This document shows, in pieces, positions 1 through 64,000 of a stretch of DNA of 64,000 nucleotides (position 1 is its first letter; each line of letters starts with the position of its first letter). Under the pieces are notes generated by a model. The model was not told the DNA's origin and made no database searches. It saw only the letters and a list, made by a program, of their open reading frames with translations. The DNA lies in NCBI RefSeq assembly GCF_000002985.6, contig NC_003284.9, forward strand, positions 10,292,001-10,356,000, written 5' to 3'. The DNA comes from Caenorhabditis elegans. Taxonomy: Eukaryota; Nematoda; Chromadorea; Rhabditida; Rhabditidae. A program made the position numbers and the translations under genes.

Positions 1-806
1 CAATGTGAACTATTTATACGTTTTTCATGTGAAAATCACATAGTTGTAAGAAGATAACAATAACAATATGATGACACACTTTTTTCAAAACTTTCAATTT
101 TATAGCATTTAACACTTTGTACTACGCATTCTCCTTCAATTTTGGGATTAAAATTTTGAACGAAATAAAGTATTGAACTAAATTATTAAATGAGACACTA
201 GACACTTGAAAACATATGTTCTCGTATTAATCTGAAAAAATCAACGTCTATACGATATTGTATTCAACTGGGAAAAAGTTTCTAGGAAAAACGCCTACCA
301 ATGAGACCGATAATTAACAACAATTGACATAAACAAACATATTATAAATTTAGGTCCGCATTAGGATGATACAGCAGAAAACACTAAAAAATTTAGCATG
401 GGAGAGATGCATTCATTGAAAATAGTGTCAAAATAGAAAAACGATTTAGTTCAGGTTAACTAAATTAGTTGAACATTGACAAAGTATTTGAAATATAACT
501 TTTTCCACAATAAAATGCAAATTTGAATATTGAAAGATAGCTTGTTTTTACTAGCTTTCTATAATTATATAATAGAGTAAGCAATAGTATACATGTATAA
601 ATGATTTTATAATCTAATTTAGATCTTTTTTATTGAACCTAGAATGATTTTTTTTTAACCCTAATTTTTTTACTACTCATGAGTTTTCAAAAGACAGATC
701 TGAAACTACTTTTGTGGTGAAAAACTATTTATTGTCACTTTCCATTGATATGTTTAAAATTGAGTTCAATTTATATTTTCTTATTATGAATTTGAAAACC
801 GTAATG

Positions 807-1002
807 TATTATCAAAATATATAAACTGACATGTGAAACGTTGCTTATTTTTTATTTTTTTATTTATTTAAGCTCATCCCATTTTTTAATGAATTAATAA
901 ATGAAAGTTTCAACGAAAGGTCAGGAATGGGAGGAGCTTAAATAAAAAACAAAATAAAAAATTAGCCACGTTTTACATATCAGTTCATATATTTTGATAA
1001 TA
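807..1002. repeat. Long inverted repeat, 77-bp arms
   Basis: Arms at 807-883 and 926-1002 are reverse complements at roughly 85-90 percent, separated by a 42-base loop. The outer ends read TATTATCAAAATATAT on one side and ATATATTTTGATAATA on the other. The structure suggests a palindromic MITE-like element. No flanking target-site duplication was clear and I cannot name a family. Confidence 0.8.
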
Positions 1003-3559
1003 AGTAAAATATCAGGACCTCACGAAATACAAAACATTGCCACGTTTTTGGAGGAATTTTAGTAGCTCATTTATAACTTCGCCGAAATATTGGAGTGCAA
1101 ATCATAACTGAAACAGCTTAAAATTTTGAAACCAACTGATTTAACACTGAAAAATTTTTCTTTGTGATTATATTATATTTGTGTAAATTAAACATTTTAA
1201 TCATCATGAGCTGCTTGACCTTTTAAGTGAACAATGAAATGTTCATTCATTTCCTAGTCTCATGTGATCTACTAAGACTAATTTGCTAAATTCGGTTTCC
1301 AATCTGGTTTAGAACTCGTCACTTTTTCGGTGCCTACTTTCATACCGTCAACACTTCAAACTCGCTGTCATCTAAGTTTTCGGAAAGATCGTTAGTTTGA
1401 ATATGTAAAACGAGCCAATCTGACGTCGTCTTTTTCAAAAAAAAAATTGGAAAAGTTTGCAAAACTATAACTTTGTCATTTTCATATTAAAAAAACAGCA
1501 AATGTTTTCCTTTTCATGAAATAGTGTACAAAGTATCAAAATATAAATATAAGTAAAAATTACTGAAAAAAACAAAATAATAATTTTCGAAAACAATAAT
1601 TTTACGTATTATTATTACTCATCTCATGTGAAAAATATTTGAAAAAATAGTTGTATTTGTAGTATCAAATGAATACAAATATTTCTTAGTCCGACTCAGT
1701 TGTATCACACAAATAAGAAAAAAACGTGTGAATTCATTGGAGAACCATATTTTCAAAACGAAATCTAACACTTTAAAAACACACCATTTAAAATATTCAA
1801 AGTCGACGGGCTTTCGAATAACTTCTTTGGAGACAAACTGTTTGAGTTGTCTAATTCATATACAGTAACGGGTGACAACGTTTTGAAAATCTTTTCCTTA
1901 ACACAATTATTCAAAAAAAAAGAGGAATAATGCAGATTGCTGACAAAAAATCGACACCAAATTCAGAAAATATGAATATCAAAATTAATTATCATGGAAA
2001 CAAGTTTGAGCACATTAAAACGGAAAAATTGAAAACCTATTATTCTTCATTTGTTAATTTATTTGACTTATTAAAAAACCTTTTCAAAAAGGCCGGAGTT
2101 TTGTAAAATTAAATGATAGAAAACCATTCAGTGGCAATTTTTCTATATACTAAATAAACAAATCTTCTCGTTTCTAACAATACTCACTACTTGTGTACCT
2201 TTTTTGCCGTCTCTTCTTTTTTTCATCGTAATTCTACTTAAGTGACAACATTAACATACCGAGTAAGCACTGTTGGAGTTCGTATCGGATCTAGGTGGTA
2301 GTAGCGAATCAGTGACAATAAACATCTCAAATAATAGTGCAAGTACAATCCCCGAGAACATTGTCAAATGAATGAAAAAAAAAGAAAATACGTTTTTTCT
2401 CTTTGACTCTTAAGCCACGCCTCTATTTCTATTTCACTTTGAATAAAAAACGTTTTTCAAAAAAAAAGTCGTGGGGACATACTGTCAGTTTATGACTATA
2501 CGAAAACGGATTTAAAAAGGGTACATCATAACGAGGAAATGTGGGTAATGAAAAAATTTGTAGCTCACAGAAATCGCATGACGTTTTCAGTTAACTGTAT
2601 TGTTGTGTCGTTTTATTCTGCAAAATTTTGGGAGTGAGATTTGTTCTCCCCTTTTAGGCTACGGAATCTTGAATTGTTTGCATGCCTCAAGTTCAGTGAT
2701 AAATCTATTTTCAGAGTAAAACTAGATGTAAATTCGAAAATGAGTTCAGAATTCAGAGGCTAATTATGATATTGTAAAAATTACATCAATTCAAATTTAG
2801 GGATAGTTGAACTTCAAAATATTTAAAACTAAGAGTGTCACATTGAAATGAAACAAAGGTCGCTTAGCAAAATGAAGATCCCATTAAACTGTTGACGTAT
2901 GTAAATGGTGGGCAAAGCTTATTGAAAATGTTTTGGACTGAATGTTCAATGAGACAACTCATCTTTTGAGGGAGCAAGACTAAGGAACAAGGAGCTACAA
3001 ATTTCAATCATTGTTTGAGTAGAACGTGTGTTTGAACAAGCGAACGATATTTTTAGAGATGTAATCAGTATGCCTTATGGTTAAAATAGAAAGAACAATC
3101 ATGGGAAAAAATTAATTTTGCTTGCAAAAATAATAAAAATAAAAGCAGCTGGGAATTCTTGTTATTTGTAAAAAGCTGTGTTTCCTTAATTGTATAAATG
3201 ATTTGAGTGGAAAAAAAGACATCACGGCAATTGAACCTTAATAATAAAGTATTAATCACAAAGTTGTAACTGGTTTTAAAACGTTTGATTTACTGTGATT
3301 TTTTTTTAATTTGCGCACCTAACTCTGAAACAATAGGTTTTATGATCGATTTTCGAAATGTTTACCAGGTTTCCTTACAATTTAAAACACACTTGGTGAT
3401 ATTTGTCTTTGAGGTTGTTGCACATTTGAAGAAATTTTAAAGACAGAGGCGGAAAATATTTAGACACAACCTATCCGAATGACACTGATTACTGCAAGTT
3501 TTTTAAAAAGAAATCATCGCTAAATTATTTTACTTTTAATGCGTTGGAAGATATCTGTT

Positions 3560-3678
3560 TAACTAACTAACTAACTTACTTACTTACTTAGATACTTAGT
3601 CGATCCGTTCTTCGCCTACGGCGCGGATCACAGCTTTCCAAGCTTTTCGGTCCTTTGCTTGAGTGGACCATGGGGTAA
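3560..3678 (-). mobile_element. 3' end relic of a LINE (non-LTR) retrotransposon
   Basis: On the minus strand a reading frame ends at 3596 (stop) with residues WSTQAKDRKAWKAVIR followed by AVGEERID. This resembles the C-terminal tail of LINE reverse-transcriptase polyproteins, which often end in a W..(A/K)DR..W motif. The stop is followed at once by tandem tetranucleotides (AAGT then TAGT units, 3560-3595), a common form of LINE 3' tail. Only about 27 codons remain, so the copy is heavily 5'-truncated and dead. The family is not identified. The call rests on protein pattern plus tail, not on a search. Confidence 0.65.
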
Positions 3679-4656
3679 TGATGATAATTTGAAAATTTGA
3701 GTACTTTCGCATTTAACGATTTTGATTATGATATATCCCTTATGTGGCAAAGCTTAAAATCAACACATTTTAATTGGTGTTTATATTTTAAGTTTTCCGG
3801 GGTTGGAACGAGCAAATTAAATATTTTAGATTGCTAGGAAAACTGAATGTCAATTTAGTTAACAAAACACAAAATATTAAGAAGATAAATGAACTGCCAA
3901 TATGCAATAAAGCTAGTTAATTTAATAAAAACTGTATACCGGCTCTGGTAAAATTTGGCTCTATTTTCTCGTTTTTAATGTTTTTGAAAGATTTATTTTA
4001 TTTCACCTTCACCTCTCCAATTTTGTATCAAGATAGCAAACGTTTCGTTGAGCATAACTCTTCTCTTGGTCAAATTCTCACTGCAAAAACACAAAATGCG
4101 TGATGAGAGAACAAATCGTTTGCTTTACATCTCTGGAATTTGTGTTCTAGAATAATTCTATAAATAAAAAGACTTTGCAACTAGCTTAGTTTAGCAGAGC
4201 GCCGTTTTGCAATTGCGTTCGTGAAAAATATCAACTTAGCAATACTTGGAATAGATAAAACCACTATACATAAAATAGTTCAAGTTTTATTTCTGTACCA
4301 GGGTAAAAATTAATTTGGAAGAATTGAACTAAAAATAGGCAATTTGAAAGAAAAAGCAAAAACCGCTTAAGTCTGTGTCCATTTTCATCTTCCAGTTTGA
4401 AGATAACTTAACTCGGTTTAAGATAAAATTGAGAATGAGAATGTTGAAAATGGAATACAAGAAACATATTAGATATATATTCACATACACACACCCACTG
4501 GTTTTCCCACTCAGTGCTCTAAGGTATCTGATCTATGAACTTTTTGAATATACCTACCGTAATTTTAATCTACATAGACAAAACTTTTCATTGAAAATCA
4601 GAAACTGGGATAAGGAAGAAATGGGAAATGAAATGAAAGAATAGATAAAAAACAGG

Positions 4657-4840
4657 AGAGAGGGGGTGGACGCATTGGAAAATGTGCTTTTCGGGAGCTC
4701 CACGCCGTATGTTAATGAAGGGTCTTAATGAAATGGTTCTTTTTGGCGACGAAAATAAGGCTCACTCGTGCGCCGTTCGCAAAGAACTGCTCAAGCAGAT
4801 AGTGCCTTTCATTAGGAAAAAAACCGGAAAAAACCTTTAA
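4657..4840 (+). pseudogene. Possible degraded OTU-like coding fragment
   Basis: A short GC-richer island encodes, in one frame from ATG 4709 to a stop at 4838, a 43-residue peptide containing GDENKAHSCAVRKELLKQIV. Just upstream another frame reads GKCAFRELHAV. Together these resemble the D-G-x-C-x-F-R and (G)DE..H..(V/I)R..(L/I) segments of OTU-type cysteine proteases, with a frameshift between them and the DG changed. No splice sites or further domain sequence were found, so at best this is a relic. Chance similarity is a real alternative. Confidence 0.25.
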
Positions 4841-5106
4841 ATGAGCACGAGAATGCTGGAATTTGTGAACTAAACTTTCTTTTACAGCATTGAAAGTTTA
4901 CTTGGAAAAATAATTAAAGCAAATTTAACTTACAAATTGAGAAAAATTAATGTTCTTCAATTTAACAAAAATGCTCGAATATCAAACTTTCGTCTTTAAA
5001 CAAATTGGTTTCGTATTATGTGCACATTTTCTTACTCTTATACAACAACAAAATAATATTCACAAAGAATTAGATAGAAACTCTTTACTGTTCGAATTTT
5101 AGCGTT

Positions 5107-5175
5107 CAAGGTGCAGCAGTATCTTTATTCTATCTATAGTATCTTTATAGTATCTTTATTAGATAAGTATCTTTA
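5107..5175. repeat. Short direct repeats of GTATCTTTA type
   Basis: Four or five copies of a (G/C)TATCTTTAT word occur within about 70 bases with irregular spacing. It looks like simple tandem slippage sequence. No function is apparent. Confidence 0.5.
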
Positions 5176-6745
5176 TCGAAATATGTAGCTTTAAAGGTGA
5201 AAAAGTGAAATTTAGACAGCAAACATTCTCAAAAAAAAAACAAATAGTTTTTTTCCGTAGTGTATCTTCTGTTGTTTTTTAGTGGTATTTAAAATGCTGA
5301 AATTTCAGAAAAACTGAAGTTCTAACGAAGACACTCAGAGACCAAACTATGCAAATCTAGTTTGCATTCTCTATGTAAATTCGGTTATTTTTTCTTTAAA
5401 AAATGTTCTCTGGGGAAACTGGAAGGAAAACAATATAGAACACATATTGAACATTGTCTTAAACAATTATATTGCTTAACAAAACCGATTGTGCATAGTA
5501 TTCAGTTATATTAAGAAGAAACTTTAAAAAATGGACAGGCTATATTATATAAGTTTTTGTGGGATCTTTGTCAAAACCAGCTGAATACTACAAATTCTTA
5601 TGCCTTAAATGTGCAAAACACTTTGGAAAATAAATAGAATTTCGAGCAAGACAATTTTTTCCTGAAAAATAAAATCATCAGCAGACAAATGTGACACTTC
5701 CAAAAAAGTAATGAATAATGCATCTCATTTTGTGGTTTAGTTTCATTAAGAAAAAAACAGGAGTAGCAAAAAATTAAGAAAAAGGTGATTGAACAAAAAG
5801 CAAAACAAAAGAAAAAACAGATGATGCTGTGAATATAATTGTTATTTTGTTGTATCCTTTGAATCTTGTTTTTTTTATACAAAATTCATATAGAGTCATG
5901 TACCAGATTTATGAGTACATTTAAGAAAGTTTTACATTATTTTTTTCTAATAAATGTTTAAAAATGTTTAGATATTTTCAAATAAGTGTTAGGATACACA
6001 TCGAAGCTTTCAGTTGTAGTTCAAAAGAGTTGAGGCTACCGTAACCAAACACGCATGAGAAACTAGAACAGCTAATAATATCAAGGCAGAGCTTGCTCGG
6101 TATTGATTCATGTTTCACAATTGCATTTGGTAAATTGTTGAGATGATGTTTGAATACGGAACAAATATATTTTTTACAAAAATTTTTCAAAAAATAGAAC
6201 GACTAATTTTTTGAGATTTTGAACACAATTTTAGACGAAGATTCAATATTTATTGCAAATCTCTCATTCACTCCAAATTCTGTACACTCAAAAGACAAGT
6301 GTACAACCCAAGGCAAGACAAAAATATGTAGAAAAAACGTTTCGTTTAAAATTCTCCGCGCTTCCTGAAAAATGCCTTTAAAGACAAACTGCAACACGAA
6401 CATCAAAACAGATTTTCCTAAGTGGTGTGGTTTATGAGGAAGAAAGTAAATGCTTGGAATGTAATTTCAATGAAAAAACGATAAATTATTGATTATGCAA
6501 CAATTTAAAATTTGGATTTTTATTCCCGGAAGATTGAAAGGTTTCCGGGTGATCCCAAAAATTGTAATTTTTTAGAACTGAACTGAGTATTGCCGAAAGA
6601 TAAATAGTGTAGTCTTGCATCTTACTCTGCAATATTATAAGCTCAAATCACGATTGTCTTCAGTACTAAAATAATTAAAATCGAAAAATATTTCATTTAC
6701 GAATATAACCAAAGTAAGCCAATATATAAGACAATAAAATGTGGA

Positions 6746-8340
6746 CTAGCGGGCCCTGCGGGCCCGCCAGTTGTAGGGGGTGTAAGGCGAGTCCCCTTGC
6801 CGGGCGTAGGTTCTCGGCTTCGCCTCGAACCTGTTAGAGGGTTTGTGAAAATTTCAGTAGGTCAATGGGAGTCTTCTTGATTTTTGAGTTCGGTTTGACC
6901 AAAAACAGATGCACCCGATGAATCAGTTAAAGCTGAGTTTTGATTGATTGAAGTTTGAGGAGGCTTTATATTAGGGGAGACGTACCCATATTTTGTATAA
7001 AATCGAGTATTTCTATTCGAATCCCGATTACTCACAAAAAACAGAAAAATTTATCACTTGGTAAAATTGAACCAACAACCAAAATTTCTGCAGTCATACG
7101 CACTAACCACTCGGCCATGCGGGAGAGACCGAGAAGGAGATGTAGGGAAGGGAATTTTCTGGAGGGAGTCGTTTTTCGACTCCGCTTTCTTCAATAATTA
7201 CATTTTGAGAAAAGGCGTTCGAAAACCGTTTATTACTGATATGTCAGCGGGAAAACGAATTGTTGAAAATTTTATTACAGGATTGTACTCATTATTGATT
7301 TCCCAAAAAGGAGACGTACAATTGAGGACTATACCTCGTAAACCGGTCGATTTGTAGAAAAAAACAAGTTTTGGCCTGAAAATTAATAAAAATAATATCT
7401 CTTGGCAGAGTATTTCTAATGCGACGAAACTTCATCTTCCATTAAATAAAATCAAAAACTATGAATCAAAAATACATTCCGCAAAACTTTAGTGGAAAAA
7501 ATGTTCAGGAGACCCAGGAAACCACTCCCCCCAGTACTAAATTTTTGAATTATTTTATTCTTGAAAAATTTTCCCACTGAACTTTTTACAAATTTTGTAT
7601 GCCTCGATGCGACTTGATGAGACCTACACGTCAATTTTTAGAAAACTAAGAAAACTTGAAAACTGACCGAGTTATGATTGAAAAAGTAGATTCACGAAAA
7701 TAGAAAAGTGTGCAAAATGTGGCACTTATTCGTCTTGCTCGGCCGACTCATAAAACTTTTCTTAATTCTGAGTTGAAAATCGTGTTCAGCGTACTTTTTT
7801 ACGTGGGGTAGAAAAAAAAGTATCGAAAAAGATGAAGTAGAACTTGAGATAAAGACGAAAAACTACTTTTTCGGAAAAAATTTTTTTTTTGGCAAAATGG
7901 CATTTTTTGGCCTTTTGTTTTATCACAACTTTTTTCGTTTTGCACTTATGAACTCAAACTTTCTTTCAAAAAATCCACCTCTCTGAGTAGTATCTTGCAC
8001 ATAAATTTGGAACAAAACCGAGCAAAACCCGAATTTTAATTCAATTAAAACATGGTTTTTTGGGGGTAAAAAGAACAACAAAAAATTTTTTCAAACTGGG
8101 GAAAGCCGCCCTGAGCTCAGTTTTGCTCCAAACTTTGTGCAGTTTTTTGCCCACCGTGGGGCAAAATATTTCTAGTAAGCTGTCAAATATTATAAAATTC
8201 AGTCAAACGGCTCAGGAGTTGTGAATGAAAACGTAGTGTGACATTTTTTCGCAAGCCAAAAAAAACGCGAAAAAACGCGAAAAAGGGGCGGAGTCTGTAC
8301 ACTCGGCATTTATTAGAGGCTGCCTGGCAGAATACGGTTA
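6746..8340 (-). mobile_element. Helitron-like element, 3' terminus at 6746
   Basis: Read on the minus strand, the sequence ends in a perfect 8-bp-stem hairpin (positions 6749-6767, stem GCGGGCCC, 3-base loop) that overlaps and is followed by CTAG and then T. Hairpin plus CTRR inserted before T is the known 3' signature of Helitrons. A subterminal block, AGGCGAAGCCGAGAACCT on the minus strand, recurs near the end of the element at 37.1-38.4 kb, which supports a shared family. The far (5') boundary near 8340 is a guess from where the distinctive composition stops. No Rep/helicase coding remains, so it would be non-autonomous. Confidence 0.5.
7050..7122 (-). pseudogene. tRNA-like (tRNA-derived) fragment
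   Basis: The minus strand contains GCATGGCCGAGTGGTTAG, a good A-box/D-arm match, followed by GACTGCAGA and a weak B-box-like GGTTCAATTTTAC. The anticodon and acceptor stems do not fold cleanly, so this is not an intact tRNA gene. It is probably a tRNA pseudogene or part of a tRNA-derived repeat carried inside the surrounding mobile element. Confidence 0.4.
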
Positions 8341-10697
8341 GATTGTTTTACATTGTCCAGCATTTTAACCTGTTCATTTTTGAGTCAATCTAAAAAACAT
8401 TGTCATATACAAATTAAAAAATTGTTTTACAGTAATTTTTAGATATTTTTCTCTTTAAAATGCTCAAAAGTGATCCTTTAGTAGTCAGACCTTTGAAATT
8501 TTATTTTTCTTTACAAAATCGAATTTGAGACATTTCAGTTTAGGTATATTACATTTTGACTTAACTTTGTTAATAAACATATTGTGATATTTAATATGTT
8601 TTGATATAAACGGGACAAAAAACTGCAGTTCCGTGGCGTCTTATTACAAAATATCTGCAGGTCTGGAATATTTATGTGTGTGTGATCTTGATAGTACACC
8701 AATATCTAATTTAAAGAAAGAATGACAGGATTGTCTGAAGTGTTCCAAAGTGTATCAAAAAGCAAGACAAAAAAGAACGTGGGATGTGGAAAGTTTGCTT
8801 ATCTCATAACTGATAAGTGTTGTGTGCGTGACATGATAGGTGGCTTCCCAGACTCAACTCATCATCTTGTAAGTGAGCGATACTTTTCAAAACGAAAGAG
8901 CAAAAAGAAAACGCCCTCGAAAAAATTTATGGGATCACTCGAATTTTAACAAAAAACGCGCGAAAGCTTATTTCACTTGAGACATGTACCAAAACAGATG
9001 AAAAACCAATTGGTGCTCCAAATGAATATTTGGTAAGAGGGCAATAAATTTGGTCAAATTAAAATGTAGAAAACGCAAACGCGAAACACTTGATACACCA
9101 GAAGTTTGAGAATATCGGGATGCACTTGAGCAGGGCATTGAGACCAGCGCTCTTTTCCCCTCTTCATATATATTTGTTTTTTTACTGCCTGCCTTTCATC
9201 AACCAATTTAATATAGTCATTGTATCAATAAGGTTTTGCTCTACTTGTGGTACTTATCTCCCTCCATCAGCTGCCTCCACTCTTTTTTGAATTCTCTTCA
9301 TAGTTCAGTCTGTACAGATAGCCACGGATAGGAAGATTATCAGGAAACAAGTTTTGAGTGCATGCAAAAGAAGTGGATTGAACAAATCTGTGTCACTGTT
9401 TTCTTTGCAAGGTACTGTCATTTAACGATACTTCCTTGTCAATTAAATTTGAACGAATGATCCCGAAGCTGATAACTAAATTCCTAGTTCCTACTCAGAA
9501 ATGCCAAATAAAATTAAAAACATAACGGTTTATGTAAAAGAATTAATGTTTCAATTGAAATTACCGAATATCAACTAAAAGAAAAAACAAGGGTAAAATA
9601 AAGTTAGAGTACTGAAAACATGTATTCGCACACTTTAGCAAGTTTGAATGGTATTTCTTACGCTATTATTTATTTCACCAAGTTTGTAAGACAAAATTAC
9701 AATCTACATATGTTCGGATTTTTATAATCAATGGTCAGTGAGTTTTCAAAAACTGTAGTTTTTATCTTAAAAAAAACACTTATACCGTCACCGAAAAATG
9801 TCTTTAAAAAACTATTTAAGTAATAAGAAAAAACATGCCAACTTTTGTTATCTTAAAGTGAAATAGTTTCACCTTTTTTTTCAAATGAATGTCTTTACCA
9901 ATTCTAAAACACACTGATGATGGAGGATTTGAATTTAGAATTTGCGGTCTCTATCTTCAAATGTTTGAATCTATGTTTTTTGTTTTGCATTCTCAAAAAA
10001 GTCTAATCAAACTTTTGATCTTGATTCATTTCTGCACTATACAGTGTTTGACCCCAAATTGCTCTCATCACAAACTTTAACAAAGAAACATGCCTTGTGA
10101 TTCCCATTTTCAAAACTTGAGTATTGTGTATCTAAAGGTCACTCTTCAAGTATTACACATAAAGATAAGTAAATGCGACCAAAAAAGAAGATCATATCTT
10201 TTCGGGCCGCACGCATCCTTTGCTGAAGTTTGATGTCAAGTCATATCTGAACAACGAAATAGAAGAAAATAAATTATCAGCAATGAGTTGGTTTGTGTTG
10301 GATTTTATTGCAATACCTGAAAAAAGTTCACAATAATGTATCACAAAAAGGACAACACAACTTCTACAGAAATGCCACCAAAAGAACTGACAAAGAGTCA
10401 CATGTTGGGAAACCATGGTGCTTGCAAAGTTACTTTTAATTCGTATGAAAATAAGAAGCTCTGTGTAATCCGCCAAATTCAAAAATTCTGATGTGTCGGT
10501 TTGGGTTTCTATTGTTGTCCTGGCGCCGATTTGACAACTTATATTTGGAAACAGTGTACTTCATGATGAATCGCCGACATGATTCGGTAAACGGGGAGAC
10601 CGAGAAGGTGATCACGAATTTAGATGACTGAAAGATCTTTACCAAAATCAAAGAAGACCCGATTGCGTCGATAGACCTTCGACACTTTTAAAAATCG

Positions 10698-10705
10698 TAT
10701 AAATA
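10698..10705 (+). promoter_or_regulatory. TATA box of the first secreted-peptide gene
   Basis: TATAAATA lies 37 bases before the ATG. The other secreted-peptide genes here have a TATA box at a similar distance (about 38-50 bases), which suggests a shared compact promoter layout and very short 5' leaders. Confidence 0.7.
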
Positions 10706-10741
10706 GGAGACATTTCTAAGTAACTGACACATAGTCTCACT

Positions 10742-11070
10742 ATGAACTTCGTTACTTTCTTCCTCCTTGCTGTTTTAGCTGTTGCTGCTTTGTAAGTGTT
10801 TTAATTAATGTTTATATCCAAGCAATGAAACTCTGAAATACGAACTCTAGTTATTTTTCTAATGTTTTCAGTTAAAAAATGTTATTCATTTTCAGGGCCG
10901 CTCCACAAAGAGTTATTGAGAAGACTACTGTTATCCGTGGAGGGGGTGGAGGATTCGGTGGTGGAGGATTCGGACGTCCAGCACCATTCCGCCCACCACC
11001 ACCAAGATTTGGACCATCATTCGGTCGCCCACAAACAACTATTGTCAAACAAACCATCATCCGCGGTTGA
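10742..11070 (+). CDS. Glycine-rich secreted peptide, antimicrobial-peptide-like
   Basis: Two exons (10742-10791 and 10896-11070) joined inside a Leu codon give a 74-residue preprotein. Residues 1-18 are a classic signal peptide (MNFVTFFLLAVLAVAALA). The mature part begins PQRVIEKTTVIRG, continues through a short GGFGG core and a proline/arginine/phenylalanine stretch, and ends TTIVKQTIIRG. A nearly identical start and end occur in the single-exon gene at 12.5 kb, so the two are paralogs. Small, basic, glycine-rich secreted peptides in worm clusters are often epidermal antimicrobial peptides. That role is inferred from resemblance only. The TATA box and short leader suggest strong inducible transcription. 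Confidence 0.85.
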
Positions 11071-11710
11071 ACACGTCTATGGATATAACCTAAATATTAT
11101 CTGAATAATTGCAATTTTAACAGCCAGATAAATGTTTTCTGACAGATTATTCCTTTGGGATGAAAAGTTACAAACATAGACTTTAATACATACACCTATC
11201 CAGAAACAATCAAACTGGAAAGTATATCAGTTTCACGTACAGAAATAGTATCAATACGTTGAGCAACAAATTATGTTGTGGTTTGATGCTTGAAGATAGA
11301 GTAAAACATTTTTTGTGACTTTAACAATTGCAGGATGACCCCACCAAGAAATATATTTTTCATGTTGGTTCAAAATTTCATTGAAACGAGTTCAAGTTTA
11401 TGAATCTCAAATTTCGCCAACTTGTTCTTGTTGCAACTGCTGGGAGTTGTACGTTCTTTTTGCAGCCGTTTATACTTTGTTTTTTTCGTCAATATTCCCC
11501 ATGGTTATTTTCTTTGATACATAATGATATACAATTTTAGTCGTATGGTGCACACATTTGTTTTTTTTTGCACTTGAACTAATACGCTCCTTTTTTTGTA
11601 TGTTGTGGAAAATGATACCAAAATTCCATCTGCATTAAATGAACAAAGGAATGTTGTTGATTAGAAGTAAAAACAAGTTTACAGTTGCAAAGTGTGTAAT
11701 TTGAAAACAC

Positions 11711-11717
11711 TATAAAA
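11711..11717 (+). promoter_or_regulatory. TATA box of the start-codon-less peptide gene
   Basis: TATAAAA sits 51 bases before the TTG that occupies the expected start position, close to the TATA-to-ATG spacing of the neighbouring paralogs. This supports the TTG as the ancestral start site. Confidence 0.55.
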
Positions 11718-11767
11718 TAATACGAAAATAGTAAAAAAATTTAGTTTACTTCAAAGCCAGTACAACA

Positions 11768-12026
11768 TTGAAAACGACCCAATTTATTTTCTTGCTATGT
11801 GGTATTTTGATTAATTTGTAAGTTTTTAATTCACTTCTTTGATCACTATTCAAGGCATATCAGAGTCATTGCTCAATGGGGACGCCCAGTTGCGGTATCG
11901 AGAACAGTTGTGAGACCCGGATGGAACCCTATTGGGCCAGTTGGTGGTGTAGGATGGGGACCACGACCGGTTATTGTGAGAAATACTTGGGTTCGCGGAA
12001 AAAGATCAAACATGAATGTTAATTGA
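11768..12026 (+). pseudogene. Secreted-peptide paralog with TTG in place of the start ATG
   Basis: Exon 1 (11768-11817) is 50 nt, the same length as exon 1 of the neighbour at 10.7 kb. It encodes a good signal peptide starting KTTQFIFLLCGILINL. Exon 2 (11864-12026) continues VIAQWGRPV, with a predicted cut before QW as in the 14.6 kb paralog, and ends PVIVRNTWVRG plus a basic tail. The whole would be about 70 residues with intact splice sites and frame. The only defect is at the start: AACATTGAAAA, where an extra T or an A-to-T change has removed ATG, and no other in-frame ATG precedes the stop upstream. It is either a very young pseudogene, a gene started at TTG, or one with an undiscovered upstream exon. 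Confidence 0.6.
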
Positions 12027-12482
12027 ATTGAATTTAAACATCTATATAATTTTTCTACTTTTTCAATTTTTCGATATTCCGAAATAAAGTCATACACTTT
12101 GAAGGTGTGCTGCTAAACAACTTACAAATTTAAAAATTTGAAAACCTGTAAAAATATGTCTTCTCTTTTTGACAATGTTGAGATATTCACTTTTCCTTAA
12201 AACAGGTGTTCACCAAACGTTTATAATCAAGATCAATTTCAACATTTCACAAAAGTGTCATCATTTCCTTTTCACCCTCTTTAACCAATAGTCTCACTCA
12301 CCTAATTCATCACACACAAACTGACCCGTCATCTATGTCTTACGCTACTAACAACATATCAGACGGAGGGATGATTTTTCAACCGATAATGCGGAAATAT
12401 CTGTGAATTTCTCCGCCGACCCTCGCATGCACCCATTGTATTTCGTCATTTCGATATATCACGCCTATGACCATCGAGATGC

Positions 12483-12490
12483 TTTATAAG
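12483..12490 (+). promoter_or_regulatory. TATA box of the GFGG-repeat peptide gene
   Basis: TTTATAAG about 38 bases upstream of the ATG matches the arrangement seen in the sister genes. Confidence 0.65.
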
Positions 12491-12528
12491 CGGCCAATTT
12501 TTGACCATTTTCAATCAGTTTCATCAGC

Positions 12529-12867
12529 ATGAACTCCTACTCTATTATTCTTCTCCTCGGCCTTCTCGCTGCCGTCATGGCCGCTCCACAAAGAGTCATT
12601 GAAAAGACCACCATTATCCGTGGAGGAGGTGGAGGTTTCGGAGGTGGGCCAGGACAGTTCGGTCGCGGTGGGTTTGGCGGAGGACCAGGATCTAACTACG
12701 GACCAGGACGTGGAGGATTCGGAGGAAACGGAGGATTCGGAGGAAATGGAGGATTTGGAGGTGGACCATCATATGGAGGAAGAGGTGGATTCGGTGGAGG
12801 ACCAGGATTCGGAGGACGTGGTGGACCAACTATCATCAAGGAGACCATCATCCGTGGAAGAAAGTAA
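12529..12867 (+). CDS. GFGG-repeat secreted peptide, antimicrobial-peptide-like
   Basis: A single-exon 112-residue preprotein. Residues 1-18 form a signal peptide ending VMA|A. The mature part starts APQRVIEKTTIIRG, runs through about 70 residues of GGFGG, GPG and RGG repeats, and ends PTIIKETIIRGRK. The start module is almost identical to that of the 10.7 kb gene, which has an intron that this gene lacks. The two ends of the mature peptide resemble each other ((V/I)I(E/K)(K/E)TxIIRG), framing the glycine-rich core like bookends. A polyadenylation signal AATAAA lies near 12921. Function is not known from sequence. A role in epidermal defence or as a surface/cuticle coat component is inferred. 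Confidence 0.88.
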   Translation: MNSYSIILLLGLLAAVMAAPQRVIEKTTIIRGGGGGFGGGPGQFGRGGFGGGPGSNYGPGRGGFGGNGGFGGNGGFGGGPSYGGRGGFGGGPGFGGRGGPTIIKETIIRGRK

Positions 12868-14560
12868 ACTAATTCTGAATAATAACTCTTTCTCTTTGAA
12901 TTTGCAATTTTCGACAAGCAATAATAAAAACCTTTTAAACTGAATATATATTATTGTATGTGACAGCTAAAAAATGTTCTTTCGAATGAAAAGATCATTG
13001 TGGTTCAAAAAATTAAAAAGTTAGAAAATAATCTTCAACAAAAGCATTTTGGGAATTTTTTTTAAATGATACGATTAAACTTACTTTAGAGTTAAAATAT
13101 CTATGCATAAGTTAAATTACTTTCTAAAAAACTTGTGAAAAATTCCTTTTTTTTAATCAATTGTCAATTGCAGTTTCTACTAGCGCTTCTACTATAAGAT
13201 ACTGTTACAGTTAAGTTTTAGTTGCATTGTATCAATTAAAATCTAAAAACCTAAAATTAGGTAGATTGAATTAAAAAAGAAGAGCATATAAGTTTCACGG
13301 TTTATTTTTGTAAATGTTTACCAAAGTACAGGCTTGAAATTTTGTTAACAATTTGAGTTAGGAAAATTTTGCTAAGCTTAAAATAAGAAAATTTGAATTA
13401 AAAACAACTGATTTTGAAAAACAACAATAAGAAAAAAATGTTGTCGAAAACTTTGAAAAACACAAAAATGTTAATTGGATCATAAAACCAACCAATTTGT
13501 ATGTACGGCACAGAGAAATTCACAAATTATTCAAAAACAGTTTTAAAAATTTCTCAGAACTTAAACGTTAACTGTTGAAATCTTGATTTTTTCTTTCAAT
13601 TTGTGTTAGATTTGTCTGCATACTTTTTGAGCGAAAATTAAGAAAATTCAAGATTTCTTTCCTTTGACTTTCGACTTTCGATAAATTTTTGACGACTGGC
13701 TAAATACTGTTGGGTACCTGGGTAGTAATAAAATGGTCACAAAATTACTGAAAAATTGTTTTCAAAATGGTTAACATTTTTGGACAGGTATACAAGTACC
13801 AAATATTTTTTATTCAGTGTTTTATTCTTGCATTGTATCTTTTCATCGCATTCAGTCAAAATCCATCTATCCAACTTACATCAAAACTAAAAAATCGAAA
13901 TCGACAGAAGCTTGAAAAACATGACTCCGAGATAACACACGTTAGGTTATCAAAATGTTACTAAACAAGATGGTGGTTGAAAACAGAAATCCCAACTATT
14001 TTCAAAAAAATCGATTTTGTCTTGAAAATAGTTATAATTATTGACCTGGAGACCGTAATGGAAATACATTTTTCCACAAGTTCAGTTGTATTACAAGTGT
14101 GTAGTAAATACATATCTTTAAATTTTTATTTTCACTGAGAATTTGATACAAAACGGGTTATCTATTCTCTTTTAAAATCTCCAAGAATCAACATAATCTT
14201 TAGTGATTATGCTTATCACTGATAGTTTTATGAAAATCATTTATGATTATTATATATCACATATTCTATGATCACTCTTTTAGTTCCTAAAATCAGGTCT
14301 CCTTACAGGGTTTCTGTCTTGATGCGCCTCACCTTCTTTACCTAATCATATTTTCGCTGAATTTCAATAAAACCACAAGTCCCAACATCTCCAATTCGTG
14401 AAACAAAAACACGAAAGAAAGTCAGAAGAAATTGTGTGGGCGAATTACCGAAAAAAAGTGACGTCACTCTACTTTAAACTGTCTGTCATGATCCCGATAG
14501 AAAGGTTTTAGGCCAGCGTCCTTCTTGGTCTAATGAAAAGGCGGAGATTCGCAGAAAAGT
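12868..14560. other. Intergenic stretch inside the peptide cluster
   Basis: Apart from the AATAAA signal for the preceding gene, I see only AT-rich sequence and small chance frames. One + frame near 13767 begins with a hydrophobic stretch, but it has no TATA box, paralog similarity or splice partner. The last 100 bases are presumably the promoter of the next peptide gene. Confidence 0.5.
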
Positions 14561-14566
14561 AAGGTC

Positions 14567-14574
14567 TATATAAA
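14567..14574 (+). promoter_or_regulatory. TATA box of the QWGYG peptide gene
   Basis: TATATAAA lies about 49 bases upstream of the ATG, again matching the layout of the sister genes. Confidence 0.65.
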
Positions 14575-14622
14575 CTAAAAAGTTTAAAGAAGTACTTCGC
14601 TTTGTATAGCCAATTCTCAATC

Positions 14623-14883
14623 ATGCAGCTTAACGTTTTGTTGGTTTTTCTTGCTACCATTATTGGACTTGCCAGGTAATTTCAAGCAAATTGTCACACT
14701 TATTTTCAAATATTTAGTGCGCAATGGGGGTATGGTCGCCCATATGGAGGATATGGTGGATATGGTGGTGGCTATGGAGGATACGGACCACGACCATGGG
14801 GACCGAGACCTTGGGGTCCACGTCCAACAGTTATTGAGAAGACGGTCATTATCAGAAATGGACCATGGGCTCACAAAGTCTAA
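14623..14883 (+). CDS. QWGYG-type secreted peptide (NLP/CNC-like)
   Basis: Two exons (14623-14675, 14718-14883; a 42-nt intron) give 72 residues. The signal peptide MQLNVLLVFLATIIGLASA is followed by QWGYGRPYGG, a YGG-repeat core and tandem GPRPW motifs, then TVIEKTVIIRNG and a basic end. QWGYG plus YGG repeats is the hallmark of the C. elegans nlp-29/cnc antimicrobial peptide families. The C-terminal VIEKTVIIR module ties it to the two GFGG genes upstream, so it links two peptide styles. Secretion is clear. Antimicrobial function and induction by infection or wounding are inferred from the family. Confidence 0.88.
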
Positions 14884-15136
14884 TTTTTTTGTATGTATAT
14901 TTCTCTATGTGTGCTTCTTTTTCAATTGACAATGAAGATGTTTCTTCACTACTCCAAAAAAAGTTCATTTGATTTAGAATGTACCGGTACCGATAGGTTC
15001 GCCAATATTGCCAAGATTAACGGTCAAATCAAATCACCGATAAACGACGAAAAACCTTTTATCAAAGATATCACACAAAACAGAAATAAAAACGGACAGA
15101 AAGATAGAGAACCAAAGCCTGTGGGAGGTTCTGGTT

Positions 15137-18100
15137 TTATTCGTTGGTCAGAATTACATTCTTGATAAAATTGAGAGAATACTCAAGGTTTTCACGGAAT
15201 TCGTCCCCGTTTGTAGCATCATCAAGCCAATTGGAGATGGTGAATGTAAAGCTGAAATAATTATTGAAAATAGTGTTGATCAAAGTATTGAAAATGTGAC
15301 CTTGTTTTATTGATGCGATAGAATGTTCCGTAGCCATCTTTACACATTGGCACAACGTATCCGAAACAACCATTTTCATGATATCCAAGGAAACTAGAAT
15401 TAGAGTAGTCAGCAATATTTGAAAACCAGATGTTTTTGACCAGTATAGCCCAAATTATAAATTATTTTCAGAAATAATTATAATATTTGAGAAACTTTCT
15501 AACAGTATCAAACAAATTATAATAACTGATAGAAAAATTTCAAACCTTGTTGACAACAAAAAGTTCCCATTTCCACCGCTGGCACTAAACGATTTGTGAT
15601 CCAGAAATGGAATTTCTACTGATTTTCCATATGACTGAATCGCAGTTTGTGCCTTTCTGAAAACAATGCAAAATTAAGAAAAAACTGCAAGATCAATTAC
15701 TTTCAAATGACCTTTAATGAAACCCATATGGCGACTAACTTCATCTAGTGTGACGTGGCTTTGTTGCTTATTTGAAATGCTAATTCTCATCTACTCAAAA
15801 TTTCCAAACAGCATTTTTTTATGAGTTGGCGAACTGCTGCGCCCACCCCATAAAATACCTCAAACCATAGAAATGTCGATCTATTCCTTTTCCTTCTCGA
15901 GCAGCATCCATCAACGTATTGTGTGAGTTATACGCGTCAAAGAATAGAAGTTTTAAGGTTTCATTCTGGAAAAATAATAAGTTTTTCTTAAGTATTGTTT
16001 CATGTGGTCAACAAAAGAACTTAAAGATGGGTTAGCTAAAAATGAAGTTGATATAATAAGATAAACATCGCATTTGTTATAATTTTCATCGTAAAACCGT
16101 TGATATTTTTTACACACTTACTGTGGCTGAATTTTCACAAGCGGTTAAATATTTTTCCATATCAGTTGTTAAACTTCGGACTGTTTCCGTTCTTCCATGA
16201 TAAAACATTCGCGTAGAAGCAGTTTCGTATGTTGGAGCTAACCTGAATTAGTTCAATTGTATTCCTTGATGTTTTTGCCATAATCATTCATACTTATTGT
16301 GAGTTTTCAAATACGCCATTTGTAATGCAATCTGAATAATTGTATCTGCATATAATGTTCTTTGCTTACAATATGTAGCTCCAAAATTTGTATAATGATA
16401 TACATTCACGTTGGTTTTTGAGCTCTAAATGGATGTTTGCATATATTTTTAATACAATCAGAAATCACCAAAAAATAAAAATCCCTCTCCGCTTCAGATA
16501 TTTTTTGGGAAACAGATCCGGTCAACAAAAACTCAATCTTAACAGGCATGACTGGTTGCATTGAAGAAGACTTATTTTGGGAGCTCTGAAGTAGAAAAAA
16601 GTAAATTGAGTGTTTTTCAAAGACATTTCTCATTAGTACCTTTTTACTCAATTTTCGATTTAGTTGAAATTGGTCAGCTGCAAAGTCACAAGGAGCAAAG
16701 AGAGATATGGCATCAACATTTCCGTGCTAAATTGTTTTTTTTTGTAAGAATGACTTAAACATAAGTAAACATTTGTGGAAGTGAAACATAAGTAATTGAG
16801 ACAGCTGAATTTCATAAAAACTAATACCGAACCAAAAAAACTTTTGAAATGTTTTCATTATAAAAATTAATTATACTGCTATCAGGGAGCCGAAGTTATC
16901 TAGGTTTTTTTAAATGTTCTGAAACTTTATACACTTATACTATCCACTTTTAACTAATCACTTTAATTAATTAATTAATTTAGGTTTTGTAAAAGTTCTT
17001 CAAATAGTTTACCTCAGCCTGCAAACATGTTTTTCCATCTCTGAGCACAATAATGTTAAGATTCTTATCACAATATGCGTTTAATGGTGATCCAAATATA
17101 GAGTACTTCATAAGCTGTAACTTTAAACAGTGTAAAATTGTACTCCTGACCCTAACTACCTCAGATTCATTTTCCACAAAATCATCGGAGAGTGTGAGAC
17201 AGAAAACCGCACTATCAACATCGTGGAACAATTCAACATTTCTATTGCTGTTCTGAATCATGGACTCCCGAATCTCAAAATAAAAACCTTATTTTCCTAT
17301 TTTGTGCTTCGGTCTTTAGTACCTGTGCCCAATTGTCTCTTCCCAGAGAAGTCAGTTGAACAATGGAACATTCTACGGATGTTCTCGAGCTTTCTTTTAT
17401 TCTTTTCAGTGCGTTTTGAATTTCAAAGATATTCAAAAACTTGCTGTTTTCACATGTTGTCTCAAGCTTCCAGACATGCCCATTGCAAAGTATGATGACG
17501 TGAGAAGGGCATTTTCCTTCTGCTTCTGAACTTTCATCTATTAAGGTGCTAGCCACTTTTAGTTTTAAGCAGTACCTGTGCGAAAGTATCTTTTGATTCT
17601 GTCTTTTGGTAATGCGGGTACCCTACATGCATTGAATAAGTTATAATCCTGATTCATGTCCCAACTATTTCCTCTGCTTTTTGTAACTTCAATCTTCTCT
17701 CTGAAAACAAAAAAAAACTAAACGTTTTGTATTTTATTTTAGTACTCACTGTCTGATTAAGCTCCAATAACTCATCAAGTGATGAATAATGTGTGACGCT
17801 GATTCTATTTGAGACGAGTCATTGACAGAGAACTTTGGAACAACTGCTCCCATATTTTGAGTGAGCAAGCTATCACGGTTTGTTAAATAAGCATCGTACC
17901 ACCAGTCTTCTAACTAAGAGAAAATAATGTTTTCAGAAATTAGAGAATAAGTCAAATTATATTTACCCAGTTTTTAGAAGATATAGTTTTTTCCTTCAAA
18001 AAACGTTGAAGGATCTGCCCATTTTGAGAAGAAGCAAAATCATTTGCTAGTGTGGTGATAGTTTCTAGTTCATCCTTTGGTACAATTGGAACTACTGCAA

Positions 18101-18466
18101 TTCATCCATTAAAAATTCTCAATAAAGTGAAATAAATTGAACGTCTCACATCAGCAATGCATAAATCTTTTATAGTGGAGCTTTGTGTTTCACGACACAT
18201 TTATTCATTGTATTGTTGTTTCGAGCAAACACATTATGTGTATTTCTAAATATATTTTAAAAAAAGAAAATTACATGTTGCTCCATTACTAATCCTTCAC
18301 AAGATCTCATTTCCTAATTTTGTGAATTTTGTGAATTTCGAGAGAACCACTTTTTTGTGAATAACGACAACTTACATGATTTCAAATATTTGCCGATAGT
18401 TTCCTCCAATTCTGGCAGTGGAAGGCTTGGTAGTGAATTTTGCTCGGAAAACGTCGAACTGGTCAT
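15137..18466 (-). CDS. Carnitine/choline O-acyltransferase family enzyme
   Basis: Fourteen or fifteen exons give 621 (or 606) residues, the usual family length. Exons, high to low: 18376-18466, 17967-18094, 17750-17913, 17576-17700, 17323-17537, 17013-17273, 16640-16726, 16469-16585, 16294-16424, 16122-16242, 15859-15965, 15546-15656, 15301-15393, 15137-15251. Family landmarks in order: LPSLPLPELEETIGKYL at the N-terminus, LEDWWYDAYL, YFRTD then CPSHVIILCNGHVWKLE, the catalytic histidine in E-HGNVDAISLF (about residue 314-329), YETASTRMFYHGRTETVRS, and IDRHFYGL. The enzyme would move acyl groups between CoA and carnitine or a similar alcohol. No mitochondrial presequence and no peroxisomal SKL-type C-terminus (ends LTNE) are visible. 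One intron is only 38 nt. A 45-nt in-frame stretch (17115-17159) may be an extra intron. The exact acyl acceptor is not determinable. Confidence 0.93.
16961..16981. repeat. TTAA microsatellite
   Basis: A short run of (TTAA)n lies in an intron of the acyltransferase gene. It is simple sequence with no evident role. Confidence 0.6.
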
Positions 18467-19476
18467 ATTCGAAACTCAAATAAAGTGCAACACAAAATTC
18501 TTTTATAGCTCTACTAACTAGCTTTATTTATTTGTTATAACTTTTCGTCAAGTCAAAAAAGGCAAGTGCTTTTTTTTTAACGCTTGCGTCCCTCTTTCTC
18601 AATTGTTGATCTAAATATTCCTTGCTACGTGTTTTTTCACTAAACCTATCTAATACAACGAGAAAGGAGCTACTTGTAATTCAAAGTTTATGTCAATTAA
18701 CTTGACATCTTTAGGGAAAAGATAGAAGGATGTGAAACCTAGAAAACACTAACGCCCACAATTTCTAGAAATTTACGAAGCAAAGTTTTTGTAAAGCGTG
18801 TTCATTTTCTCTCAACTTTTATGAATTTTTTTACATAACGATTATCTCTTAAAGTCCAATTTTCTTTTGGTTTCTTTCCAAGTTCGTGTATTCCATGACA
18901 TTCTGAAAAAGTCATTGACATTTTCTAAATATAGTCTTCAGAAATTCGTTGTTTTTTTATTTGATAAATTGTGTGTTTACAAAAAGTCCAGACCACTTTC
19001 ATCCACCTACACACCCGAAATGTTACAACAGTATGTAAAATTAATGGTAGGATAATCGAATGTTTTGTGAGCTCTAAACCCTACGTTAAACTAAATTCTC
19101 CTCCTATCCAATACATTCGGTGCATCATTTTTATTCACTGTCAACTTCCTTTTTTCAATTCAAGCTTTACCAAATTTATTCAAAGTGCTTTTCTCGAGTT
19201 TTTGATGTTCCCAAATTGTTTGGTCCGTAAATGGTCGGCTGTGTCAGGAACAAGCAGAAAACATGTTAGCATAACGAGATAAATCAATTCAGAGCGACAG
19301 AAAAATAAACAGAAAAAATGGGAGATTTTGGGCGGAGCCTGGAAAGAATTTTTAAGGCTCACGCCACTAGAAAAATCGGTGGAATCTGAGGATTTCGTAG
19401 CAGTTTCTTCATTTCTGCATCGTAGTTTTTAATATCTCAGATTGTATTTTTAAATTACTATGAGTTTTTTTACAGA
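18467..19476. other. Intergenic: divergent upstream regions
   Basis: This region separates the minus-strand acyltransferase start from the plus-strand small secreted gene. No coding exon is evident. The 3' end shows a polypyrimidine tract and TTTTTTTACAG one base before the next ATG, which looks like an SL1 trans-splice acceptor. Confidence 0.5.
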
Positions 19477-20148
19477 ATGCAAGTGCTCGCAGCTCTTCTC
19501 ATTGCCTTGTTCGCTCTTATTGCGGTTGCATCTGCTTTCCGCGGAGGACATGGACGCCCACTATACGGTAACATATAATCATTTTATCCATTTCAGAGAC
19601 TTAAAATTTTGCAACAATCTATGTAACAGCCAATTTGAAGATTGAATTACAGTTAAAAATGCGCAACTGATAGCTGATATGTCGATTGATACAGACGACA
19701 TTCCACCGAATTTGTTAATGAATTTCAAAAAGGATACAAAAAAGTTAGGATGTTTGGAGTGTTCTTTCCTATTTCTATCTGTTTCCTTAACTATGACATC
19801 TTTTCAATTTTCACTGCAATCAGCTTGATGCATTTCCACAAACAAAAAGACACCAATACACAGAGCCGCATATAAAATGCTTTGATTGTTCTTCTTTGGG
19901 TTGAAGGGTGATAGGTTTTACGCGCACATTTATAAAGTTCCGGCTCTCAATCGCTTCTTCTTTTCTATCTAATTTTGTTGTGTGCATAAAAATCAATAAT
20001 CTTCTTTTATTATAGGAATAATTGGAGACGTTCAATCAGTGGAATCGTCAATCCCACTTCGAGGTTTCGCCAATCACGGTGGACGCGCGGCGGCCCGTTC
20101 GTACGACCAGTGGTAATGGGAGAATACTTGGTTTCTCATCAAACTTGA
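19477..20148 (+). CDS. Small secreted protein of unknown function
   Basis: Three exons (19477-19567, 19653-19743, 20016-20148) give 104 residues with matching phases throughout. Residues 1-20 are a strong signal peptide (ends AVASA). It is followed by FRGGHGRPLY, an acidic middle (IADMSIDTDDIPP, then KKDTKK), and an arginine/tryptophan-rich C-terminus containing TRGGPFVRPVVMGEYLV. The ATG follows a TTTTTTTACAG acceptor by one base, so the mRNA is probably SL1 trans-spliced, unlike the TATA-driven sister genes. An alternative that skips the middle exon changes frame and gives a 63-residue form ending at 20114. The signal-acidic spacer-cationic tail arrangement resembles a pro-peptide design. 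AATAAA lies near 20167. I do not recognise the family. Confidence 0.7.
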
Positions 20149-20755
20149 TGATCCGTTAACTTGTCAAATAAATAATTTCATGTTAGAGGGAATTTGTTGT
20201 TATGTGTAATAATACAATTTATATAAATTCAGGCAATCAAATGTAGTCGGGAACGTTTCTGAAAATGTAATTCTGTACTGCAGTTTTGTATAGATTGACT
20301 CAAAATTGTTAGATACATCAATTTAAAAAAATAAAAACTCAGAATTATGTTGATAGACTTGCGCACTTCCTGTAAAAAACTAAATAACAATCCTAAACAG
20401 TTCAGTTTTGAGAATATAAATAATATCTAAAAAATCTCGTGTATGAGTTCAGAGCTTTCCGAAATCTATAAGTTGGCATCGAAGAAATGAAGCACACTCT
20501 TTTGCGACTCACTAAAAACTTTTCCAAAAGAAGCTGTTCCACGGTATTATTGGAAATATGAAATTTATGTTTTATCTAAAAGTTTACAATGTTGTATCAA
20601 AATAAGAAAATTTAATGAAATGCAAAAAAATGCATTTAGTTTATTTTTTGTATAATTTTTAAAGGCTATTCGGTGTTTCAAATTACAAAATTCAACTGCT
20701 ATAAAAATCATTTAAGGTGATAAATCTCAGAAATATTTATTGAACAACACTAATT
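20149..20755. other. Convergent 3' intergenic stretch
   Basis: This stretch lies between the stop of the small secreted gene and the stop of the minus-strand coiled-coil gene. It should hold both 3' UTRs. AT-rich, with no other feature seen. Confidence 0.5.
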
Positions 20756-23700
20756 CTATCCAGTAATTGTAAATGCTTCGGGCGCTCTTCTCGCTCCTGA
20801 TGAATTCCTTCCAATTGGCTCCTCGGAATGAGCATCTGATGATCTTTGAGAGCTTGATGTCGTACGTGAGCTAGGACGACTTTGATGCTCACCCACATTC
20901 CCAGAAGAATCATATCCGCTTCTGCAAAAATACTTCTCAAATTTCCTGCTCATCAGATTGCGACTAACCTTTGACTGTCGGGAACTGCTGGAGGTTTTCC
21001 ACGTAATGTTGGAATGACAGCGCTTTGCCGATCAGCAGGCTAAACAGATGAAATAAAAACTAATATCGGATAAGATAAGGTTATGAATCTATAATAATCA
21101 GTTCACAAACCCTGTCTTGCCATGATGGTTTTTTCTCCCACCATTCCACTTTTCTTGGCTGTGAAGAATCAGGTCTCGGTTCGACGCCTTGATGATCATA
21201 TCTTGGTTGATTTCTGATTGGCCGAGAAATTGGTCGTTGCTGCGATGATTCTACAGATTTATACATGAATATGGTGACGTTTGTGTGTGCTAATTACCAG
21301 AAAACGAGTTCGAATTTCGCATGTTTTGCAAAGGCCGAATCGGCTCCTCACTCTCAGGATACGAATCATATGAGTCATTTTGACTATGTTGTGAGTATTC
21401 ATGTTGTTGCTGTTGGTGTTGTTGTTGATGATACTGAGGTACTGACGGACGACGTTCATTTTTTCGGTTTTGAGATTGAATCTGAATAGGCGAGTTAGAG
21501 CAAAACATAATTTTATTGTGAGATCAAAAGAAGAAATACGAAAATTTAAATTGCGCAACAAAAGATTTTTCAAAAAAGTTTCTGCCAGGTTATTCAATTT
21601 TGCAAAAAAAATATATCCTAAAAAATTCAGAAAGTTATGTACAAAAGTCGTGAAATTTTGAAGGGACATCTACTGTGATTTGTGAACTTTAAAAATTAAT
21701 TGTAAACGTATTTCTAATTAAATTTTACTCATCATTTTAGTTTGATTATTGCATAGCCTTTGAAATGTCTAAATTCAATAAAAGTATATCAAAACATCAT
21801 AACCTCATCATTTTTTCTGATTTCAAATGTTTGGTGATGCTTACCTGTTGTTTCTGGTAAACTTGTTGATTTCTTAGCTCAATGGCCCTTGCTTTATCTT
21901 GAATCTGTCTTTTTTCCCTGTCATCTTCTTCGCGAATTTTTTTCTGATATTCTTCCCATTTCCTAATTTCTCGTTGCTCTAATTCAATCTCTTTTTGCTT
22001 TTCAATTTCTTTTCTTCTTTTGTTCTCTTCAATTTGTTGTTGCAATTCTAATTTATGTTGTTCTTGACTGCTGAGTCCACCACTGAAATGAGTATTTAAT
22101 TATTTACAGGTTTTTGTTTAATGTGCCTACGATTTCTGTGCTAGATTCGGTAAGCTTCCATATTTAGCGTTCATTGTGTTTTGCCGGTATTGTTGATTTG
22201 CAGACTGGCGGGACATGTTTGCTTGGGTTGGCTGGCTATATGAATCTTGTCGATAGGGATTTTGAGTTTGGTAAACATCGCTTTTAGATTGACTTCGCAC
22301 GAGCGGGTTTGGTTGCGATGGTGACTGTGGCATGCTTTGGAACGGTTGAATAGCATTTTGCGCCAAAATTGGAGCATGCTGTTGAATCTGGAAAATACAT
22401 TAATCACTTTATTCAGGTGTTTTGAAAAGTATAAATGCCATCGATTACAATACTGCGCCATCTGGGAAGGCCCAGACAATAATCAAATATTAGAAGCTGA
22501 TTGCAAAAAAACTGCTCAAAATATGCCTCCATAGAAGTTTCAACTGAAGAGAAAAACTTTCCAGGCACCAATAAAATCCGAGAAAAATTTATCTTTTTGG
22601 AATCTTTTTCTTCCTCATCTTCTTTTTTGATTCGGTTATTAAGATATATACATTTCTGTCATTCAAAAAACATTTGCAAAATTGGTATACAACAGGGTTG
22701 GTTATAGATACATATGTTTACGCTAGATCAATCTACCAAAATATGAGTTTACTACACATGAGTCAAGGATGCTTTTTACTCATTGCTAATAAATGTTCTC
22801 CTATAAACCTGACTAACATGCAAATACTTATAAAGAATCAATTGTGTTAAAATATTTTTGAGTATTTTCATATGCTTGACTTTATAAGCGCGTGATTTTG
22901 TAAAAATGTATTTCATCCATTTTTACTCACCTGAGGTAATATAACTGGCGGGCTAGCGCCTTGAATCGGGTTTCCAAATTGTTTGTTGATCATCAAATTG
23001 ATATGAGGCTCCACCGGAACATAAACCAGCTGTCCGTTCATATAAAGCAAGCGTAGACCAACAATTGATCCTATTGGATCAATCATAGATGAGTGAAATG
23101 ACGACTGATAGATATTTGATTGATTAAGTGGTGGGAAGCCATTATTCATGAACTGATTATTGTTTTCTTGATTGCCAATTGAGGAACTATCCGTCATACT
23201 GTTTGTAGTAGTTGTTGAATTGGAAATTGATTGGGGTTCACTGGGGTGGTATTGTCTGAAAGTTAATTTAAACATCAAGGAAGGTGTCAATTTTTCTTTT
23301 TGCGTTTATTGTAAAATTTCAAGTCTCCAAATATAATCATTTATATATATATATATATATTTTGCTAAAAAGCGAAATACTAAAAAAAATTACAATAGCT
23401 TAAGAAAAACAACTTTGATATGAAATATAAGTCTGTTTTCAAATGCATATCATCATCATGATGTATTGCAACCCTGCTAGGACTGCAATTTTAACAGAAA
23501 ATAATTATAGAGAATAGTTCCACCGGTTTTTTATTAATGTAAATTTATATCGTGGATTTGTCTGAACTAAAAGTTATCGTCTACACCATTACACCGTTTT
23601 AATGTGTTTTCTGTAAGAACTAAAAAAACGTAATTTTATAGACAAACCGACAGATGCCCTTAAAATGATTATTGAATACAAACTTCTAAAGCTGATACTT

Positions 23701-23996
23701 TCTAATTTGTTCAAAAATTACCTGTTATCCTCATTTATGTATTTTGAAGACGCCTTATCATGTGATCTAGCAGTATTACTGCTGTCAGTGTTGAACCGGG
23801 ATGCAGAAGCAGTGTGTTTATATTGTTCAAACTGCAAAGTAAACTGTATGTGCGTTTTAATTTTGTGTTGAAACAATACAAAAAATTTTAAACTGAACTT
23901 TCGTATGTAGTGAATACGCGTGCGTTCTAGTGTTTTTTTTTTTGAACTTACGATATCAGAACGACTGGATGCATTGAAAGCGTAGGTGCGAACCAT
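20756..23996 (-). CDS. Q/S-rich coiled-coil protein, CCDC66/CSPP-like, candidate ciliary protein
   Basis: Nine exons (23952-23996, 23722-23831, 22931-23255, 22131-22387, 21845-22082, 21298-21481, 21111-21250, 20969-21039, 20756-20921) give 511 residues. There is no signal peptide or membrane segment. Residues 1-245 are low-complexity S/N/Q-rich, with a more ordered patch GLRLLYMNGQLVYVPVEPHI near 127-146. Residues 250-325 are a charged coiled coil (KRRKEIEKQKEIELEQREIRKWEEYQKK and on), resembling the short conserved coiled coil of CCDC66 and related centrosome/cilium proteins. Then come a Q/H run, basic-proline segments (KVEWWEKKPSWQDR) and an S/R-rich tail. The ATG follows a TTTCAG acceptor, suggesting trans-splicing. 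A perfect X-box lies 227 bp upstream. Family assignment is moderate; the gene model is strong. Confidence 0.85.
23339..23361. repeat. (AT)n microsatellite
   Basis: A run of alternating T and A of about 22 bases lies in the second intron of the coiled-coil gene. Simple repeat. Confidence 0.8.
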
Positions 23997-24222
23997 TATA
24001 CTCCTGAAATAATCATTGATGATAAAATTAAATAATTATTAAGATACTGGAGCAAGAAGAATTGGAGTACTACAATTGGACCAAATGAAAAAAAAAGCGA
24101 GTGACCACTATGAATAATAATGGGTGGTCCTTCCGCTTCCTAAAGAGGGGAAGTGTACGAATATGTAACGAAACTTAGCGCAATTTTAGCGCAACGCGCA
24201 CGCTTCTCCCTCCTGACCAATT

Positions 24223-24236
24223 GTTGTTATGGTAAC
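24223..24236 (-). promoter_or_regulatory. X-box (RFX/DAF-19 binding site)
   Basis: GTTGTTATGGTAAC fits the nematode X-box consensus GTHNYYATRRNAAC at every position, and its reverse complement fits as well. It lies 227 bp upstream of the ATG of the minus-strand coiled-coil gene, within the usual promoter distance for DAF-19 targets in ciliated sensory neurons. The nearest plus-strand gene start is more than 1.6 kb away. The site sits in a locally GC-richer block (24110-24260) that is presumably the core promoter. Confidence 0.75.
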
Positions 24237-24259
24237 CATCTCGGCGCAGAAAACAAGTG

Positions 24260-25509
24260 TTAGTAATGGCGTTTCCCTGCATAGACTCTCATGATCTCTT
24301 TCGAGCATATTTCCTGAACAATTGTATAAGAGGAGTCTGTGTTCTGAGAGGAAGCCATGCGATTATATTCTGGACACTATTAACGTTCATGCTGACCAAT
24401 GACTACGAAGAGAGGGCAAAAGGACCTGTGAAATGTATTCAAATAGTGCATGCGATTCCAAACAATTTAATTGAGTTGATTTTTGAGGCCTATAATATGA
24501 TGAAATTGACAATTGGTTGATCGCAATGTTGCAGTTCAGAAAATATCCAACGATTATAAAAAATGAAAGTTTAAATTTTCAAAAATGCAAAGAATAATGT
24601 ACAGATGAAGTACAGACAATATGATTCAATGAAAATAAGCTTGTAATAGAGAGGTAGGCGTCACAATGGTATGCTGTAAAATGTCATGTTAATTCGAAAA
24701 ACAGTACAATTTCAGATTCTGACATGGTGTTCGAGTTGTTTGGTTCAGTCGTTTATTTTTAAATGACAAGAAGACTTTTGGAAGTTCGTTCGGGGTTTTT
24801 TTTTTGAAACTTCTGAAGTATTTTACGTGGAATTATTGCAAATTTCAGTAATTTTGCATGTCCAAAGGTTGTCCAAAAATTCACCTTCTCTCTGGTCGGA
24901 TTTGTATTATGTTGATTTCAATTAGCAAAAAAATCATTTTATTTGTACTGTTTGTTTTTCTCCCAACAAAATATCTCTGCATGTAATATGTAGCTCTGTA
25001 GCCTCTGAAATGATTTAAATTAAAAAAAAACAATCAAGAACTATTTTGCAATAGAGGAAAAGTTAATATTTTAATGCTTTTCCACTTTTTTCAATTTCCC
25101 GTAAAATGACTAACTAGTAAGTACGATACAATTTCGAGTTCTATTTTTAATGTTTTCTTGTCGAACGTCGTGCAAACATCTTCAACAATATCGTAATATA
25201 AATAGGTCTGTTTGAAATAAAGAGTAAACTGTGAACTTTCGATTTTTAATACTTTTTTCTCCGAATTGTCTGGTCAAATAAGCAGTTGAAGAAAGGGGAT
25301 AAAGACATGCAAACTAAAATTGGTATGACCCACATTAAAAAACACGACAGTGGTTGCTAATATACAAATATGGATGTAGATGAATAGATTTATTTTTTAT
25401 TTCGACAGACAGACATTTTTCTATTTTTCGCTTCGTCACTATCATTCATCTTCCAGCAATAGCTTAGAAAAACTTGAGAAAATCCCGTTTCTTTCCCATT
25501 CATTGACCT
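24260..25509. other. Intergenic, nothing recognised
   Basis: AT-rich sequence with only short, composition-driven frames. It separates the X-box promoter from the small Cys-containing frame and the mucin-like gene. Confidence 0.5.
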
Positions 25510-25731
25510 TTATTCATTCGCTTCATAGAAACTATTGAATGCCATATCATATACATCAATGCTTTGCGGCCGAACGTTAAAGTGTCCAGGAAGCGCCGCA
25601 CAAAAAGGATTGAGAAGATAAAGGCAAGATACCCAGCAGGATAGTTTGAAGCATTCACTCTCTACAGGACGTCGACAGGCGACCCACATAAATTGAGCGA
25701 CAAGATAAACCCTTTTCTCCCACTCGTCCAT
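25510..25731 (-). CDS. Hypothetical small Cys-containing ORF
   Basis: A single uninterrupted 73-codon frame opens MDEWEKRVYLVAQFMWVA and ends SIDVYDMAFNSFYEANE. Base composition is clearly richer in GC than its flanks, and codon choice looks coding-like. The product would have five cysteines and a mildly hydrophobic middle but no clear signal peptide. AATAAA overlaps the stop codon, so a transcript would have almost no 3' UTR. Its start is only 150 bp from the divergent mucin-like gene. It could instead be conserved promoter sequence of that gene. No family recognised. Confidence 0.3.
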   Translation of the reverse strand: MDEWEKRVYLVAQFMWVACRRPVESECFKLSCWVSCLYLLNPFCAALPGHFNVRPQSIDVYDMAFNSFYEANE

Positions 25732-25847
25732 TCTTGCGGATATATCACTTCATTTCACTTCTTTTCTAACGGACACTTCGGGAAATCTCACTTTCTTTTT
25801 CTCGTCACTTTCACATTTATCAAGATAATTTACCGTTTGTCTTCAAG

Positions 25848-25855
25848 TATAAAAG
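25848..25855 (+). promoter_or_regulatory. TATA box of the mucin-like gene
   Basis: TATAAAAG lies about 33 bases before the ATG, giving a very short leader as in the secreted-peptide genes. Confidence 0.6.
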
Positions 25856-25880
25856 AGCAATTTCAGAGCGTCCTACAAAA

Positions 25881-28800
25881 ATGAGGGTGTTATTTTGCAC
25901 CCTCGTGGTGGTTGCTGCAACATCGGCACAATTTTTTTCAATGGGAAATAATCGAGAAAATTATTACGATCAGTTTGGTGTTAAAGACGCAATAAGTTCG
26001 TGGAGTGATGCATTGAAAAAAATCGCGATGAGGAATAATCCGAAATAGTGAGTTTAAACGATTACAAAAACATAACGCATGCTATCAAAGTCATGTTTTG
26101 TTGTTTTTCGAAATATATTTTGATTAACGGCATTTTCATTAGCGATATATATATTTTTTATTACTTGAATACGTTAACAATATGATTATTCTAATGTTCT
26201 GTATTTCAGCAATGCCCCAAGTAGAAGCTCGTTTACAATCCCACCACCTACTTTCAAAGCAGAAGACCTGGACATGAACAAGTTGAAACGTGGAAAAGGA
26301 GATAGTATTATTAACGAAAAAATGTTGACGCTTTTGCTTCCCCGTGTAAAAGGACAAAATCCGTTCACTACTACTTCCACAACTACCACCACAACAACAC
26401 AGAAACCAACAACCAGCACAACAACCACAACAACATCTACAACTCCAGTTCCAACAACAACCACCACCACGGAAGCAGCGACTACAACTGTTCTCACAAC
26501 TACAACGGAAGAGCTTCCAAAGCAACAGTTAGCAGGGAGGCTTGTCCAACCTGACATGGATAGTGGAGAGGTGAGAAACTAGCAAAATTGATAATTATCC
26601 GATTTATGACCGCCGCTTTATTTTAGCCGGAATCTGCCGAAGATGGTATCGACAAGAAGAAAACAGCGGAGAAAGTTGATTTCACAACAGATGACAATAA
26701 CGTTAGCCAGGAAGCGGATGCGAAACCAGATTCAACGCATGAGGTACGCAGTTAACAGCAGAACAGTAAGAAAAGTCATGTTCTGATAAAATAGAGATAA
26801 GGAGTTATTCAAATTTAAATCTGTCATATCAGGCAATTTTAGGAAAGTAAAACGCAACAGGCAAGAAGTAAGAGTAATTAATTCATTTAGTTGAGTACTT
26901 AGGAAATAATGTACGATTATTCTCAAATTTCAAATTTTCTGAAAATCGAAACTTGTTTGGAACTTTTAAAATTGTTTACTTCGACTGAGTTTCAATTTTA
27001 GTACCAAAAATAAGAGCTGTAAATTTCATACCTTTAATACTCTTCACTCTTTAACTTTAATACGCTCTAAAAAAATTTTCTGTGACTCCATCGGTTGGGA
27101 TTCCTTTTCTGTATTACTTTCAGGTCAAAGTTCCGAGAAGCTGTTCAAAATGGCTGAAACTTATAATGTTTTTCATTACAGAACGGAGGAGAACATGTTT
27201 CAACTACGCCTGAAGAATCTATTACCGAAAATACCACTGCTGAAGTACCAGCTTCGACAGCCTCAACGAAAGATACCAAGTTGTCTGTTAAAATCCGAAG
27301 TGAGGATGAGAAGAGGGAAGAAGATAAACTGTCCGATGACGAGAAGCCGAACTATATGAAGAAGTTAGAAGAAATTTACAAAAAGGAGGAAGAGCTGGTC
27401 GAAAGGGAGCTAGCCGAGATGTCTGTTGCGGAAATATTCGAGAAAGAAGTGGTTATAAAAACGACCAAAGTTACGCCAACAAGTACTACTACTGAAATAC
27501 CAACGACGACCACTACAGAAGAGGCAACAACCACAACTGAGGAAATCACAACTACTACAACCAAGGCTCCAACAACGACTACCACCCAATCTACAACAAC
27601 AACCACACAGCTGCCAACAACTACCACGACCACTGAACCCACAACTACTACTACGACAGTTGATCCATTGGCTGAAAATGAAGAATTGGAAAAACAAGCA
27701 ATTGAGGTAAATGTTTCAAAAACATTATTGAGTACTCTCAAAATCTTTCCTACAGGTTATGAAATCATTAGATGATGAGGAGAGGATTGACGCTGAGAAA
27801 AATGTCGAAGTCCAAAAGCGAAAGGATGAGAGAAATGCAGCAAGAAAGCGTATAAACAATTTCTTGAAGATGATGCGTAAGATATAATTTATTGTTAAGT
27901 GTTTTTAAGCTAGATATCATTACAGAAAAAGCTAGAGAAAACAAGAACAAACCTCACAAGGAGACCACTACAAGTTTGGCGACGGAGCAGCCAAAAACGA
28001 CCACAATCGTTGCTTCTTCAACTGAAACCTCTACTGTTACAACTGATGCAACTGAAGCAACAACTACCACAACTGCGCCAACAACAACTGTTGCTACGAC
28101 TACTACAAAAAAGCGATCAAATATTCCTGAAGCTGAAGAAGACGAGATAGAAGAGACGGCTGAAAAAACAACAACTAAAGTAACTGAGGATGGACCAATT
28201 ACAACTGAGTTCCCGGAATACATCAAGAAAAGGAATGCAATTGTTGGAAGTGAGTTTATTATAATGAACAGTATGTAAAAACTTTTTGTTTTCAGTCAAA
28301 ACACTTACGCCAGCTCAATTAGAAGCCGCTATAAACGCAAAACCAATTCCTTCGTCGGCATCTGAAGCAAGTGCACCATCCTCAAACGTTGAAACAGCGG
28401 AAGTAGCTGCTTCAGCTGCAGCTGCTCCAGTTGCTCTACCAGAACCAATTGCCCCACCACAGATAGCTCTTCCTCAACTGACTCCCGATCAAATTAGTCA
28501 ATTTATGAGACCAGTCGCTTCAATTGTTGAAGACATGAGACCAATCTTAGGATCTATCCTGCAAGGATCATCTGCCTCTAGAGCCCGAGTGAGAACGTTG
28601 TTTCTAGAATAACATAAATGTATAATTTAAGGCAGCCTCGGTTCGAACTTATGAGAAAACAAAAACTCCGAATATAAGAGATATCATGGCTGATGGATAC
28701 TCCGAGAACTCACTTGTTGGCTTTGGATCACAGCTGGCCAGAGAAATTTTGAATCCAGGAATTCTCAAAAGAGATAAATTGGTACGATAAAATTCGACTT

Positions 28801-29674
28801 ATCCCAGACTGTAACCAATCCGAAACTCGTTTTTTAGACTCGAGACAAAGCCATGGCCGCAAAGTTAGAAGAAGCCAAAGTAAGGAATAATGCTGTTGCT
28901 GAGTCTATGGCTACCGGTGCTCCACTTGATTTGTCCGGTTTTCCACAGTATCAGCAAAGACCTGTAGCTACAAATGTAAGAACTCAAATCTTAAACTAAA
29001 CGTTATAAACGTTTTATTATAGAGCAAACTGCCATACTTTATTCCACCACCACAGGGATACGTAGGACCTCTTCCACCGGCTCCACCACCACCAACATTC
29101 CGAGTTGCACCGCAAGTACCATTACCAGTTGTTCAAACAACTCAAACCGCTCCAAAACCAACTCTTCCACCAACTACACTTCCAGTTTTGACAACCAACA
29201 AAACACGTAAGTTATAAAATTCATCAAAATGCATTTTATTATAGAAGTTTTGTTTATTCTTTAATTTTAGCAAGAACTAAAGATGAAGGATATGAACAAG
29301 GTCGTGATGGAGTGAAGACGACGTTCCACGGAGATTCCGGAGTAATGACGGGAGGAGGACACAGTGCTCCAACATTTGACTATCTGAACATGCCGAGCGA
29401 ATCATTCGGTCTTGCCCCAGTTGCTCCACCAGCTCCACCACCACCACCAGCAACTCAAGCTACTGCAGCACCTGTGACAGCTCCAAAGCCAGTTGCCCCA
29501 GCTCCAAGTCCATTTGGAGGAGGCGGTTTCGGAGGCGGGGGCGGTGGTTTTGGAGGTGGAAATCGAGGCAATGGGTTTGGAGGAGGATCAGGACCATCTG
29601 TTCCGTTTGATGAAGTTGAGAAAAACTCAAAAACTGATTTCTCATTCTTTTCTTCGAACCGCAAAAAGTTATAA
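25881..29674 (+). CDS. Secreted mucin-like Thr/Pro-rich protein with Gly-rich C-terminus
   Basis: Eleven exons in phase (25881-26047, 26210-26570, 26627-26743, 27182-27706, 27756-27876, 27926-28249, 28296-28588, 28632-28781, 28838-28975, 29023-29206, 29271-29674) give 927 residues. Residues 1-16 are a signal peptide (MRVLFCTLVVVAATSA). Three threonine-rich blocks, each in its own exon, would be heavily O-glycosylated. They are separated by charged helical segments rich in E/K/R. There follow Ala/Pro-rich stretches, PPAPPPP runs and a final GGGGFGGGG block. Several dibasic and KKR sites could be cleaved. No cysteine-rich, chitin-binding or ZP domain is visible. The likely role is an extracellular surface, cuticle or gut-lining glycoprotein. 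This is inferred from composition. I do not recognise a named gene. Confidence 0.85.
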
Positions 29675-30692
29675 CCAATATAACCATAACAAAAAAAACA
29701 GTTGTCATAGACTTTTAGCCATAATGGAGTCCGTTAATAATTAATAATTTCATTAATAAGAATGTCAATAATAATGTGATCTTTTCTATACCTTTTGTGT
29801 TCAATGTCTTGACTGGTATCAAACGATGAATTGTGATAATAAATAATTTTACATTACATGTATTTAATAATGTTAGGACAATATATGTTACTTTATTTAA
29901 AACAAAACAAAAAAGCAAAATAATTCAATTTAACCATATGATTTATGTAAGCGGTGGAAACAGTTCGAGTTGCAACAATAAAATTAGGGAAACAAATTCG
30001 ATATACATAGTATTTAGGAATTTAAAAAAATTGAAAAGAAAATTGAATATGTTTGTAGGTGGACTAACATGCTTTTGTAGTAGATTCAATTTCAAAGTTG
30101 CAATAATTGATATGACCTATTAAAAATATTGAAGATTTGTTGAAGCCATAGAAGAGACAGAGCAATAATCTGAAACAAATTGCATTGAATGTAGTTATTG
30201 TCTATTTTGAATTCGTTTTCTCTGAATGCAAGGGAGTGAATTCATGCAAAGTGGGGGGTTCAACTTAACCCCTCGGTGTAAGTTAGCATACACCCATGCA
30301 CTGCAGTGAAAAAATGTTGTTGCGCATTCAATTATTTTTTCCCTGCATTTTCCAACACTTTTCAGGTAGGGGTCGGAATGAACATTCGTCTGGTGATATG
30401 TAACAAAAAAACGACCACCCTGCTTATTTATGAATTTTTTTTAAACGTTTGCTTAGATCAAAATTAAATTGATAATAAACCTACATAAGAAAAAAGCGAT
30501 AATGATTATATGTGATCAATCTACAATTTTTTTCATCCTGAACTTTTAAAAAATATATCTTGGACACTGTGAGCTTAATTCGCATAATTTCGGCTACTTG
30601 TTACAAAATTAGAATTGTTTATTAGTCGGCCTTTAAAAAAAACGTGGAGAATAGTCAGTTTTGTTTTTTTATACCTAATTAGTATTTCAGCA
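29675..30692. other. Convergent intergenic stretch
   Basis: Between two facing 3' ends. Mostly AT-rich. A compact GC-richer segment at 30250-30300 can fold into two adjacent small hairpins. AATAAA on the minus strand near 30620 fits the 3' end of the next gene. Confidence 0.45.
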
Positions 30693-31480
30693 TTACACAA
30701 TATCAAGTTTTTTGTGACGCGCAACGTGGCCGCCGATGTTAAGAAAACTTTTCTTCCAACCAAATGTCTCACCTATCAATATCTTCAAATGATTAAACGG
30801 CTCTTGACCCTGGAAACGGAGATGACTCTTCCGGCTTTTTCGAATCACCGACTTTGACCGAGTAGTTCCATGCTGGGCTTGAACCAAAATCATCCCAGTT
30901 ATCGAAACTAAAATATGACGCTGGGAGAAGACCCATGTAGTAGTCGATAAAACATTTAGTCGCTCCGATGTTTCCGTAAGGCGTTGAAGAATTGGACATT
31001 CGCGTGCTGGAGTTTCATAAACAGTTTTCTTTTCAGCTGAATCACATCCAACGGATTTATAATATGCAATAGTTGAAGACATATGTTGGAATTGTTTTAT
31101 CTCTTCGGAGAACAATATATTACTGAAAAAATTCCAGGATAAATTGAATTGGATATGCGTTGAAATAGGTTGCTATAAGGTTTGACCATAATTTTTTAAT
31201 ACTTCAAATTATTTTAAAGAAATCGAACTTACACCATATCAAGTGGTGTCGGTAAATGCTCATCGATTTGCTCTTGACATCGATTCATTAAATCTTCTTC
31301 TTGGCTCAATTCAAAGTTTCTAATAGATTTTCTGGAGTATTCACAATATGTATTCAAAAGCTCACAGCTTGCAGAATCAAATGCGGCATCTTTTGTTTCA
31401 CTGTGAAGAAGAAGAGTCCACACAACTTGTGGCGCCTCAGTACATAGAAAAACAAAAAAGGTATCTAAAGATTCAGCCAT
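30693..31480 (-). CDS. Uncharacterised protein, two possible 3' exons
   Basis: Exon 1 (31233-31480) encodes 82 residues beginning MAESLDTFFVFLCTEAPQVV and ends two bases into a codon. There are two in-phase continuations. Acceptor A (exon 30693-31122, strong TTTTTTCAG) gives 225 residues with FSEEIKQFQHM. Acceptor B (exon 30793-31006, weaker ACTCCAG) reads a different frame and gives 153 residues, including IDYYMGLLPASYFSFDNWDD. Both frames are open and overlap for about 210 bases. Frame B has the more protein-like composition near the end, while frame A has the better splice site. No signal peptide, membrane segment or known domain is visible. Exon 1 contains an acidic, helix-prone segment. 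It may belong to a rapidly evolving nematode family. Confidence 0.55.
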
Positions 31481-32310
31481 TTTAATTTAAAAGAAAATGC
31501 ATGTAGGGTTGAAAATTATTTTTTGTTCACAAGAGACAAAACTGTACCCAACTGGTCAAATTGAATGCATCGATCATTCAATTCGCACGTTTATGGGCTC
31601 AGGGCCCCCGCGCGTAAATGTCAGAGCAATAAAAATTTGCTAACGCTCTGGGAAAGTTGTCGAACTGCGACTGTTTTTATTTTTAATTGATATGGAGGTA
31701 ATGACTGCTCTCCAGTCATTGTTCACCAAAATCTTAACAAAAAATGAACACTAACGGAAACTTACAACAATTTTCTAAACAACCGAACAGTTTCGTTGAT
31801 TTTTAGTAGTTTCACTTCCTACTTCTTATGTACGTTGTTTTAGATTACGCGGCCAGAGAGGGTGCGGAATGCTCACCAAGTCCAGAGATTGGCGCACGTT
31901 TTCTAATTTTTCATAAAATCACAAAATTACTAATCAATTGGTTAGGTTACCATTTACAAGTATGAATACTTCAACATCAGTAAAAACTGACTATTTTATA
32001 ACAGTGAGTTATCCGTGATTGAAATTTGAAATAATCTAAAATTTGAAATAATCTAAAAGATAATCTAAAAATAAAGCCTATGAATCATATTGAGACTTTC
32101 ATGAAACGATTCGATAGAATCTCGAAAGGGTTCATCTAAATTTACACGTTCTAGTTTGCGATTTTATTAAAAATAAATCAAGTATTCGTATTCGAAAATG
32201 GCATTTTCATTTGGCAAATGGAACCGTTCAAACGTAAACAATCAATAAAAGATCTGATACAAAAAATTGGCTAGTTTTGTACATCAAAAAACTAAAAAAA
32301 AAATACTCGT
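31481..32310. other. Intergenic, nothing recognised
   Basis: A short GC-richer patch at 31590-31660 is probably promoter sequence of the minus-strand gene below it. The rest is AT-rich 3' flank of the acyltransferase gene. Confidence 0.45.
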
Positions 32311-35300
32311 TTAGTCAGACTTAATGTGCTCGTCAGCGTCGTGGTCACCAATTTTAAATTTTGGTTTCAACGATGAGATCTTTCGGATCATTTCTTCTTC
32401 GTCGTCTTGCTCGTCAATTTGCTTGAGCAATTCATCTCGCTCTTCTTCAGAGATTCCTTGCATGATGTTTAAAATGTCGCTGCTTTTTTCTTCCAACATG
32501 GCGTTCAGAGTAGTTGTCCGAGCTAATCGTTCAAAATACAGTTTTTGCTGGAGTGTCACAAGCTTACTCGACACCTGAAATACACATTTTGGCAGACTGA
32601 ATTAGGAGTTTTTAAAGATTATTCAACGATTATGTGTAAAACATAAACACTTCAAGCGTTTATATCTACAAGATCACAGTTATCTTAAAGGTAGAAGGAG
32701 AAAAACATATTTTGATAATGAATAGTTAACCATGTACATAGTACAGGGGCTATTGAAAACGTATTCAAACAATTTTTGCAAAGCTTTGTGGACTGAAAAA
32801 ATTTTAGAGCTTATTACTTGAAAGAACAAGCTAAATTTGAAAAAAATCAGATCGTATTAAAAAATTTCACACTCAATTTTTCAGAATACCAAATAACTTA
32901 CCCTTTCTCTCTTCAATGCTCCATCCCATTCCAAGTCGATTAGGCCTCCTTTCTTCGCAATCGCTCTTTTCACTCTTTTTGCAAACGAGATAGAATCTTC
33001 GTTTTCACCTCTGGTCATTGCTGGTAAGTACCATACGTCGCAGATAATTGCCCATGATGTCATCATACTCCACAGATATCTACCATACGACTGGGCACTG
33101 CTGTTCCAGAAAGCATCAGTAAGTCGAGTATCGTACTTAACTGCGATGGGATAAATTGTTGATCCAATTTCGAATGATCCTTTCTTGAACATCATTACGG
33201 ATGTGTTATTGATACAAGTTCCTTCGGGAAAGATAATGATTGGGAGCTTGTTCTCATCGTTCACGTGTTCTCGCATTCTGGAATTGAATTTTCAGAAGTT
33301 TATTCTACTTAATAATTCATTCACTTACCTGTCCATTACTTTTGCTCTATCTCCAGCTTCTCCTCTCTCAAACCAAATGTGATGTTCTGAACGGCTGAGG
33401 GTAGTTTGCAAAAACCCAAGGAATCCAGCTTGCTTCTGACCAATCATAGCGTAGCAATTATCACACGAAAGGACCATCACGTCAATGGGGGAAGTGTGAT
33501 TGGCAACACAGATTCCACCTTTGTTAGCACGATTTTCTTTGTCGTGGAAACGAATGACACTGGAGAATGCTCGGGAGTAAATTCTCATGCACATGAGCAT
33601 GCATCTTCTGTTCAGGAACTTACGCACTCTGAAAAATAAAACATATTACTATTTTTTCTACAAGTTGACTGCCAATTTTTGTCGAAAAAACTATGCGGAA
33701 CATATTCTGGACTTAGTGAGCATTCCGCATCGATTATTTTACTGTATATTTCTTTCGAAACAAATAATCGTAAAGTTTAAAAACAAACTTAAATTAGCCC
33801 ATCGTATCAAAAAAAAAAAGATAAACATTTAAGCATTCTGATATATAAAATAATTCATTTACAATCGATACCAACTGTTGCCGCTGGTATTCGTGACAGT
33901 TCAATGCACGTTTTTTTTATTTGGAATGGTTTTATGACACTTTGCAAAAAAGCTTTTAAAATAATATTTATTTGTTACGTTTCATAGTGAGACAATTTGG
34001 ACCAACCTCAACCGAAATGAACACACATTACAGTGATCTTTAAATGTTAGATAACGTATTTAATTTAAAAAAAGGGGTTTTCTCTATTCCCAGTTTATAT
34101 TTTTTGAAAAATGCGTGTTATTTGATTCTGTAATCTGGAACGTTAGGTCAGACTATTGTCATTACAAAATTTCATCACTGAATTTATATTTTTAATTCTT
34201 ACTTTGCATTTGGAACTAATCCGATGATGGAAGTTGAAACAATCATGAGCACAATAGCAATACCAAAAAGTGCAATCCTGCAGGGAACCAATACGTAGTA
34301 TCGAAACATGAATCCGGCGATCCATAGCAATGTTAGTTGCCAGCTGAAAAAAAAAACGTAAATTTTATTATCTGAATTGTATTTTACTTGAAAAAATGAA
34401 ATGAGTATTTGGTACGACTCAATAAATTCCATGACGGAAGCTGTGCTGCTGAAAATCTGTTGGTTACTTGATCCTCGATGACTGCTTCCATGCCAGCCTG
34501 CAATTTCATTTACTCAAAACCCCGAAGGTTTTATCTTTAACTAACCGTAATGAAATCAAGAGTGTCATCAACAAGTACACTGACAGTTGTTTGTTTTGCT
34601 TCCGGTACATTGGTCTCATGCAATTTCGCGTCGATGATGTCAGATTTCTCGCGATTTATGATACCTGAAATCCTGATTTCAATTGATTTTATATTTATAA
34701 ATTTGAATAAACCGAGATCTGACGCAGATGATGATCGCCTTGGTTTCTTGTGTTGAAAATCTTCGGGCATATCTTCTTCGACGGAACCTTCTTCCTCCTC
34801 ATATTGCTCGTTCAGAGTAGCTCCCCACTGTAAATTTCTTGTGTTATCAGTAGAAAAAATTGTTACATAATGTATCGATGAATCTTTGGTTTTCGCTCAA
34901 TAATCAAAAAATTCAATTTGCATTTTAGTACTGTCTCATACAATAAATCAAAATAAATGTATATGATAATTATTATAAAAATAATGTTTTTTTTTAATTA
35001 TAAACATAAATTATTGAAAAATGAAGATTTTTTTCAATATTGAACATTTTCAGATTACCACTTTTCTTCTCATTATTTACTCAAACAAATTTTTAACCTT
35101 ATTTTATATAAATAAAATGATTAAGTAATATGAAACCGATTTTTGAAACCTGAATTTGAAACTTAAAGTATACATATTATATTTCTAAATTTCTAAAAAA
35201 CTGAAATTAGCTTAGTATAAACAACTAAATATTTCTGAGGGTTAATTACACTTTTTTTAAAATCAAAGCAACTGAAAGTTTATTTCTTTTTTGGTTAGAA

Positions 35301-35455
35301 ATTTCAATCCTCACGATATTTAAATTTTAAGAAAAACATACCTCAAAGATATAAACCAAAGTGTTGACATAATACTCGCGAAGTCCGAGAGTTTTTCCAG
35401 TGACCGCCAAGAAAATAAGTAATAAAATGAGAAACCAAAACACGAGGAAAATCAT
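32311..35455 (-). CDS. acl-5: Glycerol-3-phosphate acyltransferase, GPAT3/4 type
   Basis: Eight exons (35342-35455, 34713-34827, 34546-34664, 34388-34497, 34203-34343, 33329-33628, 32902-33277, 32311-32574) give 512 residues. The N-terminal segment MIFLVFWFLILLLIFLAV is a membrane anchor, and exon 5 supplies two more hydrophobic spans (about 155-197). The acyltransferase domain shows motif I NHTSPID (about 243-249), WFERGE, motif III FPEGTCINN (about 316-324) and IYPIAVKY. These are diagnostic of ER GPAT3/4/LPAAT-theta enzymes, which acylate glycerol-3-phosphate in triglyceride and phospholipid synthesis. An acidic, helix-rich tail follows (SEEERDELLKQIDEQDDEEE). The ATG directly follows an ATTTTAG acceptor, consistent with trans-splicing. 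The symbol acl-5 is recalled from gene order and family and is not verified. Confidence 0.92.
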
Positions 35456-37139
35456 CCTAAAATTCAATTGGAAAAAAAACGGCAAAAACGAGGGAAAACC
35501 GAAATCTTAGCGGGCGATGTAGGACAAGACAAAAAAGAGAGAAATGGACAGCGAGAAGAAGAAGTGATGGGACGTAAACACCGGTTGATAAGTACCTGAC
35601 ATTTTATTTTCGTTGGGATATCATTCATCAAACTTGACAAGAAAAATTTATAATTATTATTCTTAATCTATTTTTTTTTATTTTCCGCCGAAGAAACGGC
35701 AACATTTAAACTCGGAATGATTGCGGAATTTGACAAAAAAGTTTTCTGATAAAAAGACCGCGAACCAATTCAATAATCACAATTCGAATATTATCTAGTT
35801 GAAAACTGTCCACAGCACAAAATCGATAGGTTAGTAGTGCGGGTAACAAAGCGGTCGAAAGGGTAGTAGTAACGGGAGGAAAAGAGGCAAGACGCGCGAT
35901 AATAAGAGACAAGCGGGCCACTGAGTACAGGGTACACGGCACTACATCGTACTTTGATCTTTGTTTTCTCACGATTTATTGTGTTTTTGTGATCATCTTG
36001 AAACAGGTGCCTGTTTTTTTTCTCGAATTATCTTTATTAATTACTAGAATTGCATCTAACTATACTAATTTGTTTAAATTAAGCGAATACTTCCTTCCTC
36101 TACTATACATCAAAATACACAACTCAAATTTGAAGTAATGACGTTTTATGCACTGCAATCTCACCAATTCGGTGAAAAACCGTATAATTACTAATTCGAT
36201 TTTTAGCCGCTGCTAATTGCCACACATCCTCAATCGCAAGTTAATTGATTTTTTAGCTCTTTTTCACTTCAATTGTCTTTCACGAGTACATATAATTTTA
36301 TTTTAATTTGGTATGCTTTTATCCTGAACACACTGTTTCATATAATTATTTCAAAAAAATTTCTACATAGATATGCAAATTTTACAAAAGTATCAAAATA
36401 TGTTTTGAATTTTGAATTTTATTTTCCATTATCCATGAAAATGTTAATACTGGTGTAGATAGTTGTTTAAATTTATGACAACAGTTATTTTTCTTCATAA
36501 TGAAAGCATTCTCAAATGTGCTAAAAATGAAATTTGAAATTTCATCTAAATTTCGGTATTTTTTCTGCCTTCTTCCTATATTAAAACCGGAAAGAGCATA
36601 AACCTCCGTTTTGCGTGTCGCAAAACCACCGTTCGAAAACTGGGCGCACACTTTTGTCTCTAACTTTGCTGTTCCTGCATATTTTTTGATTTTCTTTTTT
36701 TCAGAACATGCAAAAATATTTGCTCTATCTTATTATCTGAATGGTTATGTAATTTGTTCATGTCTTTTAGAAGAAAAGTTGAGTAAAACACCAAAAAAAC
36801 GCGTTTTTCGCGTGTCGTGTCGCTTTTTTTGCACAGTGTTGAAGGTGATGGTACAAAACATTTTTGATATGGTAGCTGTATGTTTGGGATTGTTAAAATT
36901 TTTTAGTTTTTTCAATTTGATTAACTGCGAGCAAGGTTATAGTAATTTGGAATTTATAGCTGAAATAGCTCTACATTTTGAAAATCGTATGGAAAACATG
37001 TTTATCGTTAACATTTCTGTTAGGTTTTTGACATCCATATGCAAATTTAGACGTAGATTTTGTTTTTCAAAACAGTTTAATACATATCTACCTCGAAACA
37101 TGTGAAAAAGTCGAAAATTTGCAAATTTTGGAAAAATTT
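35456..37139. other. Intergenic, promoter side of the GPAT gene
   Basis: The first 500 bases (35456-35960) are GC-richer and probably contain the promoter. A 164-codon plus-strand frame at 36611-37105 is noted but not believed: it is phenylalanine/leucine-heavy, lacks splice partners, and borders a mobile element. Confidence 0.45.
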
Positions 37140-38404
37140 TTAAATATAATAGGAAAAAAATAATGTTAGCAGCGTTGCCTTGGTTCGACCCCCACAGAGT
37201 GTTATTTTTTTTCTTTTTTGTTTTTGAAGAGGTATTCGATTAGGAGTTGATGCTAAGGTACTGTAGGGGTACTGTAGGTGGTATACGGTAGGGTTACTGT
37301 AGTTTTTTATCCAAAAGCGTCCTTCTCATAACTTTGCCGTCGTTTGAGCTATTCTGATTCTGATAAAAAATAATGAAACCTTGAAGACTTCTTAGGCGAG
37401 AGAGAAACAATTTTTTGACATTCGAGTCATACATCACAGAGATAGTCGACCGAGAAGAAAGTTACTGACTTTTTTTGATTTTTTATTTTTCAACTTTGGG
37501 CGTTTGTAAATTGGTTTGTTTAAGATTAATTTTAATTCTGTTTTTTTTAATAGACTCGGAATTTGACTCTAAATTCGAAAATGTAAAGTTCAAAAAATTT
37601 TAGTGGAAATTTTTTCCAGCTTTAAAAATGAAAAAGTTATGACAAAAACAAAAATTAAAAAAAAAACGAAAATTTCATCTCCTCACCAAAGTAAATATCT
37701 TTTATGTTTTTACATTTTCTGAGAGAAAATAGTTTATTCTATCAAATTAGAATTTTAGAAATTAGAAAATTAGAAAATTAGAATTTTTGAACTTGAAAAA
37801 ACTCCTTGGCATATTTCTCTCTTTTAGAAACTTTGGAATCTCAGCGCCGAAGGCGATAAATAATTATTCAAAATTTTAAATGTGAAACAACTCCTTAGAA
37901 CATTTCATCAATCTCAGAAAAAGTTCAAATCAGCGCCGAAGGCGCTAAATAAGTCTTCAAAGTTTTAAATTAGAAACAACTCCTCAGTATGTTTCTTACT
38001 TTTAGAAACTTTGAAAATTCAGCGCCGAAGGCGCTGATAACTCATAAGAGTTTTTGAATTTAAAACAACTGCTTAGAATATTTTTCTAATCATAGAGAAA
38101 ATTCAACTCAGCGCCGAAGGCGCTAAATAATTTTAAAGAATATTTCAATGTGAAACAACTCCTTAGAATGTTTCTTTAATCTTAGAGAAACTGAAAACTC
38201 AGCGCCGGAGCCGCTAAATAATTCTTCATAATTTTAAGTTAGAAACAAATCCTTAGAATATATTCTGAATTTCAAGGTGAACACACTTAACCCCAACACA
38301 TGTTTGAGGCGAAGCCGAGAACCTGCGCCAGCTACCTTGCTGATACCTTAGAGCGAACTAACCCTATCCCCACTCCCGAAGGGATAGCGCACGTTGTGCG
38401 CTAG
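37140..38404 (+). mobile_element. Helitron-like element with internal minisatellite
   Basis: The right end is a perfect hairpin (38386-38402, 7-bp stem AGCGCAC with loop GTT) overlapping CTAG, followed by T. This is the Helitron 3' signature. The subterminal AGGCGAAGCCGAGAACCT block is shared with the element at 6.7 kb, which lies in the opposite orientation. The body contains repeats typical of worm non-autonomous elements (GGTACTGTAGG words near 37258) and a five-copy minisatellite. The left boundary is approximate. No transposase or helicase coding was found. Confidence 0.5.
37841..38240. repeat. 89-bp minisatellite, five copies
   Basis: Units begin TCAGCGCCGAAGGCGCTAAA at 37841, 37930, 38019, 38108 and 38199, giving periods of 89, 89, 89 and 91. 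Each unit has a small GC palindrome (GCGCCGAAGGCGC) followed by an AT-rich spacer containing AACAACTCCTTAGAAT. The array lies inside the Helitron-like element and is probably part of it. Confidence 0.88.
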
Positions 38405-38717
38405 TCGTTTTGAAAAATTATATTCAAAGTTTTAAAAACATGCAACATCACCACAAATTTCTCAAAAATGGCAATTTTCTAACTTCATATTTAATCAAAA
38501 CATTAATTGAAAATTAAAAAAAATAAAAATCAGTTGCATTCATTTTGGTTTATTGTAATTTTATTCAGACAAAATCTTTACTGACACTATTCCACCTTTC
38601 AATGAATTCCATTATTTAACGCAACAACCAAACAACTTTATGAAAATAATTGATTTTAAATCGTAATGACGTTCATAAACCAGATTAGAAGTGCGAAAAT
38701 TTATTATTGTAACCATT

Positions 38718-39873
38718 TTACATGTACTTTGAGAACTCGTAGTAGAAAGTGATGATCAAAGCTCCACCTGTAGACCGGAGCGAATTTGTCAGGGCACCGC
38801 GATAAAATCCATTGATACCATCTTTTCTGAAATTCAGAAAATAAAATTAAATCGGGAGTTTTTGAACAACGTACTTATAAAGCGTTTTCCAGCAGTCTTT
38901 TGTACTCGTATATTGTTTAATTTGTTTACCCGATTGCATCATCATACTGCGTCGTACTGTATCCAAAGGATAGCATACCATTCCGCTTGTTGTTATTGAG
39001 ATTTGAGCAATAGCCCAGCATGCAGCGAAATTTAAGGATTTTGGATCTTCTACACTTGTTCTGATACTGTCGAAGATTCCAAAGAAAATTGCTCGAGAAG
39101 CTATCACAAACTGAAGAGCTGATGATAATCCTCTGAAATAAACCAAAATAATAATGTTTTAACTTTTTGAACACTCACTTATACCACGAGGCAACTCCTT
39201 CGCTGGCTTTAATTTTCTTAAGGCAGTCTACCATTCCTTTGTATTTTCTGGATCCATCTTTTTTGACGTCTAACGCCAGTCTGGTTCTTGCAAAGTCAAA
39301 TGGATAAAGCATGAATAAAGTAGTTGCTCCACCAAGACCACCCGAAACAAATGTACCTAAAAATTTTCAAAATCAGTAAATTGATAGGACCCATGTTGAC
39401 TCACCAGCCAAAAATTTTCCAAAACTTTCATTCCGATCAACATTTTTCAATAGTGTATTTCTGTAAATGTCACGGAAAGCAAAATTGAGAGTATGGTTTG
39501 GTAGACATCTAGCAACACCCGCTCCATTTCCTCTCCACAGTGCCATTGCACCCTGTAACTTAGAAATAATGATGGTTTGTTAGAGCTGAATTGACCATAC
39601 CTGTTCCAGTCTGATTTTGGAAATACAATCCCGAATGCCATTGTACTCAGCCATGGCAAACTCGCTTTGTCTTTGAAGCTGAAAATTTGAAAAATGAATT
39701 TATTTTTTTTTGTATTTCAACAAGCCTCTCTATTGTAAATTCCATACCTGAAGAACGAGCTTGACACGATCAAATGGTGCTGTAGTAGTCTTGCTAATTG
39801 CAGCTGCGGCACTTCCAGCCAAACATTTTTTGCTTGTCTCCAGAACATCGAGTGTGGCAGACGTCGAAGCCAT
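38718..39873 (-). CDS. Mitochondrial ADP/ATP-carrier-like protein (SLC25)
   Basis: Six exons (39748-39873, 39601-39678, 39405-39552, 39179-39356, 38875-39132, 38718-38826) give 298 residues, the normal carrier length. All three SLC25 repeats are present with their PX(D/E)XX(K/R) motifs: APFDRVK (32-38), YPFDFAR and YPLDTVR. Order and spacing match ADP/ATP translocases (for example the W-R-G-N segment, then LNFAFRD, DCWKTLYK). The diagnostic RRRMMM signature reads RRSMMM (about 237-242), so the third arginine is a serine. Substrate may therefore differ from ADP/ATP. The first exon remains open upstream of the chosen ATG to a TTTTGCAG acceptor at 39902, which is probably a trans-splice site, so a longer N-terminus is possible. 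The protein should sit in the mitochondrial inner membrane. Confidence 0.92.
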
Positions 39874-39902
39874 TCCGCTAGGCGGATGACGAGCGGTGAG
39901 CT

Positions 39903-42013
39903 GCAAAATGTTTGAGTGATATACATTCAAAAGCGTACCACTACTAAAAGTGGGAAACAATTGCGTCATAAATGACAAAAAAAGAAAAGTCAAGCCTGCG
40001 AATGAACTTGATTTAAAAATGCGGCAATGGTATGATAGGCAGTCAATGGTGAAAGACAAGAAAAATGGCGACGATTGATAACGTACTATCGAGGAAATGC
40101 GTTTTTGCGATGATCACCCCACCAGCTGTTGGGTAAAGTGTCTTCTCTTCCGATGATACAAATTTCCGCTTTAGTGTTCAGAGCGTCACGTGGTGAAACC
40201 TACATGAATTTAAGAAAAGAAATAGAATTCAAAAAACCGAACGCGTGTGAACTATAAATATTTTCAGTTTTTTAGCCGATCAAAACCTATCAAAACACAC
40301 CACACACCATCAGGCATTGCTATTTCTTCTTTAATGTCAAACTATTATCAAGGATGATGAAATCTCAGTGATGACTAACAAAGACAACGAGGCGAAAAAG
40401 AACGGTTTTGCGCAGACACTTTGCAAGAAAGCATAGGAAAGAAAGAGGAGAGCGGTGCAGAATGGTGGGGTGAGGAGGTCGCTTTCGACGAGGAAACACC
40501 CCACGAACCGAGCACGTGAATGGCAGCTGAATTGGGACGGATTGCAAGAGAGAAGAAATTAGAGCGGATGCGGGGGTTGAGAAGTTCGTTGTAACAGAGC
40601 TTTATCTCAATTTTAATTATCTTCTTCTTAATGTTATTAAATTTTTGTGAACATGAAAGTTGGTAATTTTATTCTCCAAATCACACAAAAAAGTTGTTGA
40701 AAATTAGTGTAAAACCACATTTTCTGAAAATTTAAGTTGTGTTTGAAAAGTATGGTAGAAAAACCTAGAACATTAAAAACTGTTCTCAACTAACTAAAAT
40801 GTTACCAATAATCTTATCGTACATTACGTCCACAAAAACATATAATGTTTCTACACAATAGTGAAGTTCATGGCTCATCACTTTGACCAAATAAGTTATC
40901 TAAATAACTACTCTCTAAAATTAATTAGGCTAAACTAGCAATGTTTGTGGGCTACCGAATTATTGCAACCTTAACACCAACCTCCACCAAAGCACGACAG
41001 ATTTTCCTTTTGGATACCAGCTATTAATTGTTCAAATTATACCTAAATGTTAATAGAAACTTACTGTTTTTCTATCCATATCGATTGATTTAAGTTAAAA
41101 AATAAGACGATTTTTAAAAATATGATGAAAGAATTTAGGGGATTTGGCTTTTAGTGACGAGCTAACCCACTCAAACGTTTCTGATGTTGCTTACCCGGAT
41201 ACTGTACGTTTATATTCAAATTCATCACAATAGAATAACTTCCGTGTGAAACTGTGATCACAATGGCCTAATGGAATCACCATTTTGTCACGTTTCGGGA
41301 AATTCCGGAAGTAAACAGATTGACATATCCCAACAAGGATTGTCGATCTTTGAATAAGGAAATACCCTAGATTTTAATGACACCTTTTATACTAAACTGG
41401 CAATGGGGTGATTTTTAAAATAACATTTAGCCACTGTGTAGTGTAGTGTTAGCGATGTAGCCAGTTGTCTCCCATTTGCGAGGACATTTATTTTCGATCC
41501 TCGGAAACTATAGTGGCACCTATACGACCATGAAGTTTTCACGTGTTACTTCACGTGCACAAAATTGAAATTAATGGAGAAGAAAGAGCAGTGTTTCTTA
41601 GATTAGTCTACCAAAAACATATTCAGATAAGCTTATCAAATTTCAACGAAATTGTTAACGATCTGAACATTTTGAAGTCCGACATGCAGTGATAAAATCA
41701 AATAATCAAGCTTGATGACAACTCCATGACAAAATAAACATTATTTTGGAAACTGGTTTCAATTATTTGATTACTTCTGCGCACGTTTCAATGATATTTA
41801 CCACGTTTTCAATGACATCTAAACTTGTATGAAAAGAAGAAGAAAAAAAAGAAAGGATAAAATAAACCAAAGATTTATCTAAAAATAATACAGTAAACGA
41901 AGCGAGTCTCAAAGACTCAAAGATGAGTCTCAAAGAAGTAGCATTGCACTTATATTAGAAGTTATTAAACGTAGAATAGTGTGAATAAATAAAATAAGTG
42001 ATTATAACGGAAA
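39903..42013. other. Intergenic, nothing firm recognised
   Basis: A minus-strand frame at 40090-40200 (contains EDTLPNSWWGDHRKN) is flanked by splice-like signals, but its phase does not fit the carrier gene start. The remainder to 42.0 kb is AT-rich with no exon seen. Confidence 0.45.
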
Positions 42014-45000
42014 TTATAACATTGTTGACTTGGTCTTCTCAAGTTTTGGGGACGTTCGAAAACAGCACACATGCACGATAGAAACCAAGGAGATTATAAA
42101 CAAGAACGCGTTGAGGAAAACGAGAAGTGTTGTCCCAATAGCTGTCATGCAAAGTTCGCTCTGAAAAATTTTAATTAGCTAAAAGGTAAATTGTTTTACT
42201 AAAACACGTGCTTCAACGGTGTCTCGCACTGCCGCAAGCATGTTGCCATTTAAATAATTATGTTCTCATTATGAAACTCGCTGTTTTTGTATCAATTATC
42301 AGTTTCTGTTGCCAAATCTGAGGGAAAAAACAATAAAATTTGATAACGACTCGGATATATTTTAGGTAACTCCCATAACACCTATAAGGCTATCCAAATT
42401 TTCCTAGTTGATAATGAAGTTTTTTTTTTAAATATTGTTCTGAATCAATCTTACAATTCTCATATCAAAATTCCTTTGCAACCAATTCAGCGAGATGATG
42501 TCATCGTTGGGGATGATGTAATCGCTTATTATCTCAGAGTCTGAAAATATTCTCATCTTAACTCTATTAAAACCATTTCTGAAGAACCTTCATATTCAAT
42601 ATGAGCAGCTATTGCAGTAATATTATCGTCGGGAGCTGGTAGTGTGTTGGATCTTCTTCTTCTCGGTGGATCTGGGCATGATGGCACCTGAACAGTTAAC
42701 TTTTCACTTTAATCTTTCAAAAGTTATAGTTTGTATGCTGTTCTATGGTTTGGTTTCAGTGGTTTTCTTACTTCCTTGTACGTTTTTGGTTTCCCGTCTT
42801 TTCAAACTTACATCACAATAGTCAAGACCAGGCTCTTTGACTGTGATCGAAATTTGACAATCAAAATACATGTTATCTCTATCGGCATATTTGTATACGT
42901 GGGCTTCCCTTCCCGCCATCAGGTCTGTGGGATACTCAAGATTTGTGAGGAGGTATTTGTCGAGAGCGCATCTGAAATATAGAGATTGAGCTTATTGGAC
43001 TCTATTCATTGATATCACACCCTTTGTCGTTTAAAAGCTGTACTCTTTGACCGTTTCCATCATCAACGAAACACGAGTGAACAAGCATACAGAACGTGTT
43101 TTCGTGCTCCGTGTCGCATGTCCATTTGTGATATACCTAAAAACCGGGTGATTGAAATTGGTTTCTTTTTGATCTATGATTGTTGTAGTGTGCTTTTGTT
43201 TGTATTTATCAGCATCTCTAGAACTGACCATCTGACCGACAGTTGCAAAATAAACAGGTGGGCCAGTTGGCGATCCATCCAACACCTCATATTTACAGAC
43301 TGGCATGTTAAGCTGCTTTGAGTGCATTGTAGGTGGAGGCATACTAAACAAAATCAAATTATGCATTCATTAAAAAAAAATTTGAAAATGAAAGGAATAT
43401 GTATCAATTACAAAAACATTAAACATTAACAACTCACGAAATCTGAATCACTTTTTGAATTCGACGCTCCATTTCCATGTAAAAACATTGCACCTTGAAC
43501 ACGCGATCGTTTTTTGTAAGGAATTCTGGATTGAAGGCCACGACTACATTTGTTGAGAGAAAGAGACCGCGAGGCGATGTCTGAAATGTTTTTATATTAT
43601 TTTTGGTGCTTTTTTTTAATTTTTCAACGCCTATCACAACAAGAAGCAACGTAATGTACTTATTGTGTAATATTAGAAACTTGTGAATTATATCCCCGCC
43701 ATTTTAAAAATTAAACGTGATACGCATTTTTTCTCGTTAAGCTTAGGAATTGTTAGCTTAGGAACAAAAGGAACAAAAGAATTGTTAGCTTAGGAACAAA
43801 AGCATTCCACACGTTTTTATTTCATAAGTTAAACAATTAATTTTTAAAATATATGTAATACACAAGTACCTAATATCATTATTATTGTGCATAGGAATAC
43901 GCCATAGATTCAGTGATTGAAGATAAGATCCTAAGATCCTATGCAGTCTGTCTTTGATGAAAAAATTTGTTTAAGAAAGCTGAAGAATGTATTAAAACTA
44001 CAAGACAAGTTTTCGGGAAACTAGAACACTCGCAAAAAATCTTTCAGCTAACACCTCCATAACCGGAGCTTAAATTCCGGTACTAACAGTTCGCCCGTCA
44101 AAAAGTTGTCCACATATCAGTTTTTCATCAGTTCCCTCCACATTTTCCCCGATTGCAATTGATATGTTGATAAATAACAGTGGAAGCCTACCTCTCACTC
44201 TCTCCCTCTATATTCTGCCGGATCGTTTGCTCAACAATGTCCGGTTCTTTATGATCGACCGCCCCGCTAAGACCGTTCGTGAGCCGGCTCTTCTCACCGA
44301 TTATATAAGCCGAGCATTTGATAAGATGCCATCATCAATTCATCTCATTTTCCTATTTTCACAGTTTGACAATTATTATTTGTGGTTGTTGTTTAGTCTT
44401 GATGAACACTTCTAGGTATGAATGTATAGTTTAAAAATTTAGATGCGTCGTTCTGTTCTCATTCTCTCAACTTGCGCTCTCATTGCTCTCGGTCAAGACT
44501 GGGGAGGAGGTGGTGGATACGGTAAGCTTCAAACTGTGTTGTATTATATTTTCTCAAAATTCCAGGAGGCGGCGGTGACATGGGAGGATATGGTGGTGGA
44601 GGATACGGTGGAGGTGGTGATATGGGAGGAGGATATGGTGGCGGAGGTGACATGGGAGGAGGCGGCTATGGAGGTGGCGGAGACATGGGAGGAGGATACG
44701 GTAAGTAAACTTGCATATTTTGGTCTTGTTCTTTGCTTAAAATGTTTTATTACAGGAGGAGGTGGTGACGGCGGATATGGTGGCTACGGAGGTGGCGGAT
44801 ACGGAGGAGGTGGTGATATGGGAGGCGGCTACGGAATGGGAGGAGGAGGCGGTGGAGATGGTGGATACGGAGGTGGTGGCTATGGAGGCAACATGGGAGG
44901 AGGAAACATGGGAGGTGGTGGTGGATACGGATCCTACCAAGGAGGACCACAACAACCAATGGGAGGACAGCAAGGAGGTTATGGTGGACAACCTTACGGA

Positions 45001-46189
45001 GGTGGCGGACAAGGAGGATGGCCACCAATGCCAAACTAAACAATGTCGTCTACTTGATGATTTATCCTAATTATCTTATTTAACTTCCTAACTATTTCCA
45101 CTATGTATTGTAAATTCCACGCTTTCATTTCATGTTTGTGAATTTTGTGAATAAACAGCTTTGTTATTTCTAAAATGTGAAAGCTCAATGAATAAAATTA
45201 AATTTGCATTATACTTTTAATGGATTCTCTTAAAATTCCTATGGGCACTTATGGGTAGGAGATATCCCCAAAATGTTTTTGCTCGATTTTCTCTGGATCT
45301 CCAATTTTTTTCCGAATTTTATTTTCATAACACATATTTTGTTTTTAAGTATATTGAAGATTTTTTTGTTTATTTATACATAGACAATATGGAGGACAAA
45401 AAATTTTCAATGCTTCTAGTCAACTTGATAAAACTTTACAGTGAAACAATCTTTTTAAACTTGAAAAATAGGAACAAATGTGTAAATTTTTAAAGTAAAA
45501 TTTTTTAAAGTATCTGTATTTTTCCGATTCTCTAATAAATTTCTATTGGGATCGGACATCAAGATAACCCACTGTTCGAAACATGACCACCAGGAACCGG
45601 AAATCCACTCGAATTCACTTACCGAATGTCTTTTTTCAATTGCGCACTGATCGAATGTCAGCCGTAAGCTACTGTTTTTTGCAGAATCAGTTTTCGATGC
45701 AAAACTTCGACAATCAGGGTTATCCAAATGGTTTTGCACAAAAGCCAGCCCGTGGAAAGTTGTTCGAGTATCGAATTTTACCTTAATAATGAAGTTTCCA
45801 ACACAAGAGCATGAATGATAAATGTTTACCTCAAAAAAATCATCTCCACATTCTACAGAGGGATCGCCAACAATTGCATTGTCTATTTCACCCCGGACGG
45901 CTTGCTGAAAAAATGTTTTGAATAAATGCTAAGAATTATATAATTATGTTTTTACAAAAAAAAAAGAAATTTTGAAATGCCAACCTTTTTCAATAAAAAA
46001 TTCCCATTCAAGTCAAAGTTTAGAAATATGGTTGAATATTGAAAAAAAAACATGGGTTGTTACTTTAATATTACGAGGATATATTCCTTACAGGAGATTT
46101 AGAAACAAAAAAAAATAGTTTCATCTATCAAATTAGTTGATAAAACTCACCAAAAGAATTATTGCAAATACCGCAAGAATAAAATTCAT
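42014..46189 (-). CDS. cutl-20: ZP-domain cuticlin-like transmembrane protein
   Basis: Twelve exons in phase (46151-46189, 45830-45904, 45623-45781, 43438-43580, 43229-43343, 43021-43136, 42812-42971, 42588-42687, 42455-42540, 42278-42317, 42200-42228, 42014-42160) give 402 residues. Layout: signal peptide MNFILAVFAIILLQAVRG; ZP domain opening VECGDDFFEVKFDT with RVFKVQCFYME, MPVCKYEVLDG, YHKWTCDTEHENTFCMLVHS and GCALDKYLLTNLEYP; a furin site RRRR just after CPDPP; a linker; then one C-terminal transmembrane span (LVFLNAFLFIISLVSIVH) and a short cytoplasmic tail. This is the standard cuticlin/CUTL plan, in which cleavage releases the ZP domain to polymerise in the cuticle. Three of the late introns are tiny (47-49 nt). 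The third intron is about 1.84 kb and hosts another gene. The symbol cutl-20 is recalled, not verified. Confidence 0.92.
43735..43800. repeat. Short tandem repeat
   Basis: The phrase ATTGTTAGCTTAGGAACAAA recurs with GGAACAAAAG spacers inside the large intron of the ZP gene. Local duplication, no evident role. Confidence 0.6.
44302..44309 (+). promoter_or_regulatory. TATA box of the nested Gly-rich gene
   Basis: TATATAAG lies about 135 bases before the ATG. An ATTTAG acceptor immediately precedes the ATG, so the leader is either trans-spliced or interrupted by a small intron. Confidence 0.5.
44443..45039 (+). CDS. Gly-rich secreted protein nested antisense in a ZP-gene intron
   Basis: Three exons (44443-44521, 44566-44700, 44756-45039) give 165 residues. 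The signal peptide MRRSVLILSTCALIALG is followed by QDWGGGGGYG and about 110 residues of GGGGDMGG, GGGYGG and GGNMGG repeats. A glutamine/proline-rich end finishes WPPMPN. Both introns interrupt a glycine codon at the same phase (G|GA) inside repeats, so exons could be gained or lost without a frameshift. AATAAA is at about 45151. The gene lies entirely within an intron of the oppositely transcribed ZP gene. Repeat style differs from the 10-15 kb peptides (DMGG instead of GFGG), so it is not a close paralog. A cuticle/surface or defence role is inferred. Confidence 0.88.
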   Translation: MRRSVLILSTCALIALGQDWGGGGGYGKLQTVLYYIFSKFQEAAVTWEDMVVEDTVEVVIWEEDMVAEVTWEEAAMEVAETWEEDTVSKLAYFGLVLCLKCFITGGGGDGGYGGYGGGGYGGGGDMGGGYGMGGGGGGDGGYGGGGYGGNMGGGNMGGGGGYGSYQGGPQQPMGGQQGGYGGQPYGGGGQGGWPPMPN

Positions 46190-47370
46190 GAACAAAATCT
46201 GGAAAAATACAAAATTAAAAAAAAGCATAGTTTAATCACATAATAATAAATCTAGTAAGAACACCATCACCAAAAAGAAAACAGAACAAATGATGAGAAA
46301 ACACCTATAAATCTGATGAATTGGCTTCGGTTACGACTACTAGATGACTTCCTATAATGTCCATCATCTACTATCCTTTCTCAAAAGCGTTTGTGGTAGT
46401 GGCCTTTTGATGAGAAGAGAACATCAAGTTAGTCAACCAAGCTTTGTATGCTCTTGAAAAGGGAAACAAGGGAGAAAAGAACAACGGATGAAGTTGAGAC
46501 AAGGAATCCAGTCGGTGAGTGAACAAGGCATATTATTCTCGAAATATGCATAGATATGCATCAAAACCATTCAATTCTATTTATTCCTTCCCCTTCCATT
46601 TACCAGGCGCTATCGCGTCAATCTCTGAGAAAGTGCCTCAACTGCCCCGATAGTCTTGACGAACGGAAATAGGAAACTGTTATGAAATTGATTGGATGAA
46701 ATAATTTCTGCGTTTTTTAAAAGTAATCCATCGACATCGAGTACGTCGTATGTATATGTTTCACTAAATTTGAATGAAATGCCAAGGGTTATTTAGTATT
46801 CCAAATCTACAGAATCTGAAAGTTTGTGCGGATATTCCACAAACTCAATCATTGATAAAAAACAAAATTACTTGATAAAACACAAAATTACATCAGGGTT
46901 ACAGAGAACATCAGTGAGATGTGGCGTGTAGGAACCGTCTGCATAACTAACCCATTAAGACTAAAGCAGTTGTCAATAAAGTACTATTAAAATTCTGGCT
47001 CCGATACATAGTCATTAATCCCTCGGCTATTTTAAAACTTATAGCACCACAGGTATCTAAGAACTAAAATTCGGTTGAATTCATAGCCAATACAATAATT
47101 CAGCTGAAACCCCAGTTGAGAGTCTAACATTGTATCGAGTTTGATGTGCCAAGTTTCGCATAATGGATGCGTTAGAGCATTTTTTTTTCTAGCACCTTTT
47201 TTCCAGTTACAGTAAATTGTAATATGGCAACTGAAGAAGATTCATCATAAGAGAAAAACGCAAGAAAAAAACGCGATCAGAGTAAAAGGGAATTTTGCGA
47301 GAAAACGAATTTTCAGATACAAACAACACTCAAAAACTAACAAGGGAAATGTTAAGAATTAAACCACAAA
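46190..47370. other. Intergenic between ZP gene promoter and protease 3' end
   Basis: No exon seen. The block next to the ZP gene start (46190-46700) is moderately GC-richer and probably regulatory. The 47.2-47.37 kb part is the 3' flank of the protease gene. Confidence 0.45.
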
Positions 47371-49096
47371 TTAAGCAAGAATTCCAATTGGCTCGTCTTC
47401 AATTCCGCACGCATTGATACCACGTGCAAAGTAGATGTAACCATGTTCAACTCCCCAAGTGTTTCCCCAACTGTTCTTCACAATCCAGTATTTTTCACCA
47501 GTCTTGCTTGTTCCGTAACCAGTGATGAGAAGTGCATGCAGTCCGATTACCTATCAAGTTGCATACTGATTAGTAAATTCTATAGAATGAAAAATTGTAT
47601 AATATTCTGATAAGAAAAAAGACAAAGAAAAAGTAGTATACCTCGTTCTTGCATGCATATTCGGATGGTGTGAAAACTCCTCCTTTGTATGCTCTCATAG
47701 GCTGAATAACCGCCATTCCTGGAATATTGTTTTTTTTTCAGATATTATTATGGACATCTACATTATGTGTGCAGAAAAAAAAATATTACAAGTCCTTTTT
47801 TTTTTTTAATTTTTGACTTACTTATTCTATCACAGACATAAAAAATACGAAAACACGCAATTATCTATCTTACCAATATTCACAGGCCCGAAATTCACTA
47901 GCCAGTTAATGATAGAATCCTCGTCATGATGAAGGAAGTAAGCTGCCTTAATTCTGGTTGTATTCCAGTGATCGTTGACTGCACAACCATTTTGGCGATG
48001 AGCTACATATGGAAGATCGACTGCATTTGCAAGTCCATTGCGATGAATGTATCTGAAAAATTGATTATTGGAACTCAAGAATTATCTCATAAATTTTGGC
48101 TCTCGTACTCTCTTAATTTTCAATACAAACCTGAATGCCTTGTCCTCGTCTCCTCCGTCGCATGCGTTATCAACCAAGTCGCAATCAAGAAGGGTCTGCT
48201 CCGACAAGTTTCTCTTCTCACCGTGTGCGATAGCCCATGCTGCCTCGACAGTGGCGGTAGAAGCGAAGGCCCAGCAACTTCCACACTGACCTTGTGCCTT
48301 GACAGGGGTGATAACATTTTTGTCTCTCCAGTCGAAAAAGTCTGGGAATGGGGAGCTGCTTTCTCCCTTCTTCGCTGTCAAGGATTCTGGAATTGGCTCG
48401 ATGAATTCAGCCTCTTTGTGGAGTCTTTTGTAGAACGATTTTGGTAGAAGGGTCTTCTCGAATTCCTCATCTGTCCAGTCCGACATGTCGTTGTGACCAT
48501 ATTCAGCTGATCCATGTTCATTTTGGATGTTCCAATTGGCAATGTTTTCATCGGTGTTGTAATATGCATTTAATCGTTTCAATGACTCTTGACTGGTGGC
48601 ATAGCTTTTGTCGAATCTGAAATGATACTAGTTTTAAATTAAAACTATTCAGGGTATTCTTACTTCTCGGTGTAAGCAATGTACTCTTTGGCAATATTTT
48701 GAATCCCTCTTTCGTTGGTATGTGCTCTACGACTCACTTTTTCCGCTTGAAGTTTTGTACTATAATCAATCCTAATTAATACGTTACAAACCTGTGAGGA
48801 ACTTACAACAGAGGCACAACAAAAATAATAAACATTAGCCAAATGGTAAAAAGTACCAAGTGTCTTTTCTGTCTGTAACAAGAAAAATTATTGATTATAA
48901 CATTTTTGAAAAAGCTTACAGATTGAATCGTTTTTGTTCTCTGCATGCATGTTCTGAGCAATGATTTCCTGCAAGAGGATGATGTTCTACATGGCTAATT
49001 GGAGCTTTTTCGTCTTCTGGCCTGCAATCAAACAATTTTATGAAATTGATATTTGAAAAAATCAAAAACTCACTTAAACAGAGAGATTGCAACCAT
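47371..49096 (-). CDS. Cathepsin F/L-like cysteine protease with N-terminal membrane anchor
   Basis: Eight exons (49074-49096, 48920-49021, 48807-48872, 48664-48759, 48131-48616, 47874-48052, 47642-47718, 47371-47550) give 402 residues. The protein starts [13 protein letters not shown] with no signal peptide. The third exon (22 codons, [18 protein letters not shown]) supplies a transmembrane segment at about 47-63, implying a type II signal anchor. Next come the I29 propeptide ([18 protein letters not shown] and [12 protein letters not shown]) and the mature papain domain from about residue 187. Catalytic Cys210 is in QGQCGSCW, His348 in [11 protein letters not shown] and Asn369 in [11 protein letters not shown], so it should be active. 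Skipping the third exon keeps frame and would remove the membrane anchor. Papain-family enzymes act in lysosomes or extracellularly. Confidence 0.92.
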
Positions 49097-50270
49097 TGTC
49101 AAGCGAGCGAGCAAGGAAAACTGGCAACTCAGTTATCAGTAATTTGTGTCTCTTCATTATCAATGAATCTAAAATGATTATATGGGTCATGAAGAGACGA
49201 AGCTCGGGCATAGAACAACTTGTGTTAGTTTTTTCTGGAACATTTTGTTTCTGTCATCTTATGATTGTTGTAAATATTGAACAAAAACATCAAAACTAGT
49301 GAGAAGAAATCATAATTGAAAAAAATACAATTATTTTTCACCTATAAAAATATTCGAATAGTTTTGTTGAGAATTGCTGAATATCATGATAAGTTTTATG
49401 GAAAATTGAGTAATTTTTTAAATTTCAAATCAAAGAGCGGGGACTTGCGCCCCATTTAGAGATATCCAGAGCACTGTCGCATATTCAGACTTTGAACCAC
49501 TAAAATGTCGTAATATGACAATTTCGAACGTAATTAAAACATAAAACATTTTTTTGATTCAACACTTTCCGAAAGTAGGTCAAAATTGAGTTTATCCGCT
49601 TTTTTGGCTCGAAAATTTTTTATTGTGATATGTGGTCATTTCAGTATCATAGAATTGGTCTGTAACTAAAGTTTCATTCTTCAGAAAGGAATTGAATATG
49701 TAATTTCCAGAAAACCCTCCAGAGATAAAACAATATTGTATAAATCATTCATTTTTATTATGTTCAAATTTAAACTGAATATCCAAAATTAAAGAAATAC
49801 ACCAAAATAAATATGGGAGACAAAACATGAAACGGGTGAATAAACACGTAAGATTGGGTAGTGCACTTCGTGCGGAATTCGATTCAAATTAAAAGGTCAT
49901 TGATACAGATAATTGATGCAATTGAAGTTGCATTTAAACAAAACGAAAGTTACAAAAATCTTGCAAATAGAACTTGCAAATGTTTGAATTTTGATGCTCA
50001 AAACCCGGAATGAATGAACTAAAGTATTTTTGGGTGTTTTATTTAGAATTTTGGAGAGCGGGTTAAGTGCATTTTAAAGTTAAAGGATAATCTAAAGCTA
50101 AACAGTCAGCAAAAAAAGGAGTCACGCGGAACATATGTATAATGAATACTTAGTCATCAAATTTCAGCGGGACGGAGAATGCGTATGAGGAGAGAAATCG
50201 ATAACCCGATGTTATGAGTTTTGGAGAAATTGAGAGTCATGATGATGACAGTTTTCTCATTGAATAAAAA
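49097..50270. other. Intergenic, nothing recognised
   Basis: AT-rich stretch upstream of the protease and downstream of the membrane-protein gene. No feature beyond short chance frames. Confidence 0.45.
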
Positions 50271-53200
50271 TTAGTTTGCAAATATAGGTCTAGTATTCTG
50301 ATTGAAAGATGGATGTTCTTCTTCGGCGAATACTTGTTGGACCGCTGCTCGTTTGTCGTTAGGCTTTTGTGTCTTTTTGTCGTCGTTCGTTTTGCTCTCT
50401 TTGGTTTTTGCATGTGATTCTGAAACTATGAAAAATTGTATTCAAACGTATGAATAAACATATGTATGTATAAACTAGTTGACTTCCGTTGTTAATCACA
50501 AGTATGGCGCAACTGCAGTTTTGAAAAAGCAACAAGTATGCATTTTAACACCGTAGTACTCCCAAAACTGTGATTAGCACATATAGAGAGACACTTTTTA
50601 AATAAGTGAATAGCTCAATGTTGACCTGGATTTTTGTCGGCTGCGCGGTCAACACGAACGTAAAACAAAAAAGTAATTTGCTAATGATTAGAAAGGTTTA
50701 ATTACGTACTGACTGACGTACACTATTATTTTGCATCTATGAAATTAAAAAAAGCTTAATATTAAAGGCTCAATAAGTATTGCTTATCCAGAGTATGTCT
50801 GAGTAACTATATGAATTAAAACTTTAACTTTTCATTTAACTAGTTCATAGTTTTGCGTTGTTACTACATATTGATTAACTTGTCGTCCCATAGAAAAAGT
50901 GTCTTGCCACAATAACCGCTCACCATGAATTTCGTTCAGAAAATCAATGCTAGGACGGTCCGGCGTTGTCACTTGTTTCTTCATTGGCACCATATTCTCG
51001 ATATCATTGAAGTCAAGGTATTCCTTAAAAACTGTTAATTATTATGAAAACGTTTTTGTTTTGCACCTTGTGTCTTGGCAATGGAGAGTTCTCAAAGTCG
51101 AAATATGCAGATCTGTGGGAAAAAGCCGTAGAAAATCTTTTCTTGGAGTCAAACATTTGAGATACTGAAACAATCGAAATATTCTTTATTTTAATTCCCT
51201 GCGAAGAAATGTAGTGCGATGGTTTGAACGATGCTTATTGATTTTGACAAAGATGGCAGTGAAAATATCTGCAGTCTAGTAAATTTGGCAAACCAATTCA
51301 ATTGATACGATTGGTACCGCTTGGCAGATTTTTGATTGGCTCGTACGGGTGAACAACTATTAGATGATGCAAGACTAATAGAAAAGATTACGAGAAGCTA
51401 TAACTATTTAGGCACTTGTGTAGTAGCGATACTTCGAAGTGTTTTCAATGACCCTCCATTATTTTTTAACATGTTAAATAAAATTCACTTTTTGGAAGAT
51501 ATAAACTATTTCAAATACAGCAACTACCCTTTTATTGGTACTGATGGCTTTTGTTCCCCAAAAAGTTTTCTATCCACACGTTATGTTCTTTCAATTCAAA
51601 AATCTTTGGAAACTTTGGAAACAAACGAAATCCATAATTACCTTTTTTAACTGGGTCCCTTAAAACATAAAGTTTTCGAAAGCAGTAAACAAAACATCCA
51701 AATCTTATTTGGTTTTGCAGGAAATGTAACTTTTATCTACTTTTGTCATTATAAAATACTTACATTTTCTCGTTGTCAATGTATCTGCAATACTGGTACC
51801 TCGTGTCTCTGGACTAGCGGTGTTTATGGTGTAAATGGGATTTGGAATCTTTGGCCTTATTCCAATTGCTGAAAACAAAATTGTATTTCAACTCTCACTG
51901 AAATTTCAGAAACTTACTGCTCTCCGCTCTAGTCGGAAGTCTTCTATTTGGTTCGGCAGGGGATGGAGGTTGCTTTTTGTCTTTTGATCGTATACAGAAA
52001 AATAGGATGAGAATCAACAGAACGGCCAGAATGCCGGCGATGACCGCCAACATAACGACGACCCACGTCGGCATTCGAATCTGGAAAGGAAATAAAAATT
52101 ATTCTCGAAAAAAGGCGGGGCGTTAAACTTGAAACAACTGATGTTACAATCAGGAAGTAAAATAAAACAGCAGGTTTTAGTTTTGATATGAAAGATACTA
52201 GAAAATCTGAGAAGAAGTGTCATAAATACATTTTTCGTGTAATGTCAATAAACTCTGTGAATTGAACGAATATAAGAAAAAGAAGAGAAACAAAAAGATA
52301 CATTTCAAATATTATACGTTCAGTTGACCATCTGTCAAGAAAAATGAATACATCTGTCGTTGTTAGCCAGTACAGCACCACAAGTGCAAATTTAGTCATT
52401 ATTTGGCCAATGGACCGATGTGAATTGAAGACGAATCCAGCAATGGAGGGAAACAAAATTGACAAAAAAAACAATTTAAAATTGAAACAAAAGGAAAACA
52501 TGTTATCCGGGTAAGTGGATCATGGTGTTGTTTGATTTAGTATATATGGTCAGGGTCAGATGACGAGATTTTTGAATTTTTGAGTGACAGTCGGAAAAAC
52601 TGATATTAGAAAAAATTGAAAATTGAAATATTGTTCTGATGTTGCCAAAACCTGAAATTTAGACGAATTAACAACTTGAAATTCTAGATATTTTAAAATA
52701 CATATGTTCTGAACAAAGTAAATAGTTAAAAAAAAAGAATATTTGTGAAGTCTTCAATGTGACAGTGAACACCTCTGAGTGGAAAATGATGTTTTAAAAC
52801 TAATTATGGTGTAAAAATTGAAAAAAGGCTTTAATTTTAAATCTTCATATCTAAATTTACCTTATTTTCTTTTTATGCCAGAGCTACTATACAGTACTCG
52901 TTTCTAATTTTTTAATGAGTTTCTATTTATTTTTCAGCTGGACTATAAATTTGCTTAAAACCAAGGCGTTTAGACAGAAAAAAACTTTGAATAATTATAT
53001 TAATTGGGATCAAAGGTCCGAATCCTAATGTTTAACATGATTCGATAGATCTAGTAATTGAAAAAAAATTACAGAATCACTGTTTTTAGTTCTACCTCAT
53101 AGTCAGCAATGCTTTTTTTTTGAATAAGTGTGACAAGGGGTACAATATTTCCAAAAAATATCCTAGTGCATGTTACCATCATTTTTCACCTTACATAACT

Positions 53201-55262
53201 TTTTAATGTCTAACTAGAAATGGTAAATATACAATATTATCAAAATCACATTTTAATAATATCTTTAAAAGATTGCGTTTAAATCGTAAGTCATATGCAT
53301 ACATCGGTTAATATTTTTCATCGATATCGAATGTCTATATCTTGTTCACTACAAGAATAATGAACGTTAAACTATAGATAACAAAACAAATTTTGTTCGG
53401 AGACGCTTTGTTTTTTCTATCTTATCATATAAATTTGCAGTTGCCCACATTAGGTGACAAAAGGAGAAAAGTAAGGACTGGTAATAAGATGAACATAGAC
53501 AATAACAACACTACCAGTAAACGAATGAATGATATACAAAGTGTGTTTGGTGGAAGAAAACAGTGTATGTCATAAATAAAACTCTCGATTGCTTAAATCA
53601 TTATCACGAAAATGGAAAGGGGCGATAAAATTTTCGTTTTCGCCATTCTTGAACCCCAAGTATCGAATAAATCATGGATTTCAAAAAGAAAAGACCGACG
53701 ACGACTAATGAAGTAAGCAGAACATCCCTCACGGTTTTCTGCTGTGCAAAGAGGAATAGAGAATTGTAATTTTTGCTGTGGAGGAGAAAGTGATCCTAGG
53801 AGCGGATAGACTACTAACTTGTCAATCAATCAAATGAACTTCGGATTCAAGTTCAACTAGCGACTGGTAATTATATACTAAAATCGAATCGCATCAGTTG
53901 CAATTACGTTTCCTACTTCCATCCATTGAGATACGACGAGGGAAAAGGGTGGAAGTATCATATGAAGAAAAGAGAAAATGTCAGAGGCGGTAAGAGATGA
54001 TTCCAGAAGACGAGTAATTGCAAAGTTGAAATGAATGGCATCTGATGAAAAGGACAAAGTTGACAGATTTTACTGTGAATAAACATGAAATGATATAATA
54101 CCAAACATTGAAGCTTTGAAAGCTCCAGCTGCGTCAAAGAGCAAGTGAAAACCGTCATTTCTCGGTGAGCCGTCATTTTCCGGAACAGGGAAATTGTTTC
54201 GTTTATGATAAGAAGTCGAATTAATCGCGCGGCGGTGTGATGTGTGCGCACGGCCTCTTCCTTGGCCGCGTTTGGCACCTACTCCGGCCGCCAGCCGGAA
54301 ATTACAATGATCTTTATTGCGCCCGAAAACCGATCGGGCGGGCAGATTGTGGTGGCTCCTGATCAAAAATGAATAGAAAACAAAACAATCAAAACATTGG
54401 ATGTGCTCATGGCTCATAGGAAAAAAGATCAGAGAATCAGGAGCCCAATTCTCCCAAGTCAAGAGAGGATATTATTTTGTCAAGCAGCGTCAAGCCGAAT
54501 GTGAGACACTTATCACCTACCGAAAAGCTCGATTGTTTACGAAAGGTTTGTGGGCAATGGATAGTAGGCGGTGGACCAAGGGCCGTCCGCAGTAAATAAA
54601 ATAATCTTCGTGTGCGGTCAAAGTTAGTCAATTGGTCAGGGAAACAAATATATAATAAATTGCGATTTATGCAAGAAAGTTTCTAAAGAGGTTTTGCATT
54701 TTGCATGTGAATTCTAGAATTATACTTAGGCATATTGAACTATTAACTACAAAAAAATCCAATAATTTTAAAAACTCTAAAATAAATAGAAATTTCGCCA
54801 ATAAAAATATAAAAAAAAACATTTAGCAGTGCTAAGAAAAATCTAGTTACGTTTAACTCGACAATGTACAAAAAAAATAAAAAAAGTTAATTTGCCGAAA
54901 TTCAAACACTGTTCTCAGTTCTTTCAAATGAAATTACCTACTAGAATTGGCGATTCATCGCAATTCTTTTGTCCCGAATTTCCGAGACCACAACGTTTAA
55001 CTATAAAAGTGCCGTTCTCTTGTTTCAAGAGGAAACGAATCGGTTTCGTCATGTTGACCAACACATAATAAACGTTTATGGTATGTTCGTTTTGTTCGAA
55101 TCTCTCTATCAGAGAGAAATTTTCAGAAAATAGAAATTTTACCAAATAAAAATTTGAAGCTATTTTGAGTACAACCGCATAAATGAAGAAGTTGAGGGGA
55201 TTGATGACAAAATGCCGATTGGCATTAGGGAGCGCAAACCGATGCGTTTGAAGACGGAATAG
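50271..55262 (-). CDS. Single-pass membrane protein, unknown family (5' end not found)
   Basis: Six exons in phase (54942 to about 55262, 51918-52080, 51764-51868, 51067-51164, 50924-51023, 50271-50419) give about 311 residues without an initiator. The upstream exon encodes an ectodomain part with NMTK and NGTF glycosylation sites and a cysteine pair (VKRCGLGNSGQKNCDES). A textbook transmembrane helix follows (TWVVVMLAVIAGILAVLLIL), then a basic stop-transfer (CIRSKDKK) and about 150 cytoplasmic residues rich in P, K, E and S/T, ending RPIFAN. So it is type I: outside N-terminus, long tail. The start must lie in an exon further upstream. A candidate (MPTFFALNHL, strong GTAAGA donor) is near 63.7 kb. 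Possible roles are adhesion or receptor. Family not recognised. Confidence 0.75.
53608..53775 (-). other. Possible in-frame cassette exon of the membrane-protein gene
   Basis: A 56-codon open frame with an acceptor (CTCCACAG) and a donor (GTGATA) is phase 0 at both ends, so it could be spliced between the ectodomain exon and the transmembrane exon without shifting frame. It encodes PLCTAENREGCSAYFISRRR and a region with IHDLFDTWG. Not needed for the main model; weak donor. Confidence 0.3.
54225..54365. promoter_or_regulatory. GC/CpG-rich island inside the large intron
   Basis: About 140 bases with many CpG pairs (for example CGCGCGGCGG, CCGGCCGCCAGCCGG) stand out in otherwise AT-rich DNA. 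Frames through it are open on the minus strand, but I see no consistent exon. In worms such islands often mark high-occupancy promoters or enhancers. A regulatory role is inferred. Confidence 0.4.
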
Positions 55263-58200
55263 CTAGGAAAAAAGTGCCTGTTGGTAGGAATGGGGTGATC
55301 GCATAATAGTGAAGCTTGAAATGATTGGTTGGCGGAGGTCGGCAGGGTGTAAAATCATTTGAATAATGGCGTCATTGAGTACGGCGGTTTGGTTCATCGA
55401 ATTCTCGACAGAAGCGCAAAGAGGCTAGTTTACGGAATGATACAACTACTCTGACAACAGTGATAGAAAATTTGAAATTCCGCTACATTTTTATAAAGTA
55501 TCAGCGTCGATTGTTCGCGTGAGTCACTACTGTTAAACTAGAAACGACCAGTTGTTTATGTTTGTTTTGTGATCAGATACTTGAGAAAAAGAGGTTGAGG
55601 TTATTTCTGCAGTTAAATAACGTACTGCCACACCATGAAAATTGCATAATACAGGTAAATAACAGAAAGTTCAAAACAGTTAATTTCCTATTCCAAAAAT
55701 TACTGACCTCGCTTAGAATTATTTGTTATAGTATTTACATTGCAAAGTTTGCTCACAATTTCATGAATTACAACTAAATGTGTCTTTATTGAGGTGTAAT
55801 ATTCAATTCAAAAAATGCCCAATGCAATGGTGTTTGAAAATTCGGAAAAGAAACAATAATGCATACTTTTTAAAGCACATAATTGTTATGACATATAAAC
55901 TGAAATTGTAGGAATGAAAAGAAACAATTCGAGATTCATATAAATTTTTAAATGAATAAATTTTAAACATTCGCATTACATCTGGCAAGATTCTATTGAC
56001 TAGGATTAATTTCGTAAGTAAAACTTTATTAGCATTACATAACATACTTGCACAAACATATAGAATCCGGAAGTATTATTCTAATGAAATCCAATAAAAA
56101 AGGAAGGTAATCTTAAAAGTCACTAGTACTGTTTGGTTCCAATGTAGGAAACAGAAATTCTCGTTCTAGACGAAACAAGCAGCAATGATGCAAAGCGAAT
56201 GGGGCATCATTATCCTTCCGGGAAAGTTTCAAATCTATTGCAGCATTTGTGTTTTATTTGCGTTCTAATTTCCTGAGGATTACATCAAATTTGTTTGCAT
56301 TTTCTTTAAACCCTCACTGAACTAGTTCAATCTTTCAAAAATATCTAAATATGTAAATACTGCTTCTTGGAAAGAGAACAGGATCAGAAACAGGGTCAGA
56401 TGCTGTGGCAATGGAAGACAAACCAAAACGAAAAGAAAACAATATAAAGAACATTGCCGTGCTGATGAAGATTGGTTATGATAATGCATAGTAATGAATA
56501 GTGATTGGCAGGAAGAGTGATATCTTTCGTTCCAAGTAGTATGTTCTCTACTGCGCGGTGTACACTTTTTCTTATCGATACAAGTACGTTTTGGCCTCAC
56601 GGGTGTGAGAATATACATTCTCTGTCACTGCCCGACGTTTCAAGGAACATAACACATCTGACTGAGGCAGCGAGAGAGGTGTTAAAGGCAGGCGGCGAAT
56701 AAAGAATAACATTATGCAAACGACCGATAATTTAGCCGCCCACGGAGTTGTTGTAGATGGTGGTGGTGGGAAACAAGCAGGAAGAATTGAGATTAACGGA
56801 AATCAGATTGAAGGGTTTCGAACTTTCAATTTGATTGTAGGTAATTCAAAAAGCAAAGTGTAGCAAAAAAGTTCACCGCATTTCCTCTATTACTAATTAC
56901 CTTAAGGCGCCTCTAGTAGGCTTGCATCTCTATTAGTATTGCATCAACATTATCTCTTCAAAAAGTAATTTCGCATAACTTCACTTTTGTCTGATTTTTT
57001 GAGAGTTCACAATTTGCATTCTGAAATCGTTTTGCACATCAGGAAAACTCTCAAAGAATTGGTAGAACAAGTAAAAATTGGTAAAATATAAATACAACTC
57101 GGACAATTTTTGCGTAGTAGACTTAAAATGTGTTATTTTGGTCCGATTTTTGTTTTATTTTTATTTATTTATTTATTTAACATAACTAATGCAATTTACA
57201 ACTGTACAATTGAATTTTGAGTGTTAAATAAAACGGTAAAACGAGACTAACCCAGAAAGAGTACGTCTCGAGTTTGGGACGGGAAAGGAGAAAGAGGGTA
57301 ATGTGGTAGAAGAGATCAATTAGAAGTCAAAGAGAACCAGCGGATAAAAGTTAATACCGGGGAATATTGAGATCGAGAAAGTTTGAAAACTGATAGGGGA
57401 GAGAAATACCGGTATATTTTTGACAAGATTGTTCCAAATAGGAATGGATTTTGTTGTTGAAAGTTATAAAATTGCGTCATTACTTAATGGCAAACATTAT
57501 TAAAAAAGTGCTCGAAAATTAGTATGGCAGCCTCTATTAGTTTTGCACTCTCTAATAGTATTGCATCTAAATAGGTACCCGAAAATTAATATTGAGTTCC
57601 TTCATAATAGAGGAAATACGAAAATTGAATACAATTATAAAAAATGTGGCAAAATTAAAACAGTAAAATAAGGTAAGTTAATAATAAGCATACACGTTAA
57701 ATCTATGACAGCCTTTTTGAATGCATGAAACTAAAAAAAACCTGCTACTTTATGTTTATCACTCATAATAATTATGAACTTTTGTTGCTGTATTTTCTCT
57801 TTTTGTACTGCACTTCACTGTTCGACTTTGAAAAATTGTTTCTCGGTCGATTTTAAAAATAATTTATCACAATACTATATTATTTTAGTTAAAATTTTTT
57901 ATTACAACTAAAGACCACCGGAATATGTTCAGCTAAAGTTAAGCAGTGGTGCGCAATCAGTTGAAGATACTCAAAAAAAAACTTCCGGTACAATAGTTTA
58001 TTTCAAATTTTTAAGACAGTATAGACTGACAAAGGTGAGAAACCTATGAAAATTTGGAAAACTATTAATATTAACAATACAATGCATTAGGCGCAAAAGA
58101 AGCTTTTGTTATCAAAACGTATGATGTTGCCCAATAATCAAGTTCGCATAAAATAAACGAGGTATCTCCAACCCTCCCTTCTTAGTTCTGCCTCCTTCAC

Positions 58201-61200
58201 GTGTTGATTTATTACCTATTTTTGGCTAAAGATGCAAACCTTCAGGTACGGTACATAGGAGTAGAAACCCTATAACACCTGTCCGTCAGTTCAGACCAAC
58301 AATCAGACAAAGGGAGTAATACTGATCTAGGCGCGTATGGGCTGTTGACTGGTGGCAAAAACGGTCATCGATCATAATTGACTGATGCGATACTTCCTAG
58401 TTGCTTTACACGACAGTTGCTTTACAAACATTTCATAAGTGAGACCTAAATTGAAAAAAGAAAATAGAAGAAATGTACAAATGATAAAGACTACAAAAAA
58501 TGGGAAATTAGGGAGTGTGGAAAATATACTGTAGAAATAATGCACTTTATCTGATCTCATGGAAGAGCGTGACATTTGTAAGTATGTGAGAATTGAAATT
58601 TTTGATTTTTAGAGTGAAAAAAACGTGTTTTTTCACTTCAACCTTGATAAACTGTAAGTATTATATGACATTTTTCCGAAAATATATTTTCACATTTCAG
58701 TACGATCATTGAAAAATGGATTATATGAAATAAACATCATTGAGTTGGAATGCGTGTAACAGGCGTGAAAAGGTTTTTAAAACGATTAGTCACTGGTCTG
58801 GTTGAAAAAGGACATGGCGGAAAGTAGATGTTTATCGTATTCACAGAAAAGTTGAACAGAGATTCAAGCGTAGTGGTCATATGTATACTATATTGCCAAT
58901 TTTCAGATATCAATAAGTTTTTGTTTGGGAAACAGTTTGACTACAAAATGTTCAAACACAATGGGCAAAGGAAATAAGTGATATCATCAGGTAAGATCAT
59001 AGCAAACGTGATGAATGTCTGTGGTCTGGTTTTACCTTACTTAATTTTAATTCAAGACATACAAACTTTAGTTTGAACATCAATTTCCCTGGAATACTAA
59101 CTTATGAATAATTTGTTGAATTTGACTTACAGTAGTTACTGAATTTAAAAAAAAACTTTAGTATTTAAAAAATTGTTTAAAAAATGGAGCAGTAGGAGAA
59201 GGTTTGTATTTGTGTGCTGTTCGTTGTTCCAATTACTAACCATGTAACAGTGATCGATTCAAAAGTGGTGAAAAGGAAAAATAAAATTTGTTTTGTGAAT
59301 TCCATTTCAACAAAAAAAAACGAAAATCTACTAAATCATCGTTTTTATGAATCTTTTCCCTCAAATTACGCATAGCATTCACCAATCGAACCGTAAATGA
59401 TTAGCAGAGGATGAAAGAGGGATTTAAGAAAAAGGGAAGAGAAGCCGACGAACAAGAGATGAACGTCGTCACTCATTGGAAAGAAACCTGACTGATTCCC
59501 GTGATGCTTTAGACATAACGTTACGAACTTGGCAGAACCGAAAGCAACAAAAAACCAAACAGAAACAGAGTGTTAGAAGACGACGAGTAGCAGGCAAAAG
59601 GATGGGTGTCCAGGATTACACACTTTGCTAGTGACACGGAACTTCTTCTGCAGCTGGACACAGCAGTGCCATCTGAGAAAGTATAAAGAGCAATGTGTCT
59701 TTCGTGTACGGAAAAGTGCGCAAGCCAATATATAGTCATGAATGTGGGGAAGTGAAAATATTAGTTCGTGTACTTAGTTGGTTTAGAAAAAAGTTTACTT
59801 TTGCCGGTATTGCCACGTAAGAAATGTTTGAATTCGACTTCACAATATTTTTTCTGATGAAGCAATATTTCAAATTTAAAGATTTCCTAATAAATATTCA
59901 CGATAGTGTGACATAAATTGTGACTGCACTTCAAAATGAAAAAGTTTATGAAATTATTGTTCACTACAACCATCATATGAAATTGATTACTGAAACAAAC
60001 TTTTTAAATGTTGAATATGACCTATTTATTTTAAACTATTTTTTGGCGTAACAAGGTCAAGAGAATGCAAAGCAGAATTGATTTCAATCAACTGGAATTT
60101 TCGAGAAATATTGCTCATAATGAGACTCATATAAATATGAAGTGACTCACGAGAAACGTTTGGCACTGAACACTTTCGCACAAAGTAGTTTGCAATGTTT
60201 GCGGATAAGTGAGAGTTAAAGTATAAGTTAGACAAAAAATGTATGTGGAGAAAAAATAGCCATGTGGTAAAAAGTAAGCATTGAACTTTTTGACAGATAC
60301 GGTTGTGTGTTTTCTTTAGTTAAAATTTTTTTATTAAATATTCAATACATCACAAAAGTGTTCAGACACAGTTTATGGATTTGTGAAAGGGGATGGAGTG
60401 CGCAAATTGAAGGTTTTTTCTAAAACAACGATAGAAAGACAAACTAATCACAGTCACTTTAAATTTGGTTTCAACTATTAGTTGGCCTTGAATTTACATA
60501 AACTGATATATTTCAGAATTTTCGCCAAATAGAATTCACGAGTAAGAAGAGAATTGAGTGGAATCATAAAATTTCAAGAGAAAAATATAAACAATTGTTT
60601 ATTAAAATATATTAGACTATTTAGTGTGCTCCTTCACACCACACAAAGATTTTTAAGACCCAGGAGGTCAGGAGGAATTAGAGTAAACACACACCAACAA
60701 AAAAAAATCGCTTAGCGTCAAAACTACAAACAATGCCCTTTGGTCATTCTCAGGGGCGAAGCAACATGGGTTTCCTCTAATTTTCGCACAGGCGTTTCTA
60801 CAAAAGAACAGACAAATCTGTGGGGTTTGGTTATCCGACGTGCAAATATTAGGCATGGTCAGCAAAGCCACAAGGGCACAAGACAAGGCGCAAAAAACGC
60901 AGCCTCCTCCCAAGTCAAAACAATGGAGAATGAAACACAGATGACGAGCTCCAAGGGAAGCTCGAAACTACAAGGCTTGAATGGTGTGAATGAAAATGGG
61001 AAAAAAGTGAGGAACAGGAAGCAGAACAACTATGGAGATATTCGGCGTCATAGTATTAAAGCGCACATCTATAGAAAACAAAAAATACAACAATAAAATC
61101 AACATGAAGTTGAGAAATTGGATTTGAAATGGGATAGAAAACGATTTAGAGACATGGAAAATAGAGAATAATCCGTATGTTCTTTTTCCGTATATCTATC

Positions 61201-64000
61201 ATTTCACTAGTTTAATGATTGACCCCTGGCCTCCCGGCAGACGAGGAAAAAGAAAAATGCGTGTTTATTATGTCAGTGTCCTTTTTTCTAATCACCGTCT
61301 TTTGAAAAAGCGATTTTGCGCACGCGATGGCGATAAAAAGAGTGATAACTATTGGATTGAAAATAAAAACGAGTAGTTTTGTTGTAGAAATATACTACTT
61401 GTTAGCAGGACAATAATGTTAGGTAAGTATAATTATTAGTAGGGACTCTTTGTCAGTTTAAGTATATTTTAGTCAATTGGTTTGGAATTGTTAAAGTGCT
61501 GAAAAAACATTTGATTATAGAAGACTAATATTAGGTGTCGGATACCTAGTGATAAAACTCGTGAAGTTGGAGAAACTAACAATTCAATATTTATGTTAAA
61601 TTCAAAATTTTAATGAAGAGTATTCAATTTATTTCATTTTGTAATGTGAAAACCAGTCCCCAAAAATATTGCAGCTTAAAATAACAATAAACTAACTGTC
61701 TTCAATGTCATATATTAGATGATTGTGAGCCACAATAACTAATATGCAGAATATATAATTTTGTACATCATAACTTAAAAAAAGAAATAAATGCACATGT
61801 AGAGACTTTTGAAAGAATCCTGAGAATTTTAAATGACAAAAGATCGGGTAAGAAAAATAGCATTTGAAAAACTCTAATTTTCAACAAATACATACATCTT
61901 GTGGAATGGTAACTTGTATTCTATGACATACAAACCGTTGTTTTTGATCGAACCTTCAAGTTTTTCTCAAAAAATTCTTTCTTGTTCTATATTTATTTAC
62001 AGCTGCCTGCCAATGCACATCCCTGCGCAATAGTCGCACCACCAAATTCATGCACTACTAGACCGCTTATTGCAAATGTGAAGGGGGATAGTAAATGTGA
62101 AGAGTTAAAAAGGCAATGAAAACAAGACGAATTACAGTTATTACAGTTAAGATAAGAATTTAAAAGAATTAAAAAAAAATCAACTCAAAGAATGCAACAA
62201 TGTGCGAAGCATACTTTAATCCATTCAAAATAAAAAGTAGAATAAGAGGCAATTTGTATTTTCTTTTTCTTCCTGTTCTTATTCTTCCTTTTTCATCTTG
62301 ACCACTGGTAATTGTATATATATGCCACCGACAAATCCATTTGCAAGCGCACACCGTACTGTCAGGTTGTAGTTGGCACTTAGGTTCAGAATTGAAAAAA
62401 AATCCAAAGTTGAAAGTGAGAAGTGAAAAGTGAAATGATGGCAGGTTGCCATTGCTTTCCTCGGAAACTTTGACAACTTCCACGATGAACAGATTAGAGA
62501 AACCCAGCAACGGATATTGCATAACAGACTGCGACGTCTCGTTAATCGAAACAGTTTTCTCATGTATAAGAACTGTAGGAGCGATTAACGGTGAAAAGAG
62601 GGGGATATGGTGAAGCGGAAAGTGTTTCCTCTAATATTCTTTTCATTTCTAGCGTTTCTTATTTTCTTCATGAATTTATTTTATTCTTGGTCAAGTAGGA
62701 AGAGAGGGTCACTTAGAAAAGAATAAATCAACCACTTTTGGAAGTTTTTTGAAAAAAAAGTGAAAACAATGAAGGATGGTCAGCCAAAGTCAATGAGTTC
62801 AGAACACGGATTAAGAAAAAGACTTCAATTGAAAAAGAAACATTTGAAGCGAAACGGAAGTTGTAATCCAGACATCAGTTTTTGAAGAAACTACACAGAA
62901 ATGAGAGAATGTGGAGTTTTCATAAATAAAAAATTTACAAAATAATATTTGTCAGTATTCAACAGATTTTGGAGAAGCTATTGTTGAATGAAAGAGGAAA
63001 TTTTGTTCAGTTACAGAGAGTTAGGTTAACATTGAACAATGAGTTGCACTGGTTTCAAAGTTTTAAAGATTTTACAAAGAGTATAGTACACTTTAAGAAA
63101 ACAACGTTTTTTAAACCTATATTATTAAAGTGAATTAAAAAATTAAAAGCACTGTGAAAACTCATATAAAGATTTCTTCCAGTTAAAATAGCCGGTTTTT
63201 GTGTATTTTAAATTTACACTTTCATCAAACGCGATATAAATTTGCATTTTTAGGCTTAGAAATGACAATTCCCAAATATTGCAAAGCCAAATATAAACCT
63301 CATGGGTTCATTAACGATTTAATTATTCAAAAAAAACCGTGGAGGTGTATTACTACAATTACTAAAAAATTTCTTAAGGCTTATAGAGAGATGTTTCTAA
63401 GAAAATAAAAAGTTTCTGCGATTAATCAAATTCTACAGTATGCAGTCCAATTGATTAGACTAAACTTCAGAATTATGATTTTCGCTGTGTTGGCAAAAAG
63501 TACAAAATCAGATCGGAAATTTAAACCAATTTTTTTTGTTTAATAATGTCCATTTTGCTTCAACTTTAATGTGTTTGATATTTATTGGATTTTTTGAAAT
63601 AACAGAAATATAATTGTTTTGTCGCTGTAATTAAAAATTCCAGTTTTTCTTTAAAATTTCTTGAAAAAATAATAAAATATTCTTACCAAATGGTTGAGAG
63701 CGAAGAAAGTCGGCATTGTTCGTTTTCGTCAGCTTTTCGGTGTTCCTGTCGAAAAGTAATGAACGGAAATGACAATAAAATAAAGGAGATATCTATGTTC
63801 AGGATCGACGCCACAGATAATCTTCTCTCGTTCGAGAAAACCAGGATATACAGTTTTGGAAATGTCCACATTTGCAGGTGGCGACAACGATATCCATTCT
63901 TGCCCAGCGGCCAAGCAGCTGGGTCAACAACAAAACAATCGCGCATTGAAATCTTTTGCTTATCGAAGAATAATAATGACCGTTTTTCGACTGCTCTTCA
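55263..64000. other. Large region without a confident gene
   Basis: Nearly 9 kb with no supported multi-exon coding model. The plus strand is purine-rich, as if antisense to long intron sequence of a minus-strand gene. Contents: one LINE relic (57.2-57.5 kb), a 118-codon plus-strand frame at 60740-61096 rich in K, N, Q and S that I do not trust, and a GC-richer patch at 63.7-63.95 kb with a strong minus-strand donor at 63684 that may be a first exon. The likeliest reading is a long 5' intron or upstream regulatory domain of the membrane-protein gene. Confidence 0.45.
57155..57480 (-). mobile_element. 3' relic of a second LINE-type retrotransposon
   Basis: The minus strand reads KSIPIWNNLVKNIPVFLS and continues about 20 more codons before a stop, matching the usual (R)..WN.LP...S....F pattern near the end of CR1-like LINE reverse transcriptases. 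Downstream, after about 200 bases, the sequence ends in (AAAT)n, a LINE-style 3' tail (57155-57180). The 5' part is missing. Family unassigned; pattern-based call. Confidence 0.5.

Follow-up and report, generated by a model that had tools for sequence, protein, structure and literature searches.

Upstream of a minus-strand gene on the C. elegans X chromosome lies a 14-base X-box, and an earlier note on this DNA had read the gene as an undescribed ciliary gene with a CCDC66-like product. This raises the questions of whether the X-box marks a genuine target of the RFX factor DAF-19, whether the encoded protein is related to CCDC66, and whether the gene is new. We addressed them in the 64-kb stretch that contains the locus (assembly positions 10292001-10356000, hereafter the window).

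The X-box and its statistical weight

Pattern search with the X-box consensus GTHNYYATRRNAAC identified one place in the window, at 24223-24236, where both strands match over the same 14 bases, with strand readings GTTGTTATGGTAAC and GTTACCATAACAAC. This sole full X-box (RFX/DAF-19 site consensus) of the window is located in the promoter of a minus-strand gene encoding a 511-residue protein, 227 bp upstream of its ATG (23996) on the gene's strand, so that the search recovered both the site and the distance previously described. The gene therefore carries the defining feature of an X-box gene, a 14-bp X-box within its promoter and close to the start codon, with the distance falling slightly beyond the range of -50 to -200 given as preferred in the text of Chen et al. 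(2006; PMC1794439). No forkhead-type motifs (RTAAAYA or its complement) were found in the region 23981-24740.

Shuffling of the window yielded a mean of 0.41 matches to the strict X-box pattern, with at least two matches in 11 of 100 shuffles, while a relaxed pattern produced four matches at three places in the actual window against 2.10 expected, a number reached by 17 of 100 shuffles. Genome-wide (100,286,401 bases in 7 contigs), the strict pattern generated 938 strand matches (460 + 478) versus 1116 (562 + 554) for the reversed pattern. In view of this lack of any excess over the reversed control, the motif by itself ought not to count as strong evidence. The arithmetic from the genome-wide density places the chance of an X-box in a given 250-bp promoter at approximately 0.2%, which is an upper bound because palindromic sites are counted twice. 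Among the roughly 20,000 genes of C. elegans, a chance X-box would be expected in some tens of promoters.

Since the X-box reads on both strands, it might instead serve the divergent plus-strand gene starting at 25881. The ATG of that gene lies 1.6 kb from the site, as opposed to 227 bp for the minus-strand ATG, and its product, which has a signal-peptide-like start and is Thr-rich, would by its sequence be a secreted, mucin-like protein; we consider this assignment most unlikely. The plus-strand gene itself extends from 25881 to about 28600, and its secreted-looking product starts with MRVLFCTLVVVAATSAQ and contains long T runs.

Gene structure and comparison with CCDC66

The minus-strand gene extends from 23996 to 20756 and was modelled with nine exons, the ends of which were placed by eye; all eight introns follow the gt...ag rule. 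The model comprises exon 1 with the ATG (23952..23996), exon 2 (23722..23831), exon 3 (22931..23255), exon 4 (22131..22387), exon 5 (21845..22082), exon 6 (21298..21481), exon 7 (21111..21250), exon 8 (20969..21039) and exon 9 with the stop codon (20756..20921), all on the minus strand. It yields the same 511-residue length as the earlier note, and a composition (S 13.9%, Q 13.1%) that bears out its description as Q/S-rich; the other sequence details of the note that were checked also hold. A TTTCAG at 24004..24009 (-), separated from the ATG by seven bases, is a plausible candidate trans-splice acceptor.

Exon 5 encodes a charged, predicted helical segment of coiled-coil type (residues 247-325), which includes KRRKEIEKQKEIELEQREI..WEEYQKK. 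When folded alone with AlphaFold2, this exon returned one helix spanning residues 5-78 of 79 (mean pLDDT 95.7, pTM 0.59). The charged segment is thus predicted to form one long helix, a prediction that does not by itself prove a coiled coil. Exon 7 (21111-21250, -) carries a tryptophan-rich motif, RKVEWWEKKPSWQDR, with the core WWEKKPSW, that is unusual in an otherwise low-complexity region and may be a conserved functional spot. The WWEKKPSW...IP stretch may resemble a C-terminal motif of vertebrate CCDC66, a likeness to which we gave no weight.

Two frames of the 511-residue gene had no Pfam match over the cut-off, the best E-values (0.48 and 0.084) belonging to unrelated families, and no solved structure matched with an E-value of 1 or below. 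No paralogues were seen: when the 10 best candidates were scored, the seven hits in the genome with E of 0.01 or less all corresponded to the gene's own exons.

The earlier note had called the charged segment CCDC66-like and had proposed comparing it with CCDC66 profiles. We therefore searched for the CCDC66 family, PF15236, for which a match is counted above a cut-off of 29.9 bits. The 511-residue protein did not yield such a match: nothing was detected with the whole protein or with 77-aa and 100-aa pieces of the charged segment at E up to 10, nor with the exon 5 frame at E up to 1. A CCDC66 block, used as positive control, matched PF15236 at 1.3e-46, which indicates that the test works for CCDC66 proper. 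HMMER filters drop most weak matches, so this null result bears less on very remote kinship. A genome-wide CCDC66 family search found no match, but it likewise matched none of its 14 control genomes and is for that reason uninformative.

Direct alignment of exon 5 with the same CCDC66 block resulted in a score of 90, compared to a mean of 75 (sd 7.7) for 2000 shuffles, 4.3% of which reach 90; with 2000 heptad-keeping shuffles the mean was again 75 and 4.55% reached that score. The exon 5 segment reversed scored 88, and the score therefore looks like a product of composition and helix rather than of descent. In light of the shuffles and the reversed segment, we read it as what a charged helix of such make-up would give.

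These results bear on the possibility that the gene encodes a highly divergent worm CCDC66, a protein of the ciliary tip module. Such a reading would fit the general build that the two proteins share, a charged helix within a low-complexity protein, and the modest elevation of the alignment score over shuffles. It would also fit the presence in the worm of one known ciliary tip module member, CHE-12, a homologue of TOGARAM1, and the reported putative Drosophila CCDC66, CG13251. The missing PF15236 match, set against the strong control, and the nearly equal score of the reversed segment make it quite unlikely. The more specific proposal that the protein is the much diverged CCDC66 counterpart acting with CHE-12 in the worm's ciliary tip module, similar in architecture but no longer in sequence, is about as unlikely. 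In print, CCDC66 is localised at the basal body, axoneme or ciliary tip (PMC12203965). No report of a worm CCDC66 was seen among the papers listed from the CCDC66, CSPP1 and X-box literature, including passages of PMC12203965 and of PMC10393296 (FKH-8), and C. elegans appears only in the reference lists in the passages of PMC12170345 and PMC12324684. The CCDC66 label is accordingly not upheld, and of the two independent hints at a cilium that had been put forward, the X-box carries weight and the CCDC66 likeness carries none.

Neighbouring genes and the published record of F41E7.9

Ten frames of the window were searched against Pfam. A carnitine acyltransferase gene is located at approximately 15-18 kb, where two frames (17-17.6 kb) match PF00755 (E 1.6e-11 and 3.8e-9), and an acyltransferase gene lies at about 33 kb, with two frames matching PF01553. 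Beyond the latter, two frames at 39-40 kb belong to a mitochondrial carrier gene, and single frames at 45 kb and 48 kb match cuticlin and a papain-type protease, respectively. In the published passages, F41E7.6 is a carnitine acyltransferase of CROT type, ortholog of CROT (PMC11282107), R07E3.5 is acl-5, of the acyltransferase kind (PMC2612749), and F41E7.5 is X-linked (PMC5047749). A review of mitochondrial dysfunction includes R07E3.4 in one of its tables, and the passages of PMC10378590 do not state what R07E3.1 is.

The 511-residue gene thus looks like it sits at the apparent boundary between F41E7 and R07E3. Because it is flanked by F41E7.6-type and R07E3.5-type genes, and because an F41E7-named gene, F41E7.9, is listed in the literature as having an X-box, the gene with the X-box and the 511-residue product is very probably F41E7.9, a link based on the neighbours and the X-box.

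The window also holds several plus-strand genes for small secreted-looking peptides: a Gly-rich peptide at 12529-12867, a 63-aa peptide encoded by two exons at 19477-20116, and a 72-aa Gly/Tyr-rich peptide at 14623-14883 that resembles the fip/antimicrobial peptide kind, such as fip-5 (F41E7.4). The last was considered as a position marker for fip-5; the printed length of fip-5 is 74 residues as against 72 here, and the likeness was for that reason not used as proof of position.

Chen et al. (2006; PMC1794439) screened for X-boxes and retained 93 genes in which the motif occurs in all of C. elegans, C. briggsae and C. remanei. Their Table 1 presents 25 of these that were tested with reporters, one of the 25 rows being F41E7.9. 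Its GFP reporter was observed in ciliated head and tail neurons. The table lists head neurons, tail neurons and hypodermis, whereas the legend of Fig. 2 describes expression exclusively in ciliated neuronal cells. The SAGE and daf-19 microarray columns for F41E7.9 both hold '-', and Table 1 hence gives no DAF-19 dependence. The gene is marked as uncharacterized, its earlier X-box prediction is credited to Efimenko et al., and its description is MAP4K4, which we take to be an artefact of coiled-coil similarity. A search for the name F41E7.9 in the main texts of the open literature led to one paper, PMC1794439.

Since PMC1794439 already tabulates F41E7.9, and an earlier prediction exists, the designation of the gene as undescribed was wrong: it has been in print since 2006. 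If the gene is F41E7.9, the X-box reported in three species and the reporter support its designation as an X-box gene active in ciliated neurons. The same evidence weighs against a reading of the site as a chance match in a gene unrelated to cilia. That reading draws on the genome-wide counts, lower than those of the reversed control, and on the 11 of 100 window shuffles that do equally well; set against the conserved site and the ciliated-neuron expression of F41E7.9, if this is the same gene, it is very unlikely.

A probable ciliated-neuron gene and its relation to known systems

Building on the X-box, the gene structure, the helix prediction and the neighbours, we infer with good confidence that the locus is F41E7.9, a known X-box gene driven by DAF-19 in ciliated sensory neurons and encoding a Q/S-rich protein with a long charged helix. 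Binding of DAF-19 to the site some 230 bp before the ATG would most likely activate its expression in ciliated sensory neurons; for this regulation we draw on the published record of F41E7.9 together with the X-box seen here. The product, which is Q/S-rich, largely of low complexity and predicted to contain one long charged helix, would probably serve in the sensory ending as a scaffold or as an accessory protein associated with microtubules.

Overall, this is very probably a gene that had previously been listed as an RFX target; its motif was read correctly, and the family claim is unsupported. The value of the case lies mainly in calibration, as what is very probably a real RFX-target gene was found from raw sequence, yet one that was on a published list. 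The remaining interest is modest, and concerns a gene of ciliated neurons with a product that PMC1794439 describes as uncharacterized.

In comparison with CCDC66 (PF15236), the likeness consists of a long charged helix surrounded by sequence that is largely of low complexity, and the difference lies in the 511-residue worm protein having no profile match and a pairwise score close to that of the reversed sequence. In comparison with F41E7.9 as it appears in the published passages, no difference was found, and the window gene, by inference the same gene, shares with it both the position between F41E7.6-type and R07E3.5-type neighbours and the upstream X-box.
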